Source: Mesaphorura yosii
Taxonomy: Eukaryota; Arthropoda; Collembola; Poduromorpha; Tullbergiidae
Assembly (NCBI GenBank): GCA_009869945.1
Contig: WIXG01000047.1
Location: forward strand, 186,001-250,000
Direction of reading: 5' to 3'
DNA: 64,000 bases
This document shows, piece after piece, positions 1-64,000 of the stretch (positions are counted from its first letter, which is position 1; each line of letters starts with the position of its first letter). The position numbers and the translations under genes were made by a program. The notes under the pieces are model-generated. The model saw only the letters and a list, made by a program, of their open reading frames with translations. It did no database searches and was not told the origin of the DNA.

Positions 1-631
1 CGACAACTGCGGAAGCCTTCATAAGCATTTAGTTAATGAAAAGTCAGAATTACTACTCTTTTTATGACATATCATGCGACCAAATGCCGAAATGTTTCAT
101 GCAAAGAAGCTACAGTTTCGTAGTTGATATTATTGTTACAAATTATACAAATTACCCGAACAATCTTTGGTTTGATGACTCGGGAACGCTATAATGCGTA
201 TTTGGTAAAGTATTTGCAGTTTCTGGAACCCGAAAACGTCGTTTAAACTTTGAAGAGGAAAGGTTCATAACACCTCGGGTCCAAAAGTTCACCTAATTCT
301 CTGAAACACTTAAGCATATCGAATTTTAATAATGAATGAGAAGTCTGAACAGTCTGAAGCTGAAGTTGGACGTAATTCCTGTCGCCTTCCTCTGTCAAAC
401 CCTGTCAATTTCGTCTTCTTCGAGTTTGAGCAGGACATGGACACGCACCTCGTGCCATACAAAGGAAAGTTGCACAAATGTTCAAGGTGTTGGTGCCATT
501 GCGAATGCATATGTTCGACTTTCTTTAATTACTGAAAATTAGTAACAAAATGTTTAGAACTAATTAATTTCAAACCCAGTAGCAATATTGTGACGATTCG
601 AACCAGAGCTAGAATTTTGTCTTGATTCGAA
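1..631. other. Upstream region of first ionotropic receptor
   Basis: No gene is supported here. Short ORFs on both strands at 310-780 overlap one another, match no family I know, and partly antisense the receptor start. The stretch probably holds the promoter and 5' UTR of the gene that starts at 632, but I see no clear TATA box. Confidence 0.4.
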
Positions 632-2662
632 ATGACTTCGGCCGCTGGATTGCTGTTGTCTCTGGTCTTGAATACAGCAGCCATCAGTTGTCTCTCTTTG
701 GAGTCTGCTGCAAAAATTTCCAACCTCATTTTTGAGGCAGATAAAAAATTCTCGGGATTGACAGATTTGAGGTGCCACTCATGGCTTCTTCCACAATCTT
801 CGAGTTCCTCATACTCACTGTCACCGATCTTCTTTCACACGAATTTCGCGTTACCTGTTGTGCTTTGCGCGCCTGAATCCGAGTCCACCAACAATTACAA
901 CATCAACAAAAGTAAGACATCCTCAGAAAACGAGATTCTGCACCCACGAATTCTTGGAGTACAAAGATTCACTCGAAATTGTATGTCCGTCTTCTTACAT
1001 TCGGACACTGGGAAAGACGTCATCAACTACTTAACATCTTCGAGGTTAATACAGCCTGATAAAGACTACTTCTTTCTGCTTGGAGCCTCCGGAGTGGCAT
1101 TGAACCGCAAGCTGCAGGAGCCGCACTTTATAGAGCTGCAGTACAAAGCCATGATCATGATTGACAATTTGGAGGAAAGCAATCTTGTGGTTAAAAGTTA
1201 TTGCAAAGAATCTGCTAATGATGGAAAGACACTTTTCAGTTTCGAATGCCCATCAATAATTCACGGTCGGCATTTCAAAGCTTCTTGTACAAGAATTCCG
1301 GCCGTTGTTCGACCGGAGATAATTTCTAAGAATGGAACCGTGATTCAGAAAGGTGGCGGATTTACGTACGAAATGTTCCTTGAAGCCAGTAAAAGGTACA
1401 ATTTCTCGTTCGAAAGTGAGCAGTCATCTTCTGGTGGCACATCAGGAGTCATTCGTAATGGTCAATGGACTGGAACTATCGGAGATGTAGTCTCTGGAAA
1501 GTTTGACGTCGGCCTGGGTCTCGGGATTACAGTTGATCGTAACCTTGCAATTGTTTTTTCTGTACCGCAAGAATGGTATGCTCGATTATTTTACGTGAAA
1601 CAACCCGAATTTCACCACGACTGGTGGGCTGTTCTTTGGCCACTTCAATTAAGTGTTTGGATGGCGAGTGTCGGCGTCTTGCTTGTGACCTTGGCCGCAT
1701 TTTATGCTACAGCTGTGCAATATACGAAGACAAATCCGGAACGAAAAATGTCAAAGCTTGGAATTTTGAGACAAACATTTGGCGGACTCTGCCGAACTTT
1801 CGTGGAGCAACCGGCTTGTTGGACCCGTTGGCCTGGAACGCGGTTCCGAATCTTAATTGTTCTTTGGTCAGTGTTCTGCCTGGTATTGGGAACCGGCTAC
1901 CGATCGAAGCTGGTCTCCTTCTTGACGTTCCTGGATCGGCAAAAGATCCCAACCACTCACCTGGAACTGAGTATTTCAGATTACCACCTGTTCTTCAGAT
2001 ACTACGGCGGTGTCGCGTACAAGTACACGAAAGAGTCCTCGAATCCCATGCACCAGCGCATTCTTGCTAAATCTGGACTCTTCAACTCCACCATCGATTG
2101 CATGTATGCTCTTCTTCTCACTCCAAAGAATCAGCGCAGGGCTTGCCTGGACTACGAAGCGCCTTTTGAGTTAGCCGTCTACAAAAACGCTACTCTTCGC
2201 TCGTCACAGCAAACGAGTGACCTTTTCTTCAAGTCAAAGGACGCCGACAACAGTTTCATGATTGCATGGGCATTTCGCAAGCATTCGCCTTGGCTCTCGA
2301 CATTTAACAAGTTCAGCTCGCATTGTTCGGCTGGTAATTTGATAGCAAAATGGACACAGGATGATTGGCACAAAAGCAAAGTTGTTGGCTCCGAATGGCT
2401 TATGCGGCAAGAAGAGAGTAAAGTGAAAAAGAAGGTTGAGCAGCTTCTAGAAGGAAGAGGCGGCATCGGGCCTAAACCATTGGCGAAGACTTCTTTTGCT
2501 GGGTTGTGCATCCTGTACGTGCTTGGAGTACTCACGGCAGTCATGGCGTTTATTGGCGAGGTGTTGACCTGGAAATATTTCGCTTACGCCTGGCGCTGCA
2601 AGGCAAAGTGCCAGGAACGTCAACGACAGGAGATACGGTTGAAATTTCTGTGGACTATATAA
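632..2662 (+). CDS. Divergent ionotropic receptor (IR), intronless
   Basis: A single 676-codon ORF encodes a variant ionotropic glutamate receptor of the arthropod IR type, predicted to be a ligand-gated cation channel subunit of chemosensory cell membranes. A hydrophobic signal peptide (about 1-20) leads into a short N-terminal domain instead of the long iGluR amino-terminal domain. The S1 ligand-binding half contains QKGGGFTYEMF and an ITVDR motif whose Arg (about residue 303) matches the glutamate-binding T-x-x-R of the family. TM1 follows DWWAVLWPLQ (about 337-362), the pore/TM segment ends in TGYRSKLVSFLTF (about 405-432), and the last TM lies near 625-646. The start gives a good signal peptide. 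Its paralogue lies tail-to-tail at 3632-5689. No ligand can be named. IR identity is secure; the subfamily is not. Confidence 0.88.
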   Translation: MTSAAGLLLSLVLNTAAISCLSLESAAKISNLIFEADKKFSGLTDLRCHSWLLPQSSSSSYSLSPIFFHTNFALPVVLCAPESESTNNYNINKSKTSSENEILHPRILGVQRFTRNCMSVFLHSDTGKDVINYLTSSRLIQPDKDYFFLLGASGVALNRKLQEPHFIELQYKAMIMIDNLEESNLVVKSYCKESANDGKTLFSFECPSIIHGRHFKASCTRIPAVVRPEIISKNGTVIQKGGGFTYEMFLEASKRYNFSFESEQSSSGGTSGVIRNGQWTGTIGDVVSGKFDVGLGLGITVDRNLAIVFSVPQEWYARLFYVKQPEFHHDWWAVLWPLQLSVWMASVGVLLVTLAAFYATAVQYTKTNPERKMSKLGILRQTFGGLCRTFVEQPACWTRWPGTRFRILIVLWSVFCLVLGTGYRSKLVSFLTFLDRQKIPTTHLELSISDYHLFFRYYGGVAYKYTKESSNPMHQRILAKSGLFNSTIDCMYALLLTPKNQRRACLDYEAPFELAVYKNATLRSSQQTSDLFFKSKDADNSFMIAWAFRKHSPWLSTFNKFSSHCSAGNLIAKWTQDDWHKSKVVGSEWLMRQEESKVKKKVEQLLEGRGGIGPKPLAKTSFAGLCILYVLGVLTAVMAFIGEVLTWKYFAYAWRCKAKCQERQRQEIRLKFLWTI

Positions 2663-2740
2663 ATCATGTCGTGGACTTATCCACGACGATTTAGCAGCAT
2701 TTCTTGCCTCTAATTGCAATGTAAACTCTTCGTCCATTTG

Positions 2741-2746
2741 AATAAA
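2741..2746 (+). terminator. Poly(A) signal AATAAA for first IR gene
   Basis: A canonical AATAAA lies 79 nt after the stop codon of the receptor ending at 2662, which is a suitable distance for its 3' end. Confidence 0.5.
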
Positions 2747-3164
2747 CATTTTCATTCTGTCAGCATCTAGAAGCTTGAAGCTGTTGGAATAATTTCGGAT
2801 GCTCGGCAATACGCATTTACAATTTTCAGGTTCTTTTCCTTTGTATGAATGTGGTCGTTGCAGCGCTGGTGTTGAGTACAATCATACTACAATCATGTGC
2901 TAAGCTCCTGACTAAGTTGCTTAAATGAACTCTAAAATGGCTCAGCGCACTCTGAACCCTGCCCGGACTTGCTTCAGCTCGTAACTGCAAACTGCGTAGT
3001 ATGAGCCACCGGCGAATTCAGGAAAGGAATTCTACAACTGCTGGTTCCTTCTACGGGTTGGAGTCGTGCCATTGCTCAGGTTTAAAGTTCATGGCCAGGT
3101 GTTGTCAACTAATGTGGTGATGACATCGTCTGGTGCGACGTGTCAGGTCGTAAAATGAAAATGG

Positions 3165-3172
3165 TATAAAAA
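3165..3172 (+). promoter_or_regulatory. Orphan TATA-box promoter candidate
   Basis: A strong TATAAAAA on the plus strand sits between the two convergent receptor genes. A start site would fall near 3195, in the sequence around GGGACACTACACAGC. No ORF of useful length follows before 3631; the next ATG (3290) opens only a five-codon frame. Both flanking genes are oriented so that this cannot be their promoter. It may drive a short noncoding transcript containing the hairpin at 3251-3291, or it may be chance. Confidence 0.3.
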
Positions 3173-3250
3173 CACGTCGCAATTTTTGGCAGGGACACTA
3201 CACAGCCAGAAGTTCTCAAGCCGTCGAGACGCAGACACCGAGAAGATTCT

Positions 3251-3291
3251 CATTTCTAGTTGGCCTGATTGCTGAAGGCTAACTAGAAATG
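3251..3291 (+). repeat. 15-bp hairpin in the IR intergenic region
   Basis: CATTTCTAGTTGGCC (3251-3265) can pair with GGCTAACTAGAAATG (3277-3291) across an 11-nt loop. All 15 positions pair if one G-U is allowed. It lies about 55 nt downstream of the predicted start of the orphan TATA promoter. The stem is shorter than a usual microRNA precursor. It could be a structured noncoding RNA or a small foldback. Confidence 0.4.
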
Positions 3292-3585
3292 TTGAATGCT
3301 GCATGATTACACTGTGCTTGCAAAAAGTGTAAATGCAGTAGGCAACACTTTAAGTTAGCCCTTCAACTCCTCAAACTTTAGAGCCGAAGAGGAAGAATGA
3401 AGAAGAGGAGAGGTTGTCCGGAAGAGGATTTGCTGCAGTAATCAGCATGGCATTTATGATGTGAAATCAAACTCATCAAAATGCAGTGTTGACTACCGTA
3501 GTTGGTTCACTCACATTCTTCGTTCGTCACGTAGCAGAAAATGCCAGCCGCAGCCATCAATTTGGTATTGAGAAAGAGGCTTGGT

Positions 3586-3591
3586 TTTATT
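3586..3591 (-). terminator. Poly(A) signal AATAAA for second IR gene
   Basis: On the minus strand, AATAAA lies about 41 nt past the stop codon of the receptor that ends at 3632. Confidence 0.5.
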
Positions 3592-3631
3592 CGCAATTAT
3601 GATGGATCGAGCTATGGACACCTGACACATT

Positions 3632-5689
3632 CTAAATCTTTCGCCTCTGCATGGCTCCAGCAATCATCTCAATGCAAATGCTTACTATTGATATGGCTAT
3701 TCCAAAGTTAAAGATTAAGTAGGCTCCAATTAAAGATCCTGCCGGTAACGATTTCGGTCCCGCCTGGTCAACACGGTCCAGCAGCTTCTCAATTGCTTTC
3801 TTCACCGACGAATCATTTTGTTTGCGTAGCCACGTCGCGCCTGCCATGCGACTCTTGTCCCAGTCGTCGTGTTGCCACTTCTCGGGCAACCCACTCGCCA
3901 GGCTACGCAGGATGAGCTTATCGAAAGTCAAGGTCCATGGCGAATATTTACGATACGCCCACACCACGACAGCTTTGTAGTCTGTATCTTTCGATCTTAC
4001 AATAATTTCACGACTCTGAGGAGATGCATGCAGCGTAGCGTTTACGTTCATTGAATACTCAAAGTTCGGGCCGAAATCCAGGCATGCCGTGCGCTCGTTA
4101 GAGAGAAGCAAAGCATAAATGCAATCAATGCTAGAGTTGGCCAACTCTGATTTCGCCAATATTCGTCTGTGCATGGGATTCGTTGACGCAGCAGCGTCAC
4201 GATAAGCAATACCGCCGTAATATCGAAAGAAGAGCTTGTAGTTTGAATTACTCAGCTCCAAGTGCGTTGTTGGAATTTGTTCACGATCCAGGAAGGTTAG
4301 AAATGAGACGAGCTTTGAACGGTAGCCCGTTTCGAGTATCAGGCAAAACAGTGTCCAAACAATGATTAAGAACCTGACACGAATTCCTTTCCAATGCCTC
4401 AGCGTTGCAGCTTGCTCAACAAAAATTCGAGTCATTCCATCCAACACTTCAAGAACAATGCCAATTTTAGTTGGCCTAGATTTTACTTTGTCCATATTAG
4501 CAATCCGGAAGTACTGAATGGCAGAGCAGACAAACACTGGCACCAGTGCTGCAATAACGACGAGAACCGCCATCCATACATTGAATTCTAGAGGCCAGAG
4601 GATCGCCCACCAATCAGAACGGAATTCGGGCAACTTGACGTAAAAGGCGCGAACAAGCCATGTTTGAAGTGCTGATGAGTCAACAAATAGGTTTCTTTCT
4701 TCCGTGACTCCAACTCCGAAGGCGATGTCGGCCTTTCTGGTCAGAACATCGCCAATTGAACCTCCCCAAACACCGTTGTATTTCAGTCCAGAAGAGCCGC
4801 CTAAACTAGAGAGCTGCGCCTCGAACGTATAATTGAACCGATGGCTCCCTTCTTCAAACATAGAGTAAAGCCATCCTCCACCCTTTTGAACAACCTTCGT
4901 TGCATTTGAGCCCTCCTCTTGTGATTTTACATCTGGCTTGATCATAGAAGCCAGATTTGTGCACGCAGCTCGCAGGTGCTGACCAGCGATGATTGCGTCA
5001 CAGTCGAAGTCGAACAACGACAAGGCATCCCCGTTCGTTTTTCGCCTCGCACAATAATTATGGATTGTGAAACGATCTCCATTCGGATTAGCGAGGAGAG
5101 AAATCTTGTGACGAATCTCTGTCATTTCTTGCATTAGCATAAACTTCAGGCTTTGACTTTGACGACCAACAACGAAGAAGTAGTCTTTGTGCTTGAGCAC
5201 CAGTCTTGCATTTATGAGACACTCGATCGTTCTTATAACTTCTAACTCGTCGTTCTCATTTGAGAAAAGAAATGCAGAAACACAATTACGAGAGAATTTG
5301 CGAATTCCGAGCTTCATTGGGATCAGAATTTCTTCCGGAGTGTACTCCTTGCCCGTGTTGCTTGCTGTCAGACTGTGGGAATCATTGCCGCCGATTGACG
5401 ATGAAATTTCATGGCGAAATGAAGCAATAGGAACCATTGACCCAATGCTGAACACGTCTTCAAATTGGAGTGATGGCGGCGAGTAATTTGAGCTGACAGA
5501 TTCCGTAATAATCCACGTGTGGCAGTACAAATCATTGAACCCTGGATGTGATCGATAAGACTTTGAAATGGCTTGGGCGACCTTGACTGTGTGACCAAAA
5601 TAATCAAGGTCGTGGCCGTAATCTATACGAAAACAATGACTGCACAGGATAAAATCCAATAGCAAGCCTGGAATTAGAACTCTGAACAT
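3632..5689 (-). CDS. Divergent ionotropic receptor (IR), intronless paralogue
   Basis: A single 685-codon ORF, clearly related along its length to the receptor at 632-2662. Shared blocks include QKGGG before the S1 lobe, a VTEER motif carrying the conserved binding-site Arg, SDWWAILWPLEFNVWM at TM1, and ETGYRSKLVSFLTFLDREQ after the pore. Others are PTTHLELS, FFRYYGG, NPMHRRILAKS and a C-terminal membrane segment. A signal peptide (about 1-20) follows the chosen ATG. There is no intron, and no frameshift or in-frame stop, so it is probably functional. The pair is most simply explained by an inverted local duplication. By family it should be a membrane chemoreceptor subunit; the ligand and any co-receptor are unknown. 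Confidence 0.88.
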   Translation of the reverse strand: MFRVLIPGLLLDFILCSHCFRIDYGHDLDYFGHTVKVAQAISKSYRSHPGFNDLYCHTWIITESVSSNYSPPSLQFEDVFSIGSMVPIASFRHEISSSIGGNDSHSLTASNTGKEYTPEEILIPMKLGIRKFSRNCVSAFLFSNENDELEVIRTIECLINARLVLKHKDYFFVVGRQSQSLKFMLMQEMTEIRHKISLLANPNGDRFTIHNYCARRKTNGDALSLFDFDCDAIIAGQHLRAACTNLASMIKPDVKSQEEGSNATKVVQKGGGWLYSMFEEGSHRFNYTFEAQLSSLGGSSGLKYNGVWGGSIGDVLTRKADIAFGVGVTEERNLFVDSSALQTWLVRAFYVKLPEFRSDWWAILWPLEFNVWMAVLVVIAALVPVFVCSAIQYFRIANMDKVKSRPTKIGIVLEVLDGMTRIFVEQAATLRHWKGIRVRFLIIVWTLFCLILETGYRSKLVSFLTFLDREQIPTTHLELSNSNYKLFFRYYGGIAYRDAAASTNPMHRRILAKSELANSSIDCIYALLLSNERTACLDFGPNFEYSMNVNATLHASPQSREIIVRSKDTDYKAVVVWAYRKYSPWTLTFDKLILRSLASGLPEKWQHDDWDKSRMAGATWLRKQNDSSVKKAIEKLLDRVDQAGPKSLPAGSLIGAYLIFNFGIAISIVSICIEMIAGAMQRRKI

Positions 5690-6203
5690 TTTTTAATAAA
5701 AAACTAACTGCACTGGACCTCAAAATGTGAAAGATTTTGAATCTCTCTCGGAATTAGATTTCCAAACTGCACACCGGTAATTTGGATTCTAGTTATAGGT
5801 GCTGTCGGAGACTCTATTAATGACTGATGTCAGTTTTCTGGGAATGAACCCAGATGACATGGACAAGTCAATTATAATGACAATGTCATCACGTTCATTT
5901 CATTTCAGCAATTTCATTATTAAAATGTGATTAAATGAAGTGGTGCGCACGAAGAGTTGTGAATGTCTGAGGCTGCACATGATGGTTGACGTCTGACGTG
6001 TGTGACAAGTCTACTCTAGAATAGATTCGGCCTGTCAAGGCCACAACTACGTCAATCAATATACAGTGACGAATTCGCATGGACAGTTTTGCTTGGAAAG
6101 AATCAACATCTAGCACACGTGTTGCTTTAAATTAGCTGTTGAAAATTATTATAGAGATGGTTGTTCTTTTACAAACTTCATACTACCGATACTACTGACG
6201 AAG
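5690..6203. other. Intergenic region between IR and defensin genes
   Basis: No gene is supported. The stretch should contain the upstream region of the minus-strand receptor (starting at 5689) and the 3' UTR of the minus-strand defensin (ending at 6204). One 61-codon minus-strand ORF near 5931-6116 resembles nothing I know. Confidence 0.4.
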
Positions 6204-6520
6204 TTATTTTCCTTTTCCTACTCCAATATTGACCTTGACGTCGGAGCCTTTAGCGCATCTTGCGCAAACACAAGTTTGGCTTCTGCAAGAGCCAGTTGCA
6301 CACCCTTGACCTTTGCATGAAATGATGCACATGGCACGACGACCCCAAGCTGGACGATGATCCTTCTTGCAAGACTGTAAGAATGATAAGCACCAAGTTA
6401 ACTAAATGCCAGAATCAGTATAAGTGATTGATTTACCCCGAATTGTCCAATCGCCTCAGGAACTATTGCAATCACAAGCAGAGCAAAGAGTGCAAAGGCC
6501 AAGATTCTCTTTGAAGCCAT
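6204..6520 (-). CDS. Eight-cysteine CS-alpha-beta defensin, copy 1
   Basis: A two-exon gene (6520-6437, 6374-6204; 62-nt GT-AG intron, phase 0) encodes 84 aa. Exon 1 is a clean signal peptide (MASKRILAFALFALLVIAIV...). Exon 2 encodes the Cys-rich domain with C-x13-C-x3-C-x4-C-x4-C-x4-C-x-C-x2-C spacing and a basic start. The CxxxC, the GxC-like turn and CxC are those of invertebrate defensins. The extra pair, including a final C-x2-C, recalls 8-Cys mollusc defensins of the MGD-1 type. Predicted role: secreted antimicrobial peptide. A paralogue lies at 7663-7975 on the same strand, and kappaB/GATA-like sites lie upstream at 6744-6769. A glycine- and lysine-rich tail follows the last Cys. It is too short to be found by plain ORF length. 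Confidence 0.8.
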
Positions 6521-6743
6521 TCTGAAATGCGTGAAATAGAACTAATATAGGCTCCGGCTTTGGATAGTCTCGTGTCTTGTGGCTGCGACACTGCGACTTA
6601 GCTGTTCGTCTTCGTGTTTTAACCGTATATACGTGTATAAACGGGAACGGAAGACGGAAACCTCAGTCTTCCATTTATGCTGACTATTCGCTTACCATTT
6701 AACTTGATATGATGAGGACATGTGCTTTATCCACGAGGTCACC

Positions 6744-6769
6744 AATTCCGGGGAATTACTATTGATAAG
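6744..6769 (-). promoter_or_regulatory. kappaB-like palindrome next to a GATA site
   Basis: AATTCCGGGGAATT (6744-6757) has perfect 6-bp inverted arms and contains GGGGAATTAC, close to a Rel/NF-kappaB site. TGATAAG (6763-6769) is a WGATAR site six bases away. Adjacent kappaB and GATA sites are known in Drosophila immune-gene promoters. This module is about 225 bp upstream of the copy-1 defensin ATG. Function is inferred from spacing and motif only. Confidence 0.4.
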
Positions 6770-7662
6770 CAATTTCAGGGTTAACTCAGATTGCAAATTA
6801 TAATGTTGCGGCTTCAATAAACAAGGAAAGTGACCTGTAACCTTTGTTTGAACGGAAAGGAAAATCCTACCGCTGACAGAGTTACGAATTGGAAGTTCAA
6901 AAGGTAAATCCTCAACAGATTAGAATCGAACTTCAAGAATTTACGTAATAACCGCCGTACTAATTTTTAGCAGGAAATAGTCGCAATACGGTAAGAAAGT
7001 GTCAGTTACCCCAATCACATGCAAATATTGTGTTCTTGATTTCAATCATTATTTCAGCCTAGACATACAACGAATGATAGGAGCAGTAAAAGCAGCAATG
7101 ACTTACACAAAATACGAAGAATTGACACGAATCGATTTCTTAAATGAAGTTTATTCCCCAGTGCACGCGACTTGTCTGACTGATTGTTAAATCCAACAAG
7201 ATGACTGATTAATAGTTCGATTCGCAAGTCGTCAAGAAATAATCATGCACGTGTTCCTCGTACTCCTTGATTTTTGAAGGTCAAGTTTCACTGCTCAGCT
7301 GCCATGCAATTTATTAGTGGGGCCAGCCATACTCATAAATGTCGTAAAATGGCGGAGCAGCAAAGACGATTCTGTTTTGAATATTGCACCAATGACGTCT
7401 TTTGATCGGCCTAAAGGCCTGTTCTTGTGCGAAAGAATGAAGGACGCCACAGAAGTGCATTCAAGTGTACATTGTGCGACAAACCTCTAATCACTTTTTT
7501 CAGTCGGCTTCACCTGAGTAATTTAATGCATTTTTATTACATTCAATGCCTGTCCAAATAACAATTCATTGTATTTAAATGTAGGACATATATTATCTAT
7601 TTCATTGTCTCTTCATTTTCTCAAATTGTTTAACTGCTTCCAGGTTACAAGTGCTTCAAAAT
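6770..7662. other. Intergenic region between the two defensins
   Basis: No gene is supported. A 63-codon plus-strand ORF at 6999-7190 has no recognisable domain. The right end holds the 3' UTR of defensin copy 2, including its poly(A) signal. Confidence 0.4.
7533..7538 (-). terminator. Poly(A) signal for defensin copy 2
   Basis: AATAAA on the minus strand lies about 125 nt beyond the stop codon at 7663. Confidence 0.4.
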
Positions 7663-7975
7663 TTATTTGCCAATGCTGATGCCGATCCCTGAACCAGTGC
7701 CGCAGCGGGAACAAACGCAGGTTTCGCCACTACAATAGCCGGTTGCACATCCTTGAGCCTTGCATGAAATTATGCACATGGTTCGACGGCCCCAGTCCGG
7801 ACGCCCATCTCTCTTGCAGGACTGAAATGGCGAAGGGTAAAAGACGCGGTTAGGTAATGTTTCACGATTAACTGCATTCAGAAGATGCACATACCCCTAA
7901 CTGGCCGTTGACTTCATAAACGACGGCAACAACCAGCACCAAGATGGCCAAAGCGAGAATTGATTTCGAAACCAT
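7663..7975 (-). CDS. Eight-cysteine CS-alpha-beta defensin, copy 2
   Basis: A two-exon gene (7975-7895, 7821-7663; 73-nt intron, phase 0) encodes 79 aa. The signal peptide (MVSKSILALAILVLVVAVV...) and the mature domain align with the gene at 6204-6520. Both share the intron position, the GRR-x-MCIISCK core, QGCATG and the CVC-x2-C end, with all eight Cys in the same spacing. Substitutions concentrate in loops and after the last Cys, where this copy ends in a Gly/Ile-rich tail ahead of a final Lys instead of copy 1's Lys-rich end. Predicted secreted antimicrobial peptide; a tandem duplicate. No lesion is seen. Confidence 0.8.
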
Positions 7976-8139
7976 TTTCTAGGAGGACGAACGCTGGAAT
8001 ATATTCGTACTTGAGAACGAAAGTTATCTTCTGCTGAGATGAGACTGTGTTATGAATCTCTCCGGTCTCAGCCTCCTTTTCTAGTGTCTGCAAAATACTC
8101 CCTGTGCAAAAATAGACCGGAATTCATGGAAATGACAAT

Positions 8140-8165
8140 CTTATCACATGATAAGGGATGATTTC
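8140..8165 (-). promoter_or_regulatory. Inverted GATA pair with kappaB-like site upstream of defensin copy 2
   Basis: CTTATCA (8140-8146) and TGATAAG (8149-8155) are perfect inverted GATA sites two bases apart. They run into GGGATGATTTC (8155-8165), a loose kappaB-like sequence. They lie 165-190 bp upstream of the copy-2 ATG. The TGATAAG word also occurs in the comparable position of copy 1. Confidence 0.35.
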
Positions 8166-11100
8166 TGGAATATTGGGACTGAAAGCAAGAAAATACAAAA
8201 TGTGAGTGAAGCTCATTTAAATCTGCTCTTGTCTTTCTTTGGAGATAGAATTTAGCGACAAAAGTAAGTGAATGGAAAAGTTTTTCGCTACAAGTTGTAT
8301 TGAATGGATGTTAATGCGCATTTCAACTGCAACGTGATGATATGCGCCATCCGATTCTACATTCTATGCAAAGGGATGTTTAATTGCATTTGAAATTCAG
8401 TTGGTTGAATAGTCGTGCCCTCTCTAGCACGTGCAATTACAATCCACAATTTTATGACTCCTTACTTACTTGTATATCATCTTACATGTTTGCACGCGCA
8501 CTAAAGACCTGCGAAGTCCTACTCTTGTCTGTCGAAATCCGACAGCCTGGCTCGCTTTTCGATGCTTCATTAAGAAATTAATGAATTCGTCTCTCAGTAA
8601 CAGCAGCAATAAATCCATGAGACTTATGAATTCATGGGTTTTATAGCTTGCCATAGGCTGTAAACCATGTTTCACTTCGTTCTTTTCATTTAACTTCCGT
8701 AATTGACTGCCGTATATTTTGCCAACCTTGCCATTATTTGTCCACACTGAATCGTAAATTACTAGTCAATAAAACCTGAAAAATCCAATAAAAGTATGAG
8801 TGGATCAAGTTAGGAACAGGAAGTAAGAATTTCGGACTGAACTTAGACCGTCTGACCGTCTCAAATGTTTGGCCAAAGATCCTGTTAAAACAAAACTGTA
8901 TCAAGCAGCGGTACTGCGAGAGACTACAAGCCGACTCAGTAATTAAGAGCTTAAGTATTTTCCGTTCCATAGTCCCATTTTAGAAGCTATCTTGGATTGG
9001 ACTTTCTTTTGTGCCTTGCGTATTTGTGCGTCATGCGTAAAAAGGTCAATACGCATGAATAATCAATTTGCTTAATTACCGAGGATTGCCCTATATTCGC
9101 AGTTTACGTAATCGACCAAAACTGTGAGGCAACTTTTCGAACTCAGGTAAATCGGTTTAATATGAAGGACATCTTAATACGACTATCAGTGGAATTTAGT
9201 GAATGCAACCTTGGCCTGTTATTTGTACAGTGTTTCTCTTCCATTTGATTCTCGAAAGAGTGTGCTCATCCTGCGTGTGCTGGCATTTCATCCTCGTTTT
9301 AATTTATGGTCACAAATTAATAGCCCGACAACATAAATCCATTCGGAATCGGTCTTTCGTGCGTCAAACGCCCAACTTTTCACTCTCATTCTGTACCACC
9401 TGCTGCTGAGTCAATTTGCTGCCCGCCGCAGACTCAAAATTCAATTATCTAACTTGCGTTCCTGAAACCGAGGCTTTGAGCTTGACAAACGCTTGGATGG
9501 AGGTTAGAAACAGCGCAAATAAACTCATGCCAGTAGTAAGTCGAAAAAATTAAATTATTAGTATTCTAAATTGTTCAAGTATTTCGCATAAACGAGGCAT
9601 TGCGTACTTGATTCAAGATTTATGAATATTATTGGAAGAAACGACGACCATCATTTGTTACATACATGATTCAATTTCCAATTATTGTGGCAATTAGTAA
9701 TACACAACACAAGCCAGACTTATTCATTATCGGCCTTGCCAGCTTGAGAAAGTAAGTCGGCAGTGGTGAGACCAAGCTCGCCAAATTTGCCATTCCGAAG
9801 GGCTAACGTGTAACAATGAAATATTTCCACCAGAAAGCGGTACCATCAATTTTTTGCTTAACGTGTATCTTCAGTCTCAATTTGGCGATGGAACTTGAAT
9901 CTGAGAACAAGCTCTCCTTGGACCCGACTTAGCCTTAAAGTTTGCATAATTAGCAGATCGTGTTTAAAGAATTTGGACTGGCCATGTCCTACTCAACATT
10001 ATGATTATTACCAACCTTGACCAGTTCAGCGCAAACTTGACTTTGATTGTGAGACAAGACGACAAAAGTTATGAGTACGGCGTTTTTTCTTGTGTTCGTA
10101 TGTTCATACTCATAAAATGTGGTTAATGTGTGATAGGTGTTAGTTACCAGGTTTCGTTCTGGGAGTCCTGTTCGCAAGTTGATTCGCTCAATTTATTTTC
10201 ATTGCTTTTAAAATCTCATTGTTTTGTATCTCATTTGTACTTTTTATTCCAATTTTATTATACGTTTTGGTTCATGAATCACACGGGGAGGGCAGCTCAT
10301 AAACATGAAACGACGTTAGGCGTAAATACGTTCAGCCATTAAACCAACTGTCTCAATTCCATCGTAGCTATGCCGTGATCATTTAGATTGTGCTAAAAAG
10401 CGACGAGTTTAAGCAAAGTATAATGTCCTTGTCTGGCGTAAATTCCCGGGGCAAATGTTTTCGCTTTATCCGTTCTTTTTCTTACAGTCCAGAATAGACT
10501 AACAGAAATGCATTTGAAAGAATTTGCGGGTTCAAAATCTTTACATTGCAATTAATCAATAAAGCAACGACCGAACCCTTTCCATGTCGGTTTTATGAAT
10601 TGCACGTTTCTCCTTCCGTTGCTTAATTACAGTACAAACACGGATCTACAGCAAACTAAAGCGGATAATTGAACCGAATAGCAAACTCGCAAATGCTAAA
10701 TTTAATTATAAAGGAAGGAAGAAGGGTCTACAGAAGGATGCGCGAAATACGAGGGATGAGTGGATGCCTTCTTCGCGGCAGTAACACGTTGGTCGAACCG
10801 ACTTGATAGGCGCGTTGCTGCTGCCGAATATTCACCTTCCTTAATTGTTTATGAACAGCAGAAGGAAAGCTGGCTAATTTATTCCACCTTCCTCAATCGT
10901 CTTCGTATTCACTGCGTGAAGTACAATACCAACTCAAATGATGACGCTATCATTAATGTCAGGCGCTCTTAATAGTTCATGGTTCATGTACAGAGCATTC
11001 TTATGGCTTGTTTTGCCTTAGTCTTTTAGCTCATCGCATTGTTCAGGTTTTCAGGCGTAAGGATTAGCATTCAATTCACGAAACGAAGTGCCCGTCCGTT

Positions 11101-11359
11101 ATCATTTTCTATCTGGATTTATGGTGATCAACACAGGTCAGGCTACCCAAGCCCAGTCGTTTCTGCGTGCACAAATAGGCACTTCTTAATATTACATTGC
11201 GCATTGCCACACTTCAAGTTCACAACTTGCCCTGTCGTTCTTGTGATTGTGCAATTAACGAAGTGTCAACTTAAGGACGTGTATCGAGATTCGTTTTGTG
11301 TCTGTTTCGTGTTACATCGTTCAACGCTCAGCAAGTCTATACATTTCACGCATTTTCTT
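8166..11359. other. Intergenic region upstream of white homologue
   Basis: About 3.2 kb with no supported gene. ORFs up to about 90 codons overlap on opposite strands and match no family. The last 300-400 bp, read on the plus strand, are probably the 5' UTR or promoter of the ABCG gene starting at 11360. An open frame there (from 11039) runs into exon 1 but has no convincing start or homology upstream of 11360. Confidence 0.4.
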
Positions 11360-14300
11360 ATGTACAAGAACATGACCAAAAATATGACGGTGGAATTGAT
11401 GAAAGTTACCTCCCTCCCAGAGCAGTATCTGGTAAGAGTCTGCCATCTCCCATTTAAGGGTCAAGGTGCAGGGAATTTTAATTTACCGTGCTCCGTCTCA
11501 ATTCTCGCTTAGACGATTTGAGAACAGACCCTCGTGACTCATTACATTGCAAAAACATAATGAGGATATGAGGAAGTTTCCATTCGTATTATCAAATTGA
11601 TTTAGTGTGAGCCTGTCCAGTACGAATTAGACTCGTATGCATGCATGTGGTGTTAATGGCTCCTCCTGGTTAATTATAACGATTGTTGGGGTAACTGACG
11701 GTCTACAAAACATGCAATTCGAGATAAGGGCGTGCGATCCAATGCGACTTTGTAGTAAGACGTCAAGAAGCACGTTCTTTCGGAGTTGAGGTCCTTCAAC
11801 TTGTACCTCTTAAATTAAATTAAAATTAACTTTAGATTCTTGTCCACTCTGAATCCGAACACCAGCACACCCTAGGCTGACAATCAAGCCTCTCTCTTCC
11901 GTTGCAGGGTCAAACAAACAACGCGTTCCAGGCTAGTCAACTGTCCATAGCCGACATAAACGAAATGAGTCACAAGTCGCACAAGTCCAATGAGAACGTA
12001 CGCAATACGTGGACGCATCCAAGCATTTCCATCGACAACGATGGCATGACTGGCGTGACGATCCCTCCGAGGAAACTGTCATCGTACTCCACGCCCCATG
12101 TTGACATCGTGTATTCGTGGGACAACGTGAATGTGTGGACTGGTCCCAAGAGAAACCGATTCTTTTGCTTCGGGAAATCGGCTAAGACTGACGAAGCAAG
12201 CATTACTCCGACTGGCGCTGGTGATACGGTCATTGACGTCAAGTCCGGGAAACAACTCTTGAAAAATGGTGAGACTCATTTAATTATTAGTGCTGGCAAA
12301 TTTAGATTATAATTCCTGGCATTTGTTACGCGACAGTGAATGGTGCCGTCCGATCGGGGGAATTGACTTGCATTCTGGGTAAGTGGAAAGACAATCTTAG
12401 TAATAGCATTGCAAATAGAGAGTGGCTGGCTGTGAACCAACATTATTTCAGGGTCATCCGGCGCTGGAAAGACGACGCTCTTAAACACGCTTACATTTCA
12501 AGCCAGTAATAAATTGAATTTTTCTGGTGGTCGCTATTTGAATGGAGAATTGGTAAATGCGAGCTTATTAGCCAGTGTGAGCGCGTATGTTCAACAGCAG
12601 GATTTGTTCGTCGGGTTGGTTCCTTTATCGGTTACCTGTTTTATTTTGTCATGGAAGAATTATGCCAAACGGTTTTATTTTTAGGACGCTCACCGTTCGA
12701 GAACATTTGACCTTTCATGCATTGCTTCGAATGCATCCAAACATTCCGTACGAGAGGAGAATGGAACGCGTGTTGGAAGTAATTGACGAGGTGAGTTGGA
12801 ACGGGTGTGGATTGACCTTGTGGCTTGTGTCTGTGCCCAATTTGTTTCCTCACCACTCCAGGTTTGAAGTCCATACTTTTTCAATTAGACGGACGCCAAA
12901 ACTAGCAATTATTTCACTCGAATTTTCATCTGACGCTCTCGCAAGCGAGCGACCGCGACTGGTGTTTTTTTGTTTCCGTTTAAATAAAATTGCATGCACG
13001 TGTCCTACTCTATTATCAGACCCATTTTAGTTAAACCACCAAGTCAAATGCCCGTTTAGACTCCCTTGCCTCAAGCTTGTTCGGGTTGGCATACTTAAAG
13101 TATCAAACTTCCATACAATTTTGTTTCTCCCTTTAGTTCGGGCTTGGCAAATGCATGGACACCGTAATTGGAATTCCTGGAAGAATCAAAGGGCTCTCAG
13201 GTGGAGAACAAAAGCGCTTGGCTTTCGCGTCCGAAGTATGTGATTAACATGCACGGTGTTAATCTGGACGATTTGTTAATTCTATTTTTCATTTAAGATC
13301 CTGACGGATCCTTCCCTCATGTTTTGTGGTACTCTTTATTCTGATATTCTGGCTTACGTACTTACGTATTAGAAATTAGAACATAAATTTTGTTTCAGAT
13401 GAGCCAACTTCTGGTCTGGATTCATTCATGGCGCAAACAATTGTAAACTGTCTCAAGAAGCAAGCCATGAAGGGAAAGGGAATCCTCTGCACCATTCATC
13501 AACCTTCCTCCGCCCTGTTTCAACTTTTCGATCGGGTGCTGGTCATGGCAGAAGGAAGGGTCGCCTACTTTGGACCAGTCAAAACCGTGCTTGACTTCCT
13601 GAAAGAGTGAGATTCGTATCCTCCTGTACAAATACGCAGTAATTTCGATGCAGTGACGATCGATATTTTCTACAATTTTCAGCGAAGGATATCCATGCCC
13701 GTCCAACTACAACCCGGCAGAGTTTCTCACACAAACGTTGGCGATCCAGCCCGAACGTGAAGAACAATGTCGACAAGTGGTAACAACAATTTGCGACAGC
13801 TTTGAGAAGTGTCAAGACTATGCTGATCTCAGAGTATTTCCATCTCGCTATTTGCATTTTGGGATTTGCACTGTCTAACTTTTCTTGGTACTAATTGCAG
13901 AAAGTAATTGACGACAATTCCCGTCCGCAAGTGTTGGATGGCAGCAACGTGCTGGCAATTCGGCTTGGCGGTTTTGAGGAAGACAAAAGCCGCTACAAAG
14001 CGTCATGCTTTTCGCAATTCCGAGCTGTGCTCTGGCGTTCTTGGATTTCTTTTGTAAAAGATCCGTTTGTGTTAAACTTGCGACTGTTGCAAAATGTCGC
14101 ACTAGCTCTTATCATTGGGTGCGTGTACTGGGACCAAAAGCATAATCAAGACGGTGTACAGAACATAAACGGTGCCATTTTCTTGTTTTTGGCGGCTATA
14201 ACTTATCAGAACGTCTTTGGAGTGGTGGATGTAAGTGCTTTAATCTAATGCTGCGTGCCACCACTCACAATTAACACAACGCTAATTGTAGAATCTAATT

Positions 14301-15295
14301 TCAGGTATTTTGCACTGAACTGCCGGTCTTTTTGAGAGAACACTGGAATGGAATGTATAGAGCTGGTACGTCCAGTATGGTCAATCTGGTCAATCTGGTC
14401 GCGTGCAGTGAGCACTTACTGTTTAAATGCTGTTTTAGACGTGTACTTCATGGCAAAAGTGTTATCCGAGTTGCCCTTCTACATCTTATTTCCATCAATA
14501 ATGGTTTGCATCAGCTACTACATGATTGGGCTATACGATGACGCAAAGGCGCTGTTAATGACAGTGGCAATTCTGGTGCTCATCACAAATGTCACGACAG
14601 CATTCGGTAAGGGCAATCAACGAAGTTTGCTCTAGAAAAATTTTTGGTTGAGTTTGACTACTTTATTTTTAGGTTACTTCTTATCGTGCTTGGCAACGTC
14701 TGTGACGATGGCTCTGATCCTGGCTCCGGCGCTAATCTTTCCCTTCTTCTTGTTCGGTGGCTTCTTCATGAATGCGGGGTATGACTTCTCGATAATTTTG
14801 CTAAAGTTTGAAAACAACATGCTACTAAGCCTCCTTCACATGAAAATTGGTTAGGTCCGGTCCCGATTATCTGAGATGGATTAAACACATCTCGTGGTTT
14901 TATTACGGATACGAGGCATTAGCAGTTGTACAGTGGAAGGAAGTCACAGATATCGAATGTAAAATATAAATTCCGATTCTCAAAAAGAAAGTTGAAGTTA
15001 TCAGGAAAATTTTGATAGGCAATCGGGCAGCGTGTCCTACACCGAACAACATGATGGATGGCAAGACAGTTTTGAAAACTTTGGGATTCGAGTTTGACGA
15101 TGTTAGCAAAGCAACAACTTTTAATTTTCTAAGCGCACTTCATACTTTCTAACTTAAACTCATTTCACTTGGTTTTTTATGTATCGAAAACAGGAACGAC
15201 TGGCATACAACCTCGTCTGTTTGGTAATCCTGCTGATTGGGTTCCAGTTTATTGCCTTTCTTGCTCTCCTGTCGAAGACCCGGCGGAACAACTAA
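11360..15295 (+). CDS. w: White-type ABCG half-transporter
   Basis: Sixteen exons join in phase to 728 aa: 11360-11431, 11908-12268, 12337-12378, 12452-12614, 12685-12790, 13137-13235, 13298-13328, 13399-13606, 13683-13833, 13901-14230, 14305-14365, 14439-14606, 14673-14778, 14855-14958, 15019-15101, 15194-15295. The N-terminal ATPase has Walker [10 protein letters not shown] (159-167), the AYVQQQDLF segment, signature LSGGE (268-272), Walker B LMFCDEP and H-loop HQPSS (His about 325). The C-terminal six-helix domain carries white hallmarks: [33 protein letters not shown] and [10 protein letters not shown]. Drosophila white (687 aa) pairs with scarlet or brown to import eye-pigment precursors. 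Introns are mostly 60-92 nt; the first (476) and fifth (346) are longer. No lesion is seen. The chosen ATG gives a 24-codon first exon in phase; the exact start is the least certain part. Confidence 0.9.
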
Positions 15296-15791
15296 AGATG
15301 GTTCGCTAATTCTGTGCAGCTTTTTGCATTCGTTTGACACAAGTATAATGACCTGGCAATGCATAATTCGTGTAGAACAAAAATTAACTGAGTTTAAAAT
15401 ATAGAAAATATACATTCAGTCTAGTGAGACATAGGACAAGACTCTTAATCCCTGGAATGTCATTGAATCGCTGGTTGTTGCACAATTCAGCATATAACTC
15501 GCAGTTAGTATTGGATTTCTGGAAAAGAAGCACGGAATTAGATGTAAATTAGCATGTCCCGACGTGTAATTATTTTTAACTTAAGCTTGCTTATTGTTAA
15601 AACGTCTGTGCAATTTGATTTGCGTCTACATTGATAATTATAACTAAACTACACCATCCATGAATAAATGTCACGACATGTCTCGTTTTGTATAAAAACC
15701 GCATCAGAGAACGCTTTGTTTCATTCGATTTATATTCATAGGCTCATTTTAAGTTTCTTTCTTAGAAAGGTGAATTGATACCGCCGCAAGT
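15296..15791. other. Convergent 3' region between white homologue and DDI1 pseudogene
   Basis: No gene is supported. The two genes converge here. AATAAA words occur (for example near 15663), but I cannot say which is used. Confidence 0.4.
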
Positions 15792-16453
15792 TCAATTGCT
15801 ACATAAAATTATGAGTAAATCAATGCTTCGTTTTTCTCGCGCTTTTCTTGGAACCGGATGATCTTGATCTCGAGTTGCCCGAAGATGTGGAGCCATGACT
15901 GTTGCCGCGCCAGTACCTGGTGCACCGGAATGACCATGACTCGAATTTTGCTTCGCCTGCTCTTTGGTACTGTCTTCAAGCGCACGGGCCTGTTCAGGGC
16001 CTGCCTGTCTTCCAAACGCCCAGGGTCAATCTTTTTCTGCGCCGAACCATCGTTACTGATACGAGCAAATTCTAGTAGCTCAGACTCTGGTAAAAAGGTG
16101 GCCTCCGTGTTTGTGGTTACAATTTTCAGCACATTTCCTTGCAAATCTATGACGCACTGTGCAATGGGAACTCGTCTGTAGTTCGATTTATTGGACAATC
16201 GTATTTTACTAATGCGATTTTCCTCATGACGCTTCAGCATATCCAACCCGAGCAGCATGTCCATCTTTTGGTCTTCAAGGATCGAAAAGTATGATGTTAA
16301 ATACGATCCATCAATCTCAACTTGAACCATATGAACTCTCCTAATTATTCTTTGCAGACCGACTCCTTTCGCGATCCCGGAAAATCTTGCGCCAACGAGT
16401 CTCAAGATATTGCAACGCTCAGCGCAGTCTGTACTCTGGGGGCAAAAAAGCAC

Positions 16454-16557
16454 GAGAGAATTTATTTTCGCCGCTGTTTGAGTGGTTTTCTCCGCTAAAG
16501 AAATAGGAATCTCACCGCTAATGCTTTTGACCTGCATTAATCATTTTTTTTCATCGC
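16454..16557 (-). repeat. MULE terminal inverted repeat, left arm
   Basis: Read on the minus strand, this arm aligns with the plus-strand arm at 16872-16973 over about 100 bp with few gaps. Identity by eye is roughly 75-80 percent and is best in the middle. Confidence 0.75.
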
Positions 16558-16658
16558 ATTCTAATTACACAGACGGCGCAGCCGTGATTTATTACATAAA
16601 AAATACACCCCACATGCCAATATACTTTAAATAATTATACTTTAAACAGTAACTTGGA

Positions 16659-16865
16659 CTATTGAGCTAAAAGTGCTTTCTTAGCCTTGGCTGGTCGTCC
16701 CTTTTTTCTCTTTTGGTCGATTGGTACCAGCTTGGCTTCTGCTACAACTTTAAATTTGCTTTCCACAATTGCAATTCCGACAGTATGCTTGCAAATAAAA
16801 CGTTTTAGGAAGTCGGTGCAAGTACAAGTCGCCTCTCCCCAGTCACCGTCACTAGTTGAAATCAT
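16659..16865 (-). CDS. SWIM zinc-finger fragment of a MULE transposase
   Basis: A 68-codon ORF with C-T-C-x2-FLKRFICKHTVGIAI, which is the C-x-C...C-x-H pattern of the SWIM finger. A basic KRKKGRPAKAKKALL tail follows, as is common at the C-terminus of MULE transposases in arthropods. It lies wholly between the two inverted repeats. No DDE catalytic region is present. It is a remnant domain and is unlikely to transpose by itself. The ATG may be fortuitous. Confidence 0.7.
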   Translation of the reverse strand: MISTSDGDWGEATCTCTDFLKRFICKHTVGIAIVESKFKVVAEAKLVPIDQKRKKGRPAKAKKALLAQ

Positions 16866-16871
16866 TTAAAA

Positions 16872-16973
16872 GCGGTGAAAAAATGAATTACTGCCGGTCA
16901 AAGGCATTGGCGGTGACTTTCCCATTTCTTTAGCGGGGAAACCATTCAAATAGCGGGGAAGTTAAATACAGTC
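16872..16973 (+). repeat. MULE terminal inverted repeat, right arm
   Basis: Inverted copy of 16454-16557. It begins GCGGTGAAAAAATGA and runs outward to the direct repeat at 16974-16983. Confidence 0.75.
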
Positions 16974-18035
16974 CAAAAAAGCAGAACAAAAATATGACTA
17001 AACACTAAACTGTCGTCCTGCCTGGCTTTACAAAATTTGTACCATTATCGTAGTTTGGGCTCCTAACAATAAAAGTCGAGTCACAATTAATCATTGGGCA
17101 AGCAAACTCGAAATAATTGCGTGATTAGTTAACCCGAGTCAATAAAAGCCCTTCACCGGCACTCCGTTCACTTTGCAATTAATGTACAGCATGCAGATTT
17201 TGACAAAACTCTCTGGATTGATCTCCATCGCAGCTTCTATGTTTGCGTCAATGTTTTTCCGTCGTATTTCCTACTCAATTAGTCTCTGAGCTTCCTCGTT
17301 GAATGGGTCCGCATTCATCAACACTACACGGCGCGCCTCTTTTTATTTGTGTATGCGCTGCATCTCGTGAATCATACGGGCGAATCTCGCTACGATTGAG
17401 ACAGGGCGAATAGAGAACAAGTAATTCTATACTAGAATTTCGAATTTGCCATTTGCGATGATTGAAAGAAATCATACGGAAATCGTGAAGCATGGCATCG
17501 GCAAGTGGCGCGTTGTTTTGTTTCAGCAGTGCTAAAATATTTAAGCTTTGAGCATTTTAGGTTTGGAGAATCTAGTTACTTTGATATTCTGCCATGTACC
17601 AAGATGTTCTAGATTCGCCATAATCTGGTCACGAATCCGAGCGGGGTCGTCCTCCTGGTCAAGTTGCTCCTGCATTACTGAGGCAGGGTCGGCGGCTCTT
17701 CCTGGAACACCGGCACCGCCATTGGTGGCGAGAGAATTTGGCTTGTGTTGCTGCAAAATGAGGACATCGCCCTTATGAACTCCACACGCCTGATGAGATA
17801 CATGACCACTTTATTTCAGAGAACGAGGATACAGATTCAGAATTGAGAAAGTGCTGATCACTTTGAGTGACTTCGTGTCATCTGCCAACGATTCACCACT
17901 CAGGACAATGGAAATTTCCCCCGCGGGGATTTCAGATTCAATATCACATATTGGTCTGAAATTTCCCAGCTCCAGCTCTTCATCAACCTCCAGACTAAAT
18001 ATCAAGTCTGATAAAGCCGCTACTGTAATTTTCAT

Positions 18036-18503
18036 TGTTGAAGGCCCCGTTGAAATTAATTTTGAATTTAAAGTGTGCCTCGTCTCGCGACTCGAACTTT
18101 GGAGTAGATCCGATGTTCCGTTGGGCGAACGGACATCGTGAACGAAATTTGACCGAGCTACTTTTGCGCTTTGTCTCACAGAAGAACTCCTAACCATAGG
18201 AATAAGAATTTCCTCGAGGGGGACCATCCTGGGCAGGCGGTCTCCGCGCGCCTCGGAACTTATGGCAAGGAATTAGCATTTGTGAGTTTGTGACAAACGT
18301 AATGCTTTACTTCAGTTAACTTTCATGACACAATGATTGAATAGTTTCAGATTTAGGTTAACATTTAAAAATTGTATAGCCACAATGAAATGCAACTGAT
18401 TTTCCATAATCAAAATTCAGTAAAGTATAAAATTAGTCGGCCTCACTGATTTATCAAGGATGACAGTCGATTCCTTCATGCAAAGCGGTGATACTTGACT
18501 GCC
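18036..18503. other. Intergenic region between TOLLIP and DDI1 pseudogene
   Basis: Nothing is supported beyond the likely promoter of the former DDI1 gene and the 3' UTR of TOLLIP. An open frame extends upstream of the DDI1 ATG to about 18227 but has no ubiquitin-like or other homology and is probably 5' UTR. Confidence 0.4.
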
Positions 18504-19632
18504 TCATTCCGACATACTTAAGATCGAATTTGCTGCAGCGTCCTTGTTGAACCTTTGGGCTTCGTATATGGACTTGACAACTTCTTCGTCAACATCTGGG
18601 AAGAGTTCCTTCAGCTGTTTGAAATCTTCTTCCGAAAATGTTGGAGGCGGTGCTGCAGGTGGAAGTACCGCCGACTGCACGGGCATCTGCGATTGGTGTA
18701 TCATTGGGCCAGACATGTGCTTGACACCTCCGCCTGAGTGGACCGTCACCGATGGAGGGTAATGCAAGGGAGGGGCCATCGAGCCTGCTGGGGTCGCCTA
18801 TATTCACAAGAGTATAAAATTATCAGTCCATTGATACATTTCCTTCATTGCTGAATTCGAAATTACCATGAACGAGAATACAAGCAGAATTTGCCCTTCC
18901 TTCCCGTCTCCTTGCTTGCCATTTAAGTTGTACCATTCCTCAATAGTCTCGCCTTTAAATATTTCCTCGGGAATCTGGATGTTCGCATGTGCGACCAATT
19001 CGTCAACAGAAAATGAGCATTCATCATAGATTTCTAAGTAAATGTCCTTGATTCCATGTGGAAGAAAGCTAAAACGTTGATAGTTAATATTAATCAATAT
19101 CCAATCAAGAAACGTGTCACGAAGATAGCCATAATAGCTTTACCATTGAATTGTCTTATTCCATCTTGGAGTTTTACTGCCGTTAACATCCGTCGGTGTT
19201 TCGTAAATATTATGGCCAATGTGAATTCGCACGTAGGGATCCATTCTTTACACATTATGAGGAGAAACCATTACAAATTCATGTAGTGTACGGAAGTGAT
19301 TAAAAGAATATTGTCCTTTACCTTGTCATGCCATAATTTTTAACTAATTTGGCCTGCATAACAGAAATGAGGAGGCGACCACGGATACTTTGCCCAGCCA
19401 TAACCCCGTGCAGAGACGGTGACGCCAATCCTCCAGCGTTCAGTTGTTGATGGAGTGCGTACGCGGCTTGCTCGTCTAGCGTTTCCTGTTGTTGCTGACT
19501 TAGATTGCCCGCCGGACGAGGTCCGACATGATGAGGTGAATTTATTCGGAGAAAATCTGGGGACAATTGCAGAAGGACTCGTTGCCGACGTTCCATGTTC
19601 TTCTGCTCTTGCGGAGATAGACTGGCTGCCAT
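18504..19632 (-). CDS. TOLLIP: Toll-interacting protein
   Basis: Four exons (19632-19322, 19245-19144, 19068-18867, 18797-18504) join in phase to 302 aa; human TOLLIP has 274. The N-terminal Tom1-binding region (about 20-35) has the family motif LSPDFLRI. The C2 domain (about 85-205) starts [28 protein letters not shown]-like and contains [20 protein letters not shown] and [10 protein letters not shown] Pro-rich linker leads to a C-terminal CUE domain (about 258-300; [25 protein letters not shown]), which binds ubiquitin. TOLLIP dampens Toll/IL-1 receptor signalling and sorts ubiquitinated cargo on endosomes. Introns are 60-80 nt. No lesion is visible. Confidence 0.92.
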
Positions 19633-20606
19633 TCTTTGAATGTGTTTTTCTGGCTTGAAACGCTGTACTTTATCAAGTTTGTGGTAATGAAGTAGCTAAT
19701 GCCCTATCGACGAAGTTACCAGAAAGAGACTGGAACGAATACTTGGAAAAAACCGACAGAGTTATCGGCATCAGGCAACACAAATAGAGCTACGAAACTC
19801 GCCTCAAATACTGCACGTAGATTGGAAGAATTAAACTTAATCAATCTTATGAGGTCGCGGTTGGTCTTTAAGTCTTCAGGCTTTTCGATTCTTGCAATAT
19901 TGAGTACATGAATTACTAATTGGCATTCGTAGAGAGAATTCACGGATTTTACGGGTTCAGTTCTAGCGCTGATGACTCACGATCACAACTCACTCTCTGT
20001 GATTAACCACAACCGTGCGATAACGTGTACAAACTAAATACTTATGCAAGTCTTGTGCTAAAGTATCTTCTAAACTACTCGTGCTTAAACAAAATGCTAT
20101 AATGCTTACTGGATTTCAATTAGATCATTCTATACACGGTAAACTGTGCTGTGCGCAGTATATTGTGTTGACACAACCGTACCGTAAATACTGACACTAA
20201 TGATGTGCTGAGAGTTAGCTCTGGTGTGAACAACACTGTCCATAGCACTATCAGTTAATACTTGGTGTTACGGATAGTTACCTCCGAATCCTGCACATAT
20301 GAATTTGAAAGTTCCAAGCTACTGGTGAATTCAAAATTCCGTGCTGTACTGCCAAGCGAGTGAAGTAAACGCAAAAGTGCATAAAATCAGAGACAAATAA
20401 CAAGAAACGCAAATAGGCAATATGCAAGCCTGGGAAATGGAAAAGCTAAAGTTTCATACACCATTTATTGCACATCCGGCCCAGTTACAACACATTTACA
20501 TTACATGCTCAATTTTGATTAAATAAAGAATGCTAAATAAGTTTAACATGCTTACATCTTACGTTATTGTTTGATTATGATTTTACAATACATTTAGAAG
20601 GCTCAC
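19633..20606. other. Intergenic region upstream of TOLLIP
   Basis: No gene is supported. A stretch at about 19690-19790 reads in one frame like eroded coding sequence (LPERDWNEYLEKTDRVIGI), but stops follow and I cannot assign it. The right end holds the 3' UTR of the minus-strand gene ending at 20607. Confidence 0.35.
20464..20469 (-). terminator. Poly(A) signal for Cys-rich secreted protein gene
   Basis: AATAAA on the minus strand lies about 140 nt past the stop at 20607. Confidence 0.4.
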
Positions 20607-21706
20607 TTATATTACAATCATCGTTCCAAAAATGACGGCAAAAATTGCGACTGTGGACGAAAGAGTTTTTGAATTGACTGCAAAACTGCCGTACAGTGTC
20701 TTGTACAATCTCTCGAGTTTTTCCTTATTGTGGCGGTCGTTGGGATCGCAGACAGTGTCACCACATCCAATGTCAGAGCCGGGTGAGCCCTGAGGAGGTA
20801 CTGCTCCTGAAAGTTTACGCCCTGCGCCTGAAGCGGGAGGCTGGAATCCACCTTGTTTTGTAGCGTCTGCACCTTCTCCGGAGGCCGCATTCGAATCTTC
20901 AAGACCTGCTGGCTGATATTCTGCTGCTGCTGATGTGTTTTCGTCTGCAATCGCCTCATTTGCGGGTGCGTCGGACGTTTCTTCAGCAGCCTTTCCTTGC
21001 CTACGAAATGACCTTCCCATCAGCATCCCAGAAGTTGCATTCAGTTCGGCTGGTTTTGTAGTTGTAACATTACTTTCAGAATTTCCAGTACTGTCGGGAA
21101 CAGATTCCTGTACAAACACCAAACGACCTTATTCTGTAATTTACGCCGAAATTTCGAACACTGTAACAGATTGCTACTTACCGGGTGTTCTTCTTTCCAT
21201 TTGCTAGCTTGGGCAGCGTCGGGGTCGTTGGGCTTCGTCGTGTTGAAATCTGATGGTCGTGTCTTACGGACGTTCTTGCTTCCAAGTGGATTTCGTTTGC
21301 ATAGAGTGATAGCCTGGCCCGATACGTCGTCGGTTCCAGATCCACAGTCAAACCCATCCAGGCACAGCGGCTTATCGAGCCCAAATTCAGCGTCCTTATC
21401 ACAAATTGCTCCATCACGAAGACGACATTCTTCAGGGTTTCCTTGCCAGGTCGTGTCCGGTTTACACAAGCATTGTTGTTTTGTGTCGAAGGGCAGCTTG
21501 GTACAATGCAAAAATTTGGTAGCATCACAATCTTCAAGAAAAGAAAGCAGAAAATGAATTCCGCATTTTCACTTATCACGGCATGCAATAATAAATCTCC
21601 AGCATTTACCTGCATCGACTTTGCATGGCTCTTTGTTTGATCCTGCGGCGCTGAGGCCAATTAGAGTGGTGAAAATGGCAGCATAGAACAGCAGAAGTGA
21701 CTTCAT
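20607..21706 (-). CDS. Cys-rich secreted protein, probably GPI-anchored
   Basis: Three exons (21706-21610, 21531-21182, 21107-20607; introns 78 and 74 nt) join in phase to 315 aa. The signal peptide (1-20, MKSLLLFYAAIFTTLIGLSA) precedes a Cys-rich module (about 28-115) with repeated short Cys spacings such as CLCKPDTTW, ECRLRDGAICD and GFDCG. A Ser/Thr/Ala/Glu-rich, probably disordered and O-glycosylated stretch follows (about 120-260). A small pair of Cys (GCGDTVCDP) and a hydrophobic C-terminus (about 17 residues to the end) with no basic tail point to a GPI anchor. The module resembles arthropod EB-type extracellular domains only loosely. I do not recognise the family. Confidence 0.75.
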
Positions 21707-22701
21707 GGTTCCTGGGAAGACCAGAAACGATCTTTTTTGTTTTTCTGTCCGGTCCAATGCGAACAAGCCTTAAAATACTACAATACATACCTTTCCCTTA
21801 GATGAGGGTGGGGCAGGGATCAGCAATGAGCAATATTAATTTCAGCGAATTTCGGTCCTTTCACAAAAATGATTCTAGGACTGCAAACGCAATGAACGGC
21901 AGTTTCTCGTATAGTTGATCAACTATCAAAATCGTTGAACAAGAATTCAGAAATAAATAATTGAATGTGAACATGACTCGGGAGAAAATCATGAACGTTT
22001 GAGCAAGTAATTAGCTAATCGAGAGACTATATCTTTGGATTTCGCCGTTAAAAATTTTTGATTGGTTTCGCGTAAATGTGCATAATTGTCGACACCGTTC
22101 CTACGGAAGTTTTTCTATTCATCGTATGGCCACTATGATTTACGAGAGCTTTAACCATGCATGCTCCTGGTTGCAACTCTTGAGCTGACCTTATGTTCTT
22201 CAATTTCAAAATGCTCCTACGATCAAGAACCCGGAAACTTCTTATCTCTGAAGGCTTCGTGAGTGACTCTGGTTCCGTGATGGAACAGCGCGACCTGGAC
22301 CGGTGGTTTGGCTGCATACTGGAATGAGTCGAAGAGCCGATTTGGGAAAGAATTCGGATTGAGAATTGGGGTGGTTGAAGTTGGAACAGAAAACAAAGCG
22401 TATTAACTGGCTCAAACACGTAGCACTCGCTACTCGGGAAGTTTCAAACTCAAGACGAAGAAGATCAATCGTATTCTTTAGATGTTCTTGAATTTGGCTC
22501 TTGACGCACACGGAATATCAAGTTTATGGCACGATTGCACGATAAAATGAGGCTACAGTGGTTATTTGAAAATTAGTTTGTTAATTAATTGACAGTCTCA
22601 AAGAGAGAATGTCAAGTAACGTTAAATCATGGTTGTAATTAAACGAGAGGTGCCATTTCAGCAAAATTAACGGAACCTCTAGTGATGTACCATTCCTAAT
22701 C
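21707..22701. other. Divergent upstream region
   Basis: This lies between two divergently transcribed genes, so it should hold both promoters. ORFs on the minus strand at 22048-22511 overlap in different frames and show no family features. Confidence 0.4.
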
Positions 22702-25700
22702 ATGGACACTGCCAGATCTACATCTGGCTACAGAGCTTGCGATGGAGCTGGAGGACCAGTTAGAGATTTGATCTACAAATATTGCCGATTATGTGGCGTG
22801 GAATTGAAAAGTGGTGTGTACATTTACGGCGACGAAGGGCGAGGGCTGCAACTGGCTGAAAAAATCAGGAAAACATTGTCCATTCTTGTAAGTGCCCATA
22901 ATTGGTCTATGTATTGAAATTGTGTAATTTCGTTCCATTATTCTACATTACATTGTCTCATTAAATAGATCTTGGAAGAGGATGCATTGCCAAAGAAAAT
23001 CTGCACGGATTGTTGCATAAACTTGGAAGAGTTTTCCAAGTACAAGGATGCCGTGGTTGATGCTCAGGCCAAGTTAAAAGCGATAGCTCAGTCAAATAGC
23101 ACGCAATCGCTAAATCACAATCAACCTCAGTCGACTCAAGCCGGCCTGTCTCGGTCTCCTGGTGCTACAAGTTTGAGAAGACGGAATTTCGATGACAGGG
23201 CACCAACAGCTTCAAGTCCAAGTGTCGGCTTAATTTCGCCCATACCCGCCTCCACTAGATGTACAGCCAGTGAAGTAGGAGCTAATTCAAGCTCTGGTAA
23301 GCAAGTCTATTAGCGATCCCTCCACTATGCATCATTTGAAGGAGTAGAGGTTAATGCAAGCAAATCTTATGGACTTTGGTAGCTTTGAATGGTCGCATGA
23401 ATGCGGGATATGCGAATTCAAGTGTTCACAGTCCAAATCAGGAGGAGGATGTCATTGAATTGCACATACCCTCCCCGACTCCATCGGAGGAGCCACGATT
23501 AGTAGAAGAGGATGGGAAGTCACCTCCCTCGATTCCTAGTACACATGAGACACTGCCGGATTCAGCCGATGCTTCAACCAGGCAGCAAGCACTGAATAAT
23601 GTTCCTCCTCCTTCCTCAGCTCCTGGAAATGCTTCCAAATCAGCCAAGGAAAATAAGTCAGCTTATCACTGCTCACAGTGCAACAAAACAGTATCATCAC
23701 AAGCTGGATATTATCACCACATAATGGTTGTGCACAAGCGCCGGCGGTTCTCCTGTGCTCTCTGTGCAAATACGTATTGCAGCAAGGCATCACTGAAGCA
23801 TCATGAACAGAGCGTCCACGTGGACGTTACCTCTTCCGTTCAAAGTCCCACCACCTCTTCTAGCACGACTGTGACGCCGGGGCAGTTTAAGTGCCCAGAG
23901 TGTCCTAAATCGTTTCGTACTAAAAAGCGCTGGTCCGAACACAAGAAAATTCACACGAGTCTTCGATCTTTTGAGTGCACGGTGTGTCACAAGTTCTTTA
24001 AAACCAGCAAATGTCTCAGAAATCATATGCAATACCACGAAGAGTCCAGAAGAACGTACTCCTGTCCAACGTGTGACAAACAATTCACTAAAAGCAAGTA
24101 CTTAGAAGAGCATAAAAAGCTGCATTCTGACATGAAGCTTGCTTGCCCTTTTTGTTCACAAACTTTCAATGGATTTCCAAATTACGTAAAGCACACAAGA
24201 AGAAAGCATCCCGAAAAGATCGGAGCGGATGGAAAGATACCAAAGGCCCTGCAGACAAGCAAAGAACCGGTTAGCCACCGGAGTAAAGAATCATCAAGAC
24301 CGCTTCGTGGAACTGAAACTCAAGAAGCCACTACCGCTTGCCCGCGCCCGGTACAAAAAAGTAGTTGTCCAACGACAAGTCAAGCTGTCACCAATCTACA
24401 TCTACAGACTGAGCCGACAGCTTCAACCTCCTACAATCAAAACAATTTGGTGTCAATTCCACCATCCTCAAGTGTGTCACTTAATCGGACGAATCAAAAT
24501 GAAAATCAAAGTAATAATGGCTGGATGGACACAGTCAAGTCTCCGACAATTAATCAAACAAGTCAGGCCCAAATAGTTCGAGTTCAGACGCAGCAGCAAC
24601 CGTATTCGGTGAATTTAAATTCGCAACAAAGCCAGCATCAAATTCAACAGCACAATTCCATTCCGATTATACCAATGGATGACATGGTCGACTCCGTAAT
24701 ACAAACCGCGCTTCTCTCGCATCCACAACCTCTTGATTCAGCTAGTCAATCTAACGGGCAGAACCATGCACCTTCAATGCAAACATACAACGGCCAGCAT
24801 AATCACAGAAGCCAAGGTCAAGGCAACCAATCCTCAATTTCACAAGGCCACAATTCCGCTTATCAAAATCAAGTTTTTCAGCCGAGCGAAATTAATAAGA
24901 TGAATTACATGAGACAGTTCGATGAGACTCCATTGGAATTATGCGTAAGAAGCAACGACGAGGATTCAACAGGGGAGAACGAAGCTGATAAGGGAAATAA
25001 CTACAATCAACTAGTTGATTTGACGTCTGCGAAAATTGTGGACCTGAGTGGAGTGGGATTGGTGATGGCTGCAGCGGCATCCTCTTCAAATTCCAACAAT
25101 ATTCCAGTTTCTGCGTCCTCGCATAATGCAAGCAGCTCAATGATGTATCGCCACCCAAATCAGCAGCAACAGCAGCTGCCTACGATGTCCATTGTTCAAA
25201 TGTCCATGCTTCCAATCGATTTAACTGATCAACAGCATCAAGTCTCAGGTGGGATGGACCACATGCCATTGTCACTGACCTCAAACCACTCAGCAAATCA
25301 AAACAATTCCACGGCCACGATGATGAGCAGCAATTTGGTAGACTTGAGTTACACCGGAGCGTCTAATCGTGCGAGTAACCATTTTCAAATGCATCAACAA
25401 TCTCAGCAGCAGCAAGACGAGCAAATGATAAGTACGAGTACCTTTCTCCGCGATGTTCGAGAGCTCCTAGACTTGTCTTGTTCCAACTCCACAGCCCGTA
25501 CTGGAGCTGGCGCGTCATCAACGTCCATGGACACGTTTCCTCAACAGCAGCATCTCCACCAGCAAACTCATTTTCAGCCACAGCAAAGCTACCAACAGCA
25601 GCAAAACCAGTACCAGCAAAGCCCGCAGCATCAAATTCAGCAGTATGAGCTGAATCTGAGTTCTAAGTCGAGAGGATACGGAATGGGCCAGTATCAGGGT

Positions 25701-25910
25701 CAAAGTACAATGTCGGGGTCAAGTCACAGCCAAAACCAGGCGCAGGCAACTGCAACGATATACCAGCATAGCCAGCCGTTAGGGCACACGCACAGCAACT
25801 CTGTACGAAGTAGCACCGCCAACTCCAGCGGGAACGGAAACAGCAGCAGCATCAGTGCGACAACAAACCAGTTCCATAATGTCATGTACAACGATACGCT
25901 GTTCATGTGA
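22702..25910 (+). CDS. ZAD and C2H2 zinc-finger transcription factor
   Basis: Three exons (22702-22887, 22969-23296, 23383-25910) join in phase to 1013 aa. Residues about 28-100 form a ZAD (CRLCG ... KKICTDCC), a Cys4 zinc-binding dimerisation domain typical of arthropods. Six C2H2 fingers run from about 266 to 446 (YHCSQC, FSCALC, FKCPEC, FECTVC, YSCPTC, LACPFC), the third to fifth in close array. The rest (about 450-1013) is rich in Gln, Ser and Asn, with short repeated VDLS/LDLS-type motifs (LVDLTSAKIVDLSGVGL, NLVDLSYTG, LLDLSCS). The second exon joins the third through GCT; an upstream ATG in another frame at 23369 is not used. Predicted nuclear DNA-binding regulator; targets unknown. Confidence 0.88.
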
Positions 25911-27009
25911 ACGAAGATGAAGTGAAAGCAGGATCAGATTTCAGTATTAATGCTTTAGCCGTCAAACAACTTTAGTTTTTATTACGTGTTAAATGTGTCA
26001 TTAGCCATAATTAACTTATTGCAGCAGATATTAGATTTATAAATATAATAGGCATATACTGGTATCTGGTTTCTCTGTAATAAATATGTGTTATGCGAAT
26101 TCTCAGCCTTTCTTTGGCTTATATCAATCTGTTCAACCGTGAAATAATTCTTTGATAGCATAATTTAGTCCGATATCAATAATAGAGGTAAAAGCCTTCC
26201 AATATGGGAGTTTAACCGCAAAATATAAAGATCCTCCTGACAAATTGGGAGAGTGTGAACTTTCCATTCATTCTTTTGTTCAGCTCGCAGGTATCGATTA
26301 GTATAAAAACTCAGATACTCTCGAATTGGTAAATTTTGAAAGCACTGAAAAAATTGAAGCATGAAGCGTAAGCGTCCTCACAACTAATTAGCTAGTAGCA
26401 TAGCTTAATGGTCATATGGTTGACAATTTCCACGTTATGAAGGTACGAGGTCAAAGACTAGAACGTCATTTGGTACATGCATTCTTCGTAAACAAACCAT
26501 AAAATATACATACCAGTTTATGTCGGCTGACTCATTTAGTTCCTACCCTTATCGTTCGCCGAATTGGCCTTAAATAATTATTATCGTCAATTGGCAATAC
26601 AAATATCATCATTCATTGATTCAGATTCGTTAGTCATTTGCGCGAACGCGTCATTCTTTCATTCCTGAGTTTTAAGCAAGGTAAAGGTACAAACAAATAC
26701 TCTATAAATTAAAACTAAAGCACGCACCATAAATACTGTTGAAAATTGACTAGAATCAGTTTGTTGGTTTGTTCTAAACTAAATATCTTGAGATTGAACT
26801 GCACCTATGATCATATACTAATTGTCAGAAATAGAAAAATGCGTGAAAGCACACAAAATAAACACAAAGGTTTTACTTGTTAGCTGGTTTTAACTTGGAG
26901 GGAGAGAAGTTATTGAGAATCAGATCTGAGTTACTGAATTTGACGGATCTCACGTTCCAAAAGGAAAACCTGAAACTATTAGTGTATCTTTTGGTTTCAT
27001 AGGACCATC
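25911..27009. other. Convergent 3' region
   Basis: This holds the 3' UTRs of the ZAD gene (AATAAA at 26079) and of the minus-strand MsrB gene. A tRNA A-box-like word lies near 26405, but no cloverleaf follows. No other feature is supported. Confidence 0.4.
26079..26084 (+). terminator. Poly(A) signal for ZAD zinc-finger gene
   Basis: AATAAA lies 169 nt after the stop codon at 25910. Confidence 0.45.
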
Positions 27010-28405
27010 CTATAAAAATGTCTCACGTAGAACTCCGTTGGACGGCCGACGAGTTACTGTTTCAATTACCTCACTTGTCGGCGATGGAACGTCCGTTCCG
27101 AAACGACGAATAGTTGCTGTTGCAGCTAAAGCCTGGTCCTGAGAATTCTCATCTCTGTCTTTGTTAAGATTCAGGGTTGTTGGGGGTAGAGGAGCTCGTC
27201 CTTTCACTTTGCCCTTCCTAGACGCGGCAGGGGCAACCATGCCATCAGACTTTGTAGACTTCGGTTCAGGTTCAGATTTGGTATTACTAATACTCATGCT
27301 GACGGCAGCATTACTTTCAGTCACAGATTTCCCATTGCTCGTACCGCTAGGTTTATAGTAATGCTTCTGAGTAGAAGGAGACGTTTCGGGCGAAGACGTT
27401 GCTGTTGACTCCTTTGGAAGACACTGCGTAAAGATACAAAATTTCCCTTTGTTTTGCGTAGAATTTGCTCCTGGAGCTGAGTCACGACGTGGCATTGAGG
27501 AATTCTTGTCTTTGCTCTTTGTGCCGTTGCTATTAATATTGATGCATATTTTCTGGGACGGTACATTTTCTCCAGCTGCATTTGGAGGGTTGTCTATTTT
27601 ATCAGTTTGATCAGTTGAGATACAATTTGATCTCGCTTGCGCCAATGAGTCAGAGATCACATTTCCATTGGCATTATTATTGATCTGTGTTTCTTTCTCC
27701 GTTTCTAGTTCTTCAGACTTCGGATGAAATATTAATGAATTCGAATTGACGCAGTATCTAAGTCCCGTGGGCTTTGGACCATCTTGAAACAAATGACCAA
27801 GATGACTTTTACAGAACGCGCAGGACACTTCGTTACGTGCCAAATCGGGTCGAGAAAGAAGTAGCAGAATATTTGCACCAACTGTCAAGAGAAGTTGCAG
27901 TTGACATCTACTAAATCATACTTATAAAACATTTTGAAATATCTAGCTCACTATGTGAAGTATCCGCCTTCAGTTTAATTCTGTTTTCGTCCACGACGTT
28001 ATAAAATGCTGGCCAACCAGATTTGGACTCGAATTTTGTGTCCGACTTGAATATTTCCGTATCGCAGACTACACAATGATACGATCCAGGTTCGAAATGT
28101 CGATTGTATCTGTTTGAAAACGGCCTGCAAAATAGGCAATTTAAGAGTCGGATCTTCGAGATAGCTTTTATGCAATGAACTGATTCCTACCTTTCGGTAA
28201 CTTTTTCCTGCGTGACTCTGAATTCCATCGGTGTTAATTTGGCCTTCATTGCTGCTAAAATCTTGGCCTGTTCGTCTTCATTATTACTGCAGCAATTGTT
28301 GGCAGTGGCCGAATCCCCACAGCCTGTGCCACCATTGCCCGTCTTGCCGGTGGCACTGGCGTCTCTACAGCTTTCACCTGCACAGCCTTTACCTCCATGA
28401 TCCAT
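27010..28405 (-). CDS. MsrB: Methionine-R-sulfoxide reductase B with long C-terminal tail
   Basis: Three exons (28405-28191, 28124-27952, 27881-27010) join in phase to 419 aa. Residues about 55-190 match MsrB/SelR, which reduces methionine-R-sulfoxide in proteins. Landmarks are [19 protein letters not shown], zinc-binding HCVVC and SCAFC pairs, [27 protein letters not shown] with the catalytic Cys, and NSNSLIF. The usual resolving Cys before GWP (SGCGW in Drosophila) is Ser here (SKSGW), so recycling may use another Cys or thioredoxin directly. An insertion with a LLLLS stretch sits at the exon 2/3 junction. About 215 residues of Ser/Asn/Lys-rich, probably disordered tail follow, unusual for a family of about 150 aa. 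The N-terminus is Gly/Cys-rich. Confidence 0.88.
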
Positions 28406-30749
28406 CACCAGAGATAGCGAGCGTGCGATATGGGATTAATTGCACTTGTCACTTATTTCTAATCGAAACAGAAACTAATCCTGAGGAATACTGGCTCGCC
28501 CTGATATTGTCTAACAATGAGGTCACATTCTGTTAAGTGCTTTATACTTTGGATTGCCACCTTTCCTCCGGTGAAAGTTCCGGATGAAAACCCACGTCTA
28601 TGTATAGGTAAAAACCTGTGGTGTGAAACTGACCTAAATTCCAATGAAATTCTCTCATTTTTATTTTTGTATTATGGTTTTGTTTCAAGTCGACTGGTTT
28701 CGCAGTTCTTGCATCCTCATCCTGCGCTTGCTCGTATTTTCCTTCGTGCCATTGCCATTGCCAGTAGCGAGTGAAGTGAATGAGTCATATGATGGCCATA
28801 GGCCATAAGCCACCTTGTACGGGAACAGCGCAGAGCAGAGATTATATAATCTGTTGAAACCGAGGCAAGTCTTTGCCAAATTAAAGAGATGGTATTGTAA
28901 TCTCGTGTTGTGAGAACACAGAAGCCAGAGTGCCAAATTACAGACGATGTTTTGCTAATCGTTTTGGAGCATGAAAATTGCGCTCTGTCGAACTACAGTT
29001 TTCAACCTTCACTTCATGTTTACGTCAGCGACTCATACGCATTCATTTATCTAACCCAATAATCAAAGCACGCCAATTTGACCCCGAAGCACATAGAATG
29101 GCCACACTTTGAATGCTATTGCTCGGAAGTCGACGGTTCGGACTGACGACGACGATGCCTAGGCCATAGCATTTCGGTAGAATTCCATTTCGTTTCCGTC
29201 AGTTAAGAACGCAAACGTGTTAACATACATGTCCGTTTGTTTACGAGATACAACTTTTTGGCAATTTATGTGATTTTGTGGAATTTATTAACGTGAGGCT
29301 TGCTTTCATTACATTTCAAGGTGGAACCAGTTCAACTTGATTTATCATCTCAATTAATTCGCCCGACGAAATTATGCAAAATTGCCTCGAAAATTCCCTG
29401 CCTATTTCTGTTTCTTATGGACAGACATGAACCGAACGCGTGGCTCTGTCATAACATAATATTTTCATTGACGCAATGTACTGGACGGACGCAGTGGAAT
29501 GTAATGTCTGCGGAGTCTGTCTGCTCAAACCTCGGCCTCTTTCAGGAAGCACTGAACTCGAAATCAAGGCTCAAGAATTGTAAGAATTTTAATTCGTCAT
29601 TCAACTCGATGAGATGACGAATTCATTGGCTGTGCATGAAAAGACGATGCGCACAGGGAGCCGGTTTTTCCATAATTATGTACGTAATTAACTAGGCTGT
29701 AATCAATTTGACAGTCAACAATAAAATACTCGTAAACAAAGGAGCAAGCAAAGGACCACCGCTTAAGTTCGCTTACTTGCCAGTTTCATTCGTGATTAAT
29801 TGATCGTGTGGAAGCACGCAACAAGCCAATTTATCCAAGCCAAGATTCCGAATCCGAGTTCGGTCAGGTTTAGCACGTAAGCCATTACATCATTGATTCC
29901 AATTTAAATTTTTGCATCACTCATCCGTTTAAATCACTTTTCAATTTCAATAAAACATGATTCATGACTTGTCAGTTTTCGTGCACAAAAAAACTAAGCT
30001 CGTGTTACACGTTGTAAGCCACGACTTCGTCAAGGAGCACGGCAAGCCAAGTCCATGGCATATCTCGCACATACACAAAGCCATGAATGTATGAATGAAC
30101 GATCTTGATCTTGCGACCTCGCTTATTGTTCCAGCAGCACCTCGCTTCACCCAAGGAATTTGTTGTTGTATCGCGTATCTCGTTTCTTGGTATTGCCCGT
30201 TGGCCCACCTCACCACTGACCAGAATCATCATCGCATTTACATAATCTTGTGAGCGAATGCGTACGGGGTGACTACACACGGATTCTGACTAAAATCGAT
30301 CACGTCAATTGGTAGGGGCCAGACGCGAGGAACAAATCGCGCAGTTTCATGATTGCATGATTCTGCCCCGCCATGCCACACGAGGTAACCATAATGAGTC
30401 AGATTTTTTGTCCAGGCCGCAAAGTGCCAGTGCCTACCCCACCTTTTGAGTGTGAGTCTTCGTGGTTGCTTTTTGCACTCTCAATGGTGGGTAGTTGTGC
30501 ACGTTTGATGTGGGAGGAATTTCTGAAGATGAGCTTATCGACACTAATCTGCTTGTCCAATAATTTTGTACATCAATGCACAAAAAACCAGCAAGCAATG
30601 GCTAGGATTCTCCCTAGTTTAGAAAGTTTAAGGACAGCTTGCCTTTTTAAGTAGTTTTGTGGAACAAAACGTCGTGTCGTCGGGACAAGAGGTTTTAGTC
30701 TCAACTTAGAGCCTGAAACTTGTGCGTCGTATCACTGCAAACATTAGCA
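28406..30749. other. Divergent intergenic region
   Basis: About 2.3 kb between MsrB (minus) and the secreted protein gene (plus), expected to contain both promoters. ORFs of 60-105 codons occur on both strands (the longest at 29300-29617) with no family signal. I see no RNA gene or repeat. Confidence 0.4.
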
Positions 30750-32514
30750 ATGGGTTATCGTGGGCATAAGTTCCTTTTAGTTTGGGTACTTGCTACCTGC
30801 ACCGTCGTGCAAGCGTACCCACAAGGATCCAACGATGCTGGGGATGAGGGCAGGTAAGAGGACACTACTGCAAGAGATGGAGAGAGGACAGTCAGGGCAG
30901 GGTCAAAAGGGGCAACCTTTCTCACAATTATCGCAGATCTGCTGAAGTCCAGGCGCTGATTGACGCTTGCCCCTGTTTCGACTATACGAAAATGTGCTCA
31001 TCGCCACCTCCAACCACAGAAGCAAGTCCGACGACAACAATGAGTCCAGAGCAAGACGATGACAAGGCGGCAACGACAACCACCGCGCCAGAAGAGAGCC
31101 CTGAAACTACACCGGTTCCTAGCTCCTCTGAACCGACGACAGTGAGCAGCGACGATCAGGCTGTAACAACGCCACCGCCAGAAGATGCAGCAGCTACTAC
31201 GCCTGCACCGGAAGAAGGCGCTACGACTGAGAAAGTCGAAGAGATGACAGAAGCCCCAGCATCGCAAGAGGATCCAAAATCAGCAGACACTAGACAGCCC
31301 AAGAAACTCGACAGCGCCCCAGCGGACCTTACCGATCAGCCAGCAGCTCCTTCACCCAACAGCCAAACAAGCACACCAGTTGACCAGAATGCCCTGGATG
31401 CATTGCAAAAATTGTTGGCTGAGCTGAACGAAAAGGTAAGTCGCTTGGCTTCTGACTTTGAACTGTTCAAGAAAAAAGAAATGCAAGTGACTAAATGGGA
31501 TCTCGTTCGTTCTCGCCTCCTCAGTTAAGAAAATTGGAAGAATCACACGAAACTTTGAACAAAAATATTGAAATGCTTGAAGACAGAGTAAGTTTCCGGC
31601 ATAAGTACTTTAGTCGTCTTTGTTATCAGTATGCTGACATGCGTTGTTATGATGGATACAGTTGAAGGAATACGAAAAACTAATTCCCGAAGTACAAAAC
31701 ACTACGACTGACGCACTAACAAATAACAACCCTGAAAAAGCTGTTGAACAATGGAAGAATTTGCAAACAGTTATTGATGACCCGAACAAGCTACAGAATG
31801 TGACCAACGACATTGTCAACACGGCTTGCGACCGAAATGTTCCACCGCAAGATACCATGAACTTTATTCACAACCTGCCCACGGAAGATACCACCATCGT
31901 AGATTCGGCTTACAACACACTGGCTGACAACATGCAAAACTCTGACCAGCTTCAAGAGCACATGTACTGGAGAGACATGACACCATACTGCCAGGCAGTG
32001 TCTCAGGACGTTGGACCCACGTCCCCGACCACGCAAAAGATGTACAATTTGCAAAATCAGGTGAGATAACGTTCTTTCGATGTTTGTTTCGATGTCCTAT
32101 AAAAGCCATGCTCTGAACTTCAATTACAACTTCCAGATGAGATTGAATGCTGCCCAACCGATAAAGCAGTGCTCGCAACAGATAAACCAGCAGCAATTCG
32201 AACCGGCACTGAATACGTGGAACAACATGACTGTGGATATTTCTGATAATCCGAATCAGCTGAAAACCAACATGCAGAAACTGATTTTGAAATCATATGA
32301 CGGAGATGCCGACTCCTTGCCGTATGTTTTCCAGTTTGTCTTCATCTTGCCCGATGAGCAGGTCGAATACAAGGACGTGGCATTTGAATGCCTGCGAAAT
32401 GAAATGAACAACAATGGGCATTCGTTCATTTATCAGCCACAATCGCAGCAGGATTTCCAACAACAACAGCCTGGCGGAGCCAATCAAGGAGTGTATAATT
32501 ACAGGAATTATTAA
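30750..32514 (+). CDS. Secreted mucin-like protein with duplicated helical domain
   Basis: Five exons (30750-30853, 30937-31435, 31525-31587, 31662-32060, 32137-32514) join in phase to 480 aa. A signal peptide (1 to about 22, ending VVQA) is followed by a Cys trio (DACPCFDYTKMC) and a Thr/Pro/Glu-rich mucin-like stretch (about 60-165). A predicted coiled coil (about 185-240, crossing exon 3) comes next. Exons 4 and 5 each encode an alignable unit of about 75 residues. Shared features are a triple-Asn or triple-Gln start, W-x-N in the middle, DDPNKL or DNPNQL, and LPTED or LPDEQ near the end. A Gln-rich tail closes the protein. I do not recognise the family. It is probably extracellular and O-glycosylated. 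Confidence 0.8.
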
Positions 32515-33340
32515 CTTTAGATCAGCTAGGGCTGCTGGATGAAGATCTGTACCAAACATTCACCGCCACCCGGGCATGCAAAAGTGCTAGGCTAAGCTAT
32601 GCTACGTTTGTCATTCCAAGCTGTTATGTTATAGGTTCTGGTTAACTTGCAGAAACAGAAATAAACTAAGTTAATAACCCGAACATTTGAGCTAACGAAC
32701 GTCAATTCCATTGGCGGGTCATTGGCTTGGACCCCATTATTGCATAATCACCAGATTTCCTTTTATCGTGATGTCATATCTTTTAGTTTTGCTTTCCACA
32801 TTTTGGACAACTTAGCAATAAAAGCAATGGAAGCTGAGGTATAAATGCCGTTGAAGACTTGTACATGAACAAAGGAATTTTTTCCCGTTTTAAGTCGCAA
32901 TTAAATGTGGCATCACTGCTTCTTTGTACCCTGTGGCCTGGACGAAGATGTGATTTTATCGCTTCTTTCTTGCATAATAAATGTTGATGCTTGGAAGAAT
33001 TTAGGCTCGACATTCATGTGAGGAGGAAACAGCTTTCAAAGATAATAAACGACACTCGTTCTAGCTCCAAATATCAATTCAACCAGCAGCATATAACTTT
33101 ACTTTCCATTGCATTGTAGAATAGCAGAGACTTGAAGTGAAAGTGTAAATGAGAATGGCAATGGCACATACGAGCGACGCTGACATGAAACTAATTTTCA
33201 TTGAAGAATCAGAAACGTTTGGGAAGTCAGAATTCAAGTGCCAACTCAACGAACTTGAACTTGTTCACGTGCGAATTGGTGCTGCTGCTCCTGCTAGTCT
33301 TGAATTTTGGCCACGAAATAATCAAAATCAAATGTGATGA
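32515..33340. other. Intergenic region between secreted and zinc-finger genes
   Basis: The left part is the 3' UTR of the secreted protein gene. The right part (33149-33340) holds an ORF that could be 5' UTR or an alternative first exon of the following zinc-finger gene. One frame there has a Leu-rich run followed by KCDEC, but it stops before the donor at 33371. Confidence 0.4.
32660..32665 (+). terminator. Poly(A) signal for secreted repeat protein gene
   Basis: AATAAA lies 146 nt past the stop at 32514. Confidence 0.45.
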
Positions 33341-36240
33341 ATGTCAAGTCGATGTAGGCGCCTGAACACAGTGAGTACCTTTCCTCATATTACTTGCCCC
33401 TTGGAATGTTGGGAAGAAATTATTGCAGGTATTTAAACACTATTTGCTTTGCTAATCTAAGCTAGAACCGGGAACCGTTGTTACTGGATAACCGGGAAGA
33501 TGTTGAGATGCATGAGTTGGAGATTGGAGATGTGAATTCTGCTGACCGGCTGACCTTCATCAGACTTGTGACGTGAGTGCACGGTTCAGTTATCATTTTG
33601 TTTAATATAAGATGTTTATATGCTTCTTGATGTTAGGTAATTTCCTGTCTTTCAGATTTCATCTTAAGGGAACTTATCCTATCAACTTCCGACCAACACA
33701 CAGGAGATCAGAGTTGATATGCCCTCTACTTCTTAAGGTCGTCTGCTCTGAAGTAAGTAGAATAGTACACATACGACAATAGTACGGTTAAGTTCTGCTA
33801 TCAGTTGCCTAATTCCATTCATTCCATTATTGGCTTAGGTGACAACAGAAATGTATGTCTACGTATGTAGAAGGTGCAAGAAGTACTATATAACTGCAAG
33901 AGCACTTAGGAAGCACAAGAAGGTTCATCGTAATAGAACTAAGCCTGGAGGATCCGAACAGGACGGTGGACACCACCACGATGGCGACGATAGGGTTCTC
34001 AAACTGCCAGAACCAAATTTCGCAAACGCCGAGGTGGCTGAGGATTATGCATCTGTGCAAGTGGCTAACCCGCCGACAAACGTACCTGGAGGCGAAAAAG
34101 GTGTTGAAGAAAGGAATTTAGGGAATGAACACAACGAAACCAAGTCTTTCGTCGGTTCAATACCTGATGAAATTGTAATCTCTCCTCCCAGCGAAGAAGT
34201 TTCAGAATGTCACATTCACAGTGAGCTCCTACAAACTTCAGCGGCAGTGAAGGACACGTTCTTGGACGGCAACGAAGAAGACTCTGCGAATCAAGCGTGC
34301 ACCAGCGGAAGTACAACTGAGGAAGGCAGTGTGAGTGTGAATGGCATGCGAAGCTGTCAAGCTTTTTCATCTGAACTCTCACTTGAAGTGGATCCGAGTG
34401 TAACAAGTGATAAGGGTACTTGTGAGGAGCCGGATAAAGAAATAGAAGAGAGATTAGCTTCTGCAAACTCTGAAATTGAAATCGACGAAACGCTCGCTCC
34501 TTGGGGTTTCTTAGAGCACAGGAATTGTGACGACGAATCACGAAGTACTGAGAGTGAGAGCAACCCTCAAGATCCACTGGATATTGATATCGATGAAAAT
34601 GATATCAATACAAATAACATTGCGGCCACTTCGGGCTCTCAATCCGCCCAAGCCATATTTCAGATATCGCCTTCGGTAATTGACGAGACTTCAAGGTGCG
34701 TACATACTGTATTCATTAGATTGATTGGGATTCCGATGCTATATACTTTAATTCTTTAACGTTACTAATTTCGGTTACATAGAACTATTGTCACCCAACT
34801 CGGACATGTATCATCTGGCACAGGTGAAAGCGTGGTTGATCAAAGAGACGACCACAACTTGGAAGCCACTGTTAATCCACTGGTTCCAACAACGGATGGT
34901 AATCAGACTCCAACCATGGTTAGCACTTCATCCTCTTCGAGTAATATCGTGAACGGACCAGACAACAATTATATTGCTGTCTTAAATGAGTTAAACATCA
35001 ATAACACGATTTTTGAAGAGACGACAAATACTTCCTCACATAAAGCGTCTGGGTTCAATCTTAAGGCACCTCCTTCGGTGGACTATTCACCCAACAGGTA
35101 CGTAATTCATTTTCAGCTCTCAGTTCGACAGAGATAGCTGGTGAGACTGGTTATGACATACCGCCATTTTATTTTATAGACGACGACACTATGATGAGGT
35201 TGGAACACCGTCTCCCATAACAAACTCAGGTATTTAAGCATTTGATCTGTGATGACAATTTTACCAAAGAATTTGTACAAAGGAGGCTTACGTGATCACT
35301 AGATGAGCCAGCTAGTAAACGAAGGAGGTCATTAAGCACAGATGATCTCGTGATCGAAGCACGAGAGAACAATTACACCGCAGGATTCTTGGATGATGAT
35401 TCTATGAACCCCGACGAAATCGTCAGAGCTCCTTCGTACAGTCTCCGGCAAAGAGCAATTCCCGACTTGCTTGAGAAAACCACAACTGAATCCAGCCCAG
35501 AAAATGAAAGTAATAATGTTGGGAATGTGCTCGACAATTTGGAAGCAAATTCTTCTACTACAGCTTCTCCCATGAGGTCAGCATCAGCGTCACCCAAAGA
35601 TGTTGAACTGGATATAATTAAGGTCATTCCTCCTAAGCAAAAGAAGAAATCATTAACCATCTCCAGCTGGATAACAAAAGGAAAGAAAAGAAGCTTCAGA
35701 AATGGTGGTAGACAAGGCAAGAAATGTTCTTTCTGTGATGTGATGGTAGACGGTGAAGATCCTACCGTCAACAAGACGATCAGAATTGGGAGAACTGAAG
35801 TACCTCTATCCTGCTGCACGTGTAAGGCCAAGTATGGACAATATCGCATTCTGCTTAAGCGCTACATGAAAGACACCAAGTACGGATGCTCAGTCTGTAG
35901 AAAGGACTTCAATACTAAGACAGGCCTGATTAGCCACTTCCATGTCCACACTGGCGAGAAAAGGGTTGTGGTAAAACGTGAACCACAGCCGGAACCGGAA
36001 GGCCAGAATGGGGAAGAGCACAATCCACCTGACATTTTCTCTGCCGTCAAAACAGAGCAAGAAAACGGAATGGCGGGAGTAGAAATAATCAATGGGTCAG
36101 CGGCCGGTCATAATGGATTGCCGAAGAAGAGGCGGGGACCAAAAGCTTCAACTTCACCCGGTGCAAGCAGTGATCAGATCGAACGTGCTGGTGCTCATGG
36201 CTTACGCAAGCTGAACGAGAAAGTCTGCTACAGAGTGTAA
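33341..36240 (+). CDS. Zinc-finger protein with two distant C2H2 fingers and extra Cys pairs
   Basis: Seven exons (33341-33370, 33466-33572, 33656-33752, 33839-34695, 34783-35097, 35180-35229, 35303-36240) join in phase to 797 aa. A first C2H2 finger (YVCRRCKKYYI...HKKVH, about 86-108) follows a short N-terminal region. A long acidic, Ser/Thr-rich linker runs to about 600. The C-terminal module has KCSFC (about 627), SCCTC (about 657) and a closing C2H2 finger (YGCSVCRKDF...HFHVH, about 679-701) with a TGEKR linker. Basic stretches (KKRRGPK) suit nuclear import. Predicted nuclear nucleic-acid-binding protein; no orthologue recognised. The 10-codon first exon is the least certain part, but its donor (ACA/GTGAGT) and phase fit. 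Confidence 0.75.
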
Positions 36241-39200
36241 GTTTTGGCACTGTGAAGACGAAGCATGAAGAGACTGAAGAGTATTCGAATAGTAAGATCT
36301 GAACAAGCCACAGTTACAATAAGAGATAAATACTAAAACTAGATACGGCGAACGTTGCGTTGTTGGTCCTTCGACGTCTATCAAACCAGTACTTAAGTTC
36401 TATCAATTTTACAATATTACCTTTAGGCAAGTTTTTAGCGCAAATACAATCGAACAAGTTAATATTTTAATCTAAGCGCAACGGAGTGTGTGATCATGAT
36501 ATGACCGAAAGGTTGTCTGATTATTTTAGCCGTTCGCCATTTAATTAGCGTAAACAGTGAACCAACGTTTTAAAACATGCGTATTTTCTTACTTAATTGA
36601 ATAAATTCTGTTCTATTTTACTCCTAATTTTTGCTACCTTCGAGGAACCGAGCCAAGCCGCCTGAACGTGTGTGTGGAATCCGGCATGTGTGTTAACAAA
36701 GATTTCATCTCAGTTCCAACTTCAAGATTGCCGAGTAGCTAAGTTTAGTTGCACCGTCAGTTGAAAGAGAGAGCTCTCACCTTCTTTCCGGATTATCGAT
36801 CATCATGGCGTCGGCTTTTCTTTTACAGTTGTAAAAACGTACGTACGTTAACGAGCTTGCAGTTATGCAGTCAAAATTTGCTTCTGGGGCACACGCTTAC
36901 TGTTTCCAGTCCTTCGTCACAAAATGTGGATTTTGGCATGTCGGTAGCGCAATGATATATTGTCACATGTTTCCGCATTCTTGTAAAACTAACTTCCTTT
37001 TCCTCACAAAAATCATGTTCATGTTCCCCTTCTGCGTCCTGTGCGCTGTACGCAATCCACCGCGTGCCGAGCACATGAAGAATTGTGTGTCATATTTTAC
37101 AAATTCTTTACCCTAAACAAGCTGCTTTTTGTCCCAAATATTTATAACTGATTTCTGAACTTTATTGTCACACGCCTCATGTTCATATTCGTCGCATCCT
37201 CGACTGCTTGTGCCCAAAGTGATGAATGAAGCCAGGAAATATGGACCACATGCACTTGTGCCATTTTCCTGCTTCAAAACACGTTTCAATTAGTTGCATC
37301 AACGTCTCAATTTCCAGATCATTTCTTCCTTCTTTTCCACGATCTGTGATGCACCATACTACGCAATGCAATACCATTATATGCAAGTGAGCATTATAAT
37401 TTAAATCATTGAAGAATTTAAAGTCTTTTGTGCCTGTCAGACAAAATGCAACGGAATTCTTCGATTTTAAAAGCCTTCTTGATAATAGAACACATATTTC
37501 TCGAAATCTGACGCGAACGACAGCGAAAAGACAAAATGAGAATAACAACAGAAATTCTTTTAACAAAATCTTGAGGCAAGTTTTTAATTTTTCCCCAGAA
37601 ATTTTTAGTCTTTGTCTATTTTTAGAGCTCAGTCTCAGCTTGCACAACGGCAACAATAATAACGGCAATATAAAAATATGTCGTAATATTCTTCACACAT
37701 GAGCACAAGACGCGTGCAACGACGCATCGATTCAGCGTGCTGCATTCTGATTCTGCTTCCACCGCGTCACGTCGAGTATTTCCGAAAACATTGTCTAATG
37801 ATCAAATGCAATTCCTCCGTCTCGCATCGCTCCACGACAAGCATGAAGCAAAGATGTGCACTTTGACAATTTATCAGATCAGCATTTACATTAATCACTG
37901 GCCCGAGCTCACTAATTTGTAATTTGTACATGTGCATGCGTATCGCGTATTTACCGATACTGCTAAATGCGGAGAAGAAATTATTGGATTCTCATGGAAC
38001 TGTGAACCAGCGAACCCTTCTTCGTTGCCTTCATTAGAGATTTCCTGGTAAATCTGCCAAGCTGAAGCTGCGCGCGACTGCAACTACAACGGCGACTGGG
38101 ACGGTGTAAACTGATTAATGGTTAGTAATATTATTTACACTTTCAAACTAACCCCATGAAAATATATTATTAAGAAGATGAAGAACCCGAAAAAGAAAAC
38201 ATTAATAAAAGCCTTGCCTGCATTGCCTGAGCGCAACGTATAAGATTACAAATGACTTTTGTACACAAAACAGCTAAACAGCACAGCTCGGTGTAGTGCT
38301 GCGAATGAAATAATGCACGCGTACGAAAGAAATCCCATCAAATAATGAATCTTGTGTCTGCTTTTAAAAATCCAGGCGTAACGCAAATGCAATATGTAAA
38401 CATTTGTACAACTCATTTCTTTTCCCGACCAATGCGTGCGTGGATCGCGATTGCTTTCACTTATCGACGAGTTCTGCGAAGGGGAGCCTCACTTCTGGTA
38501 CACTGCACTAGACTAAGCTGGAACTGAATACGGACACAGAATTAAGATTCATTATTATGTTCTTCTTACGTATGTTTACGAATTTATTTATTCTCGTATG
38601 CTAGTCAGCTAATAGCCGTTTGCTCAATTCATTTAGTACTTTTCCGTACACTTCTCATTGCAGAGCTTAGGTAGGATTATGAGTCCAAGTCTGAAGCAAT
38701 AATTAAGGCCCTCTACGCAGAAAAGAACCTGCGTCATCGGGATTAATTAAGATTTAAATAAATTGCTGTGCTTGTGTTTACATTGCAAAATCATTTTATT
38801 GGACTCTTTAAAAACTTTCTCGACCATCTCGTTTTGTGTTGAAATCAGCTGCGATTCAAACCGAAAAACTTTACAAAATATCATATTGCTTGAAGAATTG
38901 ACAAAATTGATGATCAAAAATCTAGCACGTCAGTCAAATAAATGTAGACGTGAAATGGCGAAGTGTCTTTCGTTTGTCTTGTCTTCTTAGCCCAAGATGA
39001 CGGCAAATGTTCATGAAAATGGCTGCCAGTTCCAACCAAATATTACACGAAATACTGCATTCTGAGCCAGATCAGGGCTAATTATCTGAAAAATTATGAA
39101 TTATGGTCTTTGATCTCAATTTCCGGCGCACGTTCATGATTCTGGTGGAATAAATCCAATTCGGTGGCTCACAATTCTTAATTAACTAATTACACATTTT

Positions 39201-42200
39201 CTGATCCCCTAACAGAGCTTCTTCGCATCGAGTATAATCGTCGAGAAGGGTGGTCCTCCGGCTGCTACTCTGTTCTGTGCTGCTTTTCCTCTCCTACCTA
39301 ATGAAACTTGATGAGGAAATGCCAAACGAGGAGCGAGAAGAGCAGAAGTCGACTCTCATAATATTATTATCCTGTGCCCTTGCGACTGCACGGTTTCGCC
39401 GTCTTTTTTCGTTTTTCCTTAATGTTGTGGTTTGTGTTAAGAATATCTAATTTTTGTCTGTTTGTTACTTCTTGCGGAAAATTTCTTTCACGAACCCCTC
39501 AAAAGGGAAATGAGCGGAGGAGCGCTTTCACTTTGCCTCATAACAATGCTTCTATTCTCATCTCATATCAGTGTGCGTCTGGTATCTCCCTGATTCGTTT
39601 CTCATTTCTACTAACGCACTGCAGTATTCACAAATCAGAATCCTTATCTCATTACGCGATGGAATGGCGTGCAAGGAACCGAGCGCCGAGTTCGAGCACG
39701 AGCCCGACGGAATTCAATACTTAGCATTCCTCAATTTCTCACCCATTAATTTCCACCATAACATTTTTACTGCCAGAAAATTTTATCAGAACGAGCTGGG
39801 TCGAGGAAATGTATTCTGAAATTTTCGTGAGATGAAAATCAAACAAGCACGAAGCACCGCAGCGGGCACAATGGAGGAATGGCAATGGCGGTGCGGCAAT
39901 TTTATCGGGTTTCTGCAGAGAAAGCGAAAACCTTTAATTTTCTCCCGAAAAAAATAAAAGAAAAACTTTCTCATAAATAAATCTATGAGAATGCTTCGGC
40001 TGTCTGGAGCACGAGGAGAAAATTACAACCTTTTCTTCTTTGTGCCTGCCGTGCTGTATACATATTACGTTATTATATGAGAAGTCTATTTCGTGATGAG
40101 ACTTACAATTTAAAAGTTGATATTACAGCAGAACAGCAGCGCAGTTCGTGGCGGCGGAGCACGAAGAGGTACAGAGCACAAGACCGACAAGGTAGATAGT
40201 TTTGGTTATAATATATTATTTCGGGGATTTTAACTCATTCCACGGTTTGATTTAGTACACGAAGAGATGCATTTATTACGGCCACGACCACTGCACAGCA
40301 CAGTGTAGGCAAAAGGGGAAGACAGACCCAAGAGAAAGTGCGAGCACATGAAAAGTTTGATATAAATTTCATTTTGTGGCTCTGTGACTATAATAAATAC
40401 GTGGCACATGCAGCGAACATGCAATGCAGCAATGCGCACTGAGAGGGACAAGAGCGCATGCCGTCGCTGCTCTGGTTTGGAGCTGCTTTTCGTGGGTCCT
40501 TCTCCTTTATTTTTATGTGTGCTGTGCTTTCATATTATTTATGGACTCGTTTCCCTCTGGAGAGATTCTCAGGCAGTCCGTGTCCATGCCTTTGCAAGAG
40601 CCTAGAAAGAGCCCGACATAAATTTTCAGATGGACGCGAGGCGGGCAGGCAGTTGAGGCAGCCAGCCAGCAGCACTAAAGTTTTGTGGTAATATTCTCAT
40701 TGTACTAAACGTATAAAATATTACATCATTGTCTTTATGGGTTTCGCGTGGAGAATGCCAGAATGCGGCCCGGCATGCCAGCATTCCATTATTATAATGT
40801 ACGGGCGAAGTGAGCCTATAAAAATGTTTTATGAAAACGCTGCTCTATTCATCCTCGCACTCTCACTCGCTTTCTCCGGGCTGGTCTTGGAACTCGCTCA
40901 AGTCAAGCCCACCGAGCCCGCGTCCAGGCCGCTCATTCGTGGTGGCCAGGCAGACCAACACCAACACCATCAACTTATGAAATATGAAAATATTGTGTGC
41001 AATCGCTCGACTATGCACAATCCGGCTCTACGTCTCTGCCGTGCCCGTGCGCGTCTCCCACTCGCCCTCTCATTTCATTCGTTCTGGCGCATGAGTTTGA
41101 TTTCAAGCAACAACTCGTGTAAAAAATTATACCCAACCTCCTTTCCCTCTTGCCTTTCCTTCTCGCTCATATCTCCGTCTCCGTGCAACATTTATAATAT
41201 CTCTTGTCGGGTGCAAAACCCACCTTGCACCAGGAACACAGAATTGCTGAGCCTGCTTTCTCTTCAATAATAACGAAATTTTGGTACGAGAGCCTTATAA
41301 CGACCTGGTTCTGGTTCGACGGATGGAACGGACAACTCTTTCCTGCAGCCACCACTCGCCTGCCTGCTGCCTGAGCTGATCAGTTCATCTTGATATAATA
41401 AAACAAGAAATAGGCAGCAAGAGAAGAGCCCTGTTCGCCGCCTGCTCGTACGCACGGCTCCGAAAAATGGGAATGACCATCATAATCATAATTATATAGA
41501 TACATAAACTGAAATGGGTGGAGCCAGCCACATCTGCAATGCGGATCTTTCCTTCTCCGTGCTTTCCCTCTCGCTCTCGCTCACTTCACGTGATGTGATT
41601 CGATATTTTTGTTATTATTAGTAGTATTGCGATATTTTGTGAATCCAAATTTTTCAGGGCAGACAGAGCAACCTTTTACCTTTTCATACGCAAACTTCGG
41701 GCCGAAAGTGAAAGTTTGCTTTCTCCCAAGCCAGCCAGAGTCTCAGCCGGAGAATGTGATCAATATTGTATGTTTTATAGTTTTCCTTCTCGCTATCCAA
41801 GTGCTGCTGGAAGTAGTATTTCCTTTTTATGTGACTCCTCACTTGATTTATTCCACCGAAAAATGCATGACACGACGATTTTTCCCAATTTCATTCCGCC
41901 ACGGCTGAATGTGGGCTCATAAAATAAAAAGTGAGCACTTTATGGCACGGAGAAAGCTACTACGACCGACCCACGGCTTCCAGGAATCCCATCCAGCCTC
42001 AACTTGGAATATTTTTCTTCGACACACAAGAATTGGAAGCAATTTTGAAGAAATGTTATTTTTCTGCTGCCGGAATCATAATATCAAATATGTACACCGC
42101 GTCTTGCACTCAAAGTCTCGGTTTACCTTCCAATAATGTCGTAATGGATTGCATCGCTCTGCTGCTGCTGATCTTGCAACCAATTTCTTACAATAATATC

Positions 42201-44938
42201 GTGCTCCACTCAAGAATCGAGAAACGGGAATCGTTGAGCAGTGGCAGCAATAAAAATTCCATTTCGATTGGTTGCTCTTGTCATAAGAGCAGCACTTCAC
42301 AAGACCACTCCACTCGCCATTAATTAGATGTCCGTCAATATTATTTCTCATTACCTGCGCACTGGACTGTACCCGCACGGCGAATGAAGCATTGGTCTCC
42401 TGTGCGCCGGACAGTTTACGATGACGGTTGGACATTTCGTGATATGGTCGCTGGGAGACACGTATCAAACACGTCCGCGACCCCACACATGCAATAATAC
42501 ATAAATGCAATATGTAAGAAGGTGGAAGGTGGACGTAATGGTCGAGTATTTTGAAATTGAGTGATTTTCTCCTTTCTCCATTCGTGCCCTTTCCTGTGGC
42601 CATAAATACTGAATGAGCTCCAAGATGGGAAAGCACAATGGCAGCATTTATTTACCTTTTTAAGTAAAAAATTGAACTCGGTCCGTCCTGTCCCCTCTTC
42701 GTATGTTTTGTGTGTCCATGTCAATTTGTATTTATCAAGCAACCATTTTAAGTTATTTTGCCCGTTCTATTATTTATTCAGTTTAATCAGTACGCGTGTA
42801 CTACAAGTCGATTTCGCTGTCGCTGCTGCTGTTCGGAGCAATTTATTAATAAGAAATGAGGCAATTTTTGGTCAGAGACAAAAATTCAATCGAAAGTAAA
42901 TCGCCCTTACAAAATTGTCGTGTTATTTTGTTCCCTGTGCTTGAACTTGATGTGCCAGCAAAGAACTCAGGAGAGGGCAGCGGTGAAAGTCAGTATGAAA
43001 AGTTAGCATGCATTAACTCGCACTCGCAATTCGTGTCCGTGTCTTTAACTCACCGACATGTTACATTTGCAGCGCCTACGCCACCAAATTCCGTGCTGCA
43101 CTTGTGAAGAGAAATTTGAGCCGTAGTTTGTCTTACGGGTTGAGTCAGGTCTTGAAGTCGAAGTAGCAGTCGAGTATCGGCTCAATTCATGCACGCGCTC
43201 GGCGCTCCGTTGCGTTGGCTTGGTTTCGGTTTCACATTACCAACGGACTCGACCGGGATCTCAAACTCCACTCTACGCTACGGAGAATGTAGGTTTCTGG
43301 GTTGTTCAGTGACATTTGAGATTGCACTTACAGGCCTGCCCGTCTGCCTGATTTCGGGTGCGTGCGTGTTAAGATCTACGTACCCTAGCTGCATTCATTG
43401 CATCTACATAGAAAAGAGATTTTTCTGGTGGTACTCGATCTTCCGCCCAGACTTCCAGACGCTGTAACAGTTTCCGTACACTCCACTTCAGACAAGAAGA
43501 CAAGTTCATGGACCCTGCTCCTACTACCCTTATGAAGAATGCCATTGGCCTCATTTTAAATGCAAGAATACCGTGTCTACCGCACACGCACGTGGTGCAT
43601 ACATTCATGCATGGCACACAGTCTCGAAGCGACGTGGCTTGGCGTGGCAATGCATGCACAAAAGAGAAAGAAAAGAATTCGAAAGAAAGTCGCAGTCGTC
43701 TGCAGTGCAGTGCGGGAAATGGAAAAATCGGGACGACGGAAGAAAGAGTGCAAGAGCGAGTCTCACATCTGCAATTTTACACTCTAACAATTTTCAAATC
43801 CATGCATGTAACTACTGAAAATGCGTAATTCCGCTCTCCGAGCCTTCGACACTGTACAATGAAGTGAAAAGACCCGGAGACCGGATTTCGAACAAAGCGT
43901 AGAGCAATCGCAATGGAACGAAGTACTCAATGTAAACAAGTAGTAGAATGGATACGAGACGGGGCAAAGACCGACCCAACTCCAATCTTACTTGACTCCC
44001 GCATCGTACGTATGTGACCGTCTGCCGGGTGGCGAGACAGCTTCATGCAAAAAAGACCGAAATAGCAGTGTTTTTAAAGAATCTTACTTTATTTCCTCGC
44101 ACACTCACACCAAAGACTCGAACGTCTCTCTCGTCTCGTCGTTCAAGATTGAGATCTCAGGCAACATTTGAACGCAAGAACATGTGCATGTGTGATCTTA
44201 ATGCAAGTTTGTAGGCCAGACCAATTCTGGCGTCAGGCGTCACTCGACGCGATGCAGCGAGAAGATCAAGTTCAAGGCTCCTTTCTTTCTGTCCTCATTC
44301 TATATGTTGCAAGCCACTTTGGTTTTTGCATACGATTCTTAGATGGATCCTTTCTTCTCTTTCGACCTAAATCCCTGTTGTTTGACAATGTGCATCCCAT
44401 GCATTTAACGAACCTGCATTCAAACATGAGTTATTGCTGACGCAGGCATACATCATAAATAAAGAAGGATTAACAGCTCACAACCCAATTTTATTTGTAT
44501 TGACAGCTCCAACAATACGCACACGATGAAAGATAAGATAGGCAGGCCGACTGCCTGGCCTGAGAGAAGAGAAAGTGTGAAGGACGCAAAATACGGCCGA
44601 AACATTCGTCTGATTTCCTCCTGCATCGAACTGTATTAATATTTCCATATTTTTACGATAAAGTTAACTGGTTTTCTACGTTGCATTGTGTAGTGTTTTC
44701 GGTCGCGGTGTGAGTGGAAGGGAGCCCGAGTGGAGAAGGAAGAATTATATTGAGGATGACATATGTGAAGAGTTGACATGGGGTTAATTGGACACTGATT
44801 CACCCCTCAAAACAGATTCTGAACCATTTGTCACTTCTTTTTTATTATTTATTGGCCTGTCTCTCCCACATTCGCCTGGCTGCTACTGCCTCGTTGGCTT
44901 CCACTTCTGTCTCTGCTTGTGAAGGAAGTATTGATAGC
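36241..44938. other. Gene-free region, left part
   Basis: After the 3' UTR of the zinc-finger gene I find no coding gene or RNA gene. ORFs up to 186 codons (42076-42636 minus) occur, but overlapping frames on both strands look equally plausible and none carries a domain. CTCTCGCTCTCGCTCAC at 41569-41585 is one of several GAGA-type runs. Confidence 0.4.
36600..36605 (+). terminator. Poly(A) signal for second zinc-finger gene
   Basis: AATAAA lies 360 nt past the stop at 36240. Confidence 0.35.
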
Positions 44939-45000
44939 ATGGCACATTTTAAATGCATCCGGGTACAAAGTAATAATAGTCAGCGGGAAGATGGCCTAGG
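44939..45000 (+). other. Candidate first coding exon
   Basis: An ATG opens 20 codons (MAHFKCIRVQSNNSQREDGL) that end in a near-ideal donor, AGG/GTAAGT. A pyrimidine-rich stretch ending in AG lies just upstream of the ATG, so this could be a second exon that starts translation. No continuing exon is identified; the candidate at 63016 does not match in phase. It could be chance. Confidence 0.2.
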
Positions 45001-48000
45001 GTAAGTTTTGCGCACTCAATCAAATCGAAACCCTCCACTCCTCAAATGCATGGTGCTTGTACAGCTTTCCTTCACCAAATCCTGCTTGAAGGACATTGGC
45101 AAATACAATCTCGGTGATGAAATTGTCGCTTTCTCGTGAAAATTCATTAAAGTGTTTTATGAATTCCACTAAGTCCTGAATAATCACACTGAAATCTTAA
45201 TTCAACTGAATTATACACTCTATCCTCTCAGTTTAATAAATTCATAACCAATTATTTTATGGAAAAACTTTCTTCAATAAAACTCCAACACTGCCGCCCA
45301 TGCGTAGGACCAGCGCGGCAATTAAAAGAAGGATTACGGAGACTCGACGCCTAGCTTTCGCTGCGACTCAATTTCCAGCTCGAGCACGTCGCAGTCATTG
45401 CTTTAATCCTGACGTGCTAAAAAGAATATAAAAATTTAAATAAGCTTTTTATTGAGCGCGGACGAATTCGACGAATATTGAATGAAAATGAATTAAAACG
45501 GCATTCGTTGAATTTCCTCTGAAACGCTCACGCTCTGCTCCGCTAAACGAGTTTAGCGAATTAAATTAAACTCATCGTCCTGAGCAGATGCAGTTGAAGA
45601 GACGCAGTAAATATTCATGAAGCTTTCACACAATGTGTCCGCATGCAACGCAGTATTTTTGAGACAGAGAAAGCAGTAAGCATGCAGGCAGGCAAGGGAC
45701 GCAATGATGATGATGGCCTATGAAATGAATAAACTCGGCGGCTGGTTAATGCGCGTAGGAGATTCAGATGAAAATTTGATTACAAAGTGTACCACGAGCT
45801 CTTGGCTCGCTACTCACTGCAGTGTGTCTATGACGCATATAAAATACATATAAACTATGAAATTAACTAATCTCTCAGGATGGCAGAGCTTTCGGTATAA
45901 TGACGTGAGATGAGAGACTCGTCGGAGTCGCATCGCATACAATGTAGCATTCGTATTGCGTATTCGTACGTGGACGTCCTTTAATGTCTCTTCTTCGCAT
46001 TCATTATTCGAGTCCTCATCTCATTCGCCATTCGCTTTCTCCCGCATTGCGTTCTGCTCTGCGCTTTCGCTTGCCATTGGTTTCCTTCGCGTGAATTACA
46101 ATAATAAAGAAGAGCTGCATATTTATATGGATAATAACAGCCTTCTGCCATTCCGCAGAGAAAAGTGTCATTTTCGAAAACCCAATCCATATGTCGTCTT
46201 CTACACTCTCTTGTGTATCGCACTAAAGCGAAATAAAGGCAGGTCTGCTTTCTCTCGCGATGAGACTCCAAACGACTTAAACTTCTCGTGAAGCGCGTAA
46301 TTTCCATTAATTCCATTCAGTTTGACCCGGAATCAATTTTATGTACGCGCATGCATGCAAAAGCATTAAAATCATATTCCCCTATCCGCACTCCACGCCG
46401 CGCACTCGTCGCATCTCAAGCTTGTCTCTCCCACTTTTAATCCACTTTACATGTCGTGCGTGCTAATAAAATAATAGAAAACTGTAAGCTTCTACCTGAA
46501 CAACTCACAACTCTTGTGCTCTTGTTGAGCATGCGACGCGATCAAAATAAATTAAAACAATGCAAACGTGCGCAGGTGAAAATCCATTAATCGTCTTTTC
46601 ACTCTCGCTACAAGTGGCTTTTCGCATGATTATTGGATTTTGGAAAACTTTCCTAATTTAAGAAGAAGAAATTCCAACAAGTTTTAATAAAATAAAACAC
46701 TTGTTTCTCACTTGCCTTACTTCAACTGAGCTACAGCATGCCAAAAATACGAAAACATAAAATGCACGCTTGACTTGTCTAAGTTTGAAGTCCCCCAACG
46801 CAGCGCAACACAAATACAGGCACGGGAACTCAACTCAGTTTACATTAGCACCAATAATTGCGATATTACACGGCCTGTCTGGCGCGATGAGCCATGGCCC
46901 TTGTTTCGTGTCACTTTAATTTTTCTCCCAGTAGCGTCAATTCGTAATTTTATAATCTCTGGAGAGTTTCGTTTAAATTGAGCCCCAAAATGGGGAACCT
47001 ACAAGGAAGTGCTGTGACTGTCCTGAAACTGTGCACGGTACACAGATGATGAATTTCACACTTCAGTTGATTAGATTGGCACCCCGACCCAAGCACAAGC
47101 ACTCGGGTTCACACTCGATCATGAGCAAATAAAAGTATTCATTTTCATAGGGCAACATTTTGCGTTGAATATGAGTCAAATTTGGATTAATAAAACTTAA
47201 GTCAATAAAATGCATTTTAGCATTTGAACATGCGCTTTTGAGATTTGTTCAGGTTTCAAGTGTCTAAATTCTTGTTTCAGGAGCATTGAGAATGAAAACG
47301 CATGATGCTGTGATGGCTGAGAGCAATCTCGTAGAGTCGCTAGTCGCTGGATTGTTGCTGGAGTTATCAAGAAGCTCGGCAGTATGCATGGAACATGGAA
47401 GGACGGGGCTTTAAGTAGACAGCGCGGCGGGCAGCGGTTGCGATATAATCCCGTAATATCACACTACTGCGCTGGTGCCAGGTCCTGTCCGTCCATATCC
47501 GCTCTGGTTTGTGCCATGCATGTATGGAACATAGAAAAATGTTGTGTTACATGTAATATTAAAGTTTTTATCAGATCGATTGAAGAGATGCTTTTGTATT
47601 GGTTCAAAATAAAGATGAGATGAGGAAGAATTTTTCCCGTTCCACGCTGCTCACTACTCAAAATATTGTGGAGAGGAAAGTGGTGACCAATGGTCAGACG
47701 CGAACAGATGTGGTGTGGGAAAGCGCCCAAAGTGCGAGCAAAAGTTATATGAGGGAACTCGCCACTCGGAGCCGAATGCATGAGTGTTCATGGTCATGTA
47801 AGTGCAATGTAGAAAACGAGAGCAAAAAGCATTGCTGATTGCTGCAGAGCTTCCGTCAAGCAATTCTGCTAGCATTTGCCTGTGACTCGCCAATCGTTGT
47901 TGTGCGCTCATTGTGCAAAATCTGAACTCCAATTTGCAAAGAATTAAATTAACGGTTCGAGTACTAAATAGTTAATTTTACTCGTTACGCATTTCACATT

Positions 48001-51000
48001 AACCCGTTTCACAGAAAACGGAAAGCACAAAAAATCTTTGGCAAAGCTGTAAGACTGATGCGCTTGTCCAACCAGTCTTGACTTGCTTTGCCTTCCCTTT
48101 GTTTTCCCGTAACGCCAAGAAAGATACGAATTTTGTCGTCCTTTTATGAAATATAATACACTTGTCATTGTCATTGTCACTGCGTAAGCTTGTGTGGTAC
48201 AAAAATGTGTAAAAATGGGTAAAGAATCAAGTTGACTTAAACCGAACCTATTTTTAGCATTGTTCCCCTCAAATCTGGTGTCTGATGGTTAATGAAACCA
48301 TCTGTCGTTATTTCTGCATTATTTCCGACTTTGTTACTGTTGCTGCGCTGGTTATGGTTTTTGGGATGATGCAGCACTGTACCGGGTGCGGTGACACGTC
48401 CCTGGGCCGCTTGCTGAGTGCATCATTATTCGACTGTATTGCACTGAATCATACTGCGCGTATCATCACGTATTTTTATTTTATATACGCCTTCGTCATC
48501 ATTTCTAATTTAATTTACCAAAATTAGTAAATAGAACATTTTGTTTAAACGCAATAACCACTGCACTTGTGTGAATTATTGTGATGAATTTTTGTTAATG
48601 CCACTTGACATTTTGCAATTTTTTAGAATTCATGCCAGGAGTTACAGAAAGTTGAAGTTTATTGTAATATACTAAAGGTGGTGGTTTTTGAATGGAGTTT
48701 ATGTGCGAACGAAGTTACCTGGTAAAAGTAGAACGGTTATTACTAATCAACCGAGCTTATCAGTCTAATATTTCATATCACGCATAAAGTTGATAATTTT
48801 TTTCTGCTTAGTCACGAGGAACATAATTTACTGATGAATGATGATGAAGTATTGTTGATCGTGTAATTGCCAGCGATCGATCGTGGTAGTGTGGCATGGA
48901 TAATTCTGACGTTGACGGGTTAAGAAATCGGAAATCAAGACCAGTAGCTGAAACGGGAGCACATTTTTAATAATATTAATAACATTCTCGCTCAGGTTGA
49001 CGGTGATGATAATGAGTCGACATTTTTCTACCATATAAATATCCAATAACTGACTGACTTGACTACTTTTTGTAAGTGAACCATTTTCTCATCTCATTGG
49101 AAGGAAAAGGTTTGCGCTTAACCACGACGATGACGGTTTTAGAGAAAAAAAAATCTTATGATAATGGTGAAATATTTCATGGTAAACTGCGTTTGCGTTT
49201 CCTTTGCATTCCAATTCATTCTTGCAGTTGATAATGACTTGTGTCTTATAAGTTGTAGCTGCTGCTGCTGCTACACGCTGCGCTTGCATTGTAGCCTTTG
49301 TCTTGCAAGTTGTTCATGTAACTCAAATTTATCCATGAAATGACTTGGATTATTATTATTAATAACAATAACATTCATACATTGTGTCTTTCGCCTTTGC
49401 AGTGCAGACTCTCAGGCTTGTTGTTCTTTGTTCTGACGTTTTCTAATTACTCCGTGACGATATTGTGTCTGGTGTGAATGAGAAAGCTTTGGCATCTCGT
49501 ACAAGTATGAAAATGAACAGTAGCAGTCCGCAGTCACTCCGGAGCAAATGATACGCCTAGCAGTTATTGTTGTCTTGTCTTTAGTGGCATAGCACAGTAA
49601 AAGAAGAAAACGAAGGCTTGCACTGCACATTGTTACGAGCATGATTCCGTGAAATAAACAAGAAAAAATATGGTTTGACTGACATTTTCTAATTTGATTT
49701 CAAGAAGCCATCACATTTGCATTGCATTCGGAAAAGAGTCGGTCGGTCATTCATTGCCTGCATTGATGGACATTGTAAATTGTAAATTCACAATCAGCCG
49801 TAGCACGCATTCCATGTGGACATTTATTAATAGTGCCAATAATATCCAATCATGTAATCTGTAAAGCGATGCAATGCGATGCGCAGTAATAACTTTTCTA
49901 ATGAAGAGGAATTGCCTTTGAACATCGCATCGCATCGCTCCAAATCATCATCAGCTCTAATATTTGGTCTCGTAATCCTTTACATTGCTGCTTCACGCTT
50001 TATCAAAGTCAGCGTAATATCTCGATAGCATAATGACAATATTTTATATCACGATGATTATCTTCGCCGTTCGCTGGCCATCAAGCTAATAATGAAAAAT
50101 TGTGCCATGTAATAAGCGTACAATTTATTATTGCTTATAATGCATTGTTAAATGGATTAGGAATTTGTACGGAGAAAATGAGTTGTCAGACTCGCAAATG
50201 CTTTTGTGCTAGATTTATTAAGATTCTGTAGCTTGTCCGCGCTTCTTTTGAAATATGGACGAACCATTTTTAGTCTTTAGGCTTTAAGTACGCAGTTGCG
50301 AAGGAACTGGCAAGCGACGACGTCTTGTCATCCTTCCAGACATGGACGATTAATAAAGTGTGTGTTTTCGACACATGTGACTGCCTGACGGCTGCTGGTA
50401 CTTGAACCGGAGGGTAATTTAGTTAAAAAATATGACAAATGATTATTGGTAGCAGCCAACTAATAAAGGAACATTTGGGGTCAAATTAGCGTGTGTTCAA
50501 TTAACATCTCCCCTTCGCAGACACACACAGTTTTTTACGCATGACTATATTTCATGCAGTATGATCGAATAAACCTCCCCTTAGTGCTTACTGCAAAGTG
50601 CAAATAACTGTCTCTCCATTTATCATTACGGGTATTAGTCTGCAAATTGAACAGTTAATGTCACATATGTCATGGTTCTGACGATAAACAAGAAGCCCTT
50701 CAGATTTAAAAATGCTTACACCACTTACTTTTATAGCTGCACCTAATTTGTGGCTTGATTGAGAAGAATGTAAACGACGTCTTCTGCCATTCATAAAATG
50801 GATTTTATTCACCTGTTTGGCATATTTCGTCTAGCCTAGCACAATAATTTTATCTAGAGGAGAAAGTATTTGGGGTCAATCGTGTCAGCATTTTGTACCC
50901 ACGCTGCAGCGACAACAGCACCAATGGAAATGGCGTGAGGGATAATGAAGCGCAGTGTATCAAAATTCAATAACGATCGTCAAAAAAGGGCGTTGATGAT

Positions 51001-54000
51001 GCTACAAAGTTGGTGAGGGTGATTTCTTTTCTTTTCTTACTGGTCCCAAAATAAGAAATAATGAGACAACTTTATTTTGGAGCCAATTCAGGTTCAGCAG
51101 TTGAGCGTAGTAGAGGCAGTAGTGGATTCTATATAAATAAATTTCCATTGTACCATTACCATAACTCAATCGGTTTGAATGAATGAGAATTGAAGCAGCG
51201 TAGACTTGGCCGAGGCCGGCACAAGACGATCTGTACAAGAAACTTCATCGTCATCATCCACATCAACAGAAGCATCAGGAAGACGAAGATGGTACAAGAA
51301 GCACTTCATTTGGGTCCAAAATTCATGAAAGACCTTCCTTCCCTGCCTCCCTACGAAACAGAAATGAAATGAATAGTAAAGTGCATCTTTAACTTGGGCT
51401 TTGGCTTGGCCTGCCTTGGCTATGACTATTAAGAGTGTTGGTGCCCTGGTCTTGGGTCCTGATTGATGATATTCCATAATACCTCAAGAATGGCATGGCA
51501 GGACAAGAAGGAGCGAGGCGAGAGTTGGAGAGTTAATTGAGACGACAGGACACAATATATTTTATTCAGTTTATATTATGGAACATAATAATAAGAGCAT
51601 AAACCATTACGGCCGAATCGTATAGCATAGTTCAATGCAATGCAATATAGTGAAGTAGTGGATAGTGGTCGTAATAAATGATGGCATTTGAGGAGAGAAT
51701 TTTCAAAATTCATCTCTTCTCTTGGTCTCTTAATATTCCGCTCCTTCCCTCGTCTCGCTTGCGCCTTCGACTTTCTCTGTCGTGGCTGTGTACACACTCG
51801 CACTGCTCTATAGTGGGTTCATTTTAATTTCCCTGTCATCTTGTCGGATTCCTGCGACAACTATTATTAGAACAATTAATAACTCTCAGAAAGGTGAAGG
51901 GTCATAAATATTATTTCAGGCCCTGCACTGCTCCAAGGCATTCAACTCCCTTGTACACTTCGCCCTCCGAGTTCGCGTCCGTGTCGGAAGGAACCTTCCT
52001 CATTATGGCAGGCAAGTCTTGTGTGGTATCAAGTCGATCTACCTGGACAGGGTGTCACCTCAGGAATCCTTTCGTCGTCTTTGAAGACGATGTCAGACGA
52101 AACGAAACAAGAGAAGCCCTGAGCACATATTAAGGTCAACATTAAATGAGACCAGCCACGAAAGGCGTTTACAGCAGGTCTTCTGTCCTAAAATATGAAT
52201 TCAAGAAGTAGAATCTTTGATAACCGGGCGCGCACAGGTCGTACATGCTCCTTGCCTTCACCTTTATCTTTGGTGCTTCATCTCCCACCCTTTCAATATT
52301 TACTTTTGTGCAATGTATTATACTCATAATCACCCCGAAAGACGGGAGAAGTGAGAACGTGAACTCAATTCGTGCATGTGTGCAATCGTGTAGCATGCGC
52401 GCCGATGCTGACAGCTTCTTGAATTATGTATACTCTTCTTTTTAAGTAAACAAAGCCTCATATTGCCTTCATCCATATTTTCGGTCGCGGTGAAGTGTGA
52501 AGTGGAGGCAGGCTCCCGGCAGCAGCCCCAGACACATTTTTCCAGTTGTACCCGTTTACTTTGTCTACACTCAAAGACCGATGTACGTATTCAAGTATGA
52601 AAATGATACTTTCAAAAGAAACGTTCATGAATGTAAATATGTTATGTTTATGTGTACAAAAATATGCATTATATTTGGAAAAGGTTTTTCGGAGCCGTGC
52701 TCAATTGTGGGTTATTACACAATATTTTATTCAGGCGTGTGCGATGACTTCAAAGACTTGCGCCTTGTGCGCGGAACGGCTTGGTTGAATTGTTAGTCTG
52801 AAAGGAAACACATTGTGGAATATCTTTAAATAAGCGCGGAAAGCCGAAGGTTGTCTCTTCCTCGTCCGTCCAACATCTTCATTTCTTTCAATTTATTTCT
52901 GTCATTCACAGTTGAAATGTAAAATCAATTAATTTTACAACATTCGAAGATAGTATCAAAGCGAGAACACTCAGTCAATGCAATTATATTTAGCTCGAGG
53001 TCACTCCGTGTCACATGCGCACTATTTTGAATCCAGTATTTGTTTAATGCACAGCATTGAGCCATAATTGAGTAAAAGGTTTGAGGCGTTTCTGAATTGT
53101 TGTTGCGTGGAGGGTAATAAAAAGTTGGAGAAACACAGCGGGGTTGAGCAAACGAAGCGGGGAGTCCAAATACGGGGCACGCCACGAGAGAAAGGTCAAA
53201 TGCAGTATTACAACATTAATTGCGCACGCTCTCTTTTGAAAAGAGTGGCATGATAGAGCAGAGACTCATAATTTGTGATTGACATGACAGATTGCTCCGT
53301 ACGGCTGCATTGCGACTCACAACAATACCACTTGTTGATACGAGAAGTTTTCATAAAAAAGAAAGATCTAACAGCGGCTAATGACTGAGTAATTAACTAT
53401 GTTCCGTTCTGAATTCAGTTCTTTGGTTTAATAATTGCCAATACCTCTAGGGAAAGCTACTGCAAAATAAAACTGTATAGAGTTAAGTTATTTGAAACCT
53501 TTGCCTCCACTCTGTCTTGCTTGTAATTCGATGCCCAGAGCTTTGATTCGAGTGTGTACTCGTATTTAACAGCACCGTAATGTGCTGGACGCATCGTAGA
53601 TTACTCCGAAGCTTAATATTAGGTCCGTTTATAATCCTCTACATTCCGAAACCATTTAGCTTATCATAAATGTCGAATGAATTTCGATATTATTGCCATT
53701 TCCCGAAAAGGCACTCAACTCAAAGTAGCGCAAAGTATGAATGTGAATTTGACCATCTGAGGACAGGATCATAGGCCAAGCGCTGAGCACAGGGTGAAAA
53801 TGAATGAATCAAACATAACATCAACACTACAGTTACATGGACATGGACGTAGCAGAGAGACAAATCCTCTTTCGGTGTATTAAAAGCGTCGTCCTGCGAG
53901 CGCGAGCGTTATAAGAATGAAATCCGCTTTCGCTCGCACTCGCACTTGTCGTGTTATTCTTACGCCCGTGTTATTATCGCACGCAATGTCGCCCACCCTT

Positions 54001-57000
54001 CAGCAATTGGAACGTGGTGCGGTGCTGGGCGCGCGATTGTTGGCCAGGACATGCCAGGATTCACGATTTTAATCATATTCGTGAAACTGTTTCTGTGCCA
54101 GCCACTGTCATAGTCATAAGCATTATTATGTAGATTTGGTATACTGTGGGAGAATTATTGCAGGCCGACACTGCTGCTCAAAATTATTCCTTTGTCGTTT
54201 AGCCTGCCGCTTGCTAAAGTGAAGCAATGCAGCCTCTGTCAGTAATAATACTAACCAAGCTTTCCACTCGAGTACCAGAAACAGCCAGACAGAAAGATGA
54301 GAAAGGCAACAGCAAAAGAAAGGAAGAAAGCTTTGAAACATTTCTATGAATATTTATTAAGAGAACACTAGCAAGCAATGTGAATTTTCATTTTCTAAAG
54401 TTTCATTTTAATTCTGCTCTCATCTTCCAAAAGCAGCAGTAGTCTAGCACCAGCACGGTTCTTGCTATGCTATAATGACTGCACTTACTTCATTTTCATT
54501 TCTTAAATTCGTCCGTCTCATTTTACTCTGCTCCTCGTCGTCTCCTTTTCTTATTACTTCTTTATATTAGTTATTTCCATCCGCCTGCTTTCATTTTCTC
54601 TTTTCATCTCGTTGGGATGCTGCTGAAATTATAACATAAAAATAGATGGCTGGTGAGTTTTGGATTACAGACTGATTATTGCGCGACGAGGCTTAACGCT
54701 TTCGGCTCAGCACAGCTTCAAAAGAGCATCACAGCTGCCAAAGTGACAATTTAATAACTTTCCCTCTGATTATATGATTAGATGATTTGCATACGGCTTG
54801 GAGTTGGAATGGAAGAAAAGGTGGAGGATTCGGAGAAGAGGACGGCCAGAAAGAACTCAACACTCAAACTGCATCCTCTGAAGCTCAAATTGATTATGAT
54901 GGAAAATCATTTCATTTCTAGATGAACCTCGGCCCGAAGTTGAATGAACGCATTTTTAATAATGCTAAAATCCACTTCAGTTCCGCTTTATGTTAAAAGA
55001 TGCTGAAAAGATTGAAGCGAGGACGATGATGAACTGCGCACTCATGTTTTGCATTGGGGAGCCTGCTCGCCTTTGTGCAGGCGCTGGCACGGCACCCTTC
55101 TGCAGAGGCAGAGTCATCGAGTCGAGAGAAAAGTGTCAAAGTAAAGTAAATAGACATAATGGTAATAATGGCACGAGAGATAAATGTTGAGAAATATTTA
55201 TTAATATTTCTGTATTTGCTATTTGCACTCTCGACGCGGTTTTTATGAATGCATTTACAACTTTTGTGCTGTGCTACTCCTCCTCTTTCATCATCTCGAG
55301 CTCCGAGTCCGCGTCCCGTGCCCTGCCTGTTTCGAAATTCATTAAGTAAAGTAAAAAGTGAAGTGAATGGGTGTCAGGAGCCGAAACTCGGTCTTGGTGT
55401 TCATTCTAAATGTGTACTTAACCCTAAAATTGACGTTTATTAAAGCGAGAACCGGGAAAGGCTCAGGCATGAAAAACACTTCAGAAATTACATAATTTAT
55501 TACAACACTTTCATCCAAGCATTGATTCATTCTGCTCTGCGTACGCAATTATGGCAGTACACACGTCTTCGTGTGGCTGTCAGAAGATGCAGCAAAGTAT
55601 CAAAATATTCAGGTTCTAAATTTAGACCCACGAGCCATCATCAGCTTCGTCATATCATCATCATCGCATCATCGTTACTGAGTTTCATAAAAAATGGGAA
55701 ATCTGCAGCCAGGTTTCATTCTCCCGAAAAATAGATAAACAAACACTGCCAGCAATATGAATATTATGAAAATGTTTATACGCACCATAATGAAAAAATA
55801 AATAAGAAAATATACTTGCCGAGCAGCGAAAGGCGAAAGTCAAGCACTCGACTCATCGGAGAGATCTTCGACTTAAAATAAACTTGAGTTAAGGAAACAT
55901 CAAAGCTTCAAAGCAGCGTTCAGTATTTGACTCCTTGCTGCTGCGCTCTTAAGTGCCAATGAATGATGTCTGTCTTCTGCTGCACGCGTATTTTTCTCTA
56001 ATAAATATTTTTAAAATGGATTTTGAGATCTTGGGGTATTTCATTTCGGATAATGATGGTAAAAAGTGTTGAATGAAATGATCGAAAATATTCGACAGCG
56101 CAATATTCAAAATGCAAAGACGGGATGTCTAATTAATTTGAGTGCATCCAACTCGCTTTTCATTCACTTCTAGTTTATATTGCTGCATCAACTTTAAAGA
56201 GACGAAACAATGGCGCAGATCAGTTTTCTATATTCATACACAAAATCGTAAACCAGAGCTGATTTAAAGCAACAGCCAAAGTTCATAAACTTTCAACATT
56301 GCTGAAAAACTGGTCAGAAACGTGTTCCATAATTATTACTGTCAGAGATAATAAATTGCTCTCCAACTACACGGAACTGTAGTTTGCTTGAGCATAAAAA
56401 TATCGAGCAATCAACTTTTGTGCCATTTGTACTTTTAGAATTATGTCAGCTACTAATCTGTGCACAAAGGTGAATGTGTTTCAAACAGAAATGTTGTAAA
56501 AATGTTGTAAGATACCGATATCTGCAGAATTACGGCAATTTGTTCCGTTTCCTGGCGAAATTCGGCGCTCAGAATTGTAATCGTTCACTTTGTTAAAAGC
56601 ACTAGAAAAATTGAAAAATATGAAGAATCGAAATATAAGTGTTCGAGCGAGTATTGGCCCACCTGCTTTGTACTAGTTCCATATTCATACCACGAGCTTT
56701 CTGGTTTTGAAACGAAAACAAGAACTGCTCATAAATTTTTATTCTTACCAGAAATGACCATTGGACTTAACCAACAGATTTTGTAGGCAATGGAAGAGGG
56801 GAAGAATGGGAACGAGCTGGACATTATTATTGTATCACAGTAGCGGGAGAAGTGGACACGACATAAATCAAATGACCCGTGATGGTTTCAAATAAAATTA
56901 TAAACCATACAGAAGCACTTGAAAAGGGCAATCTTTATTTCTTCATCTTCTCGTGAATGGCGAGCAACGCTCATTCTCGTGTCCGAACTCGACATTGTTA

Positions 57001-60000
57001 CAGCGTACGCTCGCATCGAGTTCGGCAGGGATTATTGTTATGGATTATTACTGTCGATTGTTGAGTAAAGGATATTAAACTTTTCATTTGAAAAGTACAA
57101 GAATCATTGAATTCATTGTTAAATGAGTAGAGTTCTATTGAATAAGAAAACTGGAGCATTCCAAATGTGACGCCCGGCGACCGATCGTCAGGTCAGGAGT
57201 GGACAGTTGCATTGAAAAAATTGTGTACATGGGCCTCGGCCAACAAAGACAGTAGCACGTGAGCTGCACACGTTCGCCGCATCAATAATACGAGAGTGAT
57301 CCCTTTCACTCTCACTTCAATTGGTCTTGTCTGTCGCTGTCGTCTGGCAGAAGACCTTAAAATGTGTTAATTAGGAACAACGAAGTCCTTTCAGACAGCG
57401 GACGAAGGATTTACAAATGAATCTCCAAATTTGCACGGTAATTACCAGAGTGCGTGTGTTTGGTGTACCATTGCAATTTAATAATATAATAACTACACTG
57501 CGACTGCACTCTCGTATCTCTCAGATGCATTGGTCCATTTGGTCATTTGATCTTTGATGCCGTGCGCATTACAGCAATATTTCCCCTCCCCACGGATTGA
57601 CCGGAGACACCGCGCCGCGCGTCCTGTCCGGTCATAAATTTTTCATATGGATTATTGCTGTTGTTGTGGGTAATATAATAAATGCGAGCTGTCCACTCGA
57701 ACCGCTGTGCTGTTCACGTCGCTCGCTGGACTGACCATTTGTGTCCTTCATAAACCGCGTTGTGACTCTGAGCGTGGCAAAAATCTGACCGTGCATTGAC
57801 TGTCGTTGCTCAACCATGAATAATAGAATAAATATACGTGGCAATTGGAGTATTATAAAACTGCAGCCATCTGGACACTGATGGCAAAGAATGGAGAGAA
57901 TAATCACGGCTGCAACTGGACATACATCACATTTCATTCACAAAGCCCTCTGACTTACTCGGACACTCGGTGGACAATTTTATATTTATGATTGTACACC
58001 TACGCTGAGCCTAAGCTTGAACCGGCCAATTTAGATTTCCATTCATAATCTCGGCACTTGTAAATTGCTCGACTCGATGTTGGTATGATTTCATAAAATG
58101 GAGGGCAATTTCCATTCAAGTTGTAAAATTTTATGATGCGAAGGAGCAATTGTTGTTTGACTTTACTGCATTGGAATTGTCGTTATCGGACTAAACGGTA
58201 AAAGTGTAGCGGTACCATTTTGGGTACGGTCCATAAAGTCTCTGCAATTTATGTGGGAATTTGAAACACGAAGCTCAAGTTTAAAGTTTATGTGGCCCAT
58301 TGCGAGACTTGCGTATTGGGGACAACTGCGGATTAAAAAATGAATGCGGAAAGTGATTAGAGATTAAAGTCTGCATCTGCACTCTGCTTTGGAACTGTGT
58401 GGAGTTGTCACTTCTACTACTTCGCATCCCGAGAGCATAGGGCAAGCGAGGGGGATTTCACGAGCGTTGGACTGGAGAGAAAGAGAAAGAGCAAACGCAA
58501 AGAAAGCAATCGCTGAACCATGCAAAATTAGTGTCAGAGCATCAATGTGATATAAAACAAATTCCCTTTTTATACGTTGCGATTCCATGCCATGCTACTA
58601 TACAATATACAATTTACCAATGTGAGGTATCAATATTGTCATAAGGTTACGGAAATGTCATAAGGCCATGAACAAATTTTCTGCTCACATGATTTTGAAT
58701 AGTTGATAATTCCTGGTCTTTTAAGGAAGAGAGTAAATTGTGACGATCGTGCATGCATTTATGTGCTGGAACAGTAGTGGTAAAACCCAGGCACCCAAAA
58801 TGAAGTCGTATGTCGTGTAGAATGTTGAGGTCCTTCTTTGGGTGACAGCGGCAGCGCAGCGACAGACGCAGTGGAAGTGGAATCACTTAACGGAAGGTAA
58901 CAATGACCGGATTATATTGTAGTACAATGTTAAGTCTTTTTGAGTCGCTCAGCCGAAAAGAGTTCCCAAAACCGAAATTTTGTTACAAATATTAAGCTCC
59001 TAGGAAGAAGGTGATTATTTGTTGTACTTATAAGAATTCAAAGCGAATTCGTGCGCTGTGAGCTCACCGATTCTCAAACTCAAACTCGGAGCTGCACTGC
59101 AGGAAGATGTTGCAATAAAAATCAAAACTCATCATAACAATAAGAATATCTTTGAAACCCCTACCGCACCGACAAAAAATTGATACTAAATCTTGTTCAT
59201 GTTATTATTGCGTATTACGTGCACTACAATATTTAAGTCGTCGCGCTGCGACTGCCACAAGGACGACAAACAAGCGAAAAATTATGGCAAAGGAAGATGA
59301 GGTTTCCTCTTAAACTTTCCTCAATCAAGTGGAACAGAATTGTACTCTTACAAGATACGCGTCGTATATTTTTTATGATAATTTCATCATCCTGTGTCTT
59401 CTGTGTTATTGCTACAGCCATGCATGCATGAATCGCGTCGTGAATATTTACATAATTTATGAGCGCAAGGCATGCGTGAAAAATTCTTACGATGTTATTA
59501 TTGCACGCACGCTTGAGTTCATTCATATCGACATCGTCTTTTGCCTTTTGTGTATCTCTGCAAGGTTTATGGATTGTATAACTCAAGTCAATCTTCGATA
59601 TTGAACAGGAGATGCAATTTGCCGCATGGTCTTCTGTAGTTAAGTCTCGAGTATACTGAATCAAACGTGAAGGTAAACAATGAGGACTGAAAAGTATGCT
59701 AAACCAGAAAATATACTTCGCTACATATCTTACAAATCCTTCGATTGCACTATGATTCGAGGTCAAAATCACAACAAACTGAAGGACTTGAAACGTACAC
59801 ACCAATTAAACGTTCGATTTTAATTAGTATCGAATTTCAATAGTTTGCCGTATTTTTGTGGCTGCAGGGCGCCTTATGCAAAAATGAATGAAAACTGAGA
59901 ACTCTACTGAAAGGTGATAATTGATACAAGTTTAATTGACTAGACCCGCTAACAACTGTATCTTATTCTTGTTCACATTCTGAGCGTCTGAGCCTAGCTA

Positions 60001-63000
60001 TGGGCTCTGAATACAAGTGCAAACTGCCAAATGCGAAAAGAATCCAACTAACGGATTCAGAATTGGAATGTATCGCACAGTGCCTGTCGCAGATTCCCAC
60101 AGGAGACTGGACACATTCAGTGCGCCTCATTGCACTGTGAAAGTATTTTTCTGTCGGAGTACACAATTTTTTACTCACGTCCATCCCAGCACAAAATTGA
60201 TAAACCCGATCTCACCCTTCGATCCGTGATCCACTCTCAACTCTTTCCTGCCAGCCGTAAGGTCGGAATGGATGGATGTGTGTGTTTGTACGGCCAGCTT
60301 TGATAAAAAGTGATTTTTTTTATAAATCCATATATTTGTCAAAATCTCTGAATTTTTCACATTAATACTTGTGCTGACTGGACCCAATTCCCATGTGCGT
60401 TGATGGAGAGAACTTGTGCCCTGTCTGCAATGTATTGAAGGAGTTTTTTACGCGTCCAAAAATAAACAACATTATGGTCCATCACTCTCTGCACTGCTCT
60501 CCTTTCAATCGACTTTCACTCTGAAGACATTCCCAAAGGAGTCGTCGTCCACGACTGGTCTCCGCTCACTCTCGCCTGGCTTTCCGTTGCACGTCACATC
60601 AAAATATAATACATGTCTTCCTGCAAGCGCTGTGCGGGGCCGGGCAGTGCAGTGAAATGTGGGGGTCAGATTCTGAAGATAATAAACTATGATTCCCGGT
60701 CCCTGCGTTGCTCCGTGATCGATGGTCCCTTGCCTCTGATCTCTGATTTGAATTGAATTGAGAGTTACAACTGGACTTTGGTAAAAATGGTCCAGGGCAA
60801 AGAGAATATTTTATTAAAAGACATTTTATATATGAGATGGACTCACCTTCCTGAATAATAATGCTGACCGATGGTGATGCTGAGTGCAGGCTGACTGGCT
60901 GACAAGTTGATAAATCTGGGATTCGTAGAAAGAAATCACCTCACAGCATAGCAGCAATTGGAATGATTCTAAGTCGGCTCGACTGGACTCCGTTGGATAT
61001 CTTGTACTTTGTGCTAAAATTGGATATTAAAGTGTAAGGTGTGTGAGACATGTGCGTAGAGCTCATTTTATGTTACCGAAGGCCAGAATTTGCAAAATTT
61101 CTCACAAGCTCAGAGATGACAAAGTCTGCCGTTTGAAGAGGTACCGACATCCTGTCAGATTCGTGCATCCCGGTCTTATATTTTCCTTCTACACTTTTGT
61201 GCGTGCGACGTTAATAAATTATATTACACTGATTTCCACTTTTGTTGTCGATTTCAATTAACCCTATAACATTCTTTTTCTATATGCAGTTTTTTCTTTC
61301 TCCTTTTGTTGTTGCTAGATATTGTATTACATTATTAGTTCATCGGATGCAGATCGGAGACCAAGCCGAGGGTTCGATATTTTCTCTTCACTCAACTCTC
61401 GCTCGCGTCAAGCCACGTCGCAAGTCAAGGCTAATAATAAATGATACGAGCATCACTAGCTAGCATGATCTGGGTACATCATTACGGCGGTGACACTGCA
61501 CTCGCAATGTTAGATTTAATACGAGCATATTTATGCCATTAGCGAGACCATGCAGACGATGAAGAATGTGAATTTGGAATTCGTAATAGTTTTTTCGCTT
61601 ACGTCGCCTCCTTCTCTGCTGCCTTCTCTTTTTACATAATCCATAAACTTTTTCAGATTTAATTAATTAACTGCTGCAGAAAGTCATTTCAGCTTCGGCT
61701 GCAGTTGCACTTGCCAGATTGCATTTAATCAAAATTCTTTCTTGCACCTTCTCCTTTGTCCTCTTGCAGTGACAACGGATAGACAGACATAAAGTGATAG
61801 GCAAAAAGTAGCTTGCTTGCAGAGCAGATATGAAATTTATAGCCAAGGCAGGCAGGGAGAAGGGACGCGAGAGCAATTTAATCTGCTGCTGCATGAATAT
61901 TTTCACCATTATTCGAGACGGCACAGCAACAGAAACGCAGAGCATTCTTGGGCTTATGAAAGAGTTGACAATGACAATGACGCTCAGTTAAGTGACAGTG
62001 ACTGTGGATTGCTACATGCTGGAAGATTAGAGCGGATTGTTTATGAATATTGGATGAGTAAAAAGGGAGGATCCAATTTGGAATAGGAGAAATGATTGCA
62101 GCAGCAAGCAACACTGCAGAGAACTCATTCTCGAAGTAGAAGTAGAAATGAGTTGATGAAATGTGCTGATATATAATTCTATAATGGTACTTGACCATTT
62201 AATATTACTGCTTTTCTCATTTCTTTCTCCGTCAAGTACCGTGGCCGAAGCGTTCTGAGTACGGACTTGTTCAATAATATATTATTACACGTTACAAGTT
62301 GGACATGGACACATGGACGGACGGACATCTGAAAGAATTCCATATTCTCTCTGCTCTTCGGTCTCTGTGCTTTCGGAAATTTTCAATATCCACATTTTGT
62401 GTCCCTTTTTCATTTCATCTCATCTCCTCTGCCTCTGCCGTTGCTGCTGCTGCTCTTCTGCCTCTGTCCGCGAGCTCTCTTCTCGGTCTTTCTCTTTATC
62501 ATTTATTCACTCACACACTTCAATAGTCCATAACACAGTTGGACTGGACACGGGCACTGGACTTGTCCATGCTTTGACTAAACAGATGTCCGTATCGTCC
62601 AAATGCCTACAGTCACATTTCCACCGACAAAATGAAAAGTTATATTTGAGCTCTGTCTGCCTGTCCAAAAATGGTCAGAAATGAGAAGATGACCATTACA
62701 TATTACCAGCACATGCTATGGTTGGTCTTTTAATACAAAATATTACTTTTCCACGACTGCCATTTCCCCTCTTATTACATTTTTGCTTTTACCCTTCTCA
62801 CTACAACTGTGCTGTGCTAGAATGAAACATATTATCCACATTACTTACTCTTTATAGTTTAGTTTGTGTTGGAAAATTGGATTGCTTCTTCTTCTTCCTC
62901 GGTTCTCTGCTCGCTCGCCTGCTTGCTTCCAATGATGCTTGGATGCTGGCGTTGGACGATGGACCTTCATCTTGTGATGCTACATTTATTATTCTTTCAT

Positions 63001-63015
63001 CCAATCTCTTTATAG
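45001..63015. other. Gene-free region, right part
   Basis: About 18 kb without a supported gene. The longest ORF (59233-59805 minus, 190 codons) has no recognisable domain and an overlapping plus-strand ORF. Recurrent features are GAGA/CTCT runs (for example 58474-58491), A+T-rich words and short GCATGC/GCATCG repeats. It could be a long intron or cis-regulatory territory. Confidence 0.4.
49865..49939. repeat. Inverted repeat of GCATCG units
   Basis: AGCGATGCAATGCGATG (49865-49881) and CATCGCATCGCATCGCT (49923-49939) are inverted copies that match at 16 of 17 positions across a 41-nt spacer. The arms are themselves short repeats, so slippage and inversion may explain them. Confidence 0.45.
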
Positions 63016-63201
63016 AATCATAATGCGTCTGAATCGTCCAACCATCTTCCAATGGAGGATGGTCAAAGATTTTATCTTCCATCTCCTAATCAAACAGAGC
63101 TGCAACTGGAGCAGGCCCTGCAAGAAATGAAAACCAGGAACCTGCGTTTACGTGAGCTGATTCACAAAGCCAATTATAACACGTCTTCCAGGAAGACTGG
63201 T
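63016..63201 (+). other. Candidate internal exon with amphipathic helix
   Basis: After a good acceptor (CTCTTTATAG) an open frame of about 62 codons contains PSPNQTELQLEQALQEMK and TRNLRLRELIHKANYN, with heptad-like Leu and charged residues. A donor could be GT at 63200 or 63202; otherwise the frame runs to a stop at 63237. A minus-strand ORF (62852-63082) overlaps its first part and also looks protein-like, so strand and reality are uncertain. Confidence 0.25.
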
Positions 63202-63237
63202 GTAATTCAAAGGATGCTCGTTACTTTACACTTTTAG

Positions 63238-64000
63238 CCTATGAAGATAATGGAATCACAATTTAGCAATGCATATAAATGAAACCAATGCCAAATATTC
63301 AATTCAATGATCAGTAAAATGCAAAAAGTGTCATAAATTCCTTCGAAATTCACACAATCCACAATTGGGGTCCACAATATTTCGGCGGAGCAGAAAGATG
63401 AAGATGATGCTGTACGCATGCCTGCCTGTCTGCCTTCGAATTGTGAAGGTTAATGACAACATTCATTGACTAGCACTTTCTTACTCTCTTACCCGCTCCG
63501 CTCCAAATTCCAATTCGTGCTGTGTGCTGTACTGTATGCTGCCTGTATGTCATTTCTCCCCTGCCTTTAAGAACCATTTATCATTTTCCGTTCCGTACCC
63601 ATGATTCGGTTAAAAGAGGGTGACAATGTTTACAGACGTTGCATTGCACATTGCGCTGTTGCAATGATGCGACACGAGACACGATGCACGGAGCACCGCG
63701 CGTCGCATCGCTTATTCAAATGCAGGCCCTGCCTCTTTGCAGTTTATGTTTTTTATTTCATTACATAATATTATCATCATCTCGGGCTCGAGATAATAAA
63801 ATCAGTGCATTACATAAACACGAGCATACGCGGAGCAGCGGGGTCGCACGATCTTGACTTAACAGTGTGCGACAGTCATCGCGATCATTACTCTCATCCC
63901 TGAACTCATCTTCCTTCGCGACAACCATTTTTTATATTCGTGCTTTAATCGTAATCCAGCTTGTAAAGGCGCCTGGAAACTATTCAAAGTATTTTCAATC
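63238..64000. other. Right end of window
   Basis: No gene, RNA or repeat is supported. Short overlapping ORFs only. Confidence 0.4.

Follow-up and report, generated by a model that had tools for sequence, protein, structure and literature searches.

According to an excerpt of one published study (PMC4962041), most UBL-RVP proteins also carry a UBA domain, which vertebrates appear to have lost. The same excerpt assumes that human DDI1 arose from DDI2 as an intronless retrocopy, states that flies do not survive the loss of Rngo, and gives the protein of the solved structure 4rgh as human (PMC4962041). In searches of an open-licence library, judged by titles and the starts of abstracts, no DDI1 pseudogene of the kind described here and no MULEs (Mutator-like elements) at splice acceptors were found. 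The window, a stretch of 64,000 nucleotides from Mesaphorura yosii (G000:C47:186001-250000; assembly of 93,006,257 bases in 1127 contigs), holds a DDI1 homologue on the minus strand, from 18035 to ~15820, whose seven exons were placed against a second copy on another contig (C49). As judged from sequence comparison, this locus is very probably a duplicated (non-processed) pseudogene of DDI1, with an intact paralogue on C49 that shares introns with it.

Structure and lesions of the window copy

The protein predicted from the C49 copy was matched to the window by tblastn at 18035-17070 (E = 4e-48) and at 16435-16052 (E = 1e-41), values that make a chance match to DDI1 untenable. The window frame at 15809-16540 gave a Pfam Asp_protease match (PF09668) of 90.8 bits over 71 residues. 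The first-pass annotation had described a DDI1 homologue decayed in place with its introns kept and with a legible UBL domain and retropepsin-like DSG active site, and the seven-exon alignment to C49, together with the lesions, bears this description out. The window UBL has 56% amino-acid identity to that of C49, which clears the Pfam cut-off; window exon 1 alone gave a weak ubiquitin match under the cut-off (E 0.032). The active site reads FIDSGAQTTIM across intron 4, and is shifted out of the frame upstream of it by the extra base before FIDSG. No trace of a UBA was found in window 15200-15900, where the best score was 15.4 bits against up to 17.7 in 200 shuffles and where decayed or distant exons could escape detection; a UBA is not needed for membership of the DDI1 family. 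A processed copy was ruled out by the retained introns. All features are listed in Table 1.

Table 1. Exons, introns, lesions and transposon features of the window copy (positions in the window).
Feature	Position	Strand	Evidence
Exon 1: start ATG, first part of UBL	17862..18035	-	alignment to C49, tblastn
Intron 1, 72 bp, GT..AG, missing in C49 copy	17790..17861	-	alignment
Exon 2: remaining UBL, linker, start of helical domain	17600..17789	-	alignment
Exon 3, 54 bp, same length as C49 counterpart	17478..17531	-	alignment
Exon 4: helical domain to active-site DS(G); both stops and extra base	17134..17389	-	alignment, protein match G000:C47:203073-203390
In-frame TAA	17343..17345	-	alignment to C49
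In-frame TAG	17271..17273	-	alignment to C49
Single surplus base immediately ahead of FIDSG, located to within a few bases (~17150)	17149..17151	-	frame-aware alignment
Intron 4, 71 bp, GT..AG, splits G codon of DSG, missing in C49	17063..17133	-	alignment
Exon 5: (G)AQTTIM	17043..17062	-	alignment
Intron 5, 607 bp; 76 bp minus transposon and one target copy	16436..17042	-	alignment
Target-site duplication copy 1 (TGCTTTTTTG)	16974..16983	-	exact repeat
MULE fragment, 521 bp, with terminal inverted repeats	16453..16973	-	repeat and relative searches
68-codon open frame, SWIM zinc finger end of MULE transposase	16659..16865	-	Pfam SWIM 23.8 bits, cut-off 19.6
Target-site duplication copy 2, identical, beside exon 6 acceptor	16443..16452	-	exact repeat
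Exon 6: second half of retropepsin-like domain, open	16223..16435	-	Pfam Asp_protease
Intron 6, 66 bp, starts GA not GT; if retained, in frame and stop-free	16157..16222	-	alignment
GA in place of GT donor, intron 6 (after RRHQ)	16222-16221	-	C49 has GT
Exon 7: end of protease domain and tail; one clear frame loss, one possible shift	15820..16156	-	alignment
Tail frame loss	between ~16000 and 15990	-	frame-aware alignment

Introns 2, 3, 5 and 6 lie at positions common to the window copy and C49. Introns 1 and 4 occur in the window copy only, without a counterpart in C49, a pattern that fits gain in the window copy as well as loss from C49.

The two stops, the extra G and the missing G (about 15994) named in the first-pass annotation were all recovered: both nonsense codons are present, and the frame-aware alignment placed the extra base and a frame loss in the tail where they had been proposed. 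Its reading that the exon phases close only when the extra G is discounted also held, exons 1-5 summing to 694 nt (3 x 231 + 1). The lost donor of intron 6 and a second tail shift are additional to these lesions. The second shift, near 15900-15850, is weakly suggested in low-complexity sequence and was adopted because, read in another frame, the 11-residue ending of the window copy is similar to SSKKSRESQA, with which the C49 protein ends; the gene would then end at 15820 instead of 15792. Retention of intron 6 keeps the frame open, which is part of the reason why the frame at 15809-16540 is so long, and a GT further downstream in this intron could act as donor. Rescue by skipping exons 4 and 5 was rejected, as exons 1-3 leave the first base of an unfinished codon and exon 6 begins with a new codon, so that the frame is not kept.

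It could be supposed that the lesions are errors of assembly or base calling and that C47 carries a functional second DDI1, given that the lesions are few and that protein constraint is still plain (pN/pS 0.255 in the conserved domains). This is improbable: two nonsense codons, the loss of a splice donor and two or more changes of frame coincide in a single gene, whereas the C49 gene in the same assembly carries none.

The undamaged copy on C49 and its place in the genome

The C49 gene (C49:297610-295618, minus strand) has no stop, no frame change and GT/AG introns. Its predicted product has 411 residues; a donor within the last exon could link to two further exons downstream that encode a UBA-like stretch, and the product would then have 454. 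The Asp_protease (175.8 bits), Ddi2_HDD (72.9 bits) and ubiquitin (42.1 bits) profiles of Pfam were matched above cut-off by the protein, and the Pfam UBA profile was under cut-off (16.7 against 22.4 bits). The best solved-structure match was 4rgh, 'Protein DDI1 homolog 2' (237.9 bits), which we take to be a human protein. In assembly-wide searches, in which a loose first pass selected the best candidates for scoring, every DDI1 match lay on C47 or C49 (4/4 by Pfam, 10/10 by protein). An intact DDI1 elsewhere had been judged more likely than loss of the only copy, and the lesion-free C49 gene was what the whole-assembly search returned. Loss of a sole DDI1 was ruled out by this gene; since the undamaged copy lies on another contig of the same assembly, the organism probably still has DDI1 and has probably not lost it altogether.

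A further explanation holds that C47 or C49 is foreign, from a contaminant, which would leave the true host with a single DDI1, possibly the defunct copy. Synonymous sites of the two copies are indeed strongly diverged and their introns differ, and a fourth RPB2-like locus is present in the assembly. Matches to the RPB2_6 profile were found at four loci (C500, C161, C49 and C219). By best solved match, that on C500 is Pol II RPB2 (664.7 bits), that on C161 is Pol III (395 bits) and that on C49 is Pol I RPA2 (244.4 bits). C49 is likely part of the same genome because this RPA2, the only Pol I gene found, sits on it. For ribosomal protein L3 there was one main locus on C39 (six matches) and one weak partial match on C10, presumably the mitochondrial form. 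The animal nature of the assembly is read from the RPB2 of C500, whose best match is animal RPB2, and a zf-AD match under its cut-off (25.8 against 28 bits) is a hint of an arthropod or a close relative; COX1 gave no match in the assembly. Relatives of the C47 MULE were found on C305, C384, C847 and other contigs. Tetranucleotide profiles of C49 stretches agreed with those of window parts at 0.85-0.90, alongside 0.79 and 0.86 between non-overlapping window parts (a third pair, 0.97, overlaps) and lower values of 0.68-0.80 for a C305+C384 stretch (10 kb) against the window. On account of RPA2 on C49, the L3 loci, the MULE relatives and the tetranucleotide profiles, a mixture of two animals is unlikely, with C219 unexplained, and a foreign origin of either DDI1 copy is distinctly improbable.

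The fourth RPB2-like locus (C219:69500-74000) was nearest to Pol II RPB2, with scores low for its length (95 and 121 bits); it may be either another housekeeping second copy or a foreign contig. No segmental duplication was seen: open frames of 50 residues or more, taken from 28.8 kb round the C49 gene, matched the window inside DDI1 only, and 721 bases of downstream flank in the window matched only themselves.

Divergence, constraint and time of loss

The alignment of the two copies comprised 386 codons, of which 384 were used after the two stops were dropped, with frame-shift columns and gaps excluded. In the conserved domains (302 codons) pS was 0.796 and pN 0.203 (pN/pS 0.255, bootstrap 0.204-0.310), and 25%, 18% and 57% of codon positions 1, 2 and 3 differed. 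Over all 384 codons the values were 0.773 and 0.261 (pN/pS 0.338). Constraint was uneven, with pN/pS of 0.396 in the UBL, 0.97 in the linker and 0.55 in the tail. By part, pS was 0.84 in the helical domain, 0.85 in the protease, 0.66 in the UBL and 0.55 in the linker, and 63% of four-fold sites (n = 83) were different, about 1.4 changes per site by Jukes-Cantor; because of the lower values in the UBL, the linker and the four-fold sites, the term 'saturated' is valid for the helical and protease domains only. Amino-acid identity was 77% in the protease, 57% in the helical domain, 56% in the UBL, 30% in the linker and 39% in the tail (59% overall). These distances point to old paralogues whose synonymous sites have reached, or nearly reached, saturation; the copies would be old on either wording. 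A recent duplicate of C49 was ruled out by this saturation or near-saturation and by the two unshared introns.

In a simulation on the C49 gene, 3.35% of random substitutions created a stop, and the two stops in 1227 aligned bases correspond to a neutral divergence of 0.049 per site (95% 0.006-0.176). When the pairwise synonymous distance is split evenly, about 0.7 or more falls on the window lineage. Decay was simulated at 0.6, a yardstick somewhat under half of the pairwise synonymous distance, and gave a mean of 13.2 stops (minimum 4) and an identity of 31% in 200 runs; at 0.3 the mean was 9.1 stops (minimum 1) and the identity 53%. Set against these simulations, two stops and 59% overall identity fit selection for most of the life of the copy, which probably died late.

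A relative-rate test against DDI2 used 149 of 150 sites, one being skipped at the frame shift. Changes were window-only at 19 sites and C49-only at 9, an excess that falls short of significance at 0.05 (chi2 3.57, p about 0.06). Among the window-only changes, where C49 agrees with DDI2, are T275L, K277R and G280R. The mild excess on the window lineage is a hint of late relaxation. That the window copy has been dead since the duplication and is conserved in appearance only, as its lesions and the 19/149 sites changed where C49 agrees with DDI2 might suggest, is hardly credible, since neutral decay at 0.6 gives 13.2 stops (minimum 4) and 31% identity against the observed 2 stops, 77% in the protease and 59% overall.

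In the preferred history, an old duplication that carried introns along would have produced two DDI1 copies. On C49 the gene would have stayed complete, from the UBL and the helical domain to the retropepsin-like protease and, through one splice route, a tail resembling a UBA. Its C47 counterpart would have continued as a second coding DDI1, in which no UBA is detected, until synonymous sites had reached or approached saturation, and would then have lost function late, acquiring two stops and frame changes and losing a splice donor, in an order that is conjectural. The window copy would once have been expressed and active, and its loss may have been tolerated because the C49 gene covers the function. 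A bolder form of this history is offered tentatively, and is rather doubtful: the lineage may for a long time have had two functional DDI1 genes, the first with a UBA and the second lacking it, in a vertebrate-like split of independent origin, and may have lost the second so recently that the null may still be polymorphic, with the MULE possibly the first blow.

The transposon in intron 5 and comparison with known systems

The MULE fragment in intron 5 was not part of the first-pass annotation. Its terminal inverted repeats are 90 bp at 84% alike, or 64 nt at 83%, by two comparisons. The target duplication of MULEs is usually about 8-11 bp, and the 10-bp word TGCTTTTTTG has two occurrences in the whole window, both flanking the element, which combines terminal inverted repeats with a 10-bp target duplication as in its class. 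The length of intron 5 is due to the element; without it and one duplication copy the intron would resemble the others. The element's closest relative, which lies on C305, shows 88% identity across 422 aligned positions and encodes a MULE transposase domain (31.1 bits, cut-off 27.6). The 68-codon SWIM frame of the window element ends like the C305 transposase frame, and only this end of the transposase is kept.

The insertion site is a pyrimidine-rich stretch ahead of the intron 5 acceptor, and the MULE and duplication put 531 bp between the upstream part of the intron and the acceptor. The insertion may have disturbed splicing of intron 5; such harm is conjecture, because the duplication leaves a pyrimidine-rich stretch next to the exon.

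On C305 (stretch L026, ~2640-4760) the longer MULE relative contains, besides a transposase frame, one that resembles FLYWCH with a score below cut-off. The 3' end of this relative lies ~20 bases ahead of an apparent tubulin exon, again by a splice acceptor, which may be chance. The word TTTATTATG was found at the left MULE end on C847 (L028 ~1510-1530) and at the right MULE end on C305 (L026 ~2650-2665); as it occurs at both and each element runs towards a contig end, C847 and C305 may flank one element.

The striking reading, an animal losing its sole DDI1, is removed by these results. What remains is a paralogue that persisted for long and was apparently lost late, in the case of a protease that is highly conserved and linked to the proteasome; as its undamaged partner is in the same assembly, UBA-bearing and UBA-less forms can be compared. 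The locus is an ordinary duplicated pseudogene, and what makes it of interest is that an old paralogue, apparently without a UBA, seems to have died late and that a MULE lies by a splice acceptor.

With Ddi1-like proteins (yeast Ddi1, Drosophila Rngo, human DDI2) the window copy has the UBL, the helical domain and the retropepsin-like DSG domain in common; it differs in being broken and in having no detectable UBA. The C49 gene can add a UBA-like tail, like most non-vertebrate UBL-RVP proteins in the excerpt cited above (PMC4962041). As in the human DDI1/DDI2 pair, two DDI1-like genes stand in one genome, and the UBA that the human pair lacks is not detected in the window copy either; whereas human DDI1 is taken in that excerpt as an intronless DDI2 retrocopy (PMC4962041), both copies here bear introns and one is broken. 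With MULEs the intron 5 element shares the SWIM zinc finger, long terminal inverted repeats and a 10-bp target duplication, but in contrast to the C305 relative, with its transposase domain, it is a 521-bp remnant that has the SWIM end only.
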